Shown here in pieces: positions 1 to 64,000 of a stretch of DNA of 64,000 nucleotides. Location: positions 2,971,501 through 3,035,500 of the forward strand of contig NZ_CP013118.1 of assembly GCF_001443605.1 (NCBI RefSeq). The letters run 5' to 3'. The stretch is from Salinivirga cyanobacteriivorans. Lineage in GTDB: Bacteria > Bacteroidota > Bacteroidia > Bacteroidales > Salinivirgaceae. Position 1 is the first letter of the stretch, and each line of letters opens with the position of its first letter. A program made the translations under genes and the position numbers. Below the pieces are notes generated by a model, which saw nothing but the letters and a program-made list of their open reading frames with translations, was not told where the DNA came from and made no database searches.

Positions 1-561
1 CTGGATTTATCTTTAAGGTATGAGTATAACTTTGATTTGAATTATGACATTACGCTGGAAGATACCATATCTAATTTTGAGAGTGAAATGTTCAATAAAA
101 CATTTGGAAGTCTTAAGTTTCATCTGGATTATTATCAACCTGTGTGGGATCAGTTCACTTTTCATGCTTATTCTCATGCAGGCCTCACGTTTGGTGAGAA
201 TTTCACCCTGGTAAAACAGTATATGGCCGGGGGTATTTTTACAGCCTATTCTTATCTGATTCCGTTTACAGGATTTAATGAATTGGAATATACAGCATTG
301 CAAATTTTGTCAGGTGGTAGTGGTTTGCAATATGAGTTGTTTACAGATGTTTTTATAGAACCCCGGGTAAATATCTTACTATCGGCAGATTATATTGAGG
401 ATTTTATTAATACATCGCTTGAGGAAAGGTTTATTCTTGGTTATGGACTTAAGTTGGGATACTCATCAATTATTGGCCCTGTTGTGGTGAGTGTTTCTTC
501 AAACACTTACAACAACAAAGTCCGTTCTTTTTTTAATTTGGGTTACCGTTTCCGGTTTTAG
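1..561 (+). CDS. Outer-membrane beta-barrel protein, C-terminal part (probably patatin-like phospholipase barrel)
   Basis: Reading frame 1 is open from the first base of the window, so the gene starts upstream and only the last 186 codons are seen. The residues alternate polar and aromatic or hydrophobic positions as in transmembrane beta strands, and the chain ends in a run closing with F-R-F, the usual C-terminal signal of an outer-membrane barrel. The sequence GYSSIIGPVVVSVSSN near the end resembles the BamA-like barrel found after patatin phospholipase domains in Bacteroidota. That family assignment rests on the tail alone, because the catalytic part is outside the window. The stop codon overlaps the stop of the convergent ung gene by two bases. 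Confidence 0.6.
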   Translation: MDLSLRYEYNFDLNYDITLEDTISNFESEMFNKTFGSLKFHLDYYQPVWDQFTFHAYSHAGLTFGENFTLVKQYMAGGIFTAYSYLIPFTGFNELEYTALQILSGGSGLQYELFTDVFIEPRVNILLSADYIEDFINTSLEERFILGYGLKLGYSSIIGPVVVSVSSNTYNNKVRSFFNLGYRFRF

Positions 562-1277
562 ATACCTCGCCAATCGATTAGGTGTTTTGTTTCGTCCAGC
601 GTGTTTACTTCTCCAAATAAAAAATCGTTTTTCCGTTTAGCAGAGCACATCATAGGGTGGTGAGACAGTGTTTTGTTTTTAATATCCAGGTTCTCTGTTA
701 TTTTTTTTGCATGTCCGCCCCAAAGAATCCAAACGAGATCCGGGTATTGGTAATTAATAAATCCGAGTAAGTTTTGTGAAAATTCCTGCCATTGTTTACT
801 ATGACTGTTAGACAACCCGGTTTCGCAGGTAAATGCAGTATTGAGCAATAAAACACCTTGTTGCTCCCAGTTTCTAAAAAGTTCTTGTGGGCCGGCTATG
901 AATTTATTATCGGTATTCCAATCCACAATCTTTTTATATGGAAAAATTTCTCCATAATAGGTTTTGTAGATAAGCCGAATGATATTTTTTAAAGAAACAT
1001 TACGGAAAGGATGATTCCAGTCTTTAAGTGTGCCAACTTCAAAAGCTCTTCCCGTAGCAACACCTGCCCGGGGGTAGGGGTCCTGTCCAAGGATAATGGT
1101 TTTTACATTGCTCAACGGAACCGTTAAAAAATGTAAAACCCGCGAAGCCGGAGGAGTGAAATCATTTTGGGTAGTTTTATCTGCTATGCTTTTAAGAAGT
1201 TTTTTGTTTTCTGCATTCAGGAAATCTGTCCATTCAGGAGCAACAGGCGTATGTAAATTATTTAAAAATATTGACAT
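558..1277 (-). CDS. ung: Uracil-DNA glycosylase, family 1-like with variant motifs
   Basis: Removes uracil from DNA to start base-excision repair. The 239 residues match the family 1 fold: GQDPYP at 64-69 with catalytic Asp66, GVLLLNTAFT at 141-150 (the uracil-binding LLLN segment), WILWGGHAKK at 183-192, and a C-terminal HHPMM segment at 206-210 in place of the usual HPSP loop. The standard motif GQDPYH is GQDPYP here, a form I also recall from poxvirus D4 glycosylases. Length is close to normal (about 220-230). The start lies 3 bp after the stop of the YgjP-type peptidase gene, so the two are probably co-transcribed. Glycosylase function is likely; the altered loops may change activity or specificity. 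Confidence 0.9.
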   Translation of the reverse strand: MSIFLNNLHTPVAPEWTDFLNAENKKLLKSIADKTTQNDFTPPASRVLHFLTVPLSNVKTIILGQDPYPRAGVATGRAFEVGTLKDWNHPFRNVSLKNIIRLIYKTYYGEIFPYKKIVDWNTDNKFIAGPQELFRNWEQQGVLLLNTAFTCETGLSNSHSKQWQEFSQNLLGFINYQYPDLVWILWGGHAKKITENLDIKNKTLSHHPMMCSAKRKNDFLFGEVNTLDETKHLIDWRGI

Positions 1278-1280
1278 AGG

Positions 1281-2006
1281 TTAGTAAATCTGTGTACGAT
1301 AATTTTTCATTTCTTTTTCAATATGCGGAGCTTCAGGCATAATTGAATACAGTAGTTTTTTAAAACCACTGCCATGATTTGGATGTATGGTATGGCAAAG
1401 CTCATGAATTATTACATAATCGATCATTCTGGTCGGCAGCCGCATTAATTGAATATTCAGGCTGATGTTCCCTTTGGTAGAGCAACTGCCCCAGCGGGTT
1501 TTATTGTTTCTGAAACTAAGATTGTTGTAGCGGAATTTAAACTGTTTGGCCAGTTCCTGGGTTCTTTTTGGAAGGTATTTAGAGGCTTCATCTTCGAGCA
1601 CAAAATCAATAATATTTTTTATCCCCTGTTGGAAAGCCGGATTTTTGATATCGATTTTTTGAGGTACAGCAATCACATATTCAGGCTTCTTACCCATTAG
1701 GCGAAGCCGGTCGGTGTCGTTTTGTTGAATGGTAAATTGGTTGAAGAAGGTCTCAATAGTTGTTTGATGTTCAAATACTGTTCTTTTTTGCTCAATCGAC
1801 TTGTTGTAAGCTTGTTTTTCCAGAATCCATTTTTTCTTGCGTTCGATAACGCGGGCAATTTGTTTTTGCGAAGCCGAAGCAGGCGAAGAAATGGTCACAA
1901 TATCGAAGGGTTTAAGGCGTATATTGAAGTTTTTCAGTCCGTTTTTAGGGACTATTTTAATTTTACCTATCTCTTTATCTTCCAGATAATAGTATTTCGC
2001 TTTCAT
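1281..2006 (-). CDS. YgjP-type zinc metallopeptidase domain protein (DUF45)
   Basis: This 241-residue protein carries the zinc-binding motif HELCHTIHPNH at 201-211, in which His201, His205 and His211 would bind zinc and Glu202 would be catalytic. Just upstream is the family hallmark RWGSCS (171-176), followed by a segment rich in I, N and L. This is the YgjP/DUF45 family, related to SprT/WSS1-type peptidases that act on proteins bound to nucleic acids; the natural substrate is unknown. The N-terminal half is basic and amphipathic (KKKWILEKQ), as in relatives. It has no signal peptide, so it is cytoplasmic. It is the first gene of a two-gene unit with ung, which fits a loose link to DNA repair, but that is inference. 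Confidence 0.85.
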   Translation of the reverse strand: MKAKYYYLEDKEIGKIKIVPKNGLKNFNIRLKPFDIVTISSPASASQKQIARVIERKKKWILEKQAYNKSIEQKRTVFEHQTTIETFFNQFTIQQNDTDRLRLMGKKPEYVIAVPQKIDIKNPAFQQGIKNIIDFVLEDEASKYLPKRTQELAKQFKFRYNNLSFRNNKTRWGSCSTKGNISLNIQLMRLPTRMIDYVIIHELCHTIHPNHGSGFKKLLYSIMPEAPHIEKEMKNYRTQIY

Positions 2007-2063
2007 AAGTACAAAAAAAGTGAAAATAACTATTAATTCGGCATTTATATTAAAAAGATTTTT

Positions 2064-2071
2064 TACCTTTG
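2064..2071 (+). promoter_or_regulatory. Putative -7 promoter element of rpsP
   Basis: TACCTTTG matches the Bacteroidota -7 consensus TAnnTTTG and lies 27 bp before the rpsP start. I see no convincing -33 TTTG at the expected spacing, so only this half of the promoter is supported. Confidence 0.45.
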
Positions 2072-2097
2072 CCGCACTTTAATCAAACGATAATGTT

Positions 2098-2748
2098 ATG
2101 CCAGTAAGAATTAGATTACAGAGACACGGAAGAAGACATCATCCCTTCTACTACGTAGTAGTAGCAGATAGCAGGGCGCCACGAGATGGTAGATTTATCG
2201 AACGGATTGGTTCATACAATCCTATGACAAATCCTGCTAGCGTACAACTGGATTTTGATAAGGCATTATCGTGGCTGCAAAAAGGAGCACAACCTTCAGA
2301 TACTTGTCGCTCCATCCTATCAAGGGAAGGTGTCATGATGTACAATCACCTGTTAAAAGGTGTGCGTAAAGGAGCTTTTGATCAGGCAACCGCCGATAAA
2401 AAGTTTGAAACCTGGAAAGCTGAAAAAGATGTGAAACTTCGTGATGAAGCAGAAAAAACAACAGCTGAAAAGGAAAAAGAAAAAGCTGAGCGTTTGGCCA
2501 AAGAAAAAGAGGTCAATGAAGAACGCGCAAAACAGCTTGCTGAGAAAAATGCTGAACTGAATGCTGCTGCAGAGGCTGAAGCTAAAGGTGAAGAAGAAGC
2601 CGCTGAAGCTAAAGAAGAGCAGGCAGAAGCCAGTGAAGCACAAGCAGAAGGAGAAGCTGAGGTTGCCAAAGAGGCTGAAGCCCCAGAGGCCAAAGAAGAC
2701 GACGCTAAAAAAGCGGACGACGAAAATCAGAAAAAAGCTGAAAACTAA
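2098..2748 (+). CDS. rpsP: 30S ribosomal protein bS16 with long C-terminal extension
   Basis: Ribosomal protein of the small-subunit body, needed for 30S assembly. Residues 1 to about 85 are a typical bS16 ([30 protein letters not shown] and the following GSYNP). The protein is 216 residues, more than twice the length of E. coli S16. The extra part, from about residue 105 on, is a low-complexity Ala/Glu/Lys tail likely to be helical or disordered. Long S16 tails are common in Bacteroidota, so this is not a fusion with a separate domain. rimM follows 5 bp downstream, as in many bacteria, but the usual trmD and rplS are absent after it. Confidence 0.97.
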
Positions 2749-2753
2749 TCTGC

Positions 2754-3269
2754 ATGAATTTTCAGGATTGTGTTCTTGCGGGCACCATTACTAAAACACA
2801 CGGTGTTGATGGTAAGGTGGTGATAAGTACAGACAACGATCTTGAAACAAAAGACTTCAGGGAACCAATATTCATCAATATTGATGGATTGCTGGTTCCC
2901 TTTTTTGTTGTTACCATCGACACCAAAGGGCGCAATCAATATATTCTGACCCTCGAACTTGTCGAAGATGTCGATGAAGCTTCTACACTTATAGGTTTGG
3001 ATGTATATCTCTCTGCCACCGATGATGTTTTTTCAGAATCAATTGAAATGTCACAACTGGAAGGGCTGAATGTTATTGATCAGGAGAAAGGCGAAATTGG
3101 TCGTATTAAGCGAATCGATGAGGTTGCAGGTAATTACCTGCTTGTTATCGATAATGGTAATGATGAGGTGTTAATACCTTTTAATGAAGATTTTATCGTT
3201 GAAATTCTTCCGGAGGAGCATTATATATTGCTCCAACTGCCCGACGGATTGCTTGAGCTGAATCAATAA
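2754..3269 (+). CDS. rimM: Ribosome maturation factor RimM
   Basis: Binds bS19 and helps mature the 3' head of 16S rRNA. The 171 residues show the N-terminal RimM barrel (CVLAGTITKTHGVDGKVVI at about 6-24, where the family has GxIxxxHGxxGxv) and a C-terminal PRC-barrel (LEGLNVIDQEKGEIGRI at about 101-117, then a LLVIDNGNDEVLIPF strand pair). Length is normal. It starts 5 bp after rpsP and is surely co-transcribed with it. The next gene is 64 bp further and unrelated. Confidence 0.96.
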   Translation: MNFQDCVLAGTITKTHGVDGKVVISTDNDLETKDFREPIFINIDGLLVPFFVVTIDTKGRNQYILTLELVEDVDEASTLIGLDVYLSATDDVFSESIEMSQLEGLNVIDQEKGEIGRIKRIDEVAGNYLLVIDNGNDEVLIPFNEDFIVEILPEEHYILLQLPDGLLELNQ

Positions 3270-3333
3270 TTCTTTCTTTTTTTGTTATAAAAACCTTAAA
3301 TTAATTAATTTAGAGGTTGATTAAACGGAAGCC

Positions 3334-6177
3334 ATGAGTTTACGATCCGCTCTACTTTTAACATGTTTTTTTTGTGGGCAATTTTTATTTGCCGGCAATA
3401 TTGACTCTTTATTACAGGAACTTAATTCCGCAAAAGATACTGCAAGAGTTTTTAAATTTCTGGAGCTTTCGATGCATTATAGGCCGATCAATATTGACTC
3501 TTCAGAATATTATCTTCAAAGTGCCAATGATTATTTATCTGAAATTAGGGGTAAATTTAGTTCCAACGATATTGAGAAGTATGAAGCATTTTATTATCAA
3601 CAGAAAGGGTTACTAAATCACAGAATCGATGAATATGATTCTGCTTTGGTGTATTACAAAAAAGCTTACGAAATTTATGTGAGGCATGATCTTCTGGTTA
3701 AACAGGTGCAGTTTCTTATCAATATTGGCGTATTGCACGAAGATCAGGGCCGGTTTTCGAAAGCACTCGAGTATTATTTTAATTCGGCACGATTAGCCGA
3801 TAGCGCATCCCTTACTTTAGAGCAATCAAGGATTTACATAAATATCGGTGTGGTATACCTGAATCAGCAGAAATTTAAAAAAGCACTACTTTATTTTAAA
3901 AAAGCGATTCCATTAAAGAAAAAGGTGAATGATAAACAAGGCGAGGCTTTAGCTTATAATAATATAGGCATTGTTTATTATTACCTCGATGAGTACGATA
4001 AAGTTTTAAGAAATTTTAAGAAAAGTTTAAATATTTACCGGCAAATAAATGATATAAGAAGTCAGGCGCAGCCTTTTTTCAATATAGCTGAGATTCATTA
4101 TGAACAGGGTGAGTTGAAAAAGGCGCTTTATTACTATAAGAAATCATATGAAATCGAAAAGCAGCTTAATAAAAGGGCAGACCAGGCTGTGTCTTTAATA
4201 GCTATTGGTAATGTTTATAAGGATCTTAAAAAAATCGATGATGCCATTAGGGTGCAACAAGAAGCGATTGATATTTTAAGAAGCATAGGAGCAAATCATG
4301 AATTAGCAACCGCGTTACTTGAGTTGTCATACAGTTATGAGGCCCGGGGGGATTATAAAAAGGCACTTGAGAAATACAAAGCGCACAAGAGATTCGAGGA
4401 TTCTGTTTTTAATATGCGAAAAGAAGCACAGATTGCAAAAATTCAGGAACAGTACGAATCAGAGCAAAAAGATCAGGAAATCGCATTACTTAAAAAGCAA
4501 AATAAGCTGGCTGTGCTTGAAAATAAACAGCAGCAAGAACAAATAAGCAACCGGCAACGCATTGCTATTTTAGGCTTACTGGTTGGCGCATTCGGGTTAT
4601 TTGCGCTCATAATGTTATACAGGTTATACCGGCAAAAAAAGCTTTCAAATCAAATGTTGGAGCTTAAGAACGAAGCTATACAACGTAAGAACGCTGAAAT
4701 TACTGATGTGGTGCAAAAACTCGAATCCAGTTCAAGGGGTCGAAAAGCATTTTATCGTAATATTTTAACTGAGTTTAGTAATCCGTTGAGTAAAATTTCT
4801 GCTCTCGCGCGTTTGATTTCTGGTTCATCCACAACTGAGGATATACAAACCAGCATAAAGCATATTAAAGGAAATGTTTTTGAGTTGAATAAGGTTTTTG
4901 AAGATCTTTTCAGGGCAACGGAAATCGAAACGGGAGATAATCAACTTCAGAAAGAAGGCATAAAGATTAGTGAGCTTGCTGAACATTTATTGCGAAAATT
5001 TACCCCGATCGCAAATCAAAAAAACATAACCCTCAACTATAATATAGATGAGAGTTGTCCGGAAATTGTTGAATTGGATCCATATAAGTATTTTCAAATT
5101 TTGTCGAATCTCACCGTAGATGCTATAAAGCGTGCTTTCCCCGGAGGTAATGTAAATGTTGATTTTTATTATGAAAAGCCTGATTTGCTAAGGGTTCGTG
5201 TGAAAGATAATGGCGATCCTATCTCAGATAGTTATAAAGAGGAGCTTTATGCATTTTTCCAGGAAAAGGAAGATCTTGTATACACAACTGACAGGCTGGG
5301 TCTTAGTTTAGGAGTTGTTAAAAACCTGGTAGATACTTTCGGTGGAAGTATTTTTATAGACAGTAATTCCAAACAAGAAACAGAATTTACAGTAGCAATT
5401 CCGGCCGGGATAATGAGCATATCAACTTTTAGTTTTAAAGCCAATGGTTTGAGTCTGAAAAATGCTAATTATCGACATGGCAAAGTTTTAATTGCCGGGC
5501 AGCCTGAGAATTTTGCCAGGGAGTTAGAGTTGAATCTGGCAAAATATAAAATGAATTTTGTGCTTCAGCAGGCAAAAGATGAAAATGAGGCCCTGCAGTT
5601 TTTGAGTGAAAGTGCTTATGATATTTGCATTATTGATTTACCCGAAAAAACTGGAGAAGTTGAGGATTTAGTAAAGACTTTTTATGCAGCTAAAGGAGAT
5701 CAAAATATCCGTTTTATTGGTTTGTCAGCCCATATTTCGAAAGGCTATTTGCAGGAATGTCACAAAGTTGGGGTTACAACAGTTGTTGAAAAACCGGTAG
5801 AGATATTTAATTTGATTGTTGAGATAGAACGGAGTTTTAATGCTTTGGATATTAAAGCAAATCCTTTGTTAGGGTTTTATCTTGATGGTGCAGATGAAAA
5901 AGACCCTGAGAAAAAACAAAAGATCGATCAGGCGCAGGCTCAGAATATCGACAAAAATATTATGCTGATAAATGCCGGACTTAGACAAAAAGAATGGAAA
6001 ACTGTAATGGAACAAATACATAGAATTCGGGCTGATAAGCATTTGTTACTCAACAGAGAAATGGTACAGCAGCTGAATGTTATAGAGAAGGAGTGTGTTA
6101 CCACAAGAAATGTGGATGTGATGAGCAATGCATTGATTTTATTCCAAAAGAAATGGAATAAAATTAAAGCTATTTAG
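3334..6177 (+). CDS. TPR-containing hybrid sensor protein with degenerate histidine kinase core
   Basis: Domains in order in 947 residues: signal peptide (1 to about 20), periplasmic tetratricopeptide repeats (about 60-350) with pattern residues such as G-IY-L and KAL-YY-KA, a coiled stretch (about 360-405), one membrane helix (about 408-428), a HisKA/HATPase-like region (about 440-690), a receiver-like domain (about 714-830) and an HPt-like helical tail (about 870-945). The kinase boxes are decayed. The H-box aligns as FYRNILTEFSNPLSKI with Thr where the phospho-accepting His should be, the N-box has Asp for its second Asn (NLTVDAIK), and the G1 box reads DNGDP instead of DxGxG. The G2 box (LGLSLGVVKNL) survives. 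The receiver keeps Asp in CIIDLPE but lacks the upstream acidic pair; the tail keeps a His in IHRIRAD. It is probably a signalling pseudokinase or scaffold. It overlaps the convergent asparaginase gene by 8 bp. Confidence 0.85.
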   Translation: MSLRSALLLTCFFCGQFLFAGNIDSLLQELNSAKDTARVFKFLELSMHYRPINIDSSEYYLQSANDYLSEIRGKFSSNDIEKYEAFYYQQKGLLNHRIDEYDSALVYYKKAYEIYVRHDLLVKQVQFLINIGVLHEDQGRFSKALEYYFNSARLADSASLTLEQSRIYINIGVVYLNQQKFKKALLYFKKAIPLKKKVNDKQGEALAYNNIGIVYYYLDEYDKVLRNFKKSLNIYRQINDIRSQAQPFFNIAEIHYEQGELKKALYYYKKSYEIEKQLNKRADQAVSLIAIGNVYKDLKKIDDAIRVQQEAIDILRSIGANHELATALLELSYSYEARGDYKKALEKYKAHKRFEDSVFNMRKEAQIAKIQEQYESEQKDQEIALLKKQNKLAVLENKQQQEQISNRQRIAILGLLVGAFGLFALIMLYRLYRQKKLSNQMLELKNEAIQRKNAEITDVVQKLESSSRGRKAFYRNILTEFSNPLSKISALARLISGSSTTEDIQTSIKHIKGNVFELNKVFEDLFRATEIETGDNQLQKEGIKISELAEHLLRKFTPIANQKNITLNYNIDESCPEIVELDPYKYFQILSNLTVDAIKRAFPGGNVNVDFYYEKPDLLRVRVKDNGDPISDSYKEELYAFFQEKEDLVYTTDRLGLSLGVVKNLVDTFGGSIFIDSNSKQETEFTVAIPAGIMSISTFSFKANGLSLKNANYRHGKVLIAGQPENFARELELNLAKYKMNFVLQQAKDENEALQFLSESAYDICIIDLPEKTGEVEDLVKTFYAAKGDQNIRFIGLSAHISKGYLQECHKVGVTTVVEKPVEIFNLIVEIERSFNALDIKANPLLGFYLDGADEKDPEKKQKIDQAQAQNIDKNIMLINAGLRQKEWKTVMEQIHRIRADKHLLLNREMVQQLNVIEKECVTTRNVDVMSNALILFQKKWNKIKAI

Positions 6178-7180
6178 AATCATTGCCCAGGTATGCTGAT
6201 GTATATCCTACAACTTCATCATGTTTATTTTTCACGGATATTTTAGCGAAGTTGCTGAGTTCCCTCAGCTCCCTGTCAGTTAGCCAATTAAGATCTTTTA
6301 ACGTTTTTATTACTATGGGTGGTAGCCGCCAGAGATTGCCATCTTCAAGTTTTATTGCCAGGCCTTGCCCATTTGACTGGTTCCCCACACAATAGACAGC
6401 CTCAGCCCCAATTTTTCCAAACAGACGACCTTTGGTGACGGCATTTAAGGCAGTGCAAAAACCACCTGTTCCGGAGAGCATTTCCGGGTTTGTAGCCATG
6501 GCATTAGTTATTATTTTAGCTGAACCAGATTCTTGCGCTGTAAGGTTGTCAGGTTTTGCAAGCTTAGCATAACCAAGCGCCATGCGAGAAATAGGCATGC
6601 CATGCACAGGCACTCCACAGCCATCTGTTCCGTGTATGATATTTTCCGGTTCATATTCGCACATGTGCGCTATTCGCTTGCTGATTCTTTGTTGGAGAGG
6701 ATGTGAAAGCTGAATATAATCATCAAAATCATATTTTTCATGCCTGCAGATAGCGAGAAAACCGGCATGTTTGCCTGAGCAGTCATTGAAAAGTACATCA
6801 GGGCCATAGCCTTGTAGGGCCATTTCTATAGCATAAGCTGAATTTAATGAAGTTGTTTTGCCACAAAGCAGCGAATTTTTGTTTAGACCTATTTTTGAAA
6901 GAATGGCTTTTACTGCATTGCGGTGTATTTTTTCTCCATAATGAGAAGCACACATTATGCTTAGTTCTTTATCTGAAAATTTATATCGATCGTAAGCACC
7001 TGAAGTTATAACTTCCATTGCCTGGATGGGTTTTGCTGCACTTCTGAAATAAGTTATATAGTCTGGCTCTCCGCGACTGAACACTTTTTTGCCGTTGTAA
7101 TCGACAACCGCAATGTGTCCATAGTGTCTGTTTTCCTGCAATTCGCCACGGGTTACAATTACGAGTAATTCTGCTGGCAT
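6170..7180 (-). CDS. L-asparaginase II family protein
   Basis: Likely hydrolyses asparagine to aspartate and ammonia. The 336 residues match the asparaginase II family (PF06089; the thermolabile Rhizobium etli type, unrelated in fold to E. coli AnsA/AnsB): VTRGELQENRHYGHIAVVD near the N-terminus, FRSAAKPIQA at about 46-55, MCASHYGEKIH at about 76-86, NDCSGKHAGFLA at about 132-143, and HGTDGCGVPVHGMPISRMALGYAKLA at about 184-209. Length is normal. There is no signal peptide, so it is cytoplasmic. It lies 4 bp downstream of the AlbA_2 gene on the same strand, so the two probably form an operon. Confidence 0.9.
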   Translation of the reverse strand: MPAELLVIVTRGELQENRHYGHIAVVDYNGKKVFSRGEPDYITYFRSAAKPIQAMEVITSGAYDRYKFSDKELSIMCASHYGEKIHRNAVKAILSKIGLNKNSLLCGKTTSLNSAYAIEMALQGYGPDVLFNDCSGKHAGFLAICRHEKYDFDDYIQLSHPLQQRISKRIAHMCEYEPENIIHGTDGCGVPVHGMPISRMALGYAKLAKPDNLTAQESGSAKIITNAMATNPEMLSGTGGFCTALNAVTKGRLFGKIGAEAVYCVGNQSNGQGLAIKLEDGNLWRLPPIVIKTLKDLNWLTDRELRELSNFAKISVKNKHDEVVGYTSAYLGNDSK

Positions 7181-7184
7181 ATAG

Positions 7185-7832
7185 TTATTCTTTTGGAATT
7201 ACTTTTAGTTTGTACATTATGGTTTTGGTTGAACTAAAGTCGGGTTCTAGTACATTAAGCACGATCAGGTTGGCTAGTAATTCTTCCGCCTCAAAGCGAC
7301 GCATTTTCGTTAACCTGCAAAGCTTCGAAAAGGAAATAGCCGGATGCTCTTCGAGATAGTTGAGCAAGAACTTTTCATTTTTACTATAGGTGAAATATAT
7401 GCCTGATTTATCGCGTTTCTTTTGCCAGACTTTCAAAATTACTTTATTGGCAAGTCTGTTTTGGTCCTTCACCCGCAAATATACAAGCCACTTTCTTTCT
7501 TCGGTAGGCGCGTAATATGGTTTTTGGTCCCCCGGTTCCACATCTACTTCCAACACCATTTTGCCGCCAATATTCCACTCTGTCACGTTATATGGAACAT
7601 TAGGTTTTGAGTATAACTGTGAGGCAGCTTCAATCATATGAATCTCTTCTTCTGACCGCACTCCGGCTATTACACCATTATCTTTAACTCCAATCAGGAG
7701 TTTGCCACCATCCGTATTTGCAAAGGCTACAAGTGACCTTGCAATTTTTCTGGCATCGTTCACTGCAAACTTAAAATCCTGCTTTTGATGCTCACCTTCT
7801 CTTATTAGCTGCTGTATATAACTTTTACTCAC
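7185..7832 (-). CDS. AlbA_2 (Schlafen-type) DNA-binding domain protein
   Basis: The N-terminal half is an AlbA_2 domain: LIREGEHQKQDFK at about 8-20, then ARSLVAFANTDGGKLLIGVKDNG, the family's core strand-helix-strand. The C-terminal 70 residues (LNYLEEHPAISFSKLCRLTKMRRFEAEELLANLIVLNVLE) look like a winged-helix domain. Such proteins are usually annotated as ATP-binding or transcriptional regulators; the role is unknown. I chose the GTG start at 7832 (SKSYIQQL follows) rather than the upstream TTG at 7856, because a promoter -7 element covers 7854-7861. That gives 215 residues. Asparaginase follows after 4 bp. Confidence 0.8.
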   Translation of the reverse strand: MSKSYIQQLIREGEHQKQDFKFAVNDARKIARSLVAFANTDGGKLLIGVKDNGVIAGVRSEEEIHMIEAASQLYSKPNVPYNVTEWNIGGKMVLEVDVEPGDQKPYYAPTEERKWLVYLRVKDQNRLANKVILKVWQKKRDKSGIYFTYSKNEKFLLNYLEEHPAISFSKLCRLTKMRRFEAEELLANLIVLNVLEPDFSSTKTIMYKLKVIPKE

Positions 7833-7853
7833 CGTACGCTCAATTTGAATTAA

Positions 7854-7861
7854 CAAAAATA
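7854..7861 (-). promoter_or_regulatory. Putative -7 promoter element of AlbA_2/asparaginase unit
   Basis: On the minus strand this reads TATTTTTG, an exact match to TAnnTTTG, 22 bp before the GTG start at 7832. It would exclude the alternative TTG start at 7856, which lies inside the element. Confidence 0.4.
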
Positions 7862-7984
7862 GTGACTATTCAATAAATAAAAGATTCTTCCATGTTTTAT
7901 TGTTATAGAAAAGTACTTTTGTAACGGAAATAATTTCTTGTAATTTTATTTTTTTCAGACTTATCTTTTCTTGAATGTCGTACT

Positions 7985-8776
7985 ATGATTCTAATTGCAG
8001 ATAGTGGTGGTACAAATACCATGTGGGCGCTTATTGATAAGAATAACATTGAGTATGTTAAATCAGCTGGTATGCATCCTTCACAGTTAGGCAATGGTAT
8101 GGTTTTTCCACCAGCTTTGGAAAAGCATCGTAATTATATAACAGGGCTTTATTTTTATGGTACTGGCTGCGCAAGGCAGCAGGGTAGAGAAAAGGTTAAG
8201 CAATTTTTAGAAAATTGGTTTCCCAACACTCATATAACGGTCTTTTCCGATTTAATGGCACTAGCCCATGCCGGGTGGGGTGATGAGTCCGGTAATGTTG
8301 CTATACTTGGGACAGGGTCTTCTATGGCTTACTACGATGGGTTTAAGCTAAAATTTGAAGTGTGGTCGCCGGGGAAAGAGAAAGATCCAGGAAGTGGCAC
8401 CGATCTGGCTCTGCAAATTCTTAAGCTCTACAAAGATGCTGCATTACCACATGATATCAGTGGTGATTTGCAAAAAATTTTAAATAAAAAATTGGAGCAG
8501 GAAGATGAAAATGGGTTATTAGCCCGATATATAATGCAAAATCAGCATAATGTAGTGCTTTCAGAGCTTTGTACAAAGCAATACTCCAGCTTCTTTGAGT
8601 TTTATGACCCCTTGTTGCAAAAGTACCCTTTTCCTGTTGTGTTTGGTGGTTCTATAGCCTATTTGAGCTCCCGTTTGCTGAACAATGTCGCAAATAATTA
8701 TAACCTGAAAATCCATTTAATTATACAGGAGCCAATATATCAGCTGGTTAGGTTTTACCGGAACCGAAAGGTTTAA
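7985..8776 (+). CDS. BadF/BadG/BcrA/BcrD ATPase family protein (N-acetylglucosamine kinase-like)
   Basis: A sugar-kinase-like ATPase of the ASKHA fold. The phosphate-1 loop is ILIADSGGTNTMWALID at residues 2-18, and the adenosine/phosphate-2 region is VAILGTGSSMAYYDG at about 105-119. The PGKEKDPGSGTDLALQIL segment and the late FGGSIAYLSSRLL helix match Bacteroidota proteins annotated as N-acetylglucosamine kinase. A length of 263 residues is slightly short for that group (about 280-290). The likely substrate is GlcNAc or a related amino sugar from the cell wall; this comes from the family, not from neighbours. Its stop codon interlocks with that of xseB on the other strand through a shared TTAA. 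Confidence 0.82.
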   Translation: MILIADSGGTNTMWALIDKNNIEYVKSAGMHPSQLGNGMVFPPALEKHRNYITGLYFYGTGCARQQGREKVKQFLENWFPNTHITVFSDLMALAHAGWGDESGNVAILGTGSSMAYYDGFKLKFEVWSPGKEKDPGSGTDLALQILKLYKDAALPHDISGDLQKILNKKLEQEDENGLLARYIMQNQHNVVLSELCTKQYSSFFEFYDPLLQKYPFPVVFGGSIAYLSSRLLNNVANNYNLKIHLIIQEPIYQLVRFYRNRKV

Positions 8777-8976
8777 CCGTTATCCTGGTCTTCGTCTAAA
8801 ATCTCGTTTACCCTGTCTTCGGTGGTTTTTAGGTGATCTTTACACTTTTTTATCAATTGTGAAGCACGTTTAACTTTTGTGCTAAGTTCATCAATTTCAA
8901 GATCCCCGGCTTCAAGTTGATCTATAATTTGTTCTATTTCTTGTGTTGCTTCGCTGTAAGAAAATTTTTTCGCCAT
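8773..8976 (-). CDS. xseB: Exodeoxyribonuclease VII small subunit
   Basis: Small helical subunit that binds XseA to form exonuclease VII, which degrades single-stranded DNA. The 67 residues match the family: FSYSEATQEIEQIIDQLEAGDLEIDELSTKVKRASQLIKKCKDHL, where ExxxxxLExGxLxLExxxxxyexgxxLxxxCxxxL is the usual pattern. Length is normal. xseA, commonly next to it, is not upstream: the next gene upstream is a divergent surface-protein operon. The gene therefore seems to stand alone here. Confidence 0.93.
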   Translation of the reverse strand: MAKKFSYSEATQEIEQIIDQLEAGDLEIDELSTKVKRASQLIKKCKDHLKTTEDRVNEILDEDQDNG

Positions 8977-8986
8977 GATTTTTAAG

Positions 8987-8994
8987 CAAATATA
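8987..8994 (-). promoter_or_regulatory. Putative -7 promoter element of xseB
   Basis: The minus strand reads TATATTTG, an exact TAnnTTTG match, 10 bp before the xseB start codon. No clear -33 element was seen. It implies a very short leader. Confidence 0.4.
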
Positions 8995-9056
8995 GTATTT
9001 TTATTATTCATCATAGTGAAAACCTAAGGTTAAGTAAATGTTATTCTGTGGTTTTG

Positions 9057-9089
9057 TTTTGAAAATATGATTCCCATTAGGTACCTTAG
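9057..9089 (+). promoter_or_regulatory. Putative promoter of the S74 surface-protein operon
   Basis: TTTTG (9057-9061) is followed after 20 bp by TACCTTAG (9082-9089), a 6 of 8 match to TAnnTTTG with the usual spacing. It lies inside the first codons of the longest possible ORF and so supports translation from the ATG at 9106. Confidence 0.35.
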
Positions 9090-9105
9090 CTTTAAAGGAA
9101 AAGTT

Positions 9106-11568
9106 ATGAAAGTATTAATATTGTTTTTATCCATTGTACTATTAGCTAAGTTTTCTTTATCCCAGAACATTACTTTGTCAGATGATGATAATTATGAAGC
9201 TCACAGTAGTGCAATGGTAGATATTTATTCCAAAACAAAAGGGCTACTGGTTCCCCGGGTTACAAACACAGAAATGAACTCAATTGCAACGCCGGCTAAT
9301 GGTTTAATTGTGTACAACAGCAGTTTTAATAATTATTATTACTGGGATGGGGCAGACTGGAAAATTGTAGCTGTAAGTGAATATTTTCAGTCAAATGGCG
9401 ATACCGTATTCATTACCGGAGATGGAAAAAGATTTGGTATTGGTACACGCTCTCCTATGGGGCGCCTAACCGTGATGGGTGATAGCACTGCTACTAGCGA
9501 CGAACCACTTTTTGAAGTAAAAAACAGCCAGGGTGAGATCATATTTGCTGTGTATGAAAACGAGGTGCAGGTTAATTTTAAAGAAGACTCGTCAAAGGCT
9601 TTAAAAGGCGGATTTGCTGTAGGAGGTTTAACTTCAGGTAAGTCGGAGCCTACCGAATATTTGAGAATTACACCTGACAGTGTGCGCATTTACATCGATG
9701 ATAGTTCTACAAAAGCCCAGAAGGGTGGGTTTGCTGTTGGAGGTCTAACTTCGGGTAAAGCCAATCATAATAAATACTTTTTATTGAACCAGGATAGCAC
9801 AAGAATTTACCATAAAACAGGCCTGAAGGCACAAAAAGGAGGTTTTGCGGTAGGTGGATTGACAGGTGGCAAATCAATTCCTGAAAATTACCTTACCGTG
9901 GAACGAGACAGTACGCGTATTTATGTAAATGAAAATGCTAAGGCACAAAAAGGAGGATTTGCAGTGGGAGGTTTAACCGGCGGTAAAGGTGGAGCCCAGT
10001 TTCTAAGTCTTACACCTGAAAATTATTTTATCGGGCATGAAAGCGGACTAAATACTACAGGAACATACAATGCATTTATCGGTTATCAAAGTGGATATTC
10101 AAATACCTCCGGAAATCAGAACCTCTTTTTTGGTTACCAGGCAGGATATCATAATACGACCGGTAACAATAATACATTTTTAGGTAACCGGAGTGGATAT
10201 TTAAATGAAGAAGGATTTTATAACGTATATATCGGATACAACAGCGGTTATGTAAGTGGAGTAGATGGAATTTATAAAAATTACCGGAACGTATTTATAG
10301 GAGCCCATGCCGGATATGAAGCTTCAGGTGTCTCTTCCGGTGTTTATATCGGGTACGATGCCGGACGGTATAATGTTAATGGTGCCAGAAATACTTTTAT
10401 TGGAGGAGAATCTGGTAAATATAACACACTGGGTTACGATAACACTTTTTTGGGAAATAAATCAGGACATAAAATGATTGATGGCATGGGTAATACTCAT
10501 TTGGGGAGTTATGCCGGATACAGCGATACTGCCGGATTTCGAAATACATTTGTAGGGTCAAGCGCTGCCCGCAGTTTACAGGAGGGCTACCGTAATGTTT
10601 TTGTAGGTGCATGGGCTGGCGAGGATAAAACTTCAGGAAGTTACAATGTTTTACTAGGCTTTGGTGCTGGAAAAACATCGGAGACTTCCGATAATAATAT
10701 TTTCATAGGTACCTATGCAGGTGAAAATACAACCGGAAATAGTAATGTATTTATCGGGCATAATGTAGGTCAGAATATTGATGTGTCGAACACGCTTTTA
10801 ATAGGAAATTCCAGTACCAGTCAGCTGATCTACGGCGAATTTGATAATGAGATTGTGGCGTTAAATGCCAATGTCGGTATTGGAACTAATTCACCTGATA
10901 GCAATGCTAAGCTTGAGGTAACAGGAAATGTTTTTGCATCGGGTGGAGATTTCATTGCCGCTTCAACTAATGGAGTTATAAATGTTGGTGGAGGGGCTAT
11001 GAGCTCTACTGCCAACGTTATTAGTGATGGAACCGTAAATAATGAATACGCTACAGGAGATGAGGATTTATACATTTATGATGACCTGGAGGTGGACGGC
11101 AGCACTTATAAAACAGGAAGCGGAACTTGGATAACCCAATCTGATAGAAGATTGAAAAAAGATATTAGGCCTTACCAGGATGGGTTAAGCAAATTACTAA
11201 AAATAAACCCGGTTTTTTTTCGATACAATGAGCTCGCAAAGAGCAGGAGCGATAAGGAATATGTGGGCATCATAGCCCAGGAAATAAAAGAAATTATGCC
11301 TTATGCCGTAGACCTGACTCCGGTTAATAAGAAGGAAATTGAAGGAACGAATGGTGAAATTTCCAGAACAGAATGGGATGGTCAAACCTATTATACGTTT
11401 GATCCGGCATCATTAACTTTTATGCTTATCAACGCTGTTAAAGAACAGCAGAAAATAATTGAAAAACAGCAGCTCAAATTAAGAGCACTGGAAAACAAAA
11501 GCCGTGATTTTGATAAACTGAAAAATGAATTAGATGCACTGAAGAAGGCAGTTGAGCAGTTGAAATAG
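9106..11568 (+). CDS. Secreted repeat protein with C-terminal Peptidase_S74 chaperone domain, copy 1
   Basis: An 820-residue surface protein. Order: signal peptide (MKVLILFLSIVLLAKFSLSQ), a head ending LIVYNSSFNNYYYWDGADW that is common to many Bacteroidota surface proteins, four copies of KGGFAVGGLT(S/G)GK spaced by about 25 residues, about 15 units of the type FIGYQSGYSNTSGNQN that should stack as a beta-helix or YadA-head-like stalk, then an S74 domain starting SDRRLKKDI near residue 678, and a coiled-coil end. S74 domains trimerise phage tail fibres and related adhesins and then cut themselves off at the Ser-Asp bond; Ser, Asp, Arg and Lys of that motif are all present. The ATG at 9106 is preferred to 9067 because it begins the signal peptide. 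Likely an adhesin or fibre; the target is unknown. Copy 2 starts 44 bp downstream. Confidence 0.85.
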   Translation: MKVLILFLSIVLLAKFSLSQNITLSDDDNYEAHSSAMVDIYSKTKGLLVPRVTNTEMNSIATPANGLIVYNSSFNNYYYWDGADWKIVAVSEYFQSNGDTVFITGDGKRFGIGTRSPMGRLTVMGDSTATSDEPLFEVKNSQGEIIFAVYENEVQVNFKEDSSKALKGGFAVGGLTSGKSEPTEYLRITPDSVRIYIDDSSTKAQKGGFAVGGLTSGKANHNKYFLLNQDSTRIYHKTGLKAQKGGFAVGGLTGGKSIPENYLTVERDSTRIYVNENAKAQKGGFAVGGLTGGKGGAQFLSLTPENYFIGHESGLNTTGTYNAFIGYQSGYSNTSGNQNLFFGYQAGYHNTTGNNNTFLGNRSGYLNEEGFYNVYIGYNSGYVSGVDGIYKNYRNVFIGAHAGYEASGVSSGVYIGYDAGRYNVNGARNTFIGGESGKYNTLGYDNTFLGNKSGHKMIDGMGNTHLGSYAGYSDTAGFRNTFVGSSAARSLQEGYRNVFVGAWAGEDKTSGSYNVLLGFGAGKTSETSDNNIFIGTYAGENTTGNSNVFIGHNVGQNIDVSNTLLIGNSSTSQLIYGEFDNEIVALNANVGIGTNSPDSNAKLEVTGNVFASGGDFIAASTNGVINVGGGAMSSTANVISDGTVNNEYATGDEDLYIYDDLEVDGSTYKTGSGTWITQSDRRLKKDIRPYQDGLSKLLKINPVFFRYNELAKSRSDKEYVGIIAQEIKEIMPYAVDLTPVNKKEIEGTNGEISRTEWDGQTYYTFDPASLTFMLINAVKEQQKIIEKQQLKLRALENKSRDFDKLKNELDALKKAVEQLK
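9598..10008 (+). repeat. KGGFAVGGLT repeats in copy 1 (four units)
   Basis: Four in-frame repeats coding for KGGFAVGGLT(S/G)GK, each followed by a spacer ending in SxRIY. Copies 2 and 3 carry the equivalent set at about 12118-12515 and 15180-15577, making twelve in all. The decapeptide core is invariant in every unit, while the spacers vary. Confidence 0.9.
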
Positions 11569-11612
11569 TTGCTTTTATTATTCCTGAAACCTATTTATTA
11601 AAAAATTTTGTC

Positions 11613-14600
11613 ATGAAAACAAATTTGATACTAATATTAATTCTGATCATCGTTGAGTTGTTTTTGTTTACTAACTTTTCACAAGCTCAAAATACAACTA
11701 TAACCGATGAGCAAACATACAATGCACATAATAGTGCTGTTTTAGATGTTTATTCTACCAACAAAGGGTTGCTTATACCCCGGTTGACCAATACACAGAT
11801 GAACAATATCACGACGCCCGCTGCCGGATTATTGATATACAATACCGATGATGATGCCTATTACTTTTATTCAGGTTCGGCGTGGCTGCCTGTAAGCGGA
11901 GGGCAGCTTTTTCAAAATATAGGAGATTCGGTATTTTACCTTTCCGGGGATAATACCAAAATGGGAATAGGAACCTCCACACCCATGAGTCGGCTTTCTG
12001 TACAGGGTTCTTCCAGCTCTCCAGATGATCCGCTATTCGATGTTAAAAACAGCAAAGGAGATGTAATATTTGCAGTCTATGAAGATGAAGTACGCGTAAA
12101 CTTCGTTGAAGATAGCGCTAAAGCCCAAAAAGGAGGCTTTGCTGTAGGTGGACTAACCTCAGGGAAAGCTGACCCTACAGACTATATGCGGATTACTCCG
12201 GATAGTGTACGTTTCTATATTGACGACAGCTCCACAAAAGCCCAAAAAGGTGGCTTTGCCGTAGGTGGGCTTACCTCGGGTAAAGCAGTTGCAAACAAAT
12301 ATTTTATTCTGAATTCCGACAGTGCACGTATTTATCATAAAACAGGCGCTAAAGCCCAAAAAGGCGGTTTTGCGGTAGGTGGATTAACAGGTGGCAAATC
12401 GGTTCCTGAAAACTACCTTACAGTGGAACGCGATAGCTCACGTATTTACGTCAATAACTCTACAAAAGGGCTTAAAGGAGGCTTCGCCGTTGGAGGTCTT
12501 ACTTCTGGCAAAGCCGGTTCTGTAAGGTTTTTAAATCTTACTCCTGATAATTATTTTATTGGAGATAGTGCAGGGTTAAAAAACACAACTGGTATTTATA
12601 ACCTGTTTCTGGGCTTTCGAAGTGGGTATGCAAACACAACAGGTTCCAATAATGTATTTATTGGTAATGCAACTGGTTTTAATAGTGATAGCGGGCAGTA
12701 TAATGTATTTTTAGGTAACGAAGCCGGGTTTAATGTTACAGCTGGTTCCGATAATGTGCTTTTAGGATATCAGGCAGGCTATAATGTCACAACTGCTGGC
12801 AATAATATTAGCATTGGAAGCGAGGCTGGAAAGATCAATACTAATAATAGCGATAATATCTTTCTTGGCAGGCAGGCTGGATTCTATCACACAGAAGATG
12901 TAAATAACAGTATTGGCACCTATACAAACAATATTTATATCGGTTATCAGGCCGGCTATGGCGATCCTGCTGGTGAAAAAGGTGTTAGTAATGTTTTTAT
13001 AGGTAATCAATCCGGATATAGCAATACTACAGGTCTGAATAATATTATTCTGGGTAATAAGGCCGGATTTGGCAATACTACCGGATCAAATAATGTAATG
13101 TTGGGTGATCTTGCAGGGATTAATAATACAAGTGGCCTTAATAACGTATTTCTTGGCAACAATTCGGGTTACAATAATGAAAGTGGTTCTGCAAATGTAT
13201 TTATTGGTAACAATGCAGGGTTCGACCTGAACGGACAAACCCAAAACGTGTTTATTGGCGCCAATGCAGGCTCCGATGCCAATGGCGGAAATAATAATGT
13301 ATTTATGGGTGTGCAGGCAGGTCAGCACCATTATTCGGGCGATAATAATGTTTATCTTGGCAATAATGCCGGGCTTGGGAACAACACATTTACCGGTACA
13401 TCTCAAAGAAATGTTATTTTGGGAGATAATGCAGGAAAAAATGTAAGAAATGCCACAGATAATGTAATTATTGGTCACGATGCCGGTTTTGGTGATGGAA
13501 CTGGAATTTCCGGAGGGGCGAATGTTGTGATTGGCGAGTCGGCAGGATATAACCTGACCAATGGTAGTACCAACGTTTTTATGGGTAATGAAGCCGGATA
13601 CAATAATGAAGGCGGATACATCAATAATTTTATAGGGTACAGGGCTGGTTACTCCAATATTGATGGTGTAAATAACGTATTTATAGGTAACGAAGCCGGT
13701 TATGCATCCCAATCTGAGAATGGCAATCTTATGATTGGAAATTTTGCAGGACACGATCATAATGATGGATGGGGCAATAATTATTTCGGAACCTATACCG
13801 GTCGCTATATGACTCAGGGCATAAATAACGTCTTTTTAGGCAACAATACAGGAATGAGTCTGGGAACTGGAAACAACAACGTTATACTTGGATCTTATGC
13901 AGGAACTACCAACAATGAAGATGGAGTATACACCGGAAGCTATAATGTCGTGCTCGGCTCCAATTCAGGAAAATTGATAAACGGCGATAATAATGTGTTT
14001 ATAGGTAATGGTGCCGGAAGTCTTGAAACCGGTTCTGATAAACTTTATATTGAGAGTGGGGGTACAACATTGGACGAAACTAATTCTCTTTTGTATGGAG
14101 ATTTTAATAATGATATGCTACGCATTAATGCCAATATGGGTATTAATTACAATGGTTATTCTGGTTATGGCCTTGTTGTGGATATGCCCGATGGCCAAAC
14201 GGAAACCTATTCAGTTTATGTCTTTGGTAGTATCTACTCAAGTGGAACATATGAAGGTTCTGACCCTAGATATAAAAAGAATATTGAGCCACTTGCAACA
14301 CCACTTGATAAGATATTAAAACTAACGCCTGTACAATATCAGATGGATAATCAAAAGTTTGAGGGCAATAATTTTCCATCTGGACAACAGGTTGGCTTAA
14401 TAGCACAGGATGTGGAGACGCTGTTTCCTGAGTTGGTTAAAAGCGATAAAGAGGGATACAAGGCAATTAATTATGCGAAAATTACTCCATACCTGATTAA
14501 GGCTTTGCAAGAACAGCAGCAGCTTATAAAAGAAATGAAAACTGAATTAAAGGCTCAGGATGAGGAGAATGAAATTTTAAAAGAAAAAATAGAGAAAATT

Positions 14601-14624
14601 TACGAAATGCTCAATAAGCAGTAA
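11613..14624 (+). CDS. Secreted repeat protein with C-terminal Peptidase_S74 chaperone domain, copy 2
   Basis: The longest of the three paralogues at 1003 residues. It has a signal peptide (to about 26, ending SQAQ), the LLIPRLTNTQMNN head, four KGGFAVGGLT repeats, and about 28 units of the form NVFIGNNAGF-NTTGSN, counted by eye. The S74 domain begins SDPRYKKNIEP near residue 882, continues VGLIAQDVETLFPELV, and ends in a coiled coil (QEQQQLIKEMKTELKAQDEENEIL). The Ser-Asp and Lys of the self-cleavage motif are kept. DNA from 11751 to 12528 is about 95% identical to copy 3 with no indels. The length difference between copies comes from the number of short repeats. It has no T9SS sorting domain, so its export route past the outer membrane is unclear. 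Confidence 0.85.
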   Translation: MKTNLILILILIIVELFLFTNFSQAQNTTITDEQTYNAHNSAVLDVYSTNKGLLIPRLTNTQMNNITTPAAGLLIYNTDDDAYYFYSGSAWLPVSGGQLFQNIGDSVFYLSGDNTKMGIGTSTPMSRLSVQGSSSSPDDPLFDVKNSKGDVIFAVYEDEVRVNFVEDSAKAQKGGFAVGGLTSGKADPTDYMRITPDSVRFYIDDSSTKAQKGGFAVGGLTSGKAVANKYFILNSDSARIYHKTGAKAQKGGFAVGGLTGGKSVPENYLTVERDSSRIYVNNSTKGLKGGFAVGGLTSGKAGSVRFLNLTPDNYFIGDSAGLKNTTGIYNLFLGFRSGYANTTGSNNVFIGNATGFNSDSGQYNVFLGNEAGFNVTAGSDNVLLGYQAGYNVTTAGNNISIGSEAGKINTNNSDNIFLGRQAGFYHTEDVNNSIGTYTNNIYIGYQAGYGDPAGEKGVSNVFIGNQSGYSNTTGLNNIILGNKAGFGNTTGSNNVMLGDLAGINNTSGLNNVFLGNNSGYNNESGSANVFIGNNAGFDLNGQTQNVFIGANAGSDANGGNNNVFMGVQAGQHHYSGDNNVYLGNNAGLGNNTFTGTSQRNVILGDNAGKNVRNATDNVIIGHDAGFGDGTGISGGANVVIGESAGYNLTNGSTNVFMGNEAGYNNEGGYINNFIGYRAGYSNIDGVNNVFIGNEAGYASQSENGNLMIGNFAGHDHNDGWGNNYFGTYTGRYMTQGINNVFLGNNTGMSLGTGNNNVILGSYAGTTNNEDGVYTGSYNVVLGSNSGKLINGDNNVFIGNGAGSLETGSDKLYIESGGTTLDETNSLLYGDFNNDMLRINANMGINYNGYSGYGLVVDMPDGQTETYSVYVFGSIYSSGTYEGSDPRYKKNIEPLATPLDKILKLTPVQYQMDNQKFEGNNFPSGQQVGLIAQDVETLFPELVKSDKEGYKAINYAKITPYLIKALQEQQQLIKEMKTELKAQDEENEILKEKIEKIYEMLNKQ
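11751..12528 (+). repeat. Long direct repeat shared with copy 3 (partner 14813-15590)
   Basis: The segment aligns with 14813-15590 at a constant offset of 3062 bp without gaps. By eye I count about 38 mismatches in 778 bp (about 95% identity), many at third codon positions. Identity falls sharply straight after 12528/15590. This points to a recent duplication or gene-conversion tract covering the shared head and the KGGFAVGGLT repeats. Confidence 0.85.
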
Positions 14625-14668
14625 ACGCATATAGTTAATACTAGATTTAAACCCAAAAACAATTAAAA

Positions 14669-17356
14669 ATGAAGCACTTTACAATATTTACACTGAAGTT
14701 TTTATTCCTGACTATGTTTTTAGGAGTAATTATTTCCAATGTTTTTGGTCAAAATACTACTATCACAGACAATGAAAGTTATACAGCTGATAATAGTGCA
14801 GTGCTGGACGTATATTCTACCAACAAAGGTTTGCTTATACCCCGGTTGACCAATACCCAGATGAACAATATCACTACGCCGGCTGCCGGATTATTGATAT
14901 ACAATATCAATGACCATGCCTATTACTTCTATTCCGGATCAGCCTGGTTGCCTGTAAGCGGAGGGCAGCTTTTTCAAAATATAGGAGATTCGGTATTTTA
15001 CCTTTCCGGTGATAAAACCAAAATGGGAATAGGAACCTCCACACCCATGAGTCGGCTTTCTGTACAGGGTTCTTCCAGCTCTCCAGATGATCCGCTATTC
15101 GATGTTAAAAACAGCAAGGGCGATGTAATATTTGCCGTTTATGAAAATGAAGTACGCGTAAACTTCGTTGAAGATAGCGCTAAAGCCCAAAAAGGAGGCT
15201 TTGCTGTAGGTGGACTAACCTCAGGGAAAGCTGACCCTACAGACTATATGCGGATAACTCCCGATAGTGTACGTTTCTATATTGACGACAGCTCCACAAA
15301 AGCACTAAAGGGCGGCTTTGCCGTAGGTGGCCTTACTTCGGGTAAAGCAGTTGCGAACAAATATTTTATTCTGAATTCCGACAGCGCACGCATTTATCAT
15401 AAAACAGGCGCTAAAGCGCAAAAAGGTGGTTTTGCGGTGGGTGGATTAACAGGTGGCAAATCAGTTCCTGAAAACTACCTCACAGTGGAACGCGATAGTT
15501 CACGTATTTACGTCAATAACTCTACAAAAGGGCTTAAAGGAGGCTTCGCCGTTGGAGGTCTTACTTCTGGCAAAGCCGGTTCTGTAAGGTTCCTAAGCCT
15601 CACCCCTGACAACTACTTTATAGGTGACAGCGCAGGATTAAATACCACAACTGGTATTTATAATTCCTTCATTGGCCATCAGGCTGGATTGGAAAATATA
15701 GATGGAAGCAAAAATATTTTCATCGGTTACCGCGCAGGGCTAAATAATATTAATGGACAGGAAAATATTTTTATGGGTTTCAAAGCTGGTAGCACTAGTC
15801 AATTTGGAAACTGGAACACCTTTCTGGGTTTTGAAGCCGGCTTGAATAATACCGGAAGCGATAATACATTTATAGGTTACCAGGCCGGACGTGACCATAC
15901 CTCCCAGGGCGGAAACGTGTATATTGGCAGTAAGGCTGGTGCTGAAGCTACACAGGGCGAGCAGAATGTTTATATAGGAGAATCTACCGGACTTAAAACA
16001 ACCACCGGTAAAGCCAACGTTTTTATTGGTTTTGAATGTGGTAAGTTAAACTCTACAGGAACAAAAAATGTATTTATGGGCTACCAAAGTGGTGTGTCTA
16101 ATACCGATGGTAGCAGCAACGTTTTCATAGGCGATAGTGTTGGGGTATCAAATCAAGGTGGCGACAAAAATATTTTTATAGGGAACTATGCAGGGCAGGA
16201 AAACACTTATGGCAATAGTAATATTTACATCGGTTACCAGGCGGGAGCACTTGAAACAGGTAGTCAAAACCTCTTCATTGGCAACTATGCCGGTATGAAT
16301 AATACTACAGGTCAGAATCTGTTTCTTGGCGAATATGCTGGAACAGAAAATACTAGCGGCACAAGAAATACATTTGTAGGTTTCTTTGCCGGGAGCGAAA
16401 ACCAAACAGGTCAGCTTAATTCATATTTTGGGCAGTTTGCAGGGAGAAATAATCTTGGCGATCGCAATACCATGATCGGTTATTGGGCCGGAGGTTTAAA
16501 TACTACAGGAGAACACAATACATTTTTAGGATGGCGTGCTGGACAAAATACAGGTACAGCGGCATACAATGTACATCTCGGTTATCAGGCAGGTGAAGCA
16601 TCATCTGGTAATTACAATGTTTATGTCGGTTATCAGGCAGGTATGAGTAATACAGGTTCGAATAAACTTATTATAGGGAACAATTCCACAAGCAAACTAA
16701 TCTATGGCGATTTTTCAGCAGAAACTATAACATTTAATGGAAATGTTGGAATAAACAACGATAACCCTGCCTATAATCTGGATATAAGTGATGCGAATGC
16801 AACAATTTCATTGAATGGATATAGAATAGGAAGGCTGACTGGAGGAACAGGTATAGATAATGATATCGTCCCATATGGCGGAAGTAGTCAGGCATTTGAT
16901 TTGGGAAATAATACATCCACAGAGCATTGGGATGACGTTGTAGCTTTGGAATATGTAACTTATACAAAAGGTCAGCAACTCAAATCTGCCGAAAAGATAA
17001 ATATTGATATTAATTTGCTTGAAGAGCTTGAGCCTGTTCATTATCAGTCGGATGATAGTAAAGGAGGTAAGTTGAAATATGGACTTACTATTGAATCCCT
17101 ACTTAAAGTAGCGCCAGCGGCTGTAGTTACTACTGATACTGATTTTGATCCGGAACGAAATATATATGTAACTACTAAAACAGAAAATCCGGGAATTAAT
17201 TATGATGCAATGATACCTGTTGTTGTGAGCTTAATGCAGCAACAGCAGAAAACTATTCAACAGCAAGCTGAACAGATAAAAACAAATTCTCAGCAAATTG
17301 AAGAGTTGAAAAAAGCGAATAAGGAGCTGAGAGATCTTATTGAAAGCCTGAAATAA
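14669..17356 (+). CDS. Secreted repeat protein, copy 3, with degenerate S74-like C-terminus
   Basis: An 895-residue paralogue with signal peptide (ending NVFGQ), the same head, four KGGFAVGGLT repeats and about 21 GYQAG-type units. Its C-terminal region still looks like an S74 domain (KINIDINLLEELEPVHYQ, then KYGLTIESLLKVAPAAVV and a final coiled coil QQQQKTIQQQAEQIKTNSQQIEELKKANKEL). However, the SDxRxK self-cleavage motif is replaced by KSAEKIN. It may therefore fold and trimerise but should not cut itself. It starts 44 bp after copy 2 and is followed after 8 bp by the 1585-residue T9SS protein, so all four are probably on one message. Confidence 0.83.
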   Translation: MKHFTIFTLKFLFLTMFLGVIISNVFGQNTTITDNESYTADNSAVLDVYSTNKGLLIPRLTNTQMNNITTPAAGLLIYNINDHAYYFYSGSAWLPVSGGQLFQNIGDSVFYLSGDKTKMGIGTSTPMSRLSVQGSSSSPDDPLFDVKNSKGDVIFAVYENEVRVNFVEDSAKAQKGGFAVGGLTSGKADPTDYMRITPDSVRFYIDDSSTKALKGGFAVGGLTSGKAVANKYFILNSDSARIYHKTGAKAQKGGFAVGGLTGGKSVPENYLTVERDSSRIYVNNSTKGLKGGFAVGGLTSGKAGSVRFLSLTPDNYFIGDSAGLNTTTGIYNSFIGHQAGLENIDGSKNIFIGYRAGLNNINGQENIFMGFKAGSTSQFGNWNTFLGFEAGLNNTGSDNTFIGYQAGRDHTSQGGNVYIGSKAGAEATQGEQNVYIGESTGLKTTTGKANVFIGFECGKLNSTGTKNVFMGYQSGVSNTDGSSNVFIGDSVGVSNQGGDKNIFIGNYAGQENTYGNSNIYIGYQAGALETGSQNLFIGNYAGMNNTTGQNLFLGEYAGTENTSGTRNTFVGFFAGSENQTGQLNSYFGQFAGRNNLGDRNTMIGYWAGGLNTTGEHNTFLGWRAGQNTGTAAYNVHLGYQAGEASSGNYNVYVGYQAGMSNTGSNKLIIGNNSTSKLIYGDFSAETITFNGNVGINNDNPAYNLDISDANATISLNGYRIGRLTGGTGIDNDIVPYGGSSQAFDLGNNTSTEHWDDVVALEYVTYTKGQQLKSAEKINIDINLLEELEPVHYQSDDSKGGKLKYGLTIESLLKVAPAAVVTTDTDFDPERNIYVTTKTENPGINYDAMIPVVVSLMQQQQKTIQQQAEQIKTNSQQIEELKKANKELRDLIESLK
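14813..15590 (+). repeat. Long direct repeat shared with copy 2 (partner 11751-12528)
   Basis: Second copy of the 778 bp direct repeat. Recombination between the two would delete about 3.06 kb and fuse copy 2's head to copy 3's stalk. Confidence 0.85.
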
Positions 17357-17364
17357 TAGTACTT

Positions 17365-20300
17365 ATGAAGAATATATTTATAGTTTTCTTAATGTGTTTT
17401 GCACTTGCGGTTTATGGTCAGAAAGGGATTATAAACAATGGTGCCAGAATTGTTGTAGAAAATGGAGCTTATATCAAGGTTCAGGGTGATAATACAACAG
17501 GATATACCAATAAATCCTTTGGTTCCAGTCATGGTAGAATTGAGTTAGACGGTGAAATTCAAATAAATGGATTTTTTAATAATAATGCTTCAGCAAATAC
17601 AGTCTTTGTAAATAACGACGGAACAGGGAATGTTATATTTCTAGGTTCATCAACTCAGTCAATTGGTGGTTCGAAACCAATTGATTTTGAGGGGCTGAAG
17701 GTCAATGGAGCAAATGTTAATCTGAATACTGATATTTCAGTCGCCGGAGTTTTAGATTTTACACAAGGGTTGTTGTTTGTCAATAATTATTTGTTGGAGT
17801 TAACCACATCAGCTTCAATTGGGGGAACTCCCGGCACATCTTCAATGATTGTACCCGGAAATAGTGGTACAGTACGCAAATATTTTAGTGCACCACAATC
17901 TTTTACTTACCCCATAGGAGACAACTCTGCATCTGGAGTTTATTTGCCTGTTGGCATTAACTTCTCCTCAGGTAGTTTTACCGGGGCCTTTGTCGATTTA
18001 CAAACCATAAACAGCAAACATCAGGAGAATAGCAATACCACAGATTATCTCAATCGTTATTGGACGCTCTCTTCTGCAGGAATTACGGGTATGCTGGCTG
18101 ATCTTTCTTTGACCTATGCCACAGCTGACATTGCAGGCACAGAGTCTAACCTCATGACGCTGCAGTACGATGGAAATTTTTGGAATATACATGATGCTGT
18201 CAATACATCAACCAATCAGTTAACAGCGACTGTTAGTGAGTTTGGCGATTTTACTGGTGGCGGAGCCGATGAGGTCTCTCCACATCTCTATTGGAGTGTA
18301 GAGTCGATTATTCAGGAGAATTTTGAAAACGGCCATATTATTAAAGCCTCCGTGGAGAATGAAGCGTTTGCTTCGACCCTGGATGCCGGGCAGTGGAATA
18401 TCATCAATTTACCTGCTGGAGTTGGTATAGGTAGCTTAAATCGCACATACGACGATACGGTTGAAGTTACATTATCGGGAAACCGACTTGATGACTTCGA
18501 TTCGGATAGAACACTCAGTTTAACTGTTAACCAGAGTCAATTTGTGCATACCGCTTCAGGTAGCCTCACTGCCGAAAACACATTATTATTAAATGCCGAT
18601 AATGACCCCGAGAATCTCGCAATGACCGATGATGGAAGCATAACAGAGGGTAGCGAAGATGGTGAGATAATTACAGTAACATTATCAGGGGGTACTTTTG
18701 CCCAAACCCTTAACACAACCAGTTGGGTGGGCAATAATATGCCGGCAGGAGTTGCTTTGGGGACCATTACAAGGCAATCAGCTACCCAGGTAATAATAGA
18801 ATTAAGTGGAAATACCACATCCGACTATGATACTGATATCACAAACTTTGAATTGACTGTTCCATCAACTGATGTAAATGAATATGCAGGAAGTGATTTT
18901 CTGCTTACTACAGGGGTTGTATTTAAGGCGGTTGACGAAGATTTAATTATCAGTATGACCGATGGAGGTAGCGGAATAGCTGAGAGCGCGGAGAATGGAC
19001 ATCAAATAACAGTCTCAATCGATGAGCGCACCTTTACCGATCCGCTTACCCTGTCAGAATGGACCATGTATAACTTACCTTCGGGCGTTACGATTGGAAG
19101 TGTTAATAGACAAAACGATACCGCAGTTTATATTTTCCTTTCAGGTAACCGGAACGTTGATTATGATACGGATATAACCAATGTTCAGTTAACTATAGCG
19201 AGTAGTCAGATCGGTGGCGTATCTAATCCTGTTACCATAACAAGTGGTGTCACGTTTAATGCGGACAACGACCCTGAAAGTATTGCAATTGCTACTGACC
19301 CGGATGGTATTGATGAAGCTGCAGAAGACGGTGAAGTAATTACTGCCACAATTACCGGAGGTACTTTTGTCAATCCACCTCAAATTTCAAACTGGACCCT
19401 TAGCAATTTGCCTGAAGGAGTTTCTGTAGGCACATTATCATGGAATACCATGTACGAAGTTGGTATTACCCTCTCCGGAAACCGGCAAACTGATTTCGAT
19501 TCACATATAACCGATATTGAATTGACAGTAGCTGCTGCTGATGTAGACGATAATTCTTCCGGTATTTTGGCGAGTAACTCAATTACAATTAATGCCGAGA
19601 ACGATGCCGAAAACCTTACACTTTCAGGAGGACCTTTTACTGAGGGGAATGAAGATGGCGCAGTTATAACAGCTACACTTGATGGAGGAACCATCTCAAG
19701 TTCATTTACAGCAGGCGATTTAATTATGACCAATTTGCCACCCGGCGTTTCACTCGGAAGTGCAGTGCGGCAAAATATGTACGAAATCAACATAGTGCTT
19801 GAAGGCAATGCGACTTCAGATTATGATACAGATATTACAAATACCACAGCCACTATAAGTTCAGCAGTAGTTGATGAAACCACTTCAGATGTCTCTGGTA
19901 CTGGAATTACGTTCAATGCAACTATGGAACCTGCTGAACTGGTTTTAACTGATAATGGAGACCTTTATGAATCTGAAGAGGATGGTAAATCATTATTTAT
20001 TACCGTAAGACAAGATACATTAGTATCATCAATTAGTCCGGCAGGTTTTGTGTTCAGTAATTTCCCTGAAGGCGTTACTGCCGGAAATATCAACCGTTTA
20101 AATGATACAACGGTAGAGGTGGTGCTATCAGGCTTTCGTACTCAGGATTATGATACCGATATAATTAATGCAGGAGTAACGGTAGATGCCTTACAGTTTC
20201 AATACAGCAGTAGCTCCCTTAGCGCATCATCAGGCTGGACCTTTATTGCTACAGATGATAATGAAAGCATAGCATTCAGTGCTAACTTAATAACAGAAGG

Positions 20301-22122
20301 TGCCGAAGATGGCGCCCAGGTAGATATTGTAATGTCCGGAGGTACTTTTGCTGATGGTTTAAACCCGGGATCATGGAGTTTTACAGGACTGCCTGCCGGG
20401 GTTAGTGTTGGAAGTGTCAATAAACTGGCACCCACGGAAGCAAGGGTTGTCCTTTCAGGAAATACAACTACCGATTACGATAATGATATTATTGTCGATG
20501 AATTAATTATTGCAGGATCTCAGATTGATGATTATAATGACGCGGATATTGCCGCATCAGGTTCTGTCACATTCGAAGCAATAGTTGAAACACAGGATCT
20601 TATTTTAAGCAGCCTGACATCATTGGCCGAAGATAATCTCAATGATGCAATAGTAGGCCTTAAATTGGAAGGGGCAACTTACACAACACCAATTAATACA
20701 TCTAATTTCGTTTTCAATAACCAGCCTCCGGGCTTAACCCTTGGCGATGTAGTGCTGGAATCTACCGATTCTGCATCTGTTATTTTGGCCTATGATGGCA
20801 CTGACTTCGATGTAGGTTACCCGGAATTTAATATAACACTCTTAGCAGCCGGAAGTAGTATAGGAGAACAGGTCAACTCTAACACGCTTGCTATTGATGC
20901 TATAGTTGAGCCCGGAGAACTCCAGGCTTCCCATGCCGGATTAGATGAGGAAAATCTTGACGGCGCTACAATTGATCTGGCTTTAGTAGATGATTCATTT
21001 GTCGATAATGCACTTGATATTGCCAATTTTGGGTTGATTAATGCGCCTGCCGGATGTGAGATTTTTAGTGTAAATTACCTTTCATCAACTACAGCATCAT
21101 TAACTATAGCCTTCGATGGAACTGACTTTGATACAGACTTTACCAACTTTGCCATTAATATGGCGGGGGCAGAAGTGGTATCTAATAATGCTTATAGCTC
21201 CAATGCACTGCTTATTTCAGCAACCAATGACGCTGAACAATTAACCATACTCAATACAGGAACAATAGCAGAAGGAACAGAAGATGGCCATGTATTTGAA
21301 GTAGAATTAAGTGGAGGTACGTTTAATCCGAACCTAAATCCTGACGCCTGGAGCTTCACCTGGTTGCCCGATGGCACAAGCGTTAGCGATGTAATATATT
21401 TGGGTGAGTCAAACGCTGAAATCTTAATCAATGGCAACAGAATTATTGATTATGATATGGACCAGGTCGTGAACATTGAGGCTGCTCCATCTGAATATAA
21501 TGATGCAGAAGGTAATGCATTAATTACAGATAACACAATTACTTTTGAATCTTACAATGAGCAACTCAATGCATTGCATGATACAATTTACGAAAGCAAC
21601 CTCGATAATGTAGAGCTGTCATTTGAAATTATGGACGACTGGATTAACACAACTGGTTTTTCAATTGAAGATATTAGTCTTCAATCAGCACCCGAAGGCT
21701 TTACAATTGCAAGTTTGATTGAAACAGATTCTGCGCATTTTACTGTAAGCTTTGCTTATGACGGTATGGGTATAATGCAGGACAATCCATTTAGTTTAGA
21801 ACTGGCAGATAGTGTTTTAAATGGAATTGAAGCGCTTGTTTCCCAGCAAATTGTAATTGCAAATGATGTGGGGGTTACCGGCATTGAGGGAGATGTTGAA
21901 TTATATGTTTCAGGTAACGAAATATACCTTAAACAACATCGATTTGCAAGGAAGGGAAGTTTAATCATATATGAGTTAAATGGTCGAAAACTTGAAGAAT
22001 ATAAAGTAGAAGCCAGGAGTACAAACCACTTTCTTCCTGTTTTGAAGGATGGAATGTACTTAATTCAGTTTTTAACCGATGATGGAAAATTATATCAAAC
22101 CAAAGGTGTTGTTAAGAACTAA
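17365..22122 (+). CDS. Large T9SS-secreted repeat protein
   Basis: A 1585-residue protein with a signal peptide (MKNIFIVFLMCFALAVYGQ), a region of about 300 residues resembling the start of many Bacteroidota surface proteins (strand-rich, IGGSKPIDFEGLKVNGANV), eleven tandem repeats of about 105 residues, and a T9SS type A sorting domain at the end (from about ELYVSGNEIYL to KGVVKN, with ELNGRKLEEYKV). The repeats share an E-x(2-3)-EDG start, a (S/T)NLPxGVxxGS(V/I)xR middle and a DYDTDI end. Repeats 8, 9 and 11 are more divergent. The acidic DYDTDI loops may bind calcium, by analogy only. It begins 8 bp after copy 3 and is followed by a terminator, so it closes the operon. It is probably anchored on the cell surface; its role is unknown. 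Confidence 0.85.
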   Translation: MKNIFIVFLMCFALAVYGQKGIINNGARIVVENGAYIKVQGDNTTGYTNKSFGSSHGRIELDGEIQINGFFNNNASANTVFVNNDGTGNVIFLGSSTQSIGGSKPIDFEGLKVNGANVNLNTDISVAGVLDFTQGLLFVNNYLLELTTSASIGGTPGTSSMIVPGNSGTVRKYFSAPQSFTYPIGDNSASGVYLPVGINFSSGSFTGAFVDLQTINSKHQENSNTTDYLNRYWTLSSAGITGMLADLSLTYATADIAGTESNLMTLQYDGNFWNIHDAVNTSTNQLTATVSEFGDFTGGGADEVSPHLYWSVESIIQENFENGHIIKASVENEAFASTLDAGQWNIINLPAGVGIGSLNRTYDDTVEVTLSGNRLDDFDSDRTLSLTVNQSQFVHTASGSLTAENTLLLNADNDPENLAMTDDGSITEGSEDGEIITVTLSGGTFAQTLNTTSWVGNNMPAGVALGTITRQSATQVIIELSGNTTSDYDTDITNFELTVPSTDVNEYAGSDFLLTTGVVFKAVDEDLIISMTDGGSGIAESAENGHQITVSIDERTFTDPLTLSEWTMYNLPSGVTIGSVNRQNDTAVYIFLSGNRNVDYDTDITNVQLTIASSQIGGVSNPVTITSGVTFNADNDPESIAIATDPDGIDEAAEDGEVITATITGGTFVNPPQISNWTLSNLPEGVSVGTLSWNTMYEVGITLSGNRQTDFDSHITDIELTVAAADVDDNSSGILASNSITINAENDAENLTLSGGPFTEGNEDGAVITATLDGGTISSSFTAGDLIMTNLPPGVSLGSAVRQNMYEINIVLEGNATSDYDTDITNTTATISSAVVDETTSDVSGTGITFNATMEPAELVLTDNGDLYESEEDGKSLFITVRQDTLVSSISPAGFVFSNFPEGVTAGNINRLNDTTVEVVLSGFRTQDYDTDIINAGVTVDALQFQYSSSSLSASSGWTFIATDDNESIAFSANLITEGAEDGAQVDIVMSGGTFADGLNPGSWSFTGLPAGVSVGSVNKLAPTEARVVLSGNTTTDYDNDIIVDELIIAGSQIDDYNDADIAASGSVTFEAIVETQDLILSSLTSLAEDNLNDAIVGLKLEGATYTTPINTSNFVFNNQPPGLTLGDVVLESTDSASVILAYDGTDFDVGYPEFNITLLAAGSSIGEQVNSNTLAIDAIVEPGELQASHAGLDEENLDGATIDLALVDDSFVDNALDIANFGLINAPAGCEIFSVNYLSSTTASLTIAFDGTDFDTDFTNFAINMAGAEVVSNNAYSSNALLISATNDAEQLTILNTGTIAEGTEDGHVFEVELSGGTFNPNLNPDAWSFTWLPDGTSVSDVIYLGESNAEILINGNRIIDYDMDQVVNIEAAPSEYNDAEGNALITDNTITFESYNEQLNALHDTIYESNLDNVELSFEIMDDWINTTGFSIEDISLQSAPEGFTIASLIETDSAHFTVSFAYDGMGIMQDNPFSLELADSVLNGIEALVSQQIVIANDVGVTGIEGDVELYVSGNEIYLKQHRFARKGSLIIYELNGRKLEEYKVEARSTNHFLPVLKDGMYLIQFLTDDGKLYQTKGVVKN
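18295..21850 (+). repeat. Eleven tandem protein repeats of about 105 residues
   Basis: The repeats are visible in translation as cycles of EDGxxI...SGGTF...NLPAGVxxGS...LSGNxxxDYDTDIxxxxLTV. The first begins with VESIIQENFENGH and the last with LNALHDTIYESN. The DNA is diverged between units, so this is an old expansion rather than a recent slippage product. Confidence 0.75.
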
Positions 22123-22138
22123 TAGTTATGAAATTACG

Positions 22139-22170
22139 AAAAAGGAGGCAATTTTATTTGTCTCCTTTTT
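22139..22170 (+). terminator. Rho-independent terminator of the surface-protein operon
   Basis: A 13 bp stem (22139-22151 with 22158-22170, one G-U pair) with a 6-base loop, followed by T residues. It lies 17 bp after the stop of the 1585-residue gene and separates the operon from the sensor-phosphatase gene. Confidence 0.8.
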
Positions 22171-22279
22171 TTATTGGTTGTATTTTTAATTGGATTTTGC
22201 TAAAAAAGTGGTTTTAAATGTTTTTTTGTAAACAAAAGATGAATTGCTTCTTTTATAAAATTTAAGTACCCTAAGAATA

Positions 22280-25200
22280 ATGCAACGATTAATATATATT
22301 TTCATTTTCACATTGGTTACTTATGGCAGTTATGCACAGGTAAACCAGTACGGATATCCTTTCTATAAATACTATGGAATGACCGATTATGGTGGAACCG
22401 AACAAAATTGGGCCCTTGTAAAAGATCACCGTGGCATTGTATACGTGGGTAATAATGACGATGGAATTCTGGAGTATGATGGCAAACACTGGAGGCAAAT
22501 TTCAATTAATAACAATTCAATTGTAAGGTCTTTAGCCGTTGGTGATGATGGTGTTGTTTATGTAGGTGCAGTGGATGAATTCGGTAAGCTCATACCCGAT
22601 GATAAAGGTGTGTTGCACTATCAATCATTACTTTCTCTGGTCGATTCATCTCAAGGTGAGAATTTTAAAGACATTTGGAAAACATATGTTTTGGCAGACA
22701 CAGTTTATTTTGCATCATTTAACCGGCTTTTTAAATACTTCGATAACAAAATAGAGGTAATTGATTTACCACAATATACCAATTTCACCCATTTAATTGA
22801 TGATCAGATTTATGTAGGTCAGTTTTACGATGGACTGTTGAAATATGATCCAAAAGCAAAAAATACAGAAGATACAACATTTGTTACAATTGATAGCCGG
22901 GTCATCAATAACAAAAATGCTTTTGTGCTTGAAAAACTCAGTGATAGTAAAGTTTTAATTGGTACACTCGATTCCGGGTTATTTACCATGACACTGCCTG
23001 AAAATAGAGTAACAAGGGCCCCATATAAAGAAATTAACCAGTATTTAAAAGAAAACCAACTTTATAATGCTGATTTAACCACTCAATATAAAGCTTTTGC
23101 AACGCTGCAAGGCGGAATAATGGTGGCAAAAGATTTTGAGCCCTACGAAGTATACGATCAAAAAACAGGGTTGCCGAGCGATGAAACAGTTTCTTCGGTA
23201 TATTCAGATAGCGGTATTAATACACCATTATGGGCTACCCTGAACAATGGTATTATCAGAGTTGATTGGCATTTACCTTTCAGGGTAATGGACCAAAGAA
23301 ACGGTTTGAGTGGCCATTTGCTCGATATCATACGTTTCAACGATGAGCTTTATGTAGGTACCAGTTCTGGATTATTCAAGCTAACCTATGATGGTTTTAA
23401 CCCCAAATTTGAAAAAATTATCGATCATTCGGTTTGGGATCTACAACTCTATACATACCCTTATAACTCTAAAAAAGTGCTTTTGGTAGGCACTATTAGG
23501 GGTCTCCATGAAATTACAGAAAATGGTTACAATGGTATAATAGAAAGAAGAGTAAAAGGAATTAAGCAAGAACGAAACTATTATATTTATAAAATAGCAA
23601 TACCAAACCCCGATAAACCAAATGAATTAGCAATAGGAACAAACGATAATTTTATAATTCTAAAAAATGTGGGTAATTCCTGGACGCGTGAATTAAAAAA
23701 AGATGTTGATTCAAAGGTAAGGGAAATCGGTTATTACGACGGTGCTTACTGGCTAGGAACCAGTTTTAAAGGAATTGTAAAATACACAAGGGAAGATGAT
23801 AAGATTAAGCGCTATACAGATGAGGAAGAGCTTGGATCAATTACACAGAATAGAATTGTAATTGATAATGACAACTTATATGCACTTAACCCAGCTGGCG
23901 TATATAAATACGATAAAACGACAGATAGCTTTAAACTAGATAACGAACTCGGTAAATTGGCTGCAATTACCAATATGGGTGTTTCAGCATTAAAATGGGA
24001 TGAAGACCACTACTATTTCAGTATGATAAGTGACGAAAAACAAAGAATTCGCCGAATGAGGAAAGACGGAACATGGTCAACTTATGACACTGCTATTTTC
24101 AACAGGTTACCCAATGTGCAGTACGATGCTATTTATCCGGAAAAAGATGTGGTTTGGTTTGGTTGTTCAAAAGGTTTATTTGCCTATGTGAAAGACATGG
24201 AAAAAGGGTTTGCAAATAAATCATTCAATACCTTGATAAGAACGGTTGTGCTTGGTAAAGACTCCTTAATTTATGGAGGCTATACAAGCAAACTAAAAAC
24301 TGAAAAAGCCGGTCAGGAAAAAAAAGAACCTATTTCATTTCGGTATAGCAGCAATGATATAGAGTTTACATTTTCGGCTCCTTACTATGAAGAAGAGGAT
24401 AAGCTATTATACTCTTATAAACTTGAAGGGTACGACGATTCCTGGTCGCCATGGGATACAAAAACCGTTGAAGATTATAATAATCTGCCCTCTGGCGAAT
24501 ATACTTTCAAGGTAAGGGCACGCAATATATACGGCTTCGAAAGTGAACCCGACGAAATGGATATATCCCTTGGGGTTGATCGCAGTACTTTTAGCTTCAG
24601 TATTTTACCACCATGGTATCAGACTGTTTGGGCCATTATCGGATATCTTATCGTATTGGTTTTTATTATTCGCGTAATTGTTCAATGGCGTACGCGTAAA
24701 TTAAAGCAAGAAAAAGAGCGGCTTGAAGAAATTGTCAGGGAACGAACTGCAGAAATAATGGAGAAGAAAGAAGAAATTGAAAAGCAGCGTGACGAAATTG
24801 CCGAAAAGAACCAAAGCATTACCGATAGTATCCACTATGCCAGCAGGATACAGCAAGCTTTACTACCCTCCGAAAAAATGCTCTCAAAAGCAGTGCCCGA
24901 ACATTTTGTGTTATTCAAGCCACGTGATATTGTCAGTGGAGACTATTACTGGATGACACAGATTAAGAATAAAACAATTCTTGTGGCTGCAGACTGTACC
25001 GGCCACGGGGTTCCGGGGGCTTTTATGAGTATGCTGGGCATGTCTTTCTTCAATGAAATTGTCAATAAAAATGTTGTGACAGACGCCGGAGAAATCCTTA
25101 ACCAGTTAAGAGCACATGTAATTGAAGCCCTAAAACAAGAGGGTGACGATGCCAAAGCGAAAGATGGAATGGACCTGGCACTTTACGTGATAGATAAAGA

Positions 25201-25651
25201 TGAAAATATGGTATATTATGCCGGAGCCAATAATCCGCTGTATATCATCAGAAAGCAAACAGAAGAAGAGAAAAAAGCCATAGCAGAGGACGACAGCTCA
25301 AAGCTTCCAAAGCGAGCGCTTTACGACGATACCTTTATCTTAGAGGAAATTAAAGCTGACAAAATGCCTATCGGTATCCATATTAAGAAAAAACCATTTG
25401 ATACGAAAGAGATCCCTATAAGGGAAGGAATGAAGCTCTATACTTTCTCCGATGGCTATGTCGACCAGTTTGGTGGTCCACGGAGAAGAAAATTTATGTC
25501 CAAATCATTCAAAAAACTACTCTTCAATATTCACCAGAAACCTATGCAGGAGCAGAAACAAATATTAGACGACCGAATCGAATCCTGGATAGAAGAAGGA
25601 GATGAAATTCAGGTTGACGATATTGTTGTGCTCGGGGTTACAGTCAATTAA
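22280..25651 (+). CDS. Reg_prop/Y_Y_Y sensor with cytoplasmic SpoIIE-type PP2C phosphatase
   Basis: A 1123-residue one-protein signalling system. Order: signal peptide (ending GSYAQ), a periplasmic beta-propeller region of two-component-regulator type (about 20-680; repeats such as DHRGIVYVGNNDDGILEYDG), a Y_Y_Y immunoglobulin-like domain (about 684-770; YKLEGYDDSWSPW, LPSGEYTFKVRARN), a membrane helix (about 776-800), a coiled coil (KQEKERLEEIVRERTAEIMEKKEEIEKQRDEIAEK), and a SpoIIE phosphatase (about 850-1123) with VSGDYYW, AADCTGHGVPGAFMS and FSDGYVDQFGG. The metal-binding Asp residues (GDYYW, AADCTGHG, FSDG) are present, so it should be an active Ser/Thr phosphatase, typically acting on an anti-anti-sigma protein. 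No such partner is in the window. It lies just downstream of the surface-protein operon but behind a terminator. Confidence 0.9.
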   Translation: MQRLIYIFIFTLVTYGSYAQVNQYGYPFYKYYGMTDYGGTEQNWALVKDHRGIVYVGNNDDGILEYDGKHWRQISINNNSIVRSLAVGDDGVVYVGAVDEFGKLIPDDKGVLHYQSLLSLVDSSQGENFKDIWKTYVLADTVYFASFNRLFKYFDNKIEVIDLPQYTNFTHLIDDQIYVGQFYDGLLKYDPKAKNTEDTTFVTIDSRVINNKNAFVLEKLSDSKVLIGTLDSGLFTMTLPENRVTRAPYKEINQYLKENQLYNADLTTQYKAFATLQGGIMVAKDFEPYEVYDQKTGLPSDETVSSVYSDSGINTPLWATLNNGIIRVDWHLPFRVMDQRNGLSGHLLDIIRFNDELYVGTSSGLFKLTYDGFNPKFEKIIDHSVWDLQLYTYPYNSKKVLLVGTIRGLHEITENGYNGIIERRVKGIKQERNYYIYKIAIPNPDKPNELAIGTNDNFIILKNVGNSWTRELKKDVDSKVREIGYYDGAYWLGTSFKGIVKYTREDDKIKRYTDEEELGSITQNRIVIDNDNLYALNPAGVYKYDKTTDSFKLDNELGKLAAITNMGVSALKWDEDHYYFSMISDEKQRIRRMRKDGTWSTYDTAIFNRLPNVQYDAIYPEKDVVWFGCSKGLFAYVKDMEKGFANKSFNTLIRTVVLGKDSLIYGGYTSKLKTEKAGQEKKEPISFRYSSNDIEFTFSAPYYEEEDKLLYSYKLEGYDDSWSPWDTKTVEDYNNLPSGEYTFKVRARNIYGFESEPDEMDISLGVDRSTFSFSILPPWYQTVWAIIGYLIVLVFIIRVIVQWRTRKLKQEKERLEEIVRERTAEIMEKKEEIEKQRDEIAEKNQSITDSIHYASRIQQALLPSEKMLSKAVPEHFVLFKPRDIVSGDYYWMTQIKNKTILVAADCTGHGVPGAFMSMLGMSFFNEIVNKNVVTDAGEILNQLRAHVIEALKQEGDDAKAKDGMDLALYVIDKDENMVYYAGANNPLYIIRKQTEEEKKAIAEDDSSKLPKRALYDDTFILEEIKADKMPIGIHIKKKPFDTKEIPIREGMKLYTFSDGYVDQFGGPRRRKFMSKSFKKLLFNIHQKPMQEQKQILDDRIESWIEEGDEIQVDDIVVLGVTVN

Positions 25652-25709
25652 CTCCTGAAGTTGACAGTATGACATGAAATAAGAGGCGTTTTTGCCCTAA
25701 AAATGTCAA

Positions 25710-25740
25710 TTTTGCGTATATTTTTATGTTTCTACCTGTG
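25710..25740 (+). promoter_or_regulatory. Possible dnaK promoter
   Basis: TTTTG (25710-25714), 18 bp, then TACCTGTG (25733-25740), a 7 of 8 match to TAnnTTTG. It lies 58 bp upstream of the dnaK start. I saw no CIRCE inverted repeat in the leader. Confidence 0.35.
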
Positions 25741-25798
25741 GCATAAACATTGACTCATATTGTGTGAAATTTTGAATATAAATTAAAAAACATACAAT

Positions 25799-27715
25799 AT
25801 GAGTAAAGTAATAGGAATTGACTTAGGAACAACTAACTCGTGTGTTGCCGTAATGGAAGGGAATGAACCCGTAGTAATTCCTAACAGTGAAGGAAAACGC
25901 ACAACACCTTCAATGGTAGCTTTTGTGGAAAATGGCGAACGTAAAGTCGGTGACCCGGCAAAACGTCAGGCCATTACAAATTCACAAAAAACCATTTCAT
26001 CCATCAAAAGATTTATGGGTGAAACCTACGAAAATGTAAGTAAGGAAGTAAAAAGAACTTCATACGAAGTTGTAAAAGGTGACAACAATACACCACGCGT
26101 AAAAATTGACGATAGAAAATATACACCTCAGGAAATCTCTGCTATGGTACTTCAGAAAATGAAGAAAACCGCAGAAGATTATCTTGGACAGGATGTAACA
26201 AGTGCAGTAGTGACAGTTCCTGCATATTTTAACGACTCACAGCGTCAGGCAACAAAAGAAGCCGGCGAAATTGCAGGTCTTAAAGTGGAACGTATTATTA
26301 ACGAACCTACTGCAGCTTCATTGGCCTATGGTCTCGACAAGAGAGACAAAGACATGAAGATTGCCGTCTTTGACCTTGGTGGAGGTACATTCGATATCTC
26401 TATTCTTGAATTAGGCGATGGTGTATTTGAAGTAAAATCAACTAATGGTGATACGCACCTTGGTGGTGACGACTTTGATGAGGTAATTATCGACTGGTTA
26501 GTAGATGAATTCAAAAAAGATGAAGGTGCAGACCTGACTAAAGATCCAATGGCTATGCAGCGTCTCAAAGAGGCAGCAGAAAAAGCTAAGATCGAATTGT
26601 CAAGTGCAACCAGTACTGAAATCAACCTTCCCTACATTATGCCGGTTGATGGGGTGCCTAAACACCTTGTGCGTTCATTGAGCCGCTCTAAATTTGAGCA
26701 ACTTGCCGATCAGTTGATTCAGGCTACACTTGAACCCTGTAAAAAGGCAATGAGCGATGCCAATATCAGCAACTCCGATATTGATGAGGTAATTCTTGTG
26801 GGTGGATCCACACGTATACCTGCTATTCAGAATGTAGTAAAAGACTTCTTCGGTAAAGAGCCTTCAAAAGGTGTAAACCCTGACGAAGTTGTTGCTGTTG
26901 GTGCTGCTATTCAAGGTGGTGTATTGACAGGAGATGTAAAAGATGTATTGCTGCTTGACGTAACACCGTTATCTCTTGGTATTGAAACCATGGGTGGCGT
27001 AATGACCAAGCTCATCGAAGCTAATACTACAATACCAACCAAAAAATCAGAAACATTTACCACAGCGGCAGATAATCAGCCATCCGTAGAAATTCATGTG
27101 CTGCAGGGTGAACGTTCAATGGCAAAAGATAATAAGTCAATTGGTCGTTTCCACCTCGATAACATACCGCCGGCACCTCGCGGAGTACCTCAAATTGAAG
27201 TAGCATTCGATATCGACGCCAATGGTATCATGAATGTATCGGCAAAAGATAAAGGTACCGGAAAAGAGCAAAGCATTAGAATTGAGGCTTCTTCGGGTCT
27301 GAGTGATGACGAAATCAAGAAGATGAAAAATGAAGCTGAAGCGAATGCCGAAGAAGACAGAAAAGCAAAAGAAAGAATTGACAAAATCAATCAGGCTGAT
27401 GCTACTATCTTCCAAACTGAGAAACAATTGAAAGAAATTGGAGATAAAATTCCCGCTGATAAGAAAAAACCAATCGAAGAGGCGCTGGAAAAACTCAAAG
27501 AAGCTCATAAAAAAGAAGATGTAGAGGAAATCGACAAGGCAATAAACGAACTAAATACTGTTTTCCAGGCTGCTTCGCAGGAAATTTACAATGCTCAGCA
27601 GCAACAAGGCGGAGGACAAGAGCAACAAGATCAAGGTCAGGCGCAGGATGACTCCAAGAAAAAGAAAGGTGGAGACGATGAGGTAACTGACGTAGATTTT
27701 GAAGAAGTAAAGTAA
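25799..27715 (+). CDS. dnaK: Molecular chaperone DnaK (Hsp70)
   Basis: ATP-dependent chaperone that binds exposed hydrophobic peptides with DnaJ and GrpE. The 638 residues match throughout: [17 protein letters not shown] at 5-21 (phosphate-1), [22 protein letters not shown] (about 141-162), [10 protein letters not shown]-type motif [15 protein letters not shown] (about 189-203), [11 protein letters not shown] (about 337-347), and the linker [18 protein letters not shown] (about 383-400). The C-terminal tail is Gln/Gly-rich with the acidic end DVDFEEVK that is usual for DnaK. It stands alone here, with its own terminator; dnaJ and grpE are not adjacent. Confidence 0.99.
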
Positions 27716-27737
27716 TAAGTTAGCATTATTATAAGCA

Positions 27738-27762
27738 AAAGGGGTGCAAAGTGCATCCCTTT
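27738..27762 (+). terminator. Rho-independent terminator after dnaK
   Basis: An 11 bp stem (27738-27748 with 27752-27762, one G-U pair), three-base loop and a following T run, 22 bp after the dnaK stop. Confidence 0.85.
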
Positions 27763-27846
27763 TTTTTATCCTGTACTATAGCAGTATAAAAAAATTGTGA
27801 TTTTACCATTTTTTATTTACATTCGGCAAACTCAAAAAGGCATAAT

Positions 27847-28938
27847 ATGTTCCGTTGGCTACTGCTACCATTTACTTTTTTGTACAGCATGATTGTCTGG
27901 ATTCGCAACAAGATGTTTGACCTTAACCTGTTGCCGTCCAGGGAGTTTAATATTCCTTTAATTTCAGTTGGCAACATTACAGTTGGTGGAACAGGTAAAA
28001 CACCACATGTTGAGTATATCGTGCGATTACTCCATGAGGATCAAAAAATAGCAGTGCTTAGTCGGGGTTATAAAAGAGAAAAGAAAGGTTTCATTGTTGC
28101 CGGCAAAGAATCAACTTCATCAGAAATTGGTGATGAGCCCAAACAAATAAAAAGAAAATACCCTGATATTGGCATGGCTGTGGATGGCAACCGTGTAAAA
28201 GGGGTAGAAAAACTAATGAAGGGAGCAGCAGGATTTGATCCTGACATAATTTTACTTGATGATGCCTTTCAACACCGCTATGTAAAACCAGGCTTATCCA
28301 TACTACTAGTGGATTTTAACAGGCCCCTTGAAAAAGATTACATCATGCCTTACGGCAGGCTCCGTGAAAGTATGTATGAGAAAAAAAGAGCCAATATTGT
28401 AATTGTTACAAAAACACCCAAAGAGCTTAAACCAATTGACAGGCGCATTATAGCTAAAGAGATGAAACTCTTTCCTTACCAAAGTCTTTATTTTACCTAT
28501 CTTAAATATGGGAATTTAACCCGTGTTTTTAGTCAGGACAAAGCACTTAGCTTCGATGAAGCTAAAGAAAAAGAGTTTAATGTGCTGCTAATTACAGGTA
28601 TTGCCAATCCTGTACCTTTGAAAGAGCACCTCTTAGAATATTTCAGTAATATAAGTCATCTGAACTTTAGCGACCATCATAACTATGGACCTAAAGATGT
28701 AAAACGTATTATCAAAGCATTTGATAAGATAGACAGCGACTACAAAATAATAATCACAACCGAAAAAGATGCTATTCGCATCAGTGATTCAAAAAGCTTC
28801 AAAGAATCGAGTTTGCCAATATATTATGTGCCAGTCGAAGTTGAGTTCCTCGACGATGATAAGGAAGATTTCAAAAAGCGGGTTTTTTCCTATATCTCTA
28901 ACAATAAAAAACCATCAAGCCTTAATCGTACGATCTAA
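27847..28938 (+). CDS. lpxK: Tetraacyldisaccharide 4'-kinase
   Basis: Phosphorylates the 4' position of the lipid A disaccharide precursor at the inner membrane. The 363 residues show an N-terminal membrane-associated helix (LLLPFTFLYSMIVWIRN), the Walker-A-like VGNITVGGTGKTPHVEYIVRLL (about 42-63), LSRGYKR (about 73-79), GDEPKQIKRKYP (about 98-109) and DDAFQHRYVKPGLSILLVDF (about 138-157). Length is normal for Bacteroidota. The end overlaps the stop of the convergent ribD gene by 4 bp. It implies the cell makes lipid A. Confidence 0.96.
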   Translation: MFRWLLLPFTFLYSMIVWIRNKMFDLNLLPSREFNIPLISVGNITVGGTGKTPHVEYIVRLLHEDQKIAVLSRGYKREKKGFIVAGKESTSSEIGDEPKQIKRKYPDIGMAVDGNRVKGVEKLMKGAAGFDPDIILLDDAFQHRYVKPGLSILLVDFNRPLEKDYIMPYGRLRESMYEKKRANIVIVTKTPKELKPIDRRIIAKEMKLFPYQSLYFTYLKYGNLTRVFSQDKALSFDEAKEKEFNVLLITGIANPVPLKEHLLEYFSNISHLNFSDHHNYGPKDVKRIIKAFDKIDSDYKIIITTEKDAIRISDSKSFKESSLPIYYVPVEVEFLDDDKEDFKKRVFSYISNNKKPSSLNRTI

Positions 28939-30002
28939 ACAATCGCTTCACGGAAGTATTTGTATAAGATTGAATTGCCCATAGGTGTTTTTGAGGCAGG
29001 TATTTCTTTGAACTCAGGTGCTTTTATGCCGTCTTTTAAATGTATTTCGCCTATAAACCTCCGTACTTCATCCCACATATTTGCATCAATAAAGTTCTGA
29101 AGCACATAAGCTCCGCCTTCAACTATTACAGATTGTACTGAGCGGTTATAAAGTTCCTCAATAACCGCATGAATGATTGATGATTCCTGCCCGATCTTTA
29201 TGTACTCAATTGTGCTGTTTTGCTCAGCTTTAACCCAATTAAAAACAAGTGTTTTTTGGTTTTTATCCAGAATGTGATACCCGGAAGGCACTTTTAGTTC
29301 AGGATCAATAAGTATGCGTAAGGGATTGGCTCCATACCACTCTCGTGTATTTAATTTTGGATTATCGAGTAAAGCAGTATTTTGTCCGACCAGTATACTC
29401 TGTTCTTCTGCTCTCCAGCGGTGTACCAGGTGTTTAGCCATTTGATTTGTGAGCCATGTTGGACGCAAATCGTCAGCATTATCGCGATATATATCTAAAA
29501 AACCATCAGCACTTTCGGCCCATTTTAAAATAATCCATGGGCGTTTTTTGGTGTGGTAAGTAAAAAAGCGACGGTTCAAAAACCAGCCCTGAGCTTTTTC
29601 AACGCCATGTATAACTTCTGTTCCGGCAGCCTCAAGCTTCTCAATTCCTTTCCCTGCCACTTTGGCATAAGGGTCTACATTACTGATTACAACCCGGGGT
29701 ATTTGGTGCGCAGCAATTAAATCGCTGCAGGGAGGAGTTTTACCATGGTGCGCACAAGGTTCAAGATTAACGTAAAGCGTTGCTTTCTTCAGCAGATCAA
29801 TTTTTTTAACCGAATGAATGGCGTTGACTTCGGCATGGGGTTTACCATAGGCCCTGTGAAAACCTTCACCAATAATTTTATCATCGTGTGTTATTACACA
29901 TCCTACCATGGGATTCGGGGCTACATGACCAGCCCCATTTTCAGCCAATTTAAAACACCTTTGCATCATGCTTTTGTCAAAATCTGTTATTTCTTGTCCC
30001 AT
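28935..30002 (-). CDS. ribD: Bifunctional riboflavin biosynthesis deaminase/reductase
   Basis: Carries out the second and third steps of riboflavin synthesis. The N-terminal cytidine-deaminase-like domain has APNPMVGCVITHD, HAEVNAI (zinc His and catalytic Glu) and EPCAHHGKTPPCSDLI (zinc Cys residues). The C-terminal reductase domain has WIILKWAESADGFL and a late VIVEGGAYVLQNFI. I chose the ATG at 30002 (MGQEITDF), which puts the usual M(M/R)RC segment about 12 residues in, rather than the upstream in-frame ATG at 30062, whose 20 extra residues are basic and unlike the family. That gives 355 residues. Confidence 0.95.
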   Translation of the reverse strand: MGQEITDFDKSMMQRCFKLAENGAGHVAPNPMVGCVITHDDKIIGEGFHRAYGKPHAEVNAIHSVKKIDLLKKATLYVNLEPCAHHGKTPPCSDLIAAHQIPRVVISNVDPYAKVAGKGIEKLEAAGTEVIHGVEKAQGWFLNRRFFTYHTKKRPWIILKWAESADGFLDIYRDNADDLRPTWLTNQMAKHLVHRWRAEEQSILVGQNTALLDNPKLNTREWYGANPLRILIDPELKVPSGYHILDKNQKTLVFNWVKAEQNSTIEYIKIGQESSIIHAVIEELYNRSVQSVIVEGGAYVLQNFIDANMWDEVRRFIGEIHLKDGIKAPEFKEIPASKTPMGNSILYKYFREAIV

Positions 30003-30106
30003 GGTATATTTTTTACTATTATTTTTATATTTTCTGAAGCTTTTTGAATATCTAGCTACCATTTAGTATTTTTAATCCTGATCAAAGTTAATTTATATTT
30101 TTTTCA

Positions 30107-30952
30107 ATGACATACCAATCTTTATTAAAAACCTTTAGAGCAGCTCTTGCAGGGACTTACGAAACATCAGAGATAGACAGTTTGTTTTTTGTTGCGCTTG
30201 AGCACGTTACAGGTATGTCCCGAACAGACTTTTATCTGAACACCAGTAAAGAATTAGAAAACAAACAGCATGCACGGTTCAAAGAAATATTAGAACGGCT
30301 TAAAACGGGCGAACCAGTGCAGTATATTCTCAATGAAGCCTGGTTCTTAGAAAGGAAGTTTTATGTCGATCATAATGTACTCATCCCCCGGTCTGAAACT
30401 GAGGAAATAATTGATATTGTAAAGCAATACGCGCCAAATGCCCGCAGTATACTAGATATTGGTACCGGGTCAGGTTGTATTGCCATTTCATTAAACCTTG
30501 CAATGCCGGCAAATGTTTGGGCAATGGATTATGATGCACAAATATTGAAAATTGCTAAAAGAAATGCGGAATTCAATGAGGCGGGAGTGGAATTTTTCAG
30601 GGACAATATCCTTAATCCAATGAAAAACTGGGAAAAACCTTTTGATGTAATTGTCAGCAACCCACCATACGTAAAAGCATCTGAAAAAGACTTAATGCAA
30701 AAAAATGTATTAGATTATGAACCTGATATAGCTTTGTTTGTGAAAGATAGCAATGCATTACAGTTTTATAAAGCTATAAAAAAGTATGCCAAAAAAAACC
30801 TATCAGCGACGGGTGTAATTATTATGGAAATTAATGAATCTCTTGGAACTGAAACAAAAAGTCTGTTTGAGGGCGCTTACAGAGCAGTAAAAGTAATAAA
30901 GGATATTCACAATAAAGACAGATTTGTAATAGCCACACATGACCAAAGCTGA
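30107..30952 (+). CDS. prmC: Release factor glutamine methyltransferase
   Basis: Methylates the Gln of the GGQ motif in RF1 and RF2. The 281 residues contain the PrmC N-terminal helical domain, the YILNEAWFLERKFYVDHNVLIPRSETEEI segment (substrate-side LIPRxxTE), the SAM-binding ILDIGTGSGCIAISLNL (about 115-131), and the catalytic NPPY motif in VIVSNPPYVKASE (about 181-193). Length is normal. recX starts inside its last 14 bases. One of its likely substrates, RF2, is encoded 540 bp further down. Confidence 0.95.
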   Translation: MTYQSLLKTFRAALAGTYETSEIDSLFFVALEHVTGMSRTDFYLNTSKELENKQHARFKEILERLKTGEPVQYILNEAWFLERKFYVDHNVLIPRSETEEIIDIVKQYAPNARSILDIGTGSGCIAISLNLAMPANVWAMDYDAQILKIAKRNAEFNEAGVEFFRDNILNPMKNWEKPFDVIVSNPPYVKASEKDLMQKNVLDYEPDIALFVKDSNALQFYKAIKKYAKKNLSATGVIIMEINESLGTETKSLFEGAYRAVKVIKDIHNKDRFVIATHDQS

Positions 30953-31400
30953 ATATACTAAATATCTTACAAAAGCCATGCATTGGTGCAGTCATACAGA
31001 GCGATGTAAGACTGATCTGAAACAGAAGTTGAGACAGTGGAAGGCTCCGGCTTACCTGTATGACTCAATTGCAGATGAATTGCAGAATGAAAATTTTATA
31101 GACGAAAACCGGTATGCAAATGCATATGTTAGCGATAAGTTTCGTTTCAACAAGTGGGGCAAGACCAAGATTTATCATGCACTAAAGCAGAAACAAATTC
31201 CTGAAAAGTATATTTCACAGGCTCTGCAAACAATCGATGATGAAGATTATATAGCTACTGCCAGAACACTAATGGAAGAAAAAAACCGGCAAATCGATGA
31301 TGAATACCAAAAGCGTAAACAAAAAGTGTTTCGCTTTATGGCAACACGTGGATTTGAAACTGGAATAATATTTGATCTTTGGGATAACATGGAGGTATAA
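30939..31400 (+). CDS. recX: Regulatory protein RecX
   Basis: Modulates RecA filaments. The 153 residues are mainly helical with the three-helix RecX repeats: CSHTERCKTDLKQKLRQW (about 13-30), LQNENFIDENRYANAYVSDKFRFNKWGKTKI (about 48-78) and the QKQIPEKYISQAL repeat. The motif D(E/D)xRYAxxyvxdk...wG.xki is typical. The gene overlaps prmC by 14 bp, so it is translationally linked to it. recA is not in the window. Confidence 0.92.
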   Translation: MTKAEYTKYLTKAMHWCSHTERCKTDLKQKLRQWKAPAYLYDSIADELQNENFIDENRYANAYVSDKFRFNKWGKTKIYHALKQKQIPEKYISQALQTIDDEDYIATARTLMEEKNRQIDDEYQKRKQKVFRFMATRGFETGIIFDLWDNMEV

Positions 31401-31443
31401 GTCAGGCTCTTAGGAATAGGAGGGGTTTAAAAGTGTTTATAAC

Positions 31444-31475
31444 TTGCATGTTTCCTAACATGATTGTTATATTTG
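31444..31475 (+). promoter_or_regulatory. Putative promoter of prfB
   Basis: TTG (31444-31446), 21 bp, then TATATTTG (31468-31475), an exact -7 consensus match. It lies 18 bp before the prfB ATG. Confidence 0.55.
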
Positions 31476-31493
31476 TTATAAAAAATTAGTAGA

Positions 31494-32586
31494 ATGATTC
31501 AGAATGACCAAGTAAAAGAGATTGAAAAACGCCTGGATGCGTTGAGGAGGCATCTTTGACATCGATCGCACAAGAATAGAAATAGAGGAACAGGAAGAAA
31601 AAACACAGGCAGAAGACTTTTGGGATGATCCCAAAGCAGCGGAAAAGCAGCTAAAAAGTATTACAAGATTAAAAGGTTGGGTGAAGGAATATGACCAGGC
31701 CAAAGCAATGCTTGACGATTTGAAAGTGCTGATAGATTTTTACAATGATGGTGAAGGTAATGAAAAAGAGATCGAGGCACATTACGAAGAATTGATTAAG
31801 GCCATTGAAAACCTTGAATTTCGGAATATGCTCCGCAAAGAAGAAGATGAGCTGGGTGCAATACTGAAAATTAATGCAGGAGCAGGCGGCACAGAAAGTA
31901 ATGACTGGGCTCAAATGCTCATGCGTATGTATTTGCGTTGGGCAGAGAAAAATGGCTATAAAGTAAAAGAAGTCAGCTTGCTTCCGGGCGATGAGGCAGG
32001 AATAAAGTCAGTTACAATTGAGGTCATTGGAGAATACGCCTATGGATTCCTGAAATCAGAATCAGGTGTACACCGACTTGTTCGTTTGTCGCCTTTTAAT
32101 GCCAATCATAAGCGCCAAACTTCTTTTGCATCGGTGTTTGTTGCACCAATAATTGATGAAAGCATTGAAATTGATATAAATCCGGCAGATGTAACCTGGG
32201 ATACTTTCCGTTCTAGTGGTGCCGGTGGTCAGAATGTAAATAAGGTAGAAACTGGTGTGCGATTAAGACATGAGCCAACCGGTATCATAATTGAGAATAC
32301 AGAAACGCGCTCACAGCATAAAAATAAAGAGAATGCATTGCGTTTGTTGAAGTCGCACTTATATGAAAATGAATTGCAAAAACGCAGAGAAGAGCAGTCA
32401 AAAGTCGAAGGGCAGAAAAAGAAAATTGAGTGGGGTTCGCAAATCAGAAACTATGTGTTGCATCCATATAAAATGATAAAAGATGTCAGAACCAATACAG
32501 AAACCTCGCATGTAAATGACGTTCTCGATGGAGACTTGAACATTTTTATTAAAGCTTACCTGATGGAGTATGGTAGCGTGCTTTAA
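31494..32586 (+). CDS. prfB: Peptide chain release factor 2, with programmed +1 frameshift
   Basis: Release factor for UAA and UGA. Translation starts at ATG 31494 and runs 21 codons to an in-frame TGA at 31557-31559. The site AGGAGG-CAT-CTT-TGA-C is the classic RF2 autoregulatory frameshift: the SD-like AGGAGG at 31545-31550 sits three bases before CTT. Skipping T31557 and resuming at GAC (31558) gives a full 363-residue protein: join(31494..31556,31558..32586). Downstream motifs are RLSPFNANHKRQTSFASV (with the SPF stop-codon recognition motif) and RSSGAGGQNVNKVE (catalytic GGQ). When RF2 is scarce the ribosome pauses at TGA and shifts, so the gene controls itself. Confidence 0.97.
31545..31560 (+). 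promoter_or_regulatory. RF2 programmed frameshift signal
   Basis: AGGAGG, a 3-base spacer, CTT TGA C. The spacing is identical to the E. coli prfB site. A full SD sequence is remarkable here because the start codons in this window are not preceded by one. Confidence 0.95.
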
Positions 32587-32604
32587 TAAAGTAAAAAAAA
32601 ATAT

Positions 32605-32612
32605 TAAATTTG
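32605..32612 (+). promoter_or_regulatory. Possible -7 element before the small secreted protein gene
   Basis: TAAATTTG matches TAnnTTTG and ends 6 bp before the ATG at 32619, so a transcript from it would be nearly leaderless. No clear -33 element. Confidence 0.25.
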
Positions 32613-32618
32613 TATTGT

Positions 32619-33059
32619 ATGCTTAACAAACTGGCATTATTTATATTATTCTTTAGTCTTTTAAGTTTGGGCGATGTCCACGCTCAGTGCGGGAATGAGC
32701 TTAAACGTGAAGCCTATCAGAAAATAAAAGGCGGCACCTACCTGAAAGACTTTCGCATACGTTTCGAGGAGTCATCAAAAAGAAACCCCGAAAGCGATGA
32801 ATTTACAATAATGTTATACAAAGGAGTGCGCTACCGTTTTGTTGTGAAAAATGACAAAAGCAAGGAAGGGGAGGCCATCATTAAACTATACGATGATTTT
32901 AAAATATATGCCTCTTCTTACGACGAAGCATCAGCAACCCATCATAATATTTTTGAGTTCTTCTGTCAAAAAACACAAGCCTATTATCTCTCAGGCCATT
33001 TTAAAGATGGTGATAAGGGATGTGCCATTATTATGCTAGGCAATATGGGCAAATTTTAA
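32619..33059 (+). CDS. Small secreted hypothetical protein
   Basis: I do not recognise a named family. The ATG at 32619 begins a clear signal peptide (MLNKLALFILFFSLLSLGDVHAQ); an upstream TTG at 32610 would add three residues ahead of it and is less likely. The mature part of about 123 residues begins CGNELKREAYQKI, has a Lys-rich middle (FEESSKRNPES) and two further Cys residues (FFCQKTQ and DKGCAII) that could form a disulphide. The predicted mix of strands suggests a small periplasmic beta domain. It sits 32 bp after prfB and 9 bp before the ArsC-like gene, so it is probably in the operon running to 34638. Confidence 0.7.
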   Translation: MLNKLALFILFFSLLSLGDVHAQCGNELKREAYQKIKGGTYLKDFRIRFEESSKRNPESDEFTIMLYKGVRYRFVVKNDKSKEGEAIIKLYDDFKIYASSYDEASATHHNIFEFFCQKTQAYYLSGHFKDGDKGCAIIMLGNMGKF

Positions 33060-33068
33060 AGTATTTTT

Positions 33069-33410
33069 ATGATCAAAATTTACCATAACCCAAGATGTAA
33101 AAAGAGCAGGGCCGGTTTAGAATACCTGCAATCTAAAGTCAAAGATTTTGAAATAGTCAAATATCTTAATGACACTCCTTCAATAAAAGAACTAAAAGAG
33201 ATTATAGCCAAAACCGGCAAAAAACCAGGTGATTTTATCCGCAAACAGGAGGAGCATTTTAAAAGAAATATGAAGGGAAAAGAATTGTCTGATGACCAAG
33301 TCCTGGAAGAAATGGTGTCCAATCCTAAAATTATAGAAAGACCAATAATTGTTCATGATGATAAAGCAGTACTGGGTAACCCCCCCGAAGAAATTGATAA
33401 AATCTTATAG
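33069..33410 (+). CDS. ArsC/Spx family thioredoxin-fold protein (arsenate reductase-like)
   Basis: A 113-residue protein of the ArsC family. The active-site region is YHNPRCKKSRAGLEYL (about 5-20) with one Cys12, and the second hallmark is ERPIIVHDDKAVLGNPPEEI (about 90-109), where ArsC has RPI(V/I). Members of this branch without a clustered arsenic operon are often annotated as arsenate reductase but may be general thiol reductases. There is no arsB, acr3 or arsR nearby, so a role in arsenic resistance is not supported by context. It is followed after 2 bp by the enoyl-CoA hydratase-like gene. Confidence 0.85.
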   Translation: MIKIYHNPRCKKSRAGLEYLQSKVKDFEIVKYLNDTPSIKELKEIIAKTGKKPGDFIRKQEEHFKRNMKGKELSDDQVLEEMVSNPKIIERPIIVHDDKAVLGNPPEEIDKIL

Positions 33411-33412
33411 CA

Positions 33413-34192
33413 GTGGAAAACCCGATTATATCTTATAAAGAAAATTACAAAGGCGTCATTCAGCTCAATAGGGCAGAAAGTAAAAACACTTTCAATAAGG
33501 AATTTGCAATTGAGCTGAATAATAGTCTCATTAAATTTGATGAGGATAAAGACGTAAGGGTGGTAATTATTGAAGCAGAAGGAAAGCATTTTAGTGCGGG
33601 TATTGCGCTTGATCAATTTGATGAAGCCGATGCATTTCAGCAAAAAGAATTACTTGAGCTGATGGACAGGCACAATCATACCATCGCCAATATGAAGAAA
33701 CCAGTCATATCGGCTGTAAAAGGTTATGGAATAGCCAATGGTTCGGGCCTTGCATTTGCTTCAGATTTAGTGGTAGCTGCTGCAGATGCCGTTTTTGGAA
33801 CCACTGCTATTCGTGTGGGCCTGGCTTGCCTCGGGCCTGCTATGCCTTTATCTCGGCATGTGGGTCGCAAGAGATTGATGCAGATGCTCATGACCGGACA
33901 AAACATTTCTGCAGTAGAGGCCTATGATTTGGGTCTGGTCAATTGGGTAGTAGAACCCGGTGAATTGAGAAAAAAGACATTTGAGATTGCAGATGAGTTG
34001 ATTGCTAAAAATCCGCATGCGCTGGCAGCAATAAAAGAAGTTGTATACAGGGCATCAGAATTGCCCTACCATCAGGGAATAGATTTGTCAACAGATATTT
34101 TCACCCGTCTGGCGCTGCATCCAAATGCTAAGCATGGTTTGGAATCGTTCCAGAAAAAGACTAAACCACAATGGCCCGAAAAAAATGTCTAG
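33413..34192 (+). CDS. Enoyl-CoA hydratase/isomerase family protein
   Basis: Crotonase-fold protein of 259 residues, starting at GTG 33413. Landmarks: GVIQLNRAESKNTFNKEF (about 14-31), KHFSAGIALDQFD (about 57-69, first oxyanion-hole segment), KPVISAVKGYGIANGSGLAFASDLVVAA (about 95-122, second oxyanion-hole segment), and FGTTAIRVGLACLGPAMPLSRHVGR. At the usual catalytic Glu positions the sequence is less standard, so the exact reaction (hydratase, isomerase or other acyl-CoA chemistry) cannot be fixed. It overlaps the following CAP-domain gene by 22 bp. Confidence 0.88.
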   Translation: MENPIISYKENYKGVIQLNRAESKNTFNKEFAIELNNSLIKFDEDKDVRVVIIEAEGKHFSAGIALDQFDEADAFQQKELLELMDRHNHTIANMKKPVISAVKGYGIANGSGLAFASDLVVAAADAVFGTTAIRVGLACLGPAMPLSRHVGRKRLMQMLMTGQNISAVEAYDLGLVNWVVEPGELRKKTFEIADELIAKNPHALAAIKEVVYRASELPYHQGIDLSTDIFTRLALHPNAKHGLESFQKKTKPQWPEKNV

Positions 34193-34638
34193 TGTTGCTT
34201 AAACTAGTAGTTCTGGCTGTACTTTTAACCTTTAACGGTTGCCAGGACGATGATAGCCTGTTCGCACCTCCGGCAGATGTGGAAGATAATATTTTCGACC
34301 ACATTAATCATTACAGGTTGCTGAATGGATACGCCGCTTTAGATCGGAATACTTTACTTGATGAACTAGCCCGGTCGCATTCCAGCACAATGAGCACAAA
34401 TAATTCTTTAAGCCATGTAAACCAGGGCTATCGTTATGAGCAGGTAATAACAGAGCTGAACAAAAATATTTATGCAGAATTAATAGCGCGGGGTAATATC
34501 AATGGACGCGACCTAATTGATCAATGGTCTGATGATGCGGATAGTAACGAAACCATACTTGGAGATTATAGCATTATCGGTATTGGTGTTTCAGGAAATA
34601 GCGATGAACAATTTGTCACAGTTATTTTTACCAAATAA
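34171..34638 (+). CDS. CAP-domain lipoprotein (SCP/PR1 family)
   Basis: A 155-residue secreted protein with a lipoprotein signal: a hydrophobic stretch (LVVLAVLLTFNGC) with the lipid-attachment Cys at about 24. The rest is a minimal CAP domain: IFDHINHYRLLNGYAAL, then LDELARSHSSTMSTNNSLSHV, in which the two His residues match the family's paired His, and IYAELIARGN corresponding to the usual GENIA. The last conserved motif is altered to NETILGDYSIIGIGV. Function is unknown, as for most bacterial CAP proteins. The start lies within the end of the hydratase gene, and a GTG at 34192 is a possible alternative. Confidence 0.82.
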   Translation: MARKKCLVLLKLVVLAVLLTFNGCQDDDSLFAPPADVEDNIFDHINHYRLLNGYAALDRNTLLDELARSHSSTMSTNNSLSHVNQGYRYEQVITELNKNIYAELIARGNINGRDLIDQWSDDADSNETILGDYSIIGIGVSGNSDEQFVTVIFTK

Positions 34639-34689
34639 ATTTCACTTGCGTCAGACTTCATATAATTATTAATCTAAAATTATTGCCAT

Positions 34690-36081
34690 ATGAGTTACCG
34701 TATAGAAAAAGATACATTAGGTGATGTTAAGGTCCCCGCTGATAAGTATTGGGGGGCTCAAACAGAAAGATCCAGGAATAATTTCCCCATTGGAGATCCG
34801 GCCTCAATGCCGAAAGAAATTATTGAGGCTTTTGGTTACCTTAAAAAAGCAGCAGCTATTACCAACCACAAATTGGGTGTGCTTGCTGAAGAGAAAAAAG
34901 ATTTGATTTGTAAAGTCTGTGACGAAATTATTAATCACGAACTCGACGATCAGTTTCCTTTGGTAATTTGGCAAACAGGTTCAGGTACACAAAGCAATAT
35001 GAATGTCAATGAAGTTGTGGCAAACAGAGCTCATGTATTGGAAGGTAATAAACTAGGAGAGGGCGAGCGCACCATTCATCCTAATGACGATGTAAATAAG
35101 TCGCAGTCATCTAACGATACATTCCCAACAGCTATGCATATCGCAGCCTATAAAATGTTGGTTGAACAAACCATTCCGGCTCTAGAGTCACTAAGAAATG
35201 CGCTTGAGGAAAAATCCAAAGAGATGGATGAAGTTGTGAAAATAGGGCGTACGCACTGGATGGATGCTACACCACTCACCCTTGGACAGGAATTTTCGGG
35301 CTACGTATCGCAAATAGATCATGGACTTAATGCTATAAACAATTCACTGAGCCATCTTTCAGAACTTGCGTTAGGCGGTACAGCTGTAGGTACAGGTCTC
35401 AATACACCAAAAGGTTATGCCGAAGAAGTGGCGTTTAATATTGCCGAACTTACAGGTTATGATTTTGTTACAGCCGAAAATAAATTTGAATCCCTGGCAG
35501 CTCACGATGCTATTGTGGAAAGCCATAATTCATTGAAACAGGTAGCTGTGAGCATTATGAAAATTGCCAATGATTTAAGAATGTTGGCTTCCGGACCCCG
35601 ATCTGGAATTGGTGAAATTATTATTCCGGCCAATGAGCCCGGCTCCTCCATAATGCCCGGCAAGGTAAATCCAACACAAATTGAGGCCATTACCATGGTG
35701 GCTGCACAAGTTATGGGGAATGATGTGGCAATAGGTGTTGGCGGCTCAAACGGTCATTTTGAACTAAATGTATTCAAGCCAATGATGGTAGCTAATTTCC
35801 TCCAATCTGCCAGGCTTTTAGCCGATGCTGTAAATTCCTTTGTTGAAAGACTCGTAATAGGAATTAAACCGAATAATGAACGTATTCAGGAATTGCTTAA
35901 TAATTCATTGATGCTGGTTACGGCTTTAAATACGAAAATTGGCTATGAAAAGGCAGCTAAAATTGCCAAAACTGCATTTGCAGAAGGGACTACCTTGAAA
36001 GAATCTGCACTAAAACTTGGTTTTTTAACTGAGGATGAATTTGATCAATGGGTTGACCCATCAAAAATGATTGGTAAATAA
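34690..36081 (+). CDS. fumC: Class II fumarate hydratase
   Basis: TCA-cycle enzyme that interconverts fumarate and malate without an iron-sulphur cluster. The 463 residues carry [16 protein letters not shown] (about 97-112), [20 protein letters not shown] (about 134-153), [20 protein letters not shown] (about 188-207) and the signature [13 protein letters not shown] (about 318-330), in which the Ser of GSSIMPGK is the usual catalytic base. Length is normal. A strong bidirectional terminator follows. Confidence 0.97.
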
Positions 36082-36136
36082 ACAAGAATATATGTAACGT
36101 GAGTTCAATGTAAATTATAAAAATCAGATCAGCATA

Positions 36137-36174
36137 AAAAGCGCTATAAATATTAAATCATTTATAGCGCTTTT
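36137..36174. terminator. Bidirectional terminator between fumC and the TonB receptor
   Basis: A perfect 15 bp stem (36137-36151 with 36160-36174) with an 8-base loop, A-rich on the left and T-rich on the right. It can end transcription of fumC on one strand and of the TonB receptor gene on the other. Confidence 0.9.
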
Positions 36175-36192
36175 CTAGTTATGTGAGTTAAA

Positions 36193-38529
36193 TCAAAAAT
36201 TAATGTTTACACCTCCCAGAACAGAAGGCCCTATTTTATCTGTAAACGCATATTGTCTTTTGTAGCCTCCAATTAAGTTTCTGCCAGTGGCAAAAATCTT
36301 TATTCCATCTGTTATTTTATAATTGATAGTTCCGTTAAGAATAATGTTTGCATCAACTACTCCCTGATTCATCTCATTATTAATGACAAGGGTCTGGTGG
36401 CTGTAGAAGTAGCTGTTTAAATTGAAATTAATCTTTTTGGTCGGCCTGTAGTTCATATTAACACCACCGGTGAAAGCTGGCGTTGCTTTATGGTAAAAGT
36501 CACTTCTTTTTTTACCATCTCCGTCTGCATCAATTGGATTTCCGTTTACATCAATTGCATCAGCATAATCATTGATTTTTGTTTGCTGCACAGTTACAAA
36601 TATTTGAAAACTCATTTTTTTGAATGGCACAGATGTAAGTGACATGGTAGCGCCGGTTTGTTGAGGTTTCATGTCCAGGTTTATGAAAGAATAGTATTCA
36701 ATAGCTTCACGTGTTTCATCTCCTGTGAGCGGGTTAACACCGGCAATTGTATCATTTCCCACTTTACTCAGTGCAATAAGATTGTTTAGTTGCGACCAGA
36801 AAAGCTCTATGTCAAGTGTAAATGTTTCGGATATTTTATGTCGGAAACCAATTTCCGCATCATCAACTGTAAGTAGTTTGTAGTCATAATTTTTATTGAC
36901 TCCGGGTATTTCGTCACTTCTTTCTGTGCCCCGGTATACCAGGTTATTGTAAAGTGCGAAACCCTGGTATTGCGTGCCTGTGGGGTATCTTAGATTTATA
37001 TCGAAAAACAGGTCGAAAATAAATGGCGTCCTTGAGGAACGTCCATAAGATCCTCTGATTAGAAAATTTTCTGTGGCCTTATAAGTAGCAGATATAAGCG
37101 GGCTAAATGCAGCTTTGTTGGGATGCTGAAATTTGTCGACGCGTGCCGCACCAATTATTCTTAGTCTATCCCATTTATAATCGGCCTGTAGGTGACCACT
37201 TAAAAGTGTGTTGGTTACATCACCTCCATCTTCAGGTGTGACAATTTCGTACCCTTCAGACAAAAAAGTTGCAGGGTCGATTTCCTGTTCTGTACTACCT
37301 AATCCCATACTGTTGTAGCTCGATGTTTTATAAGAAACACCCGGTTTTAGTGAAAAATTTTCTGAAATTTTCAGATCATACTCTGCTGTAGCAGTGAGTA
37401 CATCGGAGTTTACTTTGAGCAACTCTCCACTGCCAACCAGAGCATTAAAGCCTTTACTGTAATCTGCCGTAATTGTTAAACCCTTGTAGGAGCCCCAGAA
37501 ATGCGCAAAATAGGTGTTTAGTGAATCTGTACTTAAAGCTGCAATGTTGTTGTTTGCATAAACTCTTTGTACCCTGGCATAGGAGTAACCGCCCATCAGA
37601 TTAAGGTCCAGGTCATTTTTATTATAGCGCATATGCATATTGCCCCCGTACCTTTCAGTGGCCAGCTTTTTATCCGGGTAGCGTTCGTGAATATTATAAT
37701 TTGGTATGGGTTGACCCGCTTGTGGACCTGCAAGGTATACCCCCTCGTATGGCTTATCTGCATCAAGCACATGTAAACCTAAAATATTGGTCACCTCAGT
37801 TTCGTCTAATTCGTCAACAAAATCATTTTCATTAAAGATAAAATAGTCTACTTTGTGGCGGTCACGAAAATCTGCATTCCCGCTTAATCTTATGCCCAGT
37901 CCATTATCGAAATTAAAGGCTGCAGATGTACTTGTAATAACACTGTTTGGTGCTCCGGCCATTGAATAAGTGCTAAAAGAAGCACCTTCCTTTTCTGTTG
38001 GCGACCTGGTAAGGATATTGATTACACCAGCTACTGCATTGGGCCCGTACATGGCCGAAACCGGTCCCCTTACCACTTCTATACGGTCAACATCATCGAT
38101 ATTGATTTGTAATAGCTCCCAATAGGTTTGTCCCTGGAACTCACTGTAAACAGTTCTATTGTTTACCATAATGAGTGTCATGGTGTTGGCTGTCAGCGTA
38201 ATGAGCCCTTTAGGGTCCACGCCATCATATCCACGTAAGTGTATGTCGTAATTGCCGGGCGTGGTTTCTCTAACAATTAATCCCGGAATTAACCTTAACG
38301 CTTCCATTATTGATGTCGCACCCGATTCTTTTATTTGTTCGGAACTTAATACCGAAGCGCCCAGGGGAGCTTCGAAAATATCTTCTGCTTTTTTCGAAGC
38401 TGAAACTATTTCGATCTCCATAAGTGACTCAAGGTCCATTTCATAGAGGTTTTCTTCCTGAGCTGAGATGCTGATTGAAACTGTAAAAGGCAGAATAAAT
38501 AAAATAGTGATACGTAGAAATTGTTTCAT
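36193..38529 (-). CDS. TonB-dependent outer-membrane receptor
   Basis: A 778-residue receptor with a signal peptide (ending SISAQ), a plug domain (about 45-175) with SASKKAEDIFEAPLGASVLSSEQI, ATSIMEALRLIPGLIVRE and the plug end VDRIEVVRGPVSAMYGPNAVAGVINILTR, then a 22-stranded barrel ending GPSVLGGVNINF. It lacks the CarboxypepD_reg-like domain of SusC proteins and there is no SusD partner, so it is not a typical polysaccharide locus. The substrate (siderophore, cofactor or other) cannot be told. The next gene on the same strand, 95 bp upstream, encodes an Omp85-type protein. A palindrome CATACGTATG lies at 38559-38568 in the promoter region and might be an operator. Confidence 0.92.
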   Translation of the reverse strand: MKQFLRITILFILPFTVSISISAQEENLYEMDLESLMEIEIVSASKKAEDIFEAPLGASVLSSEQIKESGATSIMEALRLIPGLIVRETTPGNYDIHLRGYDGVDPKGLITLTANTMTLIMVNNRTVYSEFQGQTYWELLQINIDDVDRIEVVRGPVSAMYGPNAVAGVINILTRSPTEKEGASFSTYSMAGAPNSVITSTSAAFNFDNGLGIRLSGNADFRDRHKVDYFIFNENDFVDELDETEVTNILGLHVLDADKPYEGVYLAGPQAGQPIPNYNIHERYPDKKLATERYGGNMHMRYNKNDLDLNLMGGYSYARVQRVYANNNIAALSTDSLNTYFAHFWGSYKGLTITADYSKGFNALVGSGELLKVNSDVLTATAEYDLKISENFSLKPGVSYKTSSYNSMGLGSTEQEIDPATFLSEGYEIVTPEDGGDVTNTLLSGHLQADYKWDRLRIIGAARVDKFQHPNKAAFSPLISATYKATENFLIRGSYGRSSRTPFIFDLFFDINLRYPTGTQYQGFALYNNLVYRGTERSDEIPGVNKNYDYKLLTVDDAEIGFRHKISETFTLDIELFWSQLNNLIALSKVGNDTIAGVNPLTGDETREAIEYYSFINLDMKPQQTGATMSLTSVPFKKMSFQIFVTVQQTKINDYADAIDVNGNPIDADGDGKKRSDFYHKATPAFTGGVNMNYRPTKKINFNLNSYFYSHQTLVINNEMNQGVVDANIILNGTINYKITDGIKIFATGRNLIGGYKRQYAFTDKIGPSVLGGVNINF

Positions 38530-38624
38530 AATGGGGTGTTTTTAGTTGGTTAAGAATACATACGTATGAATTATGCCTAAGGTTTTGTTTTACCCGCAGG
38601 GAATAGAATGTTATCAATAAATTC

Positions 38625-40391
38625 CTAGAAATTATTGATGTATCCAAAGTGAATTTTGGCGTTGTTTAACTTAACAGGCTGGTTGTTGGTTTTTCCCAGG
38701 GCATAGGAAATACTAAATATTCCCGCGTTGGTATTTAGGTTCACGCCGGTTCCAAACCCCAGTACTCTTAGTAGAGTACGATCTGTGCCTCTTTGTGCAT
38801 TTATCCAACCGGCATCGGCAAATATTTTAAAATGGCTGTATAGCTCAAATAACCAACGCAACTCTATTGTAGAAATAGAGTGATTTCGTGAAAAAAAATC
38901 GTTTTCATCGAAGCCTCTTAAAGTTTTGAGACCCCCAATTCTCAATAATTCATTTTTATAGATTTTTTTATCACTGTATATTCCTTCCAGCTGATTTTGC
39001 AATAAGACAGACCATCTTTGGTACACAGGTAAAATTCCTTGTAAAGTTAATTTTCCTTCTATATAGTTTGCTTTAATAAGGTCACCGGCAATTGATGGGT
39101 TTTGAACAATTCTCCGGCCTGCACCCAGGTCACTGAAAATCATATATCCTTTTCCCGGATTTAGTTTGCTGTCTTTTTGTTGCCATATTATTTCAAGGCC
39201 TGTCCCGTAGGCATTGGTGGCTAAAATATTTGTAGTATCTTCCGGAGATAACACTATCGTTTGTTTATTTTTATAGTATCCGGTTGCAGAGTTTGTTCCG
39301 TTAAAATATACAAACAGGCCACCTCGCAATGTTAGGCGCACAAAAGAAGTATCTTCTTTTAACATCTCTACTTTCCCGTTTACACCCAGCGGGGACCGAA
39401 GCAAATACGGCCAGTTTATTGCGGCATCTAATTGTTGGCTCAATTGCCTGGTCTTTTTCCACTCTAGCTCCAATTGTTCGCCAAAACCCAGGTTATTTAA
39501 TAATGATAACTCCAGCTCTCCGGTTAACATGTATTTGTTATTCCTGTCTTCATCAGGAACAATGCCCAGTAAACCATCAAAATAATTTGCATTAATTTTT
39601 TTCAACCGGAGGTCGGTTCTGGCCAATTTGTTTTCAAAAGAGATTAACGGTTCGGCTGATAATTCTAAGTAGCTTAATTGTTGTATTTTATCTGAAATTT
39701 CCGATAGCGTTTCATTGTTGAATACATCGCCCGGTATTATATTAAGATAACGCCAAAGAAATGAATCTGCTATTTTTATGTCATTAAAAACTATTGAGTC
39801 ATAGGTGTATTTTTGGCCCGGTTCAAGGTGTATATTTAATTTCAATTTGTAGTTTTTAACCTCAAAATTTGAATTGACCTGTGCAAAAGGATAACCATTA
39901 TTCTCCAGGTACTCCAACAGCTCTTTTTTATACCGTTTTACTTTAATCAGATTTACTGGGGTTTTATGTTTGATTTTGTGTTCCGGTAATCCTTGTAAGA
40001 GTTTTTCATCAGAGTTAATTGTGAGATTTGTCCAAAAATGTTTTTCTCCTTTGTGAATAATGCCGGTAATTGTATCACCACTTCTATAAATAGAGTCCAG
40101 GTTACTGTTTATAAAACCCTGGCTATGGAAATCGGTTAATTTTTTCCTTATTGAATTCTGGAAATCAGCAGTATCATTTGATTTTATCGAAGAAACAATA
40201 TCTTGATCTACGATTTTCATTAAATAAATGTCCTGTCCAACCGAACTTTGAACAATAAATATGAAAAGGAAAGCCAGGAGCTTTGTTCTTCGAATTATTG
40301 AATATCTTTTTGGGTTACCTTTTTTCAAACGATGTATTTTATATTTGTATTGTGCTAACCTAAAAATGTTAAAAATATTTCTTATTGTCAT
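38625..40391 (-). CDS. Omp85/BamA-TamA family outer-membrane protein
   Basis: A 588-residue protein. A hydrophobic segment (LLAFLFIFIVQSSVGQ, about 34-49) looks like a signal peptide preceded by an unusually long basic stretch, so the true start may be further in. After it come POTRA-like repeats (YKKELLEYLENNGYPFAQVNSNF; YLNIIPGDVFNNETLSEI) and a 16-strand barrel of the bacterial surface antigen type, with the loop-6 signature LRGFDENDFF (about 500-509) and a C-terminal aromatic residue. At under 600 residues it is shorter than BamA, so it is more like TamA or a two-partner-type translocator. The client is unknown. It is divergent from the next gene, whose start is 26 bp away. Confidence 0.85.
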   Translation of the reverse strand: MTIRNIFNIFRLAQYKYKIHRLKKGNPKRYSIIRRTKLLAFLFIFIVQSSVGQDIYLMKIVDQDIVSSIKSNDTADFQNSIRKKLTDFHSQGFINSNLDSIYRSGDTITGIIHKGEKHFWTNLTINSDEKLLQGLPEHKIKHKTPVNLIKVKRYKKELLEYLENNGYPFAQVNSNFEVKNYKLKLNIHLEPGQKYTYDSIVFNDIKIADSFLWRYLNIIPGDVFNNETLSEISDKIQQLSYLELSAEPLISFENKLARTDLRLKKINANYFDGLLGIVPDEDRNNKYMLTGELELSLLNNLGFGEQLELEWKKTRQLSQQLDAAINWPYLLRSPLGVNGKVEMLKEDTSFVRLTLRGGLFVYFNGTNSATGYYKNKQTIVLSPEDTTNILATNAYGTGLEIIWQQKDSKLNPGKGYMIFSDLGAGRRIVQNPSIAGDLIKANYIEGKLTLQGILPVYQRWSVLLQNQLEGIYSDKKIYKNELLRIGGLKTLRGFDENDFFSRNHSISTIELRWLFELYSHFKIFADAGWINAQRGTDRTLLRVLGFGTGVNLNTNAGIFSISYALGKTNNQPVKLNNAKIHFGYINNF

Positions 40392-40417
40392 GAAAATACG
40401 TAATTTTTAAATGCAAA

Positions 40418-41233
40418 ATGAACTGTAAAATATACTACATGTTTTTCCGAATAATATTGATAAATGTATTGGTCTTATTCAATATAGGTGTGATTTGTGC
40501 GCAGGACGACAGAAGCATTTTTTACAGAAAAGAGCATATTATTCAACCTCAAATAAGCACAAATGGATATGGTATAAGCTTTACATCGGCCAAAAAAAGA
40601 ACCATTGATAACTATTTTTACTGGAAGATATCTTTAAGTGAGTTAAAGCACAGAAAGGAAATAAAAGGTGTAAATCCCAATTATCCCAATCAAAGACAGT
40701 TTATTTTTGGTAAAGTTAATCATGCATACCCCATAGGTTTGTCAATGGGTTTTCATAAAAAGTATATACTTAAAAATAATGCACGGGCCATAGGAATTCG
40801 TTATTTTTATGGAGCGGGGATTGAGGCTGCTCTTTTAAAGCCAGCATATTATCAAATTGAATTGGTGTATTCCCAGGATAGTAGCCGGGTGTTAACAGCT
40901 CAGTTTAACCCTGAGAAGCACAATGTAAATAATATAAAAGAGCGCTCTTCATGGTTTGAGGGGACAGCTGAAACCAACCTTGCGCCTGGTGGTAAAGTAG
41001 AGGTAGGAGCTATAGTTGATTTTTCGGGTAAAGAGGGTCGAATTCATGGAGTTGGGATAAGTAGCATTTTGCAGGTTTTCTTATTACCAGTTGAGATTTT
41101 AGCCGGAGAACCCGAACGGCGTTTATATTTTGGATTTAGCCTTTCCTACGTCTGGGGTAAATTCCTGGATTATAGTGATACTGGTAAATCCGGGAGAAAT
41201 CATAGTGGTTGGGGTATGTTAAAAAAATATTAA
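40418..41233 (+). CDS. Hypothetical outer-membrane beta-barrel protein
   Basis: I do not recognise a named family. The 271 residues start with a signal peptide; the second ATG at 40439 (MFFRIILINVLVLFNIGVICAQ) gives a more typical one than the first at 40418. The mature protein has alternating strand patterns (GYGISFTSAKKRTIDNYFYWKISLSEL; RAIGIRYFYGAGIEAALL; GKVEVGAIVDFSG; RRLYFGFSLSYVWGKFLDY), which suggests a small barrel of about 8-10 strands. It starts 26 bp from the divergent Omp85-type gene, so the two could share a control region. The extreme C-terminus (GWGMLKKY) is not a classical barrel end. Confidence 0.65.
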   Translation: MNCKIYYMFFRIILINVLVLFNIGVICAQDDRSIFYRKEHIIQPQISTNGYGISFTSAKKRTIDNYFYWKISLSELKHRKEIKGVNPNYPNQRQFIFGKVNHAYPIGLSMGFHKKYILKNNARAIGIRYFYGAGIEAALLKPAYYQIELVYSQDSSRVLTAQFNPEKHNVNNIKERSSWFEGTAETNLAPGGKVEVGAIVDFSGKEGRIHGVGISSILQVFLLPVEILAGEPERRLYFGFSLSYVWGKFLDYSDTGKSGRNHSGWGMLKKY

Positions 41234-41324
41234 CGTTTTTTTCTCTTTTTTTTTAAATACCTAAAATAATTCCTATCTTGCCACTTTATTTGTGTATGTC
41301 TAAAGTTATAAAATAATAAAGTTT

Positions 41325-44300
41325 ATGAGAAGCAAACATTTACTATTGTTTTTTGCGGTTTTGATGGCCGGTGGTTTTACGGCAGTGAATACTGTTTCTT
41401 TTGACCGGTACCAGTCAAATGTGTCGACAGATAAGTATCAAATTAAGAGAGAGTTAGGGTCGATACAAACAGCAAAGAGTGACACAAGCTTTTACGTTGA
41501 TACCTCAGATCTTCAAAATATCAGAAGTAGCCTGAAGGCCTTTTTAGGTAGTCAGAGTGGAGGTAATCTTGATTGGAGCTTTGTCGGTCCCATTAATGTG
41601 GGAGGTCGAATAAGGACAATTATTGTTGACAATAATGAAGATAATGTATTGTATGCTGGTGGAGTTGCCGGAGGCATTTATAAATCTACTACCAATGGTC
41701 AGTATTGGGAGCCAGTAGAGGTAAATTACAAAGCAAGTGCAATTTCAGTTACATCATTAGTTCAGGCCTCCGATGGTACCATTTATGCCGCAACAGGCGA
41801 AACATTTGATTCAATATATGTAACAAAACAGGGTGTTCCTGCATTTGCTGGCGCCGGAGTCTTTAAAAAATCACCAGACTCTGATGTTTTTGAGCAAATT
41901 GAATCTACAGAGCCAATTGGTAATGCAGACTTTTTTGGTATTACTGAATTAGCCATTGACCCAACAAATGAAGATCATATTTATATGACCACCTGGATGG
42001 GTGTTTATAAATCAGTTGATGCTGGTATTTCCTGGTCAAAAATAAACCAACTGCCTAATAAACATGCTTCTGATATTAAAATTTCAGAAAACGGGGTAAT
42101 TGTTGTTTCTTCAAATGGACAGGTATTTGTTAATAGTGGCAATGGATTTGAAGATGTCTCTGGACATGAGGATAATATGATCGATTCAGGTGGCATTCGT
42201 TACGAATTTGCATTTGCACCTACTAATCCTGATTATCTTTATGCAATCGCTGCTGATTCTGCAGGAGCATTACTTGGAGTTTATCGTTCAAATTCAGCAG
42301 GAGCTAACGAAACATGGGAAACTATCGGAGCAGGTGGTAGTGAGGAGTTCCAATTATTTAGAAGAACATACACCATCCGTGGAAATGCAGAGACTGAATA
42401 TCACGGAGAAGAAGCAATGATGATTGCAGTTTCATATGATGATCCTAATTATGTCTATGTCGGTGGTCAAAATTTATGGACCGGTTACAAGGTAAGTGAT
42501 GACATAGAGCCATTTCAGTGGATTCAGAAAACATATAACACATTCCCAAAATATGATCCGCAATTTATTACTGCCAACATTCACCAAATGGTTGCGCAAG
42601 AAAATAACGGTGTTTATTTTGTGGCAACAGACGGAGGCGTATTTCGATATCATCCACAAACCGGTTCAGTTCGTTTAAATAATTATCTTTTAACAGGTCA
42701 GTTCTACGATGTTTCTTATGGACCTAAAGGAGCTATAATTGCAGGATCTGAATCAAATGGTATGTATGTTAATAGATTTGATGGACCAGGCTCGCAAAGG
42801 TTTTTTGGAACAGAAGTTATTGAAGAATTTGATTTCGCAGACGGAACACGATCAGGTTATCAGGGAATTATTTCTCAGGTGAATCCCAGTATTTTCTTCT
42901 ATGAGCACAGTGAAGCACGTCTTCGTAGAACACTTGATTTTGGACAAAGTATTAAAGATATTTACGATAGTTTGATGACAGATATTAACAATATTGACTG
43001 GGATGTTAATAATGCACCAATGGCGATGTGGGAATCAGAAGATTATCCGTATGGTTATGACACTTATTCCTACAAAACCTTTGATTCCCTTTTCCCAGGC
43101 GATATCGATACAACTGAAAGTCGAAATATTGCAAATATGCCGATCATTGTAAATATTGAAGATACGATCCCAAGAAATGGGATGGTTGAATTTGAAGATC
43201 CATTCAAATCAATTTTTACTATTGGAATTAAAGGTCAGTTATGGATGACTAATAAAGCCACAAGTAACCTTTCAATATTGAATCACGACTGGTTTGATAT
43301 TTTTAATATTTATGAATACTATAATATCCCAAGTGATCAAACTCCTAATTTGAGCGCGACAATTAATGATATTGCCTTTTCACCCGAAGGGCATCATCTT
43401 TATATTGCCGTTAATTATATGACAGATACAGCGAACAAAAGCGAAATATTCCGAATTGACAGTTTACACACAGTTGTAAAAGACAAATCATACGGATGGT
43501 CATATATTGGTGCTAATGATACCTTAAACGAAAATCGTATTCTTGAATATACGCAAAAGTTAGGTCAAACCTATACCCAGGAAATTACCTCGGTAGCTAT
43601 TGACCCAAATAATAAAGGAAGGCTTATTATAACCTTCTCAAACTATGATGATCAGGATAAACTTTTTGTTTGTGATAATGCAAATACAACCACAAGCGAA
43701 TCATTCGACGATAATTTCAGATCAATACAAGGTAACCTCCCCCACATGCCAATATTCGATGCTATGGTGAATATTGCACAAACAGATCCCAATACAGGTA
43801 ATAATATTTATCAACTAATATTGGGTACTGAGGTTGGTGTTTGGTCTACAAACGACTATCGTTTTGCTAGCCCATTTTATACGTATGATAGTGAGGGTGT
43901 TGGCTCTAGTCCTGTGTTTACAATTAAGCAGCAAACCAATTCTTACGATCAATACTCCGAGGTTGAAAACTATGGTATCATATATATGGCCACATTTGGT
44001 AATGGCCTCTATATAGATTCTACATATTTCGTTCCTCGTCCGGCAGATAATATTCAAGAAGATCCTGAAACCGGAGCGCAAGCTATTTCAGAATTTAATG
44101 CCAATGTTTATCCAAACCCCGTTGCTAATCAATTAACAGTCAACTTTGGAGTCTCAAGCGACAATAGTACCGTGAATGCTCGAATAATTGACCTGTCCGG
44201 TAGAGTATTGCTTTCTGAAAACTTAGGAAACTTCGATAAAGGAACGCATACATACAGTGTAAATACAAATAACCTTGAAATGGGCATCTATCTATTCGAA

Positions 44301-44348
44301 ATCAGTGATGGTAGAGATGCTGAAGTAATCAAGATTATTAAGAAATAG
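41325..44348 (+). CDS. T9SS-secreted beta-propeller protein (sortilin/VPS10-like repeats)
   Basis: A 1007-residue exported protein with a signal peptide (to about 20) and a propeller made of blades such as WSFVGPINVGGRIRTIIVDNNEDNVLYAGGVAGGIYKSTTNGQYW, LAIDPTNEDHIYMTTWMGVYKSVDAGISW and YVGGQNLWTGYKVS; the SxDxGxxW and YKSxDxG motifs are those of VPS10/BNR-type repeats. The last 85 residues are a type A sorting domain (NVYPNPVANQLTVNFG, then VNARIIDLSGRVLLSENLG, ending GIYLFEISDG). It should be exported through T9SS and attached to the surface or released. No enzymatic motif is evident. A terminator follows, so the gene is monocistronic. Confidence 0.9.
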   Translation: MRSKHLLLFFAVLMAGGFTAVNTVSFDRYQSNVSTDKYQIKRELGSIQTAKSDTSFYVDTSDLQNIRSSLKAFLGSQSGGNLDWSFVGPINVGGRIRTIIVDNNEDNVLYAGGVAGGIYKSTTNGQYWEPVEVNYKASAISVTSLVQASDGTIYAATGETFDSIYVTKQGVPAFAGAGVFKKSPDSDVFEQIESTEPIGNADFFGITELAIDPTNEDHIYMTTWMGVYKSVDAGISWSKINQLPNKHASDIKISENGVIVVSSNGQVFVNSGNGFEDVSGHEDNMIDSGGIRYEFAFAPTNPDYLYAIAADSAGALLGVYRSNSAGANETWETIGAGGSEEFQLFRRTYTIRGNAETEYHGEEAMMIAVSYDDPNYVYVGGQNLWTGYKVSDDIEPFQWIQKTYNTFPKYDPQFITANIHQMVAQENNGVYFVATDGGVFRYHPQTGSVRLNNYLLTGQFYDVSYGPKGAIIAGSESNGMYVNRFDGPGSQRFFGTEVIEEFDFADGTRSGYQGIISQVNPSIFFYEHSEARLRRTLDFGQSIKDIYDSLMTDINNIDWDVNNAPMAMWESEDYPYGYDTYSYKTFDSLFPGDIDTTESRNIANMPIIVNIEDTIPRNGMVEFEDPFKSIFTIGIKGQLWMTNKATSNLSILNHDWFDIFNIYEYYNIPSDQTPNLSATINDIAFSPEGHHLYIAVNYMTDTANKSEIFRIDSLHTVVKDKSYGWSYIGANDTLNENRILEYTQKLGQTYTQEITSVAIDPNNKGRLIITFSNYDDQDKLFVCDNANTTTSESFDDNFRSIQGNLPHMPIFDAMVNIAQTDPNTGNNIYQLILGTEVGVWSTNDYRFASPFYTYDSEGVGSSPVFTIKQQTNSYDQYSEVENYGIIYMATFGNGLYIDSTYFVPRPADNIQEDPETGAQAISEFNANVYPNPVANQLTVNFGVSSDNSTVNARIIDLSGRVLLSENLGNFDKGTHTYSVNTNNLEMGIYLFEISDGRDAEVIKIIKK

Positions 44349-44367
44349 ATATGTTGAATAATATCCA

Positions 44368-44393
44368 AAGGGAGGAAAACACACCTCCCTTTT
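44368..44393 (+). terminator. Rho-independent terminator after the propeller gene
   Basis: A 9 bp stem (44368-44376 with 44385-44393) with an 8-base loop and a T run to 44397, 19 bp after the stop codon. Confidence 0.85.
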
Positions 44394-44394
44394 T

Positions 44395-44426
44395 TTGTGT
44401 TTAAATTATAAATATGTCTAACTTTG
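44395..44426 (+). promoter_or_regulatory. gapA promoter
   Basis: TTTG (44395-44398), 20 bp, then TAACTTTG (44419-44426): both Bacteroidota promoter elements at the preferred spacing, with the ATG 16 bp downstream. The -33 element overlaps the T run of the preceding terminator. Confidence 0.7.
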
Positions 44427-44427
44427 A

Positions 44428-45447
<1,020 letters not shown>

Positions 45448-45464
45448 ACCAGAAATAATTTATT

Positions 45465-45494
45465 AAAGGGGGCATCATTCAGGATGTCCTCTTT
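45465..45494 (+). terminator. Rho-independent terminator after gapA
   Basis: A 12 bp stem (45465-45476 with 45483-45494, two G-U pairs), 6-base loop and T run, 17 bp after the stop. Confidence 0.85.
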
Positions 45495-45523
45495 TTTTTG
45501 TCTTATAAATAAAAAGCGACGTT

Positions 45524-46015
45524 ATGCATAATTGGTTTGAATGTAAAATTAAATATGAGAAGATGGATGAATACGGTAAAGAAAAACCCGTTTCAGAATC
45601 ATATGTTGTAGATGCACTATCTTTTACTGAAGCCGAAAGCCGTTTAATAAAAATGCTGGAGGGAGAAATACCTGATGAGTTTATTGTAACAGGTATTTCT
45701 AAAGCTAAACTTGATGAAATTGTTCCTGCCGAAGACGCAGATTATTGGTATAAGTGCAAAGTTATACTTAAGGATATGGACGAAAAATCAGGTAAAGAGA
45801 AAAAAATTCAGAATCAGATTTTAGTTGCTGCAGATGATTTTCGTGGCGCACTTGAAAGTGCAGAAAATAGTCTCGAGCAGGTACTTGTTCCGTGGGAGAT
45901 ACACCAAATATCACTCACAAAAGTGGTAGATGTAATGCCTTACGAAGCAGGCGGAGGGGCTGCTGAACCCGAATTGTCAAAGACTGATAAGGATTATATT
46001 GCATCCGAAGAGTAA
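45524..46015 (+). CDS. DUF4494 family protein
   Basis: A 163-residue cytoplasmic protein of a family confined largely to Bacteroidota. It consists of two related halves: WFECKIKYEKMDEYGKEKPVSESYVVDALSFTEAESRLI (about 3-41) and WYKCKVILKDMDEKSGKEKKIQNQILVAADDFRGALESA (about 75-113), so the fold is probably an internal duplication. The end is acidic and unstructured. Function is unknown. It lies between gapA and a permease with 66 bp to the latter and no terminator seen. Confidence 0.85.
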   Translation: MHNWFECKIKYEKMDEYGKEKPVSESYVVDALSFTEAESRLIKMLEGEIPDEFIVTGISKAKLDEIVPAEDADYWYKCKVILKDMDEKSGKEKKIQNQILVAADDFRGALESAENSLEQVLVPWEIHQISLTKVVDVMPYEAGGGAAEPELSKTDKDYIASEE

Positions 46016-46081
46016 TGCTTTTGGCATACTAATTTTTCAGTTATTTTTTGTAGTTTGCATATCTTAAATTAGGAAGTAATT

Positions 46082-48304
46082 ATGCAGCAACCGCGCAAAA
46101 ATGCAGGGTTTGGTACCTTGCCTGTTTTTTTAACGGCTATCAGTACAATCCTGGGAGCAATTCTGTTTTTACGTTTTGGCTGGGCCGTTGGTCAGGTTGG
46201 CCTTGTTGGTGTTATCGCCATTGTATTAATAAGTCATTTAGTGACCATCCCTACCGCGCTTGCTGTTGCAGAAATTGCCACAAATCAACGAGTGCTTGGT
46301 GGCGGAGCTTATTACATTATATCCCGTTCATTCGGGTTTAATATTGGAGGTGCAATTGGGTTAACACTTTTCGCATCACAGGCTGTGAGTGTCGCATTTT
46401 ATGTAATTGCATTTGGCGAAGCATTTGAGCCCGTTTTACAAACTATACAAGCTAATTTCGGGTTCCTAATACCCAAGCGGGTTGTGGCTTTGGCTACCAT
46501 GGCAATTTTATCTATGCTTATACTCCGGCGTGGAGCAAACCTGGGAATGAAAGCTCTTTATGTAGTTGTGGCAATTTTATTCACCGCCATTGCTCTTTTT
46601 CTATTTGGCGAGCCGGTTGATGGAGTTGAAAAATTCAACTTAAATGAAACTGTAGAGAATCCTGAGCCATTCTTTTATGTGTTTACCATAATTTTTCCCG
46701 CTTTCACAGGACTTGCTGCCGGCCTCGGGTTGTCAGGTGATTTAAAAGATCCTCGTAAATCTATTCCTGCAGGAACTATGTGGGCTACCGTAGTTGGGCT
46801 TGTTGTGTACTTAATTGTCGGGTACAAATTTGCTATCTCGGCTACTCCTGAACAACTTAGTGCGGATCAGCTTATAATGGAGCGAATTGCTGTGTGGGGG
46901 CCAATTATACCAATAGGGCTTGCAGCTGCATCGCTTTCATCAGCCCTGGGCTCTATTATGGTAGCTCCGCGCACACTACAGGCTATTGGATTAGACGATA
47001 TATTTCCCGGAAAGTCAATCAGCCGGTGGCTGGCGCGCGGTAAAGCAAAAGATAATGAACCTTTTAATGGATCATTAATCACGGTAATTATTGCTTTCTT
47101 CTTTGTTTTTATTGGTGATGTAAACTTTGTAGCCGAAATTATCTCTATGTTCTTTATGGTCACCTATGGAGCTATTTGTTTAATTTCATTCCTCGAACAT
47201 TTTGCCGCCGATCCATCCTACAGACCAACATTTCGTTCACGTTGGTATTTGTCATTTATCGGTGCATTGATGTCGATATGGCTCATGTTTAGGATGAACC
47301 TTCCATATGCAGCATTATCAATATTAATTATGTCGGGAGTATATGTGATGATTACACGTGGGAACCCCGAAAAACGAGGGCTGGCAAAGCTTTTCAAAGG
47401 TGTGGTGTTTCAGCTCAGCCGAAATCTGCAAATATTTGCCCAACGGGCCAACAGGGAGGAAGATGATAACAGTTGGCGGCCTTTTGCAGTTTCCATATCT
47501 AAAGATACCTTCAACCGGCGCAGTGCTTTCGATCTGATGCGCTGGATCTCACATAAATACGGATTCGGGACCTACATTCATTTCATCAAGGGATACCTGA
47601 ATGATGATTCAAATAAAAAGGCCGATGAAGTTATGGAGCGGCTCATAAAGCTTGCATCAGGAAATAAAAACCGTATTTACCTCGATACCATTATTAGCCC
47701 GAGTTTTACCTCGGCAATAGCACAGGTAATACAGCTAAGAACTGTATCGGGTAAACACAATAATATGATTATTTTCGAGTTCTCACGCACCGATCCGGAA
47801 CGACTCACCGATACGATGAACAATTATAAGCTATTGAATACCACAGGTTTTGATGTGTGTGTGTTGAATACGACATATAAAGGATTCGGCGATCACCGGG
47901 AGATTCATTTATGGATAAAATCTGAGGATTATGCCAACGCCAATCTTATGATTTTAATGGCATACGTAATCCTTGGACACCCCGACTGGAAACGTGGGGT
48001 AATACGTATTTTTGTACTTACAAATCCGGAAAACAGACAAAAGCGGTGGACAGAACTGGCCAAGCGTGTAAAAACAGGACGGCTGCCAATTTCACTGAAA
48101 AATATTGAATTGGTGAATGAAACAAAAGAAACCAACCGGAAAGAAATTATCAGTCATCACTCTGCTGATGCAGATTTAACCATTATAGGATTCAATAACC
48201 ATGAGTTAGCCGATCAGATTGGCAAATTTGATGTTTTCCAGGGTTACGAAAATTTAGGCAATATATTATTTGTAAGTTCAAATTCTCAAAAAGTTATTTC
48301 CTGA
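46082..48304 (+). CDS. APC-superfamily permease of the cation-chloride cotransporter type
   Basis: A 740-residue inner-membrane transporter. The first 430 residues carry about 12 membrane helices in the APC/LeuT pattern: GFGTLPVFLTAISTILGAILFLRFGWAVGQVG for helix 1 and FYVFTIIFPAFTGLAAGLGLSGDLKDPRKSIPAGTMWA for helix 6, both as in Na-K-Cl cotransporters (SLC12). The remaining 300 residues are a soluble cytoplasmic region (DNSWRPFAVSISKDTFNRRSAFDLMRWISHKYGFGTYIHFIKGYL), like the C-terminal domain of SLC12 carriers. It probably moves chloride with cations, but an amino-acid permease cannot be ruled out. Confidence 0.85.
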   Translation: MQQPRKNAGFGTLPVFLTAISTILGAILFLRFGWAVGQVGLVGVIAIVLISHLVTIPTALAVAEIATNQRVLGGGAYYIISRSFGFNIGGAIGLTLFASQAVSVAFYVIAFGEAFEPVLQTIQANFGFLIPKRVVALATMAILSMLILRRGANLGMKALYVVVAILFTAIALFLFGEPVDGVEKFNLNETVENPEPFFYVFTIIFPAFTGLAAGLGLSGDLKDPRKSIPAGTMWATVVGLVVYLIVGYKFAISATPEQLSADQLIMERIAVWGPIIPIGLAAASLSSALGSIMVAPRTLQAIGLDDIFPGKSISRWLARGKAKDNEPFNGSLITVIIAFFFVFIGDVNFVAEIISMFFMVTYGAICLISFLEHFAADPSYRPTFRSRWYLSFIGALMSIWLMFRMNLPYAALSILIMSGVYVMITRGNPEKRGLAKLFKGVVFQLSRNLQIFAQRANREEDDNSWRPFAVSISKDTFNRRSAFDLMRWISHKYGFGTYIHFIKGYLNDDSNKKADEVMERLIKLASGNKNRIYLDTIISPSFTSAIAQVIQLRTVSGKHNNMIIFEFSRTDPERLTDTMNNYKLLNTTGFDVCVLNTTYKGFGDHREIHLWIKSEDYANANLMILMAYVILGHPDWKRGVIRIFVLTNPENRQKRWTELAKRVKTGRLPISLKNIELVNETKETNRKEIISHHSADADLTIIGFNNHELADQIGKFDVFQGYENLGNILFVSSNSQKVIS

Positions 48305-48364
48305 TGATTTCTGCTTGTAGCCAAGCTTATATTTTATAATTTTGACATTTTGAATCAAAAAAAT

Positions 48365-48829
48365 ATGGAAAGAATTGCAGTTTTTCCCGGGTCTTTTGAT
48401 CCAATAACGCGTGGACATGAATCTGTTGTGCTAAGAGCAATAGATTTGTTCGACAAAATTATTATTGCAGTAGGAACAAATGCCAATAAACCGGGATTTT
48501 TTCCGTTAGACAAACGCATAGAATGGATAAAAAAGACTTTTAAAGAATATGACAAAATTGAGATCCGTAATTTTGAAGGATTAACTATAGATTTTTGTCG
48601 TGAAATAGGAGCAAAATTTTTGCTCAGGGGTATCAGAACCGGTGCCGATTTTGAATACGAAAGAAGTATAGCACAAATGAATAAAGCACTGATGCAAGAA
48701 ATCGAAACTGTTTTTATTCTTACTACACCCGAGCTTACACCCATTTCATCAACCATTCTCAGAGATATTTATAAACATGGAGGCGATATTAAACCTTTTA
48801 TTCCGAAAGCTATTCACGGGGATTATTAG
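48365..48829 (+). CDS. coaD: Phosphopantetheine adenylyltransferase
   Basis: Fourth step of coenzyme A synthesis. The 154 residues have the nucleotidyl-transferase motif AVFPGSFDPITRGHESVV (5-22, T/HxGH class), KFLLRGIRTGADFEYERSIAQMNK (about 84-107) and the signature ISSTILRDIYKHGGDI (about 129-144). The ATG at 48365 is chosen over a TTG at 48350 because family members begin MxRIAVFPGSFDP. The last 53 bases also code for the signal peptide of the next gene in another frame. Confidence 0.96.
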   Translation: MERIAVFPGSFDPITRGHESVVLRAIDLFDKIIIAVGTNANKPGFFPLDKRIEWIKKTFKEYDKIEIRNFEGLTIDFCREIGAKFLLRGIRTGADFEYERSIAQMNKALMQEIETVFILTTPELTPISSTILRDIYKHGGDIKPFIPKAIHGDY

Positions 48830-50237
48830 TTTATGTCTTGTTTTTGCCGGAGTTACTAATGCCCAGGATACCACAATACTTACTGGCCAGAGAGCCGATT
48901 GGGCCAACAAACCAGTCGAAGTCTGGTACTATGCCGACTATATTTCAACAGTTAAAGAAACAGTAGCAGAGGTTGTACCTGGCGATAGTGGGAAAATTGA
49001 TATCCCTTTTTCGATTAAAGAACCCCGGCAAATTTATGTACAGTCAGGCGGGCTCGAAGGAAGCCTGTTTGTAATGCCCGGAAAAACCTATGCGCTAAAA
49101 TTGCCCGAATACAGGCAAATGTCGAAAGTCGATAGTTTAAACCCGTTTTACCAACCTTTCAAATTCTTTTTTGGGCTCGAAAACAGCCATGCGACTGAAT
49201 TGAACCATCTTATCACTGAATTTGACCTTATTTACAACGATTATCTTGTAAATAATTTCAGACAAATTAGAAGCAAACGGCAATCAAGCGACGTAGATAC
49301 TATGGTGGTCTTTCTCGATTCCCTTTTTAAAAAGGGCGAACAAAATGCTTTTTTCAGAGGGTATAAAAAGTATAAAATTGCAAAGTTGCTGCACATAGCC
49401 TATTTACATGACGATAATTATGTGGTGCGCGATTACTATCTTGATCAACCGGTATTGTATACTAACCCTGCCTATTTCGATCTTTTTAATAAAATGTTCG
49501 ATAACTATATTGAGTATTATGCCACAACTGCCGATGGGCAGGATATTGCTTTTAATGTCGTCAGAGCTAAAAGTTACCAACGCAGTATGCGCACATTGGC
49601 TAATAACCTGGCGCTTCGGAACGATACCCTGAGAGAGTTAGTGTTTATTAAAGGACTTAACGATGCATTGTATAAAAACACATTCCCTAAAAGTAGTCTT
49701 TATCAAACATTAGATTCAGTAAAATTGCAGACTAAAATCCCCCGCCATCGCAAAATTGTAGAGCGGATAATTGATAAAACGAAGAAGTTACAGGCAGGTT
49801 ATCCTCCGCCTGCATTTCGCATTAATATGGGCGATACACTTGCCTTTTCGTATCCTCAGAAAAGTGACAGGTTTATTTTGTTGAATTTTATAAATATTGA
49901 AAGTTTTGCAGTACAGAAAATCCTGCCACAGCTAAAACAGTTGAGCGAGAAACATGAGGATGTGCTTAAAATTGTAACTATAAATGTTGGAAGTAAATTT
50001 GAGCATGCACGTAAATACTTTGAAATGCACCAATACAACTGGCTTTTACTTAATGGTAATAAGAATACCGAGGTGCTTGAAGAATATAATGTGAAAGCTT
50101 ATCCCTCATATTTTTTACTTAATCCGGAAGGGAAGTTGGCGTTAAACCCTACACCCGGCCCCGATGGCCATTTTGAGTATTATTTTTTCAAAATCCTTAA
50201 ACACAGGGAACGGGAAAGATACCGTCAGGGTCGATAA
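48777..50237 (+). CDS. Secreted thioredoxin-fold protein without redox cysteines
   Basis: A 486-residue exported protein. The start at 48777 gives MEAILNLLFRKLFTGIISLCLVFAGVTNAQ, a clear signal peptide; no later Met would do so, and the first 53 bases lie inside coaD. The middle is helical and Tyr-rich (YNDYLVNNFRQIRSKR; YVVRDYYLDQPVLYTNPAYFDLFNKMFDNYIEYY). The C-terminal 130 residues resemble a TlpA/thioredoxin domain (DRFILLNFINIESFAVQKILPQL, VKAYPSYFLLNPEGKLAL), with the cis-Pro in AYPSYF kept. The CxxC motif is missing: the sequence is IESFAVQK. It is likely periplasmic, binding or scaffolding rather than redox. Confidence 0.82.
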   Translation: MEAILNLLFRKLFTGIISLCLVFAGVTNAQDTTILTGQRADWANKPVEVWYYADYISTVKETVAEVVPGDSGKIDIPFSIKEPRQIYVQSGGLEGSLFVMPGKTYALKLPEYRQMSKVDSLNPFYQPFKFFFGLENSHATELNHLITEFDLIYNDYLVNNFRQIRSKRQSSDVDTMVVFLDSLFKKGEQNAFFRGYKKYKIAKLLHIAYLHDDNYVVRDYYLDQPVLYTNPAYFDLFNKMFDNYIEYYATTADGQDIAFNVVRAKSYQRSMRTLANNLALRNDTLRELVFIKGLNDALYKNTFPKSSLYQTLDSVKLQTKIPRHRKIVERIIDKTKKLQAGYPPPAFRINMGDTLAFSYPQKSDRFILLNFINIESFAVQKILPQLKQLSEKHEDVLKIVTINVGSKFEHARKYFEMHQYNWLLLNGNKNTEVLEEYNVKAYPSYFLLNPEGKLALNPTPGPDGHFEYYFFKILKHRERERYRQGR

Positions 50238-50299
50238 TTAATTTTTTTTATTGAAATATAGTCCATTATTTAAAGTGGATTGTACTTTGCCTATAATAC

Positions 50300-50917
50300 C
50301 TACCTTAATTTAGCTCCTTGCAATACATCTATCAGGGTTGGGAAGGTGTTCGTTTCAAATTCATTGAGTTTGTCATGCGGCAACCATTTAACTTCTGTAA
50401 TATCTTCTTCGGTTTGTGGCAGGAGCTTTTGTTTGGGCGCTTTCATATTGTACCACCAGGTTTTTTTCAGGGCAAAACTATTTTTGTATGGGTATATATG
50501 ATAAGTTGCCATAAGGAAAGAGTCTATTGTAAGGTTTTCAATTCCGCATTCTTCCTGAACTTCTCTTAAAGCCGTCTGTTCTACCGATTCATTTTCTTCG
50601 CATTTACCTTTGGGCAAATCATTTTTACCTCTGCGCACCATGGTCAAAATTTCATTAAACTCATTTCGAACTAAACCGCCAGCAGCCTCAATGAATATAA
50701 AATGGCTTTTTATTTGTTCTAAAATTTTTCCGGGTTCGCTCGCCTTTATAAAAGCGTGCTTCTCACGCGCAGGAAGATTATCATTTAAAAGTTTATCAAG
50801 ATGATCCTTAACATCTTTAAATTCATAAAAACCACTATTTTTGTAGCGCTGGAATTCTGATTCCGGAACAATATGAATAGAAGCTTTGTCGTAATAAATT
50901 TTATAAATCTGATTCAT
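50300..50917 (-). CDS. NUDIX hydrolase
   Basis: A 205-residue protein. The N-terminal 70 residues form an unassigned extension that shows up in Bacteroidota members (NQIYKIYYDKASIHIVPESEF), then the Nudix fold with the box GKCEENESVEQTALREVQEECGI (about 109-131), which fits GX5EX7REUXEEXGU. The upstream IEAAGGLVRNEFNEILTMVRRGKNDLPKGK is the typical entry strand. It probably hydrolyses a nucleoside diphosphate linked to another group; the substrate is unknown. It is divergent from pyrE, and their start codons overlap by two bases (CATG). Confidence 0.9.
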   Translation of the reverse strand: MNQIYKIYYDKASIHIVPESEFQRYKNSGFYEFKDVKDHLDKLLNDNLPAREKHAFIKASEPGKILEQIKSHFIFIEAAGGLVRNEFNEILTMVRRGKNDLPKGKCEENESVEQTALREVQEECGIENLTIDSFLMATYHIYPYKNSFALKKTWWYNMKAPKQKLLPQTEEDITEVKWLPHDKLNEFETNTFPTLIDVLQGAKLR

Positions 50918-51551
50918 GAGTCAACCAGTTAAAGAAAAAATAGCTCAATCGTTATTGCAAATTAACGCAATTCAATTGGAACCATCAAATCCGTTTGTGT
51001 GGGCCTCAGGAATGAAGTCGCCCATTTATTGCGATAATCGTAAGATTTTGTCTTACCCCAGGGTGCGCAAAATTGTTCGCGATGCATTTGTAGATAAAAT
51101 TAAAGCCGATTATCCCGACGTTGATTTTGTAGCAGGTGTTGCCACAGGTGCCATTGCCCATGGTGCACTGGTAGCTGAAGCACTTGATCTGCCATTTTTA
51201 TATGTGCGATCGGAAGCCAAGGGGCACGGAATGCAAAATCTTGTGGAAGGAGATGCCATACCCGGCAAAAAAGTGATTGTAATAGAAGATTTAGTCTCTA
51301 CAGGAGGCAGTAGTGTAAAAGCAGTAGAAGCGCTTAAAAATCATGGTATGAAAGTGCAGGGGTTAATCGCAATTTTTACTTATGGTTTTCAAAAAGCCTT
51401 TAAAGCCTTTGCCGATGCCAATTGCGAGTGGTCAGTTTTAACCGATTATTCGACTTTGATTGATATGGCTGTAGAAGATGAGTTATTGCCCAGAACTGAG
51501 ATGTCTGTTTTGGAAGAGTGGCAGGCAGATCCTGAAAATTGGTCTAACTAA
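50916..51551 (+). CDS. pyrE: Orotate phosphoribosyltransferase
   Basis: Converts orotate and PRPP to orotidine monophosphate in pyrimidine synthesis. The 211 residues have the N-terminal WASGMKSPIYCDNRKILSYPRVRKI (about 28-52), the dimer-loop region YVRSEAKGHGMQNLVEG (about 95-111) and the PRPP motif VIVIEDLVSTGGSSVKAVEAL (about 118-138). Length is normal. The start codon is interlocked with the NUDIX gene's on the other strand, so its promoter must lie inside the NUDIX coding region. The SRPBCC gene follows 14 bp downstream. Confidence 0.97.
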   Translation: MSQPVKEKIAQSLLQINAIQLEPSNPFVWASGMKSPIYCDNRKILSYPRVRKIVRDAFVDKIKADYPDVDFVAGVATGAIAHGALVAEALDLPFLYVRSEAKGHGMQNLVEGDAIPGKKVIVIEDLVSTGGSSVKAVEALKNHGMKVQGLIAIFTYGFQKAFKAFADANCEWSVLTDYSTLIDMAVEDELLPRTEMSVLEEWQADPENWSN

Positions 51552-51565
51552 AAAAAGTAAGTCTT

Positions 51566-51973
51566 ATGTTGAAACATGAAAGTAGAGTAGGTAAACTTAA
51601 TGCTCCGGCAGCAACTATTTATCATACCATATCAGATTTTTCACGCCTGGAGCATATTACCCCACCCGATGATAAAATGAAAGTAGTGCATGCCGATGCC
51701 GATTCATGTAAATTTGCCATGGGCAGTAATGGCGAGTTTGGTATGCGCATTATTGAACGCAAGGAGAATGATACGGTGAAAATAACCAGTGATGAATCGG
51801 TTCCATTCTCGTTTTACCTTTGGATTCAATTGAAAGAGGTAGCTGAAGCCGATACACGGGTTCGGGTGACCTTACATGCCGATTTGAACCCAATGCTAAA
51901 AATGGTGGCCAAAAAACCGCTTACACAATTTGTAGATCAATTGGTCGATAAACTTGAGGCATCTTTTAACTAA
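51566..51973 (+). CDS. SRPBCC family protein
   Basis: A 135-residue cytoplasmic protein of the START/Bet v 1-like superfamily: ESRVGKLNAPAATIYHTISDFSRLEHITPP at the start (helix-grip entry), DSCKFAMGSNGEFGMRIIERKENDTVKITSDE in the middle strands, and a long C-terminal helix (LTQFVDQLVDKLEASF). The ligand and role are unknown. It lies 14 bp after pyrE, an arrangement I recall from other Bacteroidota, and is probably co-transcribed. Confidence 0.82.
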   Translation: MLKHESRVGKLNAPAATIYHTISDFSRLEHITPPDDKMKVVHADADSCKFAMGSNGEFGMRIIERKENDTVKITSDESVPFSFYLWIQLKEVAEADTRVRVTLHADLNPMLKMVAKKPLTQFVDQLVDKLEASFN

Positions 51974-52011
51974 GTCATGCGTTTTATATTAAAACCCAAA
52001 CACGCTGCACT

Positions 52012-52803
52012 ATGGAGTCAATACCAATATACCAGGTCGATGCCTTTACCGATAACCTTTTCGGAGGAAATCCTGCGGCTGTTTGCATTTTGGAATCGGA
52101 AATAGACGAATCTTTAATGCAACAAATTGCGGCTGAAAATAATCTGGCCGAGACCGCATTTGTAATTCCGCAGGAGGGTTTTGCATCAATCAGGTATTTT
52201 ACACCCCTAACAGAAGTTGCTCTGTGTGGGCACGCTACCCTGGCCTCAGCCTTTGTTTTGTCAGAATTCGTGCAAAAAAGAAATAACCAATTTACATTTG
52301 AAACCATGCTCAGCGGCAGACTCACCGTGGAGGTGAGAAGCGACCTTTTTGCTTTAAACTTACCTGCCGACCAACTTAAACCCGAAAAAGCCCAATTCGT
52401 TGCCGTGGCCGACATTTTAGGACACCAACCAGTTGAATTGTTCCATGGCCGCACAGATCTGATGGCTGTTTTCGATGATCAGCAAATTTTGAAAGAGATG
52501 GAACCCGACATGAAAGCGCTTGCTCGGTTAAATGCACGCGGGCTAATTGTGGCAGCACCAGGCAATGAAAGCGATTTTGTAACCCGGTTTTTCGCTCCGG
52601 CTATTGGTGTGGACGAAGATCCTGTAACCGGATCGGCCCATACCTCGTTGGTGCCTTACTGGAGCCAAAAACTGAACAAAACATCGCTGGTTTCTCACCA
52701 ACTATCAGCCAGGGGCGGAGTGCTGTATTGCAGAGACCTCGGCAACCGAACAGAGGTCGCCGGCAAGGCCACACTCTACCTTAAGGGTGAGATTTTTGTT
52801 TAG
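52012..52803 (+). CDS. PhzF family isomerase/epimerase-like protein
   Basis: A 263-residue protein of the phenazine-biosynthesis PhzF superfamily (diaminopimelate-epimerase fold). It has QVDAFTDNLFGGNPAAVCIL (about 8-27), NNLAETAFVIP with the catalytic Glu at about 45, RYFTPLTEVALCGHATLASAFVL (about 61-83), and VDEDPVTGSAHTSLVPYW (about 200-217). There is no phenazine cluster, so the name only states the family; most members have no known substrate. It starts 38 bp after the SRPBCC gene and may end that operon. Confidence 0.9.
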   Translation: MESIPIYQVDAFTDNLFGGNPAAVCILESEIDESLMQQIAAENNLAETAFVIPQEGFASIRYFTPLTEVALCGHATLASAFVLSEFVQKRNNQFTFETMLSGRLTVEVRSDLFALNLPADQLKPEKAQFVAVADILGHQPVELFHGRTDLMAVFDDQQILKEMEPDMKALARLNARGLIVAAPGNESDFVTRFFAPAIGVDEDPVTGSAHTSLVPYWSQKLNKTSLVSHQLSARGGVLYCRDLGNRTEVAGKATLYLKGEIFV

Positions 52804-52945
52804 CCTCAGTTGATTAATCGGAGACCGACTCCGAGTCGGCCTCCGATTGGTAGACTGCCAGTCAACTGGTGAATACTCTTGGAAGTTTTTGAAACAGCTT
52901 GAATCGGGCATTGGTAATGGCCAATTCACCAGATGACTTGTTGTT
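52804..52945. repeat. Intergenic spacer with two nested or adjacent inverted repeats
   Basis: Between convergent phzF and lipB. A near-perfect 33-base palindrome (52816-52848, about 16 paired positions with one G-U) is followed by a second inverted repeat of 13/14 matching bases (52861-52874 with 52924-52937) enclosing 49 bases. There is no T run on either side, so this is not a classic terminator, though it could stop transcripts from both sides. Confidence 0.7.
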
Positions 52946-53623
52946 TTAAACCAGTTCAGCTTCAAAGGCCTCAGCTAAAAAACCTTTCAATATTGATTTC
53001 TCTTTTTCAAAATCCTGTTTTACACCTTTTATTTTTTCCAATGAGGTAACGCCTTTGTCGGTAAAACCGCATGGATTGATATAATCGAAATATTCGAGGT
53101 TAGTGTTGATGTTGAGCGCAAAACCATGCATGGTTACGTATTTGCTTGCGCGGGTGCCGATGGCACATATTTTTTCATGTCCGCGTTCGGTTTCTAACCA
53201 AACACCAGTGGCTTTTGGTAGTTGGAAGGTTTCTATACCATGTGTGGCTCTGAGGTATTTGATGATGCCGTTTTCAATGTTTTCAATAAAACCCTTGTAG
53301 GAAATGCCCAATTTCTCCAGATCAAAGATGGGGTACCCTACAATTTGTCCGGGACCATGATAGGTAACATCTCCGCCGCGGTCTATGTGATAATAGGTAG
53401 CGTTTATTTTTTCAAGCATCTCATCGGTAATGAGCATATTGGAACGGTCTCCATTTTTACCAAGGGTGTATACATGCGGGTGCTCTACAAATATCAGGGT
53501 GTTTTCCGTAGGTTCATTCTTTTGTTTACGGTCAATTTGTCGATTAAAGATCTTTTCCTGCTTTTTCCAGGCTTTGCCGTAATCCAGTTGGTTCCAGTCT
53601 TCGAAAATAATTCTGTTAGTCAT
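52946..53623 (-). CDS. lipB: Lipoyl(octanoyl) transferase
   Basis: Moves the octanoyl group from acyl carrier protein to lipoyl-dependent enzymes. The 225 residues include HPHVYTLGKNGDRSNML (about 49-65), YHIDRGGDVTYHGPGQIVGYPI (about 77-98, the RGGxxTxHGPGQ signature), KATGVWLE (about 137-144) and KICAIGTRASKYVTMHGFALNI (about 151-172), whose A-x-G-(I/V)-...-HG pattern is the active-site region; the usual catalytic Cys/Lys pair corresponds to the CGFT segment (about 185) and Lys at about 151-159. Its start lies 2 bp after lipA. Confidence 0.96.
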   Translation of the reverse strand: MTNRIIFEDWNQLDYGKAWKKQEKIFNRQIDRKQKNEPTENTLIFVEHPHVYTLGKNGDRSNMLITDEMLEKINATYYHIDRGGDVTYHGPGQIVGYPIFDLEKLGISYKGFIENIENGIIKYLRATHGIETFQLPKATGVWLETERGHEKICAIGTRASKYVTMHGFALNINTNLEYFDYINPCGFTDKGVTSLEKIKGVKQDFEKEKSILKGFLAEAFEAELV

Positions 53624-53625
53624 AA

Positions 53626-54483
53626 CTAGTTTTCTTTTGATAAATGTTGTTCTGCATGATATGATGAGCGTACAAGTGGCCCGCTTTCTACCACTGTAAA
53701 TCCTTTCTCTATGCCAATTCTCTTATATTCATCAAACTCTTTAGGTTCAACAAAACGCTGCACCGCAATATTTTTGGGCGATGGTTGAAGATACTGGCCT
53801 ATTGTGAGAATTTTACAATCTACTTTCAACAAGTCGTCCATCACTTCAAGAATATCTTCCATCGTTTCTCCTAACCCAACCATAATACCACTTTTTGTTT
53901 GCACGTCATTTTGCGCCAGGTATTTTAAAACTCGCAGCGATGTTGCATATTCTGCTTTTGAACGGATTTTTGGGGTCAACCTTTTCACCGTCTCCAGGTT
54001 GTGGGATATGATGTCGGGTTCTGCATCAATAATCATATCCAGAAGTCGCGGGTTGGCATCAAAGTCGGGAATAAGCGTTTCGATGGTCAAATCCGGATTT
54101 TTATACTTAATTTCTTTAATTGTGCGGGCCCAGTGATAAGCGCCACGGTCAGAAAGATCGTCGCGGTCAACAGAAGTTATTACGGCGTGTTTGATGCCCA
54201 GTTTGTTGATGGCCCTTGCCAGTTTTATGGGTTCATTTTGATCTGCCGGAGCCGGGTTTTTCGATGTTTTAACGTTACAAAACCGGCATCCCCGTGTGCA
54301 GGTATCGCCGAGAATCATAAATGTGGCTGTACCATTGTTCCAGCATTCGCCCATATTCGGGCATTTACCGCTGGTGCATATTGTATGCAAATTATTGGAT
54401 TGAATTAGTTGATTAATCCTTCTGTAATGATCGCTCTGAGGAAGCTTTATTTTAAGCCAGTCTGGTTTGCGTTGGTATTGCAT
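53626..54483 (-). CDS. lipA: Lipoyl synthase
   Basis: Radical SAM enzyme that inserts two sulphur atoms into the octanoyl group. The 285 residues have the auxiliary-cluster motif CTSGKCPNMGECW (C-x4-C-x5-C, about 36-48) and the radical SAM motif CTRGCRFCNV (about 62-71). Further on, VITSVDRDDLSDRGA, SHNLETV and PSPKNIAVQRFVEP are family hallmarks, and the RSSYHAEQ near the end carries the conserved Ser that ligates the auxiliary cluster. It precedes lipB in a two-gene operon; together they give endogenous lipoylation. Confidence 0.98.
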   Translation of the reverse strand: MQYQRKPDWLKIKLPQSDHYRRINQLIQSNNLHTICTSGKCPNMGECWNNGTATFMILGDTCTRGCRFCNVKTSKNPAPADQNEPIKLARAINKLGIKHAVITSVDRDDLSDRGAYHWARTIKEIKYKNPDLTIETLIPDFDANPRLLDMIIDAEPDIISHNLETVKRLTPKIRSKAEYATSLRVLKYLAQNDVQTKSGIMVGLGETMEDILEVMDDLLKVDCKILTIGQYLQPSPKNIAVQRFVEPKEFDEYKRIGIEKGFTVVESGPLVRSSYHAEQHLSKEN

Positions 54484-54547
54484 GGTGCTGCTTTTAGTCG
54501 TTTGAGAATGCGAAAATAAGCATAAAAATGAGAACCATTATGCTTTT

Positions 54548-54555
54548 CAAAATTA
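54548..54555 (-). promoter_or_regulatory. Possible -7 element of lipA-lipB
   Basis: The minus strand reads TAATTTTG, an exact TAnnTTTG match, 64 bp before the lipA start. No matching -33 element was seen. Confidence 0.35.
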
Positions 54556-54568
54556 CATTACAAAAACT

Positions 54569-54712
54569 ATGACGTTTTTACATTTGGAAAAAAAAAGGTT
54601 TTTTAAAAAGACGTGCCAACAAGGGAAGGGAATGTTCGAAATGGAATTTCGCCGCGATGTATCGTTAAATGGTATGATCAAAAGAATTATCGGCGAACGG
54701 GCACAGCGGTAA
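54569..54712 (+). CDS. Possible small basic ORF (47 residues)
   Basis: An open frame from ATG 54569 to TAA 54710-54712 codes for a basic peptide ending EFRRDVSLNGMIKRIIGERAQR. It looks protein-like in composition but I recognise no family, and there is no promoter or ribosome signal that decides for it. It may be the remnant of a longer gene or chance. Confidence 0.2.
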   Translation: MTFLHLEKKRFFKKTCQQGKGMFEMEFRRDVSLNGMIKRIIGERAQR

Positions 54713-54920
54713 AATAAAATAGCACCACATATAACATTGCTAATCAGGGTGTTGTCAAATGCGAAACTTTAGTTATTTAATATATCGGCTGGAATTTTAT
54801 TTCAAGCAACGCTCGCCACAAATACGCAACGATCGCAACGTTATAACCCGTGGCGTTCGTGGCGTGCTTTTCTCGCTGCGTTCGTTGCGAGAAACAAAAA
54901 TCCACCAGGTTTTGCAAAAA
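54713..54920. other. Structured intergenic region between the lipA and sucC genes
   Basis: No gene. It contains a cluster of related GC-rich words: an inverted repeat ACGCAACGATCGCAACG (54824-54840) with CGTGGCGTTCGTGGCGT (54849-54865), 14 of 17 complementary, and a hairpin TCTCGC...GCGAGA (54871-54892). The GC-rich repeats stand out from AT-rich flanks and look like a remnant of a repetitive extragenic element. Confidence 0.5.
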
Positions 54921-54953
54921 AGTGAGGGTCTCGTACAAAACGAAACCCTCACT
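54921..54953 (-). terminator. Rho-independent terminator of sucC
   Basis: A 14-position stem with one mismatch (54921-54934 with 54940-54953) and a 5-base loop. Read on the minus strand it is followed by a T run, 24 bp after the sucC stop. Confidence 0.88.
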
Positions 54954-54977
54954 AAATTTAAATGAGAAGCTTTTTTG

Positions 54978-56165
54978 CTATATGTTTGTTTTTACCTGAT
55001 CGGCCGCTTCTTGTAATGTGATGGCTGAGAATACCTTGAGTCCCGAATTGTCAATTAATTCTTTCCCTTCCTGGGCATTTGTGCCCTGGAGCCTCACGAT
55101 AACGGGTACGTTTATGTCTCCGATACTTTTGTAGGCATCTACAACGCCCTGTGCAACTCTGTCGCAGCGCACAATGCCACCAAAAATGTTAATAAGGATG
55201 GCTTTCACGTTCGAATCTTTCAAAATGATGCGGAAACCTGCTTCTACTGTTTTGGCATTGGCTGTACCACCCACATCAAGGAAGTTGGCAGGGTCGCCTC
55301 CGCTGAGTTTAATAATATCCATTGTAGCCATGGCCAAACCGGCTCCGTTCACCATACAGCCCACATTTCCGTCCAGTTTTACAAAGTTCAGTCCGTGCTT
55401 TCCGGCCTCCACTTCAGCGGGATCTTCTTCTGTAAGGTCACGCATTTCTGCATAGTCCTGGTGACGAAACAGTGCATTGTCGTCGAGGTTTACTTTGGCA
55501 TCGGCAGCCATAATTTTGTCGTCGGAAGTTTTCATCACAGGGTTAATCTCAAATAGCGATGAATCGCTTCCTTCATAAGCTTTGTAAAGTGCCATGGCAA
55601 ATTTCACCATGGATTTAAATGCCTGTCCGCTCAAACCAAGGTTAAAGGCAATTTTGCGCGCCTGGAAAGGCATGAGCCCTGTTGCAGGATCAACTTCTTC
55701 TTTAAAAATTAGCTCCGGTGTCTTTTCGGCTACTGTTTCAATGTCCATGCCGCCTTCGGTGCTGTACATCACTATATTGCGTCCGGTGTCGCGGTTTAGC
55801 AACACACTCACATAGAATTCTTCAATTTCCGATGGTCCCGGATAATAAATACCTTGCTCAATTAGCACACGATGTACTTTTTTCCCTTCAGGACCTGTCT
55901 GATGTGTCACCAGCTGCATGCCGATAATTTCCTTTGCAAAGGTTTTTACATCGTCCAGCGATTTTGCAATTTTTACACCGCCTCCTTTACCTCGTCCGCC
56001 GGCGTGAATTTGAGCTTTTACGGCCCAGGTATCACAACCTGTTTCTTCTGCAACCTGACGGGCAGCTTCAACAGCTTTTTCTGGTGTATCTGCAACTATG
56101 CCTGCTGGCACTGGTACGTTGAATGACTTTAAAATTGTTTTAGCCTGGTATTCATGAATATTCAT
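54978..56165 (-). CDS. sucC: Succinate-CoA ligase (ADP-forming) beta subunit
   Basis: TCA-cycle enzyme subunit. The ATG at 56165 (MNIHEYQAK) gives the family's standard start and 395 residues; the frame is open further upstream but that extra stretch of about 110 residues is unlike the family and overlaps the promoter. Landmarks: WAVKAQIHAGGRGKGGGVKIA (ATP-grasp, about 43-63), EFYVSVLLNRDTGRNIVMYSTEGGMDIE, FEINPVM, VKLDGNVGCMVNGAGLAMATMDIIKLSGGDPANFLDVGG and ILINIFGGIVRCDRVAQGVV. The alpha subunit gene sucD, often directly after sucC, is not here; a terminator follows instead. Confidence 0.97.
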   Translation of the reverse strand: MNIHEYQAKTILKSFNVPVPAGIVADTPEKAVEAARQVAEETGCDTWAVKAQIHAGGRGKGGGVKIAKSLDDVKTFAKEIIGMQLVTHQTGPEGKKVHRVLIEQGIYYPGPSEIEEFYVSVLLNRDTGRNIVMYSTEGGMDIETVAEKTPELIFKEEVDPATGLMPFQARKIAFNLGLSGQAFKSMVKFAMALYKAYEGSDSSLFEINPVMKTSDDKIMAADAKVNLDDNALFRHQDYAEMRDLTEEDPAEVEAGKHGLNFVKLDGNVGCMVNGAGLAMATMDIIKLSGGDPANFLDVGGTANAKTVEAGFRIILKDSNVKAILINIFGGIVRCDRVAQGVVDAYKSIGDINVPVIVRLQGTNAQEGKELIDNSGLKVFSAITLQEAADQVKTNI

Positions 56166-56193
56166 GGATGTAGATATTTTAATGATTGATGCG

Positions 56194-56225
56194 TAAACGT
56201 ATTTATTTTTTTTCATATTTACAAA
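56194..56225 (-). promoter_or_regulatory. sucC promoter
   Basis: On the minus strand: TTTG (56225-56222), 20 bp, then TACGTTTA (56201-56194), a 7 of 8 match to TAnnTTTG. It lies 28 bp before the ATG at 56165 and supports that start. Confidence 0.55.
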
Positions 56226-56315
56226 TGGGATAAAGAATAAAAGACCCCAATTAACCAACTCATTTGGCAAACAATAAAAAGTAGAGAATAGTTTAAAAAT
56301 TTTCAGTATCCATGC

Positions 56316-56323
56316 TATTTTTG
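56316..56323 (+). promoter_or_regulatory. Possible -7 element of the TrmH-type gene
   Basis: TATTTTTG, an exact TAnnTTTG match, 14 bp before the start codon; no good -33 element. Confidence 0.4.
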
Positions 56324-56337
56324 TAAAAATTGTCACC

Positions 56338-56877
56338 ATGCGAAAACTTAAAATATTTGAAATAGAGCGAATTGATGCGGATGCTTTCAGACAGGCTGAT
56401 AAAATTCCGGTTGTTTTGGTGCTGGATAATATCAGAAGTGCCCACAATGTGGGGTCTTTTTTTCGCACGTCAGATGCTTTTAGGGTAGCACACATTTACC
56501 TTTGTGGAATTACAGCACAGCCGCCCAGCAATGAGATTAGAAAAACAGCTCTTGGAGCCACAGAATCTGTTGAATGGAGTTACCATGAAAGTACACAGGA
56601 TGTGGTGGAAAGTTTGAAGCAAAAAGGTTTTACTATGGCAGGCATTGAACAGGTTGATAATCCGGTAATGCTTGAAGATTATAAGAACGAAAACAATCAG
56701 CCTATCGCACTGGTTTTTGGCAATGAAGTAAAAGGAGTGCAGCAATCTGTGTTAGATCAGTGCGACATAGCCATTGAAATTCCACAATATGGAACGAAAC
56801 ATTCACTCAACGTTTCTGTTTCTGGAGGTATTGTTATTTGGGAGGTTTTCAAGCAGTTTCGAAATGTTTTGAGCTAA
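56338..56877 (+). CDS. TrmH/SpoU family RNA 2'-O-methyltransferase
   Basis: A 179-residue SPOUT methyltransferase. The three family motifs are present: VLDNIRSAHNVGSFFRTSDAF (about 29-49, motif 1 with the catalytic Arg), ALVFGNEVKGVQQSVLDQCD (about 123-142, motif 2) and IEIPQYGTKHSLNVSVSGGIVIWE (about 144-167, motif 3). It is short, lacking the N-terminal substrate-recognition domain of RlmB, like TrmL/TrmH-type enzymes. The RNA target (tRNA or rRNA) is not clear from sequence. Confidence 0.92.
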   Translation: MRKLKIFEIERIDADAFRQADKIPVVLVLDNIRSAHNVGSFFRTSDAFRVAHIYLCGITAQPPSNEIRKTALGATESVEWSYHESTQDVVESLKQKGFTMAGIEQVDNPVMLEDYKNENNQPIALVFGNEVKGVQQSVLDQCDIAIEIPQYGTKHSLNVSVSGGIVIWEVFKQFRNVLS

Positions 56878-57009
56878 AAGCTACCTTTTTTGTCAGTTTT
56901 ACTCATCTGATGAGTTAATTATTTAACTGCATAAAATTAAATTTCGCATTGCAAAAGCAAACAACGAATTCATCAAATGACTATGGTTTATTTCGATAAA
57001 ACTATTTTT

Positions 57010-57192
57010 CTAAGTTTTCTTTCTTATTTTCTTATCTAAGTAAACAAAAAACATATATACTGCTATATATACAAAATAAGAAATAAAAAGTTCAGGCAGA
57101 TTATCTTTAAAGAAGTTATGTTCTGTTGTTAAACTCATAAAGACAAAAACACTCAAGAAAGCTATTGTTCCAGTAACAAGTCTTTTAATCAT
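57010..57192 (-). CDS. Small two-helix membrane protein, hypothetical
   Basis: A 60-residue ORF starting MIKRLVTGTIAFLSVFVFMSL. It has two hydrophobic helices (about 6-21 and 35-53) separated by a polar loop (TTEHNFFKDNLPE) and a basic end (KKIRKKT), the pattern of a small inner-membrane protein with both ends in the cytoplasm. I recognise no family. It lies 77 bp downstream of the lipoprotein gene on the same strand, but a terminator hairpin sits between them. Confidence 0.5.
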   Translation of the reverse strand: MIKRLVTGTIAFLSVFVFMSLTTEHNFFKDNLPELFISYFVYIAVYMFFVYLDKKIRKKT

Positions 57193-57218
57193 AACGCTAT
57201 GTTTAGTTGATAAAAAAA

Positions 57219-57254
57219 GTTACCTAAAAAGTAGGTTTTTATTTCTTAGGTAAC
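57219..57254 (-). terminator. Terminator after the glycine-rich lipoprotein gene
   Basis: A perfect 9 bp inverted repeat (57219-57227 with 57246-57254) with an 18-base loop. On the minus strand it is followed by a run of seven T. It lies 15 bp past the lipoprotein stop codon. Confidence 0.65.
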
Positions 57255-57269
57255 GTTCATTATTTTATT

Positions 57270-57995
57270 CTAACAATCTTTTGGGGTGTGTATCATTCCA
57301 TCGAAAACAGGTCCACCACAACCATATTCATTCTCATTAAGAACCATAGAGACTATACCCCCAGCTAAGGCTGATCCTATAGGTCCAAAAGCCGCTCCCC
57401 AGAGTACTCCAGCTGAATCTCCAGCTATGACCCCAGTTCCAGGAGCTTTATCAGGATAAAAAGCTGTCCAATATTCCTTCGAACTACTATGGGCACTAAC
57501 AGCAATATTATGTAAAGCAGTGAATTGTTTCGAATCAAAATTCGCTCGTTTTGTGTTGCTTATAATCTCTTCATAACTAACCCCATACGATTCTTCAACT
57601 TTATCCTTTACATAATTTAAGAATTGTTCTCCGTATGGCACATCAGAATCTTTATCAGTAGAAAATTCATAGAAAAAGTCTTTTATTTGGCCAATAGACT
57701 CATTAGATAAACCCTCAGCTTCAGGCTGTTGACTCAAAACATCAACTAATTCAATTAAATCAAGGTTATCAATTTGTCCATCTGATTTTGAATCATCCAA
57801 GTAATGATCAAAAGCTCTATCAATAAACTTATTATGCAGCTTGCCTATTTCTTTGGCTTCCTCGGAGGTAATTGTAGTTATATCAAAATCTGAATTCAAA
57901 TTTTTATTTACTTCGTCTTCTTCACAACCTTTATAAATTAAAGAAATTGCGAATAGAAAGGCCAGGAATAGCCCAACAATTTTAATAGTTTTCAT
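57270..57995 (-). CDS. Lipoprotein with glycine-zipper-like C-terminus, hypothetical
   Basis: A 241-residue protein with a lipoprotein signal (MKTIKIVGLFLAFLFAISLIYKGCEEDE, lipid-bearing Cys at about 24), then an acidic helical region of about 120 residues (DGQIDNLDLIELVDVLSQQPEAEGLSNESIGQI), a linker (YWTAFYPDKAPGTG), and a hydrophobic Gly/Ala segment AGDSAGVLWGAAFGPIGSAL followed by AGGIVSMVL near the C-terminus. That segment resembles glycine zippers and the pore-forming part of some class II bacteriocins. The last residues contain three Cys (GCGG, KDC). I do not recognise a named family. Confidence 0.7.
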   Translation of the reverse strand: MKTIKIVGLFLAFLFAISLIYKGCEEDEVNKNLNSDFDITTITSEEAKEIGKLHNKFIDRAFDHYLDDSKSDGQIDNLDLIELVDVLSQQPEAEGLSNESIGQIKDFFYEFSTDKDSDVPYGEQFLNYVKDKVEESYGVSYEEIISNTKRANFDSKQFTALHNIAVSAHSSSKEYWTAFYPDKAPGTGVIAGDSAGVLWGAAFGPIGSALAGGIVSMVLNENEYGCGGPVFDGMIHTPKDC

Positions 57996-58083
57996 TTTCT
58001 TAAATTTTAATTAGTAATATAAATTTGTAATCATGATCACAAGGCAAAGAAAAAAAAACGACAATCTTACAAATATTCGCAAA

Positions 58084-58115
58084 AAAAAGGTCGAACCTTC
58101 CGGAACGACCTTTTT
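58084..58115. terminator. Terminator of the POT transporter gene (bidirectional)
   Basis: A 10 bp stem (58084-58093 with 58106-58115) around a 12-base loop, A-rich on one side and T-rich on the other. It lies 20 bp beyond the transporter stop codon on the minus strand. Confidence 0.8.
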
Positions 58116-58135
58116 GAAAATATCTTAAAATTATA

Positions 58136-59695
58136 CTATTTCGAAACTCTTTCGAGCCATTTGAGCATAAAAATCATTGTGCCCATTGAGATGAAACAAG
58201 CTACAACGAATACACTCCATGTCATCCACAATGGTACACTTTCGTAAAGAATTGCACCGATGAAAAGCAGCTGGTTACCTAAAGCTGTGGCACCTAACCA
58301 TCCACCTTGCATAATACCCTGATATTGGGGTGGAGCAACTTTCGAAACGAAAGAGATTCCAAGTGGGCTGATAAAGAGTTCGGCCATTGTAAGAATAAAG
58401 TATGTACCGATCAGCAGCATTGGCGTTACCCTTTGTGCCTCTGCAAGTGGTACCCCGTCTTGTTGCGGGTCAATGGTTGAGAACTCTGGTAATCCCATAG
58501 ATCCAAGAATCATTACAACGTAAGCCATACCAGCGATGAACATACCAATGGCAATTTTCTTGGGCGTTGACGGTTCTAAACCACGAGCCCTGAGCCATCC
58601 GAAAAGTCCGACCACAATTGGTGTAAGGAATACAATGAAGATTGGGTTAATAGACTGGAAAATTTCGGCCCCTTCAATTGTTACAAATCCAAGATTTAAG
58701 GCAATTCCACTCAGATCAGTGTAGTCACGGGCAAACATGGTTAATGTAAGTCCATTTTGGTGGAATGAAAACCAGAAAAAGATAACTACGCCAAACACAG
58801 CAAACAAGGCATAAAGGCGTTGTTTGATCTCTTTTGTACTCATTTCAGAGCCAACAGCTTCTTTTTTGGCATCATCTTTAGCTTTTTTCTGTACGCTGGG
58901 GAACTTATTCTTATTAGCAAGATAAATCAGCAATGAAATGACCATTGCTCCCACGGCAATACCAAATGCATAATGGAAACCGGTAGAAAATACCTCAAGG
59001 TATTTTGAAGCGAAGGCATCTAAATTCATATTAGCCAACTCAGCGGTATTAGTTGCCTGTGCTTGCATGTCATTAAAACGCGCAAGTGCTTGTTCAGACA
59101 GACCGCTTTCCAGGTGTTTGTGACACATGGCAGGTAAGTCTGGGTTGTAATTGAACCCGTTATTGTTCAGCCACCAATTTCTGATTCCAATGGCAGTAAA
59201 TGGAGCAAAAATAGCACCTACATTAATAAACATGTAGAAAAGTGAGAATCCTGAGTCTCTTTTGCTACCATACTTCTCATTGTCGTACATTTGACCTACC
59301 AATGCCTGGAGGTTACCTTTAAACAAACCGTTACCAAAGGCGATGACAAACAAACCAAAATTGGTAAGTATCAGCAAGAGTGTACGCTTATCTTCCGGTA
59401 CGGGCGTTTCCGTTGGCATAGCTACAATGAGATAACCTAATGCCATTACAAGGATACCAGTGAGAATAGTGCCTTTGTAGTTTCTGATTCGGTCTGCAAT
59501 TAATCCTCCTACAAATGCCAGGATGTAAATGGAGAAGTAGAATACCGAGTAAATAAGGCCGGCATCGCCACCTGTCAGTCCGAATTTTGCTTGCAGGAAA
59601 AGCACCAAAATAGCCATCATGGTATAAAAACCAAAACGTTCTCCCATGTTAGCCAGTGATGCTGCAATAAGTCCTTTTGGGTGTCCTTTAAACAT
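58136..59695 (-). CDS. POT/PTR family proton-coupled peptide transporter
   Basis: Imports di- and tripeptides with protons. The 519 residues form about 14 membrane helices. Helix 1 has the MGERFGFYTMMAIL motif (ExxERFxYY class in POT transporters), the next loop is GGLIADRIRNYKGTILTG, and helix 4-5 has FGNGLFKGNLQALVGQMYDNEKYGSKRDSGFSLFYMFINVGA, the PTR2 signature region. Length fits Bacteroidota members, which are longer than E. coli DtpA. The gene stands alone with its own terminator. Confidence 0.93.
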   Translation of the reverse strand: MFKGHPKGLIAASLANMGERFGFYTMMAILVLFLQAKFGLTGGDAGLIYSVFYFSIYILAFVGGLIADRIRNYKGTILTGILVMALGYLIVAMPTETPVPEDKRTLLLILTNFGLFVIAFGNGLFKGNLQALVGQMYDNEKYGSKRDSGFSLFYMFINVGAIFAPFTAIGIRNWWLNNNGFNYNPDLPAMCHKHLESGLSEQALARFNDMQAQATNTAELANMNLDAFASKYLEVFSTGFHYAFGIAVGAMVISLLIYLANKNKFPSVQKKAKDDAKKEAVGSEMSTKEIKQRLYALFAVFGVVIFFWFSFHQNGLTLTMFARDYTDLSGIALNLGFVTIEGAEIFQSINPIFIVFLTPIVVGLFGWLRARGLEPSTPKKIAIGMFIAGMAYVVMILGSMGLPEFSTIDPQQDGVPLAEAQRVTPMLLIGTYFILTMAELFISPLGISFVSKVAPPQYQGIMQGGWLGATALGNQLLFIGAILYESVPLWMTWSVFVVACFISMGTMIFMLKWLERVSK

Positions 59696-59736
59696 AGTTA
59701 TTTTTCTTTGGTTAGTAATTCATTTTCATGAGTTGA

Positions 59737-59744
59737 CAAATATA
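59737..59744 (-). promoter_or_regulatory. Possible -7 element of the POT transporter gene
   Basis: The minus strand reads TATATTTG, an exact TAnnTTTG match, 41 bp before the start codon; no clear -33 element. Confidence 0.45.
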
Positions 59745-59849
59745 AAATAAATTTTTGACCGCCACCAGATTTGTGAACTATTCGTTAACCGATTTTTATT
59801 TGTTCCATAATTGGTTGTTTTATAACTTTTTGTGCATTTGTTTGTCTGA

Positions 59850-59880
59850 TTGATAAAGCGCCTTTTTTTTGGTATTTTTG
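59850..59880 (+). promoter_or_regulatory. Promoter of the Nnr gene
   Basis: TTG (59850-59852), 20 bp, then TATTTTTG (59873-59880), an exact -7 match, 26 bp before the ATG. Confidence 0.55.
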
Positions 59881-59906
59881 AATAAAATTAGTTTAAAGAG
59901 ATATCT

Positions 59907-61418
59907 ATGAAAATTTTTAAAAGTCCCCAAATACGTGAAATAGACAAAACTACAATTGAACAGGAGCCTGTTTTATCAATAAATTTAATGGAACGTGCCG
60001 CATGGCAATTGCATAAATTTATAGAAGAAAAATTTTCAAAAGATAAACCGATCACCATTTTTGCAGGTCCGGGAAATAATGGCGGCGATGCCGTGGCGCT
60101 TGCACGTTTATTGACCGATAATAATTATAATGCTAATTTGTGGCTGTTAAAAATAGGTAAAGACCGCTCGGCCGACTGCCAGGCGAATATTAAAAGGCTC
60201 GAAGGATATTCCAATATACAAACACATGAGCTTTCAGATAATGATAAATTCCCCGAAATTCCCGCGAACCATTTAATTGTTGAGGGTATTTTTGGCAGCG
60301 GATTGACGCGCCCTGCCGAAGGCTGGCCGGCTGAAGTAATTGAGTTTATCAACACTTTACCCAACCCGGTTATGAGTATTGATATTCCCTCAGGATTATT
60401 CAGCGAGGATAACCGGCAAAACAATGGTGCAATAATTAAAGCAGACTATACAGTGAGCTTTGAGTTTCCTAAACTTGCTTTTGTTTTATCCGAAAATGAA
60501 TTATATGTGGGCGAGTGGCAGGCGCTTTCAATTGGTCTATTGCCAAAAACTATTAATGATACCTCAACAAAATATTATTACACTACTGAAAACGATCTGC
60601 CGCTGCTGAAGAACCGGACAAAGTTTGCACACAAAGGTCATTTCGGACATGCCTTACTGGTTGCGGGTAGCTTCGGTAAAACTGGCGCTGCAGTGCTTGC
60701 AGCCAAAGCTTGCATAAGAAGTGGATCGGGGTTGTTGTCTATTCATATACCCCAATTTTCTTACAGCATAATGCAATCATGCGTGCCGGAAGCCATGCTT
60801 GTAATCGATGAAACCGAACAGATTTATTGTCAGAAAGATCATCTGGAACCATTCACCGTAGTGGGAGCAGGGCCGGGAATTGGCCAGAAAAAATCAATGA
60901 GAGAAGCGCTTCATACATTAATTACAAATACTGATGCACCCATGGTACTTGATGCCGATGCGCTGAATATCATCAGTCAAAACCATGAGTTAATGGATTT
61001 GCTGCCAAAAGGTAGCATTCTTACACCTCATCCAAAAGAGTTCGACAGGCTGACAAAAAAACACGAGTTCCACTACGAACGCATCGAAACGGCTCGTGAG
61101 ATGGCTGAGAAACAAAAGCTAATTGTGGTGCTTAAAGGCGCAAACACTGCGGTGATTGATGTCAATGGGGATGTACACTTCAACAGCACAGGAAACCCTG
61201 CTATGGCTAAGGGAGGCAGTGGTGATGTCCTTACCGGGATTATTCTGGGCTTATTATCATCGGGGTATGACCCAATTGACGCAGCAAGGCTTGGCGTTTT
61301 CGTGCATGGAAGAGCTGCAGACCTGGCGTTACAAAAAGAATCTGAGGAGAGTTTAATCGCCACAGACATCATTAATCACTTAGGGTTGGCCTATAAAAGT
61401 ATCAGGGAATTGCAATAA
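59907..61418 (+). CDS. nnr: Bifunctional NAD(P)H-hydrate repair enzyme (epimerase/dehydratase)
   Basis: Repairs hydrated NADH and NADPH. The N-terminal half (about 1-215) is the epimerase domain (YjeF_N): IREIDKTTIEQEPVLSINLMERAA and FAGPGNNGGDAVALARLL (about 52-69), then SIDIPSGLFSEDN (about 157-169). The C-terminal half (about 240-503) is the ADP-dependent dehydratase, ribokinase-like: HKGHFGHALLVAGSFGKTGAAVLAAKACIRSGSGLL, MVLDADALNII (about 347-357), LTPHPKEFDRL, and GNPAMAKGGSGDVLTGIILGLLSSG (about 429-453). Length is normal for the fused form. Confidence 0.96.
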   Translation: MKIFKSPQIREIDKTTIEQEPVLSINLMERAAWQLHKFIEEKFSKDKPITIFAGPGNNGGDAVALARLLTDNNYNANLWLLKIGKDRSADCQANIKRLEGYSNIQTHELSDNDKFPEIPANHLIVEGIFGSGLTRPAEGWPAEVIEFINTLPNPVMSIDIPSGLFSEDNRQNNGAIIKADYTVSFEFPKLAFVLSENELYVGEWQALSIGLLPKTINDTSTKYYYTTENDLPLLKNRTKFAHKGHFGHALLVAGSFGKTGAAVLAAKACIRSGSGLLSIHIPQFSYSIMQSCVPEAMLVIDETEQIYCQKDHLEPFTVVGAGPGIGQKKSMREALHTLITNTDAPMVLDADALNIISQNHELMDLLPKGSILTPHPKEFDRLTKKHEFHYERIETAREMAEKQKLIVVLKGANTAVIDVNGDVHFNSTGNPAMAKGGSGDVLTGIILGLLSSGYDPIDAARLGVFVHGRAADLALQKESEESLIATDIINHLGLAYKSIRELQ

Positions 61419-61442
61419 GTAAGTAATTGTAGTTTATATTTG
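61410..61442 (+). promoter_or_regulatory. Putative promoter of the DUF4831 gene
   Basis: TTG (61410-61412), 22 bp, then TATATTTG (61435-61442), an exact -7 match. The leader to the ATG at 61506 is about 55 bp. The GTG at 61455 would be too close to the expected transcription start to be preferred. Confidence 0.45.
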
Positions 61443-61505
61443 CAGGAGCAGTGAGTGGCTGTTAAAAATTCCGTTTTCTGGCAAAACGTTAAATTAAGAA
61501 ACCAT

Positions 61506-62684
61506 ATGCAAAAGATCATATTTTATATTTCTATGCTTGCGCTTATTCTTGTGGGATGCAAGTCCAAAGAAGAAGTGCAGAAACCCTATGTGAAGGTTAA
61601 GGCCAGTAATCATGCACAGTTATCCTATTTTTTACCCAAAAATGCCTTTCATGTTCGTATATATATTGTGCGCGAACAGCAGTTTAAAGGCCCCTTTTCA
61701 GATTATGCAAGTGAGTATCTTGGAATTGATGCAGATGTAGTTAAATATGATGATGTAAACTATGAGTTGGCGGATGCAGAAATAAATTTGCAAACCTATC
61801 CTGATCCTGCTGAACAGTATTATGTGCATATTGATGATAAACAACCGGTGAACATAAATTTGACTTCAGAGGGTATTTTGGCCGGCGTGAATGAGCAGCG
61901 TACATTCAGGGTTGAAAATACTGAACTTACGAGTTATTTGCCACCTGTAAACGACTTTGTATTTACAGATTTATCAGTCAAGCCAATAGTAGACATTACA
62001 GAGGAGGTTTCTTATGAGTATAAAAAAGTAGATTCGGCTTTGGTACGTGTACCCGTAGAAAAGGAGGTTACAGAAGTGAAAACATTCCAGGAAATGGCAT
62101 GGGGAGCAGCTAAGTTCATAGCTACACTACGTGAAAGTCGTTTTCGCCTTGTAGCAGGTATTTCAGAAACTGATCAAATTCCTGAAATTATTGAAGGTCG
62201 CACTGAAGAGTTGGATTTACTGGAGCAAAAGTACCTTGAGCTATTTACAGGCCATGTAATACGTGATACCTTGATTTATAACTTTTTGTATGAGCCCGAA
62301 GCTGGAATGCCGGAGGACTTAAAAGAAGTGTTGTTTTACTTTTCAAAATCTAACGGCATTAAGCAGCGAACCGGAGGTATAGAAAATGATAAGTTATATG
62401 GATTGGGTTCACCTGTGTATTTAAATGTAACACCAGCAATACTACCGGAACAACAAAATAAGCAAAAGCTCGAACAGTTGGAGCCAAAAGGAATTGTATA
62501 CAGAATTCCGGCAAGAGCTAGTTTAGAGTTGCAAATAAATGATAAAAATCTGGCTAAAGAATTTTTTCCTGTAGCACAGTGGGGTAAGCATTCGTTTTTA
62601 CCTTCATCAATGCTAAACGAATCAGAAAACAAAGTTATTTTTGACGTTCGTACAGGTCAGATATTACAGATATCGGAAAAATAA
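61506..62684 (+). CDS. DUF4831 family lipoprotein
   Basis: A 392-residue exported lipoprotein of a Bacteroidia family with no known function. The ATG at 61506 begins MQKIIFYISMLALILVGCKSK, with the lipid-bearing Cys at about 18; an upstream GTG at 61455 would put 17 unrelated residues before it. The mature part includes ASNHAQLSYFLPKNAFHVRIYIVREQQFKGPFSDYASEYLGI near the N-terminus and GIVYRIPARASLELQINDK near the end, where the family is best conserved. It stands between Nnr and the etf genes and is probably monocistronic. Confidence 0.85.
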   Translation: MQKIIFYISMLALILVGCKSKEEVQKPYVKVKASNHAQLSYFLPKNAFHVRIYIVREQQFKGPFSDYASEYLGIDADVVKYDDVNYELADAEINLQTYPDPAEQYYVHIDDKQPVNINLTSEGILAGVNEQRTFRVENTELTSYLPPVNDFVFTDLSVKPIVDITEEVSYEYKKVDSALVRVPVEKEVTEVKTFQEMAWGAAKFIATLRESRFRLVAGISETDQIPEIIEGRTEELDLLEQKYLELFTGHVIRDTLIYNFLYEPEAGMPEDLKEVLFYFSKSNGIKQRTGGIENDKLYGLGSPVYLNVTPAILPEQQNKQKLEQLEPKGIVYRIPARASLELQINDKNLAKEFFPVAQWGKHSFLPSSMLNESENKVIFDVRTGQILQISEK

Positions 62685-62762
62685 TTCCCTTTAAATACTA
62701 GAATTAGTGTGGATTACGAGCATTCCACCAGGTATGGAACTGTTTAAAACCAATCATTTAAT

Positions 62763-62770
62763 TATATTTG
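62763..62770 (+). promoter_or_regulatory. Putative -7 element of etfB-etfA
   Basis: TATATTTG, an exact TAnnTTTG match, 28 bp before the etfB start; the -33 region (TGTTTAA) is weak. Confidence 0.5.
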
Positions 62771-62798
62771 TCAAAAATTCAAACAGAAATATTTCGCC

Positions 62799-63674
62799 AT
62801 GAGTGGATTAAAAATTATTGTACTTGCCAAGCAGGTTCCCGACACGCGTAATGTAGGGAAAGATGCGATGAAAGCAGATGGTACGGTAAACCGAGGAGCT
62901 TTACCAGCCATCTTCAACCCGGAAGATTTGAATGCTTTGGAACAGGCCTTACGTATTAAAGACCGCGTAGCCGGATCAACAGTTACTGTGCTTACAATGG
63001 GCCCTGGCAGAGCAGCTGAAGTTATCAGAGAAGGGCTTTACCGTGGAGCAGATAATGGTTATTTGCTTACCGACCGCGCCTTTGCCGGTTCCGACACCCT
63101 GGCTACTTCTTATGCCATTTCAAAAGCAATTGAAAAAACCGGTCCCTATGACATTATTGTAGCTGGCCGCCAGGCTATTGACGGAGACACAGCTCAGGTA
63201 GGACCCCAGGTAGCTGAAAAATTGAATTTACCTCAGATTACCTATACAGAAGAGGTACTTGAAATATCTAAAAAGAAAATTAAAATTCGTCGCAGACTCG
63301 AACGTGGAGTAGAGGAAGTGAGCGGTAAATTACCATGTGTTATTACTGTAAATGCCTCGGCACCTGAATGCAGACCACGACACGCAAAGCAAACAATGAA
63401 GTTTAAGCATGCAAAAACAGTGACTGAATTGCAGGCTGCAAACGAGGATTACATTACATTGTTTGAGAATAAACCATATTTGCAAATTGAGGAGCTAAGC
63501 GTTAAAGATGTAGGTGCAGATGTGGAGTTACTCGGTTTGAGTGGTTCTCCCACAAAAGTAAAAGGCATCGAAAATGTGGTGCTTGAAGCCAAAGAATCCA
63601 GAAAGGTTGAAAATACCGATGCCGGTATTGAAGAAATGATTAAGGAGTTGATCGAAAATCATACGATTGGCTAA
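62799..63674 (+). CDS. etfB: Electron transfer flavoprotein beta subunit
   Basis: Carries electrons from acyl-CoA or other dehydrogenases, with EtfA. The 291 residues match EtfB: IIVLAKQVPDTRNVGKDAMKADGTVNRG at the start, FNPEDLNALEQALRIKD (about 37-53), VLTMGPGRAAEVIREGLYRGADNGYLLTDRAFAGSDTLATSYAI (about 62-105), the AGRQAIDGDTAQVGPQVAEKL segment (about 121-141), and the signature VEEVSGKLPCVITVNASAPECRPRH (about 170-194). Length of about 290 is typical of the bacterial form. etfA begins 34 bp downstream. Confidence 0.97.
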   Translation: MSGLKIIVLAKQVPDTRNVGKDAMKADGTVNRGALPAIFNPEDLNALEQALRIKDRVAGSTVTVLTMGPGRAAEVIREGLYRGADNGYLLTDRAFAGSDTLATSYAISKAIEKTGPYDIIVAGRQAIDGDTAQVGPQVAEKLNLPQITYTEEVLEISKKKIKIRRRLERGVEEVSGKLPCVITVNASAPECRPRHAKQTMKFKHAKTVTELQAANEDYITLFENKPYLQIEELSVKDVGADVELLGLSGSPTKVKGIENVVLEAKESRKVENTDAGIEEMIKELIENHTIG

Positions 63675-63708
63675 TCCGAATGTTGAACCTATTAAAACGC
63701 AATAATTG

Positions 63709-64000
63709 TGAATAGTGTATTTGTAATATGTGAAATAGAAGAGGGAAAAGTGGCCGATGTGAGCCTCGAACTTCTTACAAAAGGACGTCAGCTGGCCAAT
63801 CAATTGAAAACGAAATTGGAAGCTGTTGTTATAGGAAAAGACCTTAAAGATATTGAAAATCAGATATTCCCGTATGGAACCGATGTGGTATATAAAGCAG
63901 AAGATAAGCGCCTTGAGCATTATCTCACTTTACCTTATACTTCAATAATTACGGATTTGTTCAAAGAAACAAAACCAGAAATTGCCCTCCTGGGTGCAAC
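63709..64000 (+). CDS. etfA: Electron transfer flavoprotein alpha subunit (N-terminal part)
   Basis: Begins at GTG 63709 and runs to the end of the window (97 codons plus one base), so only the N-terminal third is seen. The reading NSVFVICEIEEGKVADVSLELLTKGRQLANQL and the later VYKAEDKRLEHYLTLPYTSIITDLF are typical of the EtfA N-terminal domain. It follows etfB at 34 bp in the usual order. The FAD-binding C-terminal domain lies outside the window. Confidence 0.93.

Follow-up and report, generated by a model that had tools for sequence, protein, structure and literature searches.

A fibre gene cluster of Salinivirga cyanobacteriivorans linked to a putative type IX secretion partner matched to the fibre base and to a SiaA-like sensor phosphatase

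In the window analysed here, a stretch of 64,000 nucleotides from the genome of Salinivirga cyanobacteriivorans, three genes for fibre-like proteins (P1, P2 and P3) are followed by a gene for a large protein of the type IX secretion system (T9SS) type (P4) and a gene for a sensor phosphatase (P5), which raises the question of what these genes build together and in what way fibres of this kind may be attached to the cell. The respective open reading frames (ORFs), all on the forward strand, extend over 9106..11568 (P1, with an additional in-frame ATG upstream at 9067), 11613..14624 (P2), 14669..17356 (P3), 17365..22122 (P4) and 22280..25651 (P5). The ORF list and a terminator scan reproduced the arrangement described in an earlier note on this DNA, in which P1 to P4 are co-directional, spaced by 44, 44 and 8 bp, and closed by a terminator. 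This probable intrinsic terminator, located 3' of P4 at 22138..22171 on the forward strand, consists of a stem of 14 pairs and a T-run, and its stem is the longest among the 11 terminator-like sites of the region; the gap from P4 to P5 measures 157 bp. Since both the terminator-like sites (11 versus 13.8 expected) and the promoter-like sites (63 versus 62.5 expected) of the region were at chance level, no transcript limits were drawn from these scans. No Rfam family was found within the window, and a literature search revealed no paper with the P1-P5 gene order; a study of tandem spreading genes in Flavobacterium collinsii proved unrelated.

P1 is composed of a signal peptide, a base domain with the motif SAxVDIYSxTKGLLVPR, GGFAVGG repeats, NVFIGxxAG-type repeats, an S74 domain and a coiled-coil-like C-terminal tail. 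All three fibre proteins have hydrophobic, signal-peptide-like stretches at their N-termini and carry the same base, termed type 1 (T1) and assigned with the T1 model for P1. The earlier note had counted three S74 paralogues, which held for two of them: P1 and P2 matched Peptidase_S74 (PF13884) with 53.4 and 54.1 bits, respectively (cut-off 22), and possess the catalytic motif SDxxxK in the form of SDRRLK and SDPRYK. P3, on the other hand, gave no match to PF13884 in the Pfam profile search; its C-terminus can be aligned to S74, but it reads SAEKIN at the position of SDxxxK, meaning that the domain is degenerate and the catalytic motif lost. The P3 orthologue of the sister species G002, which is 65% identical in this part, shows the same loss (SGEKMN). 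P2 combines a longer NVFIG-type repeat region with an S74 part of the catalytic type, which matched the distal subunit of a phage long tail fibre in the PDB (6f45, E=9e-7). The Pfam search detected no YadA-type membrane-anchor barrel in P1-P3, and a T9SS sorting domain was present in 0/83 fibre ORFs with an intact 3' end. An AlphaFold2 monomer model of the fibre base, produced with ten T1 homologues, was poor (pLDDT 50.5, pTM 0.31), as expected if an intertwined trimer, which the base probably forms, is treated as a single chain, and was left out of the fold search.

The N-terminus of P4 is formed by a conserved module of about 300 aa, referred to as P4n; the protein continues with 11 repeat motifs at intervals of about 110 aa and ends in a weak type A sorting domain (TIGR04183, 19.4 bits, below the cut-off of 23). 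A member of the P4 family in genome G070 scored 48.7 bits with PF18962 (cut-off 27), and the proteins of the P4n family, homologues of which were found in other genomes, combine sorting domains with a variable middle part of up to 35 SprB repeats. The T9SS translocon SprA is encoded in the same genome as P4 (SprA_N, 583 bits). The sequence of P4 had no match in the PDB. For P4n, a fair AlphaFold2 model was obtained (pLDDT 80.8), the comparison of which to PDB folds gave no significant match (best E=0.15). Ankyrin ZU5 domains ranked first among the shape matches of some probability (E 0.16-0.25), which we note as no more than a weak lead.

Proteins with a T9SS signal are often encoded beside fibres of this kind, and the type of the partner tracks the N-terminal domain of the fibre. 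T1 fibres were paired with P4n in the window, in the genomes G001, G070, G040, G048 (locus L097), G075 and G002 (the latter by its fibre core) and, as further cases, in G052, G017 and a second locus of G075. Fibres with a type 2 (T2) base, which is of the FNYQA type, were paired in about 22 operons with a small SWTxGE protein of about 165 aa, and the sorting domain of these small proteins is of type A. No cross-pairs, i.e. T1 with the small protein or T2 with P4n, were seen in the operons compared (Fisher p=6e-7). Of the small-protein loci in other genomes of the order, 15/25 were flanked by a fibre-like gene of the same orientation. In an independent, phylum-wide sample, a T2 neighbour was present at 18/19 small-protein genes versus 0/9 control loci picked by their sorting domain only (p=1.4e-6), and in the genome of the window all three small-protein genes (3/3) adjoin T2 genes. 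P4n-like modules occur also in giant proteins without fibre neighbours. At many single T2 fibre loci a sorting-domain partner is absent next door, and thus these fibres may do without a partner or have its gene at another site. YadA-head-type repeats are contained in two T2 paralogues from the genome of the window, and the repeats of P1-P3 are related to these in style.

P5 consists of a signal peptide, a propeller-type ectodomain, a Y_Y_Y domain, one transmembrane helix, a signalling coil and a SpoIIE/PP2C output domain. Its previous description as a Reg_prop/Y_Y_Y/SpoIIE protein was confirmed for SpoIIE (60.9 bits, cut-off 25) and Y_Y_Y (46.9 bits, cut-off 26.6), but the Reg_prop score of 17.2 bits was under the cut-off of 20.4. 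The ectodomain resembles that of the Bacteroides hybrid sensors 3v9f and 4a2l, and the output domain comes without the kinase and regulator of hybrid two-component sensors. Instead, it is closest to SiaA, the PP2C domain of which it matched (6k4e, E=1e-32) with alignment of the GDYY, DCTGHG, SDG and DD motifs, and the catalytic residues, comprising the metal-binding Asp and the Gly motifs, are conserved. As P5 reached 179 bits with the SiaA equivalog model NF038263, for which the cut-off is 700, we refer to it as SiaA-like and not as SiaA. A profile search of the genome yielded six SiaB and 13 SiaC genes, all above cut-off. No siaB or siaC gene is located near P5 in the window; in other genomes, such genes adjoin relatives of P5. 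These results support the idea of a partner-switching control and narrow it to the SiaABC type.

The order of fibre gene(s), T9SS protein and propeller/Y_Y_Y sensor recurred in other members of the genus and also in several further families of the same order, and the locus can therefore be regarded as a conserved unit. With P4n as T9SS protein, this order was found in G002 (L039), G048 (L097) and G040 (L077), in G070 (L062) after at least eight fibre genes, and in G001 divided between two contigs. In a tree of P5, fibre or P4-type neighbours were present in 15/28 of the P5 clade versus 0/21 of its sister clade (Fisher p=2.6e-5), about half of the P5 clade having no fibre neighbour within the stretch examined. 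Fibre-linked sensors with other outputs, a histidine kinase in G040 and a nucleotide cyclase in G032, have kept the propeller/Y_Y_Y part.

We consider it slightly better than an even chance, with a rough probability of 0.55, that the locus encodes alternative trimeric, adhesive fibres of constant base and swapped tips, for which a protein exported by the T9SS serves as docking partner and to which a switch of the SiaABC type is coupled. P1-P3 share a base made of the T1 domain and the GGFAVGG repeats, and vary in shaft length and tip. The S74 chaperones of P1 and P2 are predicted to cleave themselves once the trimer has folded, and P3 would carry an S74-like cap that is predicted to be non-cleaving. 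P4 would be exported by the T9SS, and its P4n module may dock the fibre base and thereby anchor the fibres or aid their export. The periplasmic propeller/Y_Y_Y part of P5 would sense a ligand and the SiaA-like PP2C would signal, most likely by dephosphorylating at least one SiaC protein that is phosphorylated by SiaB kinases. In this way, P5 might sense the state of the surface or control expression, as suggested in the earlier note.

The proposal that P1-P3 form one fibre of mixed subunits gained nothing from our analysis. Along 11763..12512 on the forward strand, the DNA of P2 shows 91-99% identity to that of P3 (sliding identity and repeat families), with an exact match of 109 bp, and the identity then drops to about 55% at the start of the NVFIG repeats. 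The near-identical bases, together with the tandem genes and short gaps, would be compatible with a heteromeric fibre, but the shafts of P1-P3 are unlike one another in length and repeat content, and the S74-type fibres described to date are homotrimers (PMC10769870), which makes such a fibre improbable. Since P2 and P3 share a near-identical base and diverge abruptly at the shaft, alternative homotrimers with swapped tips fit the sequences better. As matches to phage tail fibres were obtained for the S74 and repeat parts, the locus could also be what is left of a prophage, a tailocin or a contractile injection system. Among the phage records listed, however, the matches start at residue 294 of P2 or later and none lies in the base domain, and the reading as a phage remnant was dropped since these matches do not reach the fibre base. 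It is rendered highly improbable also by the signal-peptide-like stretches at the N-termini, by the flanking genes of the cluster, which are by sequence asparaginase-, BadF-type- and DnaK-like, and by the recurrence of paralogous fibre clusters across families with no phage genes seen alongside.

Fibres and T9SS proteins could also be merely co-located and co-regulated adhesins without contact, the fibres crossing the outer membrane in another way. Surface roles are expected for both, and many fibre loci are without an adjoining sorting-domain gene. To our knowledge, Bdellovibrio has no T9SS. As the mosaic adhesive trimer (MAT) fibres of this bacterium are surface-located (PMC10769870), the T9SS cannot be the sole export route for such fibres. 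Nevertheless, co-regulation alone predicts neither the matching of T1 with P4n and of T2 with the small protein in the absence of cross-pairs nor the phylum-wide contrast of 18/19 versus 0/9, and we regard mere co-location as rather unlikely. With regard to P5, it is conceivable, albeit at clearly less than even odds, that it is a chance neighbour of the fibre operon and, as a hybrid-two-component-like sensor of nutrients or glycans, controls another target. The terminator and the 157-bp gap separate it from P4, its ectodomain is like that of the Bacteroides sensors, its family is large (at least 14-18 matches per genome of the genus), and G003, G004 and G005 of the same family have P5-clade genes without adjoining fibres, a SiaC gene being located at a distance of a few genes in the first two. 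Chance adjacency is made less likely by the enrichment of fibre neighbours in one clade and by the retention of the propeller/Y_Y_Y part in fibre-linked sensors despite their kinase or cyclase output. Thus, we favour trimeric fibres docked on P4 and coupled to a SiaABC-type switch via P5.

Beyond this locus, we tentatively propose a two-partner type IX display across the Bacteroidota, in which phage-like trimeric fibres without a T9SS signal would arrive at the surface, or be retained there, by docking with their base on dedicated, type-matched T9SS cargo, either of the P4n type or of the small SWTxGE type; in the operon of the window, a SiaA-like phosphatase would report on the layer. The matching of partner type and fibre-base type in relatives points to a possible mode of attachment of such fibres to the surface, and owing to the type-matched, phylum-wide linkage to the T9SS, a candidate partner can be named for either type of fibre. 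If true, this would widen the scope of the T9SS from the export of single proteins to the display of fibres made of signal-less proteins, give a possible function to small T9SS proteins of unknown role and connect the fibres with signalling of the SiaABC type in bacteria other than Pseudomonas.

Among known systems, the MAT fibres of Bdellovibrio bacteriovorus (Caulton et al. 2024, PMC10769870), the surface attachment or anchor of which is stated there as unknown, resemble the fibres of the locus in that they combine a signal peptide and a constant domain at the N-terminus with a shaft and tip that vary, have C-termini with or without S74, and possess the SDxxxK motif. A constant base with a variable tip is found here in P2 and P3, and S74 and degenerate S74 domains occur in one operon. 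In contrast to MAT fibres, the fibres described here have genes for T9SS-signal proteins and for a sensor phosphatase as neighbours, and P1-P3 did not match the MAT N-domain model NF053851, to which the T2 paralogues of the genome showed a weak similarity (34.4 bits at most, the cut-off being 60). S74/endosialidase chaperone tail fibres (PF13884; 6f45, 8jov, 3gud; also MyRF, 7dc3) share with P1 and P2 the C-terminal S74 domain with its catalytic motif, and the repeat region is phage-like as well, whereas the fibres of the locus are cellular, with a signal peptide and a base domain that is absent from the phage matches listed, and P3 is without the catalytic motif. The YadA-head-type repeats in two T2 paralogues, and the related style of P1-P3, are reminiscent of YadA-type (type Vc) autotransporters; however, no membrane-anchor domain was found, and P1-P3 end in S74 or S74-like domains plus a coiled-coil-like tail.

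Linkage and type-matching of a sorting-domain protein and its partner are known from type B T9SS cargo and PorP/SprF shuttles, where the PorP/SprF partner determines the place of the cargo on the surface (PMC12618676). In the present case, a fibre that lacks a sorting domain takes the place of the linked partner, and the sorting domain of the small proteins is of type A. The threonine-phosphorylation switch SiaABC of Pseudomonas aeruginosa (PMC7647112, PMC8457831) has a transmembrane PP2C, with which the output domain of P5 aligns (6k4e), and SiaB kinases and SiaC are encoded in the genome, but P5 differs in its propeller/Y_Y_Y ectodomain and has no adjoining siaB or siaC. Bacteroides hybrid two-component sensors (3v9f, 4a2l) have a histidine kinase and a DNA-binding regulator in place of the PP2C output of P5, and share with it the propeller/Y_Y_Y ectodomain and the adjacency to presumed target genes.

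On a closed 4.81-Mb chromosome, the five open reading frames P1 to P5 (9106-11568, 11613-14624, 14669-17356, 17365-22122 and 22280-25651, all on the forward strand) are separated by gaps of 44, 44, 8 and 157 bp, in agreement with an earlier note on this DNA. The top-ranking terminator-like site of the region is a stem at 22138-22171, in a scan that found such sites there no more often than expected by chance. Three S74 paralogues had also been proposed in that note; Peptidase_S74 was detected in the fibre proteins P1 and P2, where it may be cleaved, and not in P3. The C-terminus of P3 can be aligned to S74 proteins and carries SAEKIN at the position of the SDxxxK motif, and since its orthologue in the relative genome G002 has SGEKMN there (65% identity in that part), the loss of the motif is common to two species.

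The N-terminus of P1-P3 is hydrophobic and resembles a signal peptide. It leads into a base domain of type T1 (NSAVLDVYSTNKGLLIPR...), after which come GGFAVGG repeats, a stretch of NVFIGxxAG-type repeats that varies between the proteins, and an S74 or S74-like part with a coiled-coil-like tail. The DNA of P2 and P3 is 91-99% identical across the greater part of the base and drops to about 55% identity after it, a pattern consistent with a constant base that has been homogenised repeatedly while shafts and tips diverged. Among the tblastn matches listed, those to phage records begin at residue 294 of P2 at the earliest, and by this comparison the shaft and S74 part are phage-like, with the base absent from these matches. 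In a profile search, the S74 part matched 7dc3, which is MyRF, as well as 6f45, 8jov and 3gud, which are the phage S16 long tail fibre, a tail fibre and a neck appendage protein, respectively.

Using P3, P4 and P5 as queries in 80 relatives and examining the surrounding DNA in stretches no longer than 20 kb, we found the order of fibre(s), protein with the N-terminal module of P4 (P4n) and sensor in both other species of the genus, in one of them across contigs, and outside the family in G048/L097, G070 and G040. Genes of the P5 clade with fibres directly before or after them occur in G029 and G002 (C201 and C118), and such adjacency was also seen in Bacteroidales GL140_5 (L093), Bacteroidetes GWB2_32_14 (L108) and Perlabentimonas gracilis (L099). 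In a tree of 49 sensors, fibre or P4n neighbours were present for 15 of the 28 P5-clade members compared to 0 of 21 outside (Fisher p=2.6e-5). The linkage label requires 8 changes on this tree versus 13 in shuffles; it is clustered, with several gains or losses. In two sensors linked to fibres, the propeller/Y_Y_Y ectodomain is kept without SpoIIE, the output being a histidine kinase ATPase (L077, G040) or a nucleotide cyclase domain (L078, G032).

The PDB entry nearest to the output domain of P5 is 6k4e (E=1e-32), titled 'putative serine phosphatase', which is the PP2C domain of SiaA. The metal-binding motifs are aligned, based on the residues listed for SiaA PP2C (PMC7647112). Because P5 scored 179 bits against the SiaA equivalog model, far under the 700-bit cut-off, we grade it as SiaA-like. 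Its ectodomain, which would sense a ligand, matches the Bacteroides hybrid sensors 3v9f and 4a2l. The genome encodes 13 SiaC proteins, which may include the target of P5, and six SiaB proteins. SiaB or SiaC genes lie near P5 relatives at 13 of about 120 loci, directly adjoining in L118 and L155 and nearby in L167. Within the P5 clade such loci are L045, L051 and L106: here the sensor lacks adjacent fibres and SiaC is encoded a few genes from it, an arrangement useful for identifying the partner in signalling.

No T9SS sorting domain was detected by our profile in 83 fibre ORFs with intact 3' end (76 distinct), and fibre operons often contain one sorting-domain protein whose kind matches the fibre base. 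The partner of T1 fibres is of the P4n type in the window, G001, G070, G040, G048/L097, G075 (two loci), G052 and G017, and G002 was counted as such a pairing by its fibre core. Fibres with the other base, T2 (about 22 operons), are paired with a small protein of about 165 residues, usually encoded directly upstream, that combines an SWTxGE...LTQGFQ motif with a sorting domain (34.6-51.5 bits in five tested; cut-off 23). Cross-pairs of T1 with the small protein or T2 with P4n were absent among the operons examined. Since the initial small proteins were discovered beside fibres, their sampling calls for caution; two later samples were more independent. In other genomes of the order, 25 small-protein loci were inspected, and 15 of them had a fibre-like neighbour on the same strand. 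Phylum-wide, 18 of 19 loci matched by the whole small protein were accompanied by a same-strand T2 gene no more than about 1.5 kb away (weak scores of 23-42 bits in four cases), compared to 0 of 9 loci matched by the sorting domain only (p=1.4e-6). All three small-protein genes of the window's genome (at 769780, 3974657 and 1644154) lie beside T2 genes. As our profiles for T1, T2, P4n, small protein and sorting domain were built from few sequences each and the loci were mostly best hits, the exact fractions would shift in a full census. The genome also encodes SprA.

The second fibre cluster of this genome (753906-774304) contains at least six paralogues with a T2 base (FNYQAVVRD...), three with S74, two with YadA-head repeats and others with different C-termini. 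At 770291-774304, the first 187 aa of a T2 fibre precede a transposase-like ORF of 388 aa, after which comes the rest of a fibre, bearing GGFAVGG and YadA-head repeats; this is probably a single gene split by an insertion element. Two T2 fibres (757355-759919 and 764045-766972) have non-S74 C-terminal domains. Since one such domain (FIIAGGEPGMKISWQVTG) is shared with a T1 fibre of G002 (L175:3471-5912), it suggests that tips were swapped between the two types.

In the P4 family, the first 300 residues (P4n) are conserved and the middle is variable, with 11 spaced repeat motifs in P4, almost nothing in the P4n proteins of about 400 aa in G048/L097, and 35 SprB repeats plus a sorting domain well over cut-off in G070. 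AlphaFold2 predicts P4n as beta-rich (pLDDT 80.8), and the model had no significant fold match in the PDB; weak, non-significant shape matches of this model (17365-18330) included ankyrin ZU5 and the NLRP1 FIIND region (E >0.1). In G075 (C460, L245:4029-6784), a T1 fibre and a P4n gene are followed by an ORF with a PorP/SprF-like start, possibly a link to type B T9SS shuttles.

The best reading is that P1-P3 would form alternative homotrimeric fibres sharing a constant base with exchanged tips, that the type-matched T9SS cargo would hold or carry them, and that a SiaA-like sensor is encoded downstream of both. The order of the genes, their domains, the recurrence of the locus and the matching of types are shown directly by the sequences; fibre-partner contact, the route of export, cleavage at S74, the ligand of the sensor and its SiaC target are inferred. 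The individual parts are of already-known kinds; for the conserved operon with its matching of fibre base and T9SS partner, we found no description in the open-licence literature searched. With their constant base and S74 or S74-like ends, P1-P3 resemble the Bdellovibrio MAT fibres. These are reported to combine an invariant N-terminal domain with tips that may or may not be S74, to carry the SDxxxK motif and to have a surface partner that is unknown (PMC10769870). Since P1-P3 had no match to the NCBIfam model of the MAT N-domain, they appear MAT-like in function and are placed outside that family; T2 bases of this genome reached at most 34.4 bits (cut-off 60). The pairing also has a studied parallel in type B T9SS cargo, which is genetically linked to PorP/SprF shuttles as its dedicated surface partner (PMC12618676).
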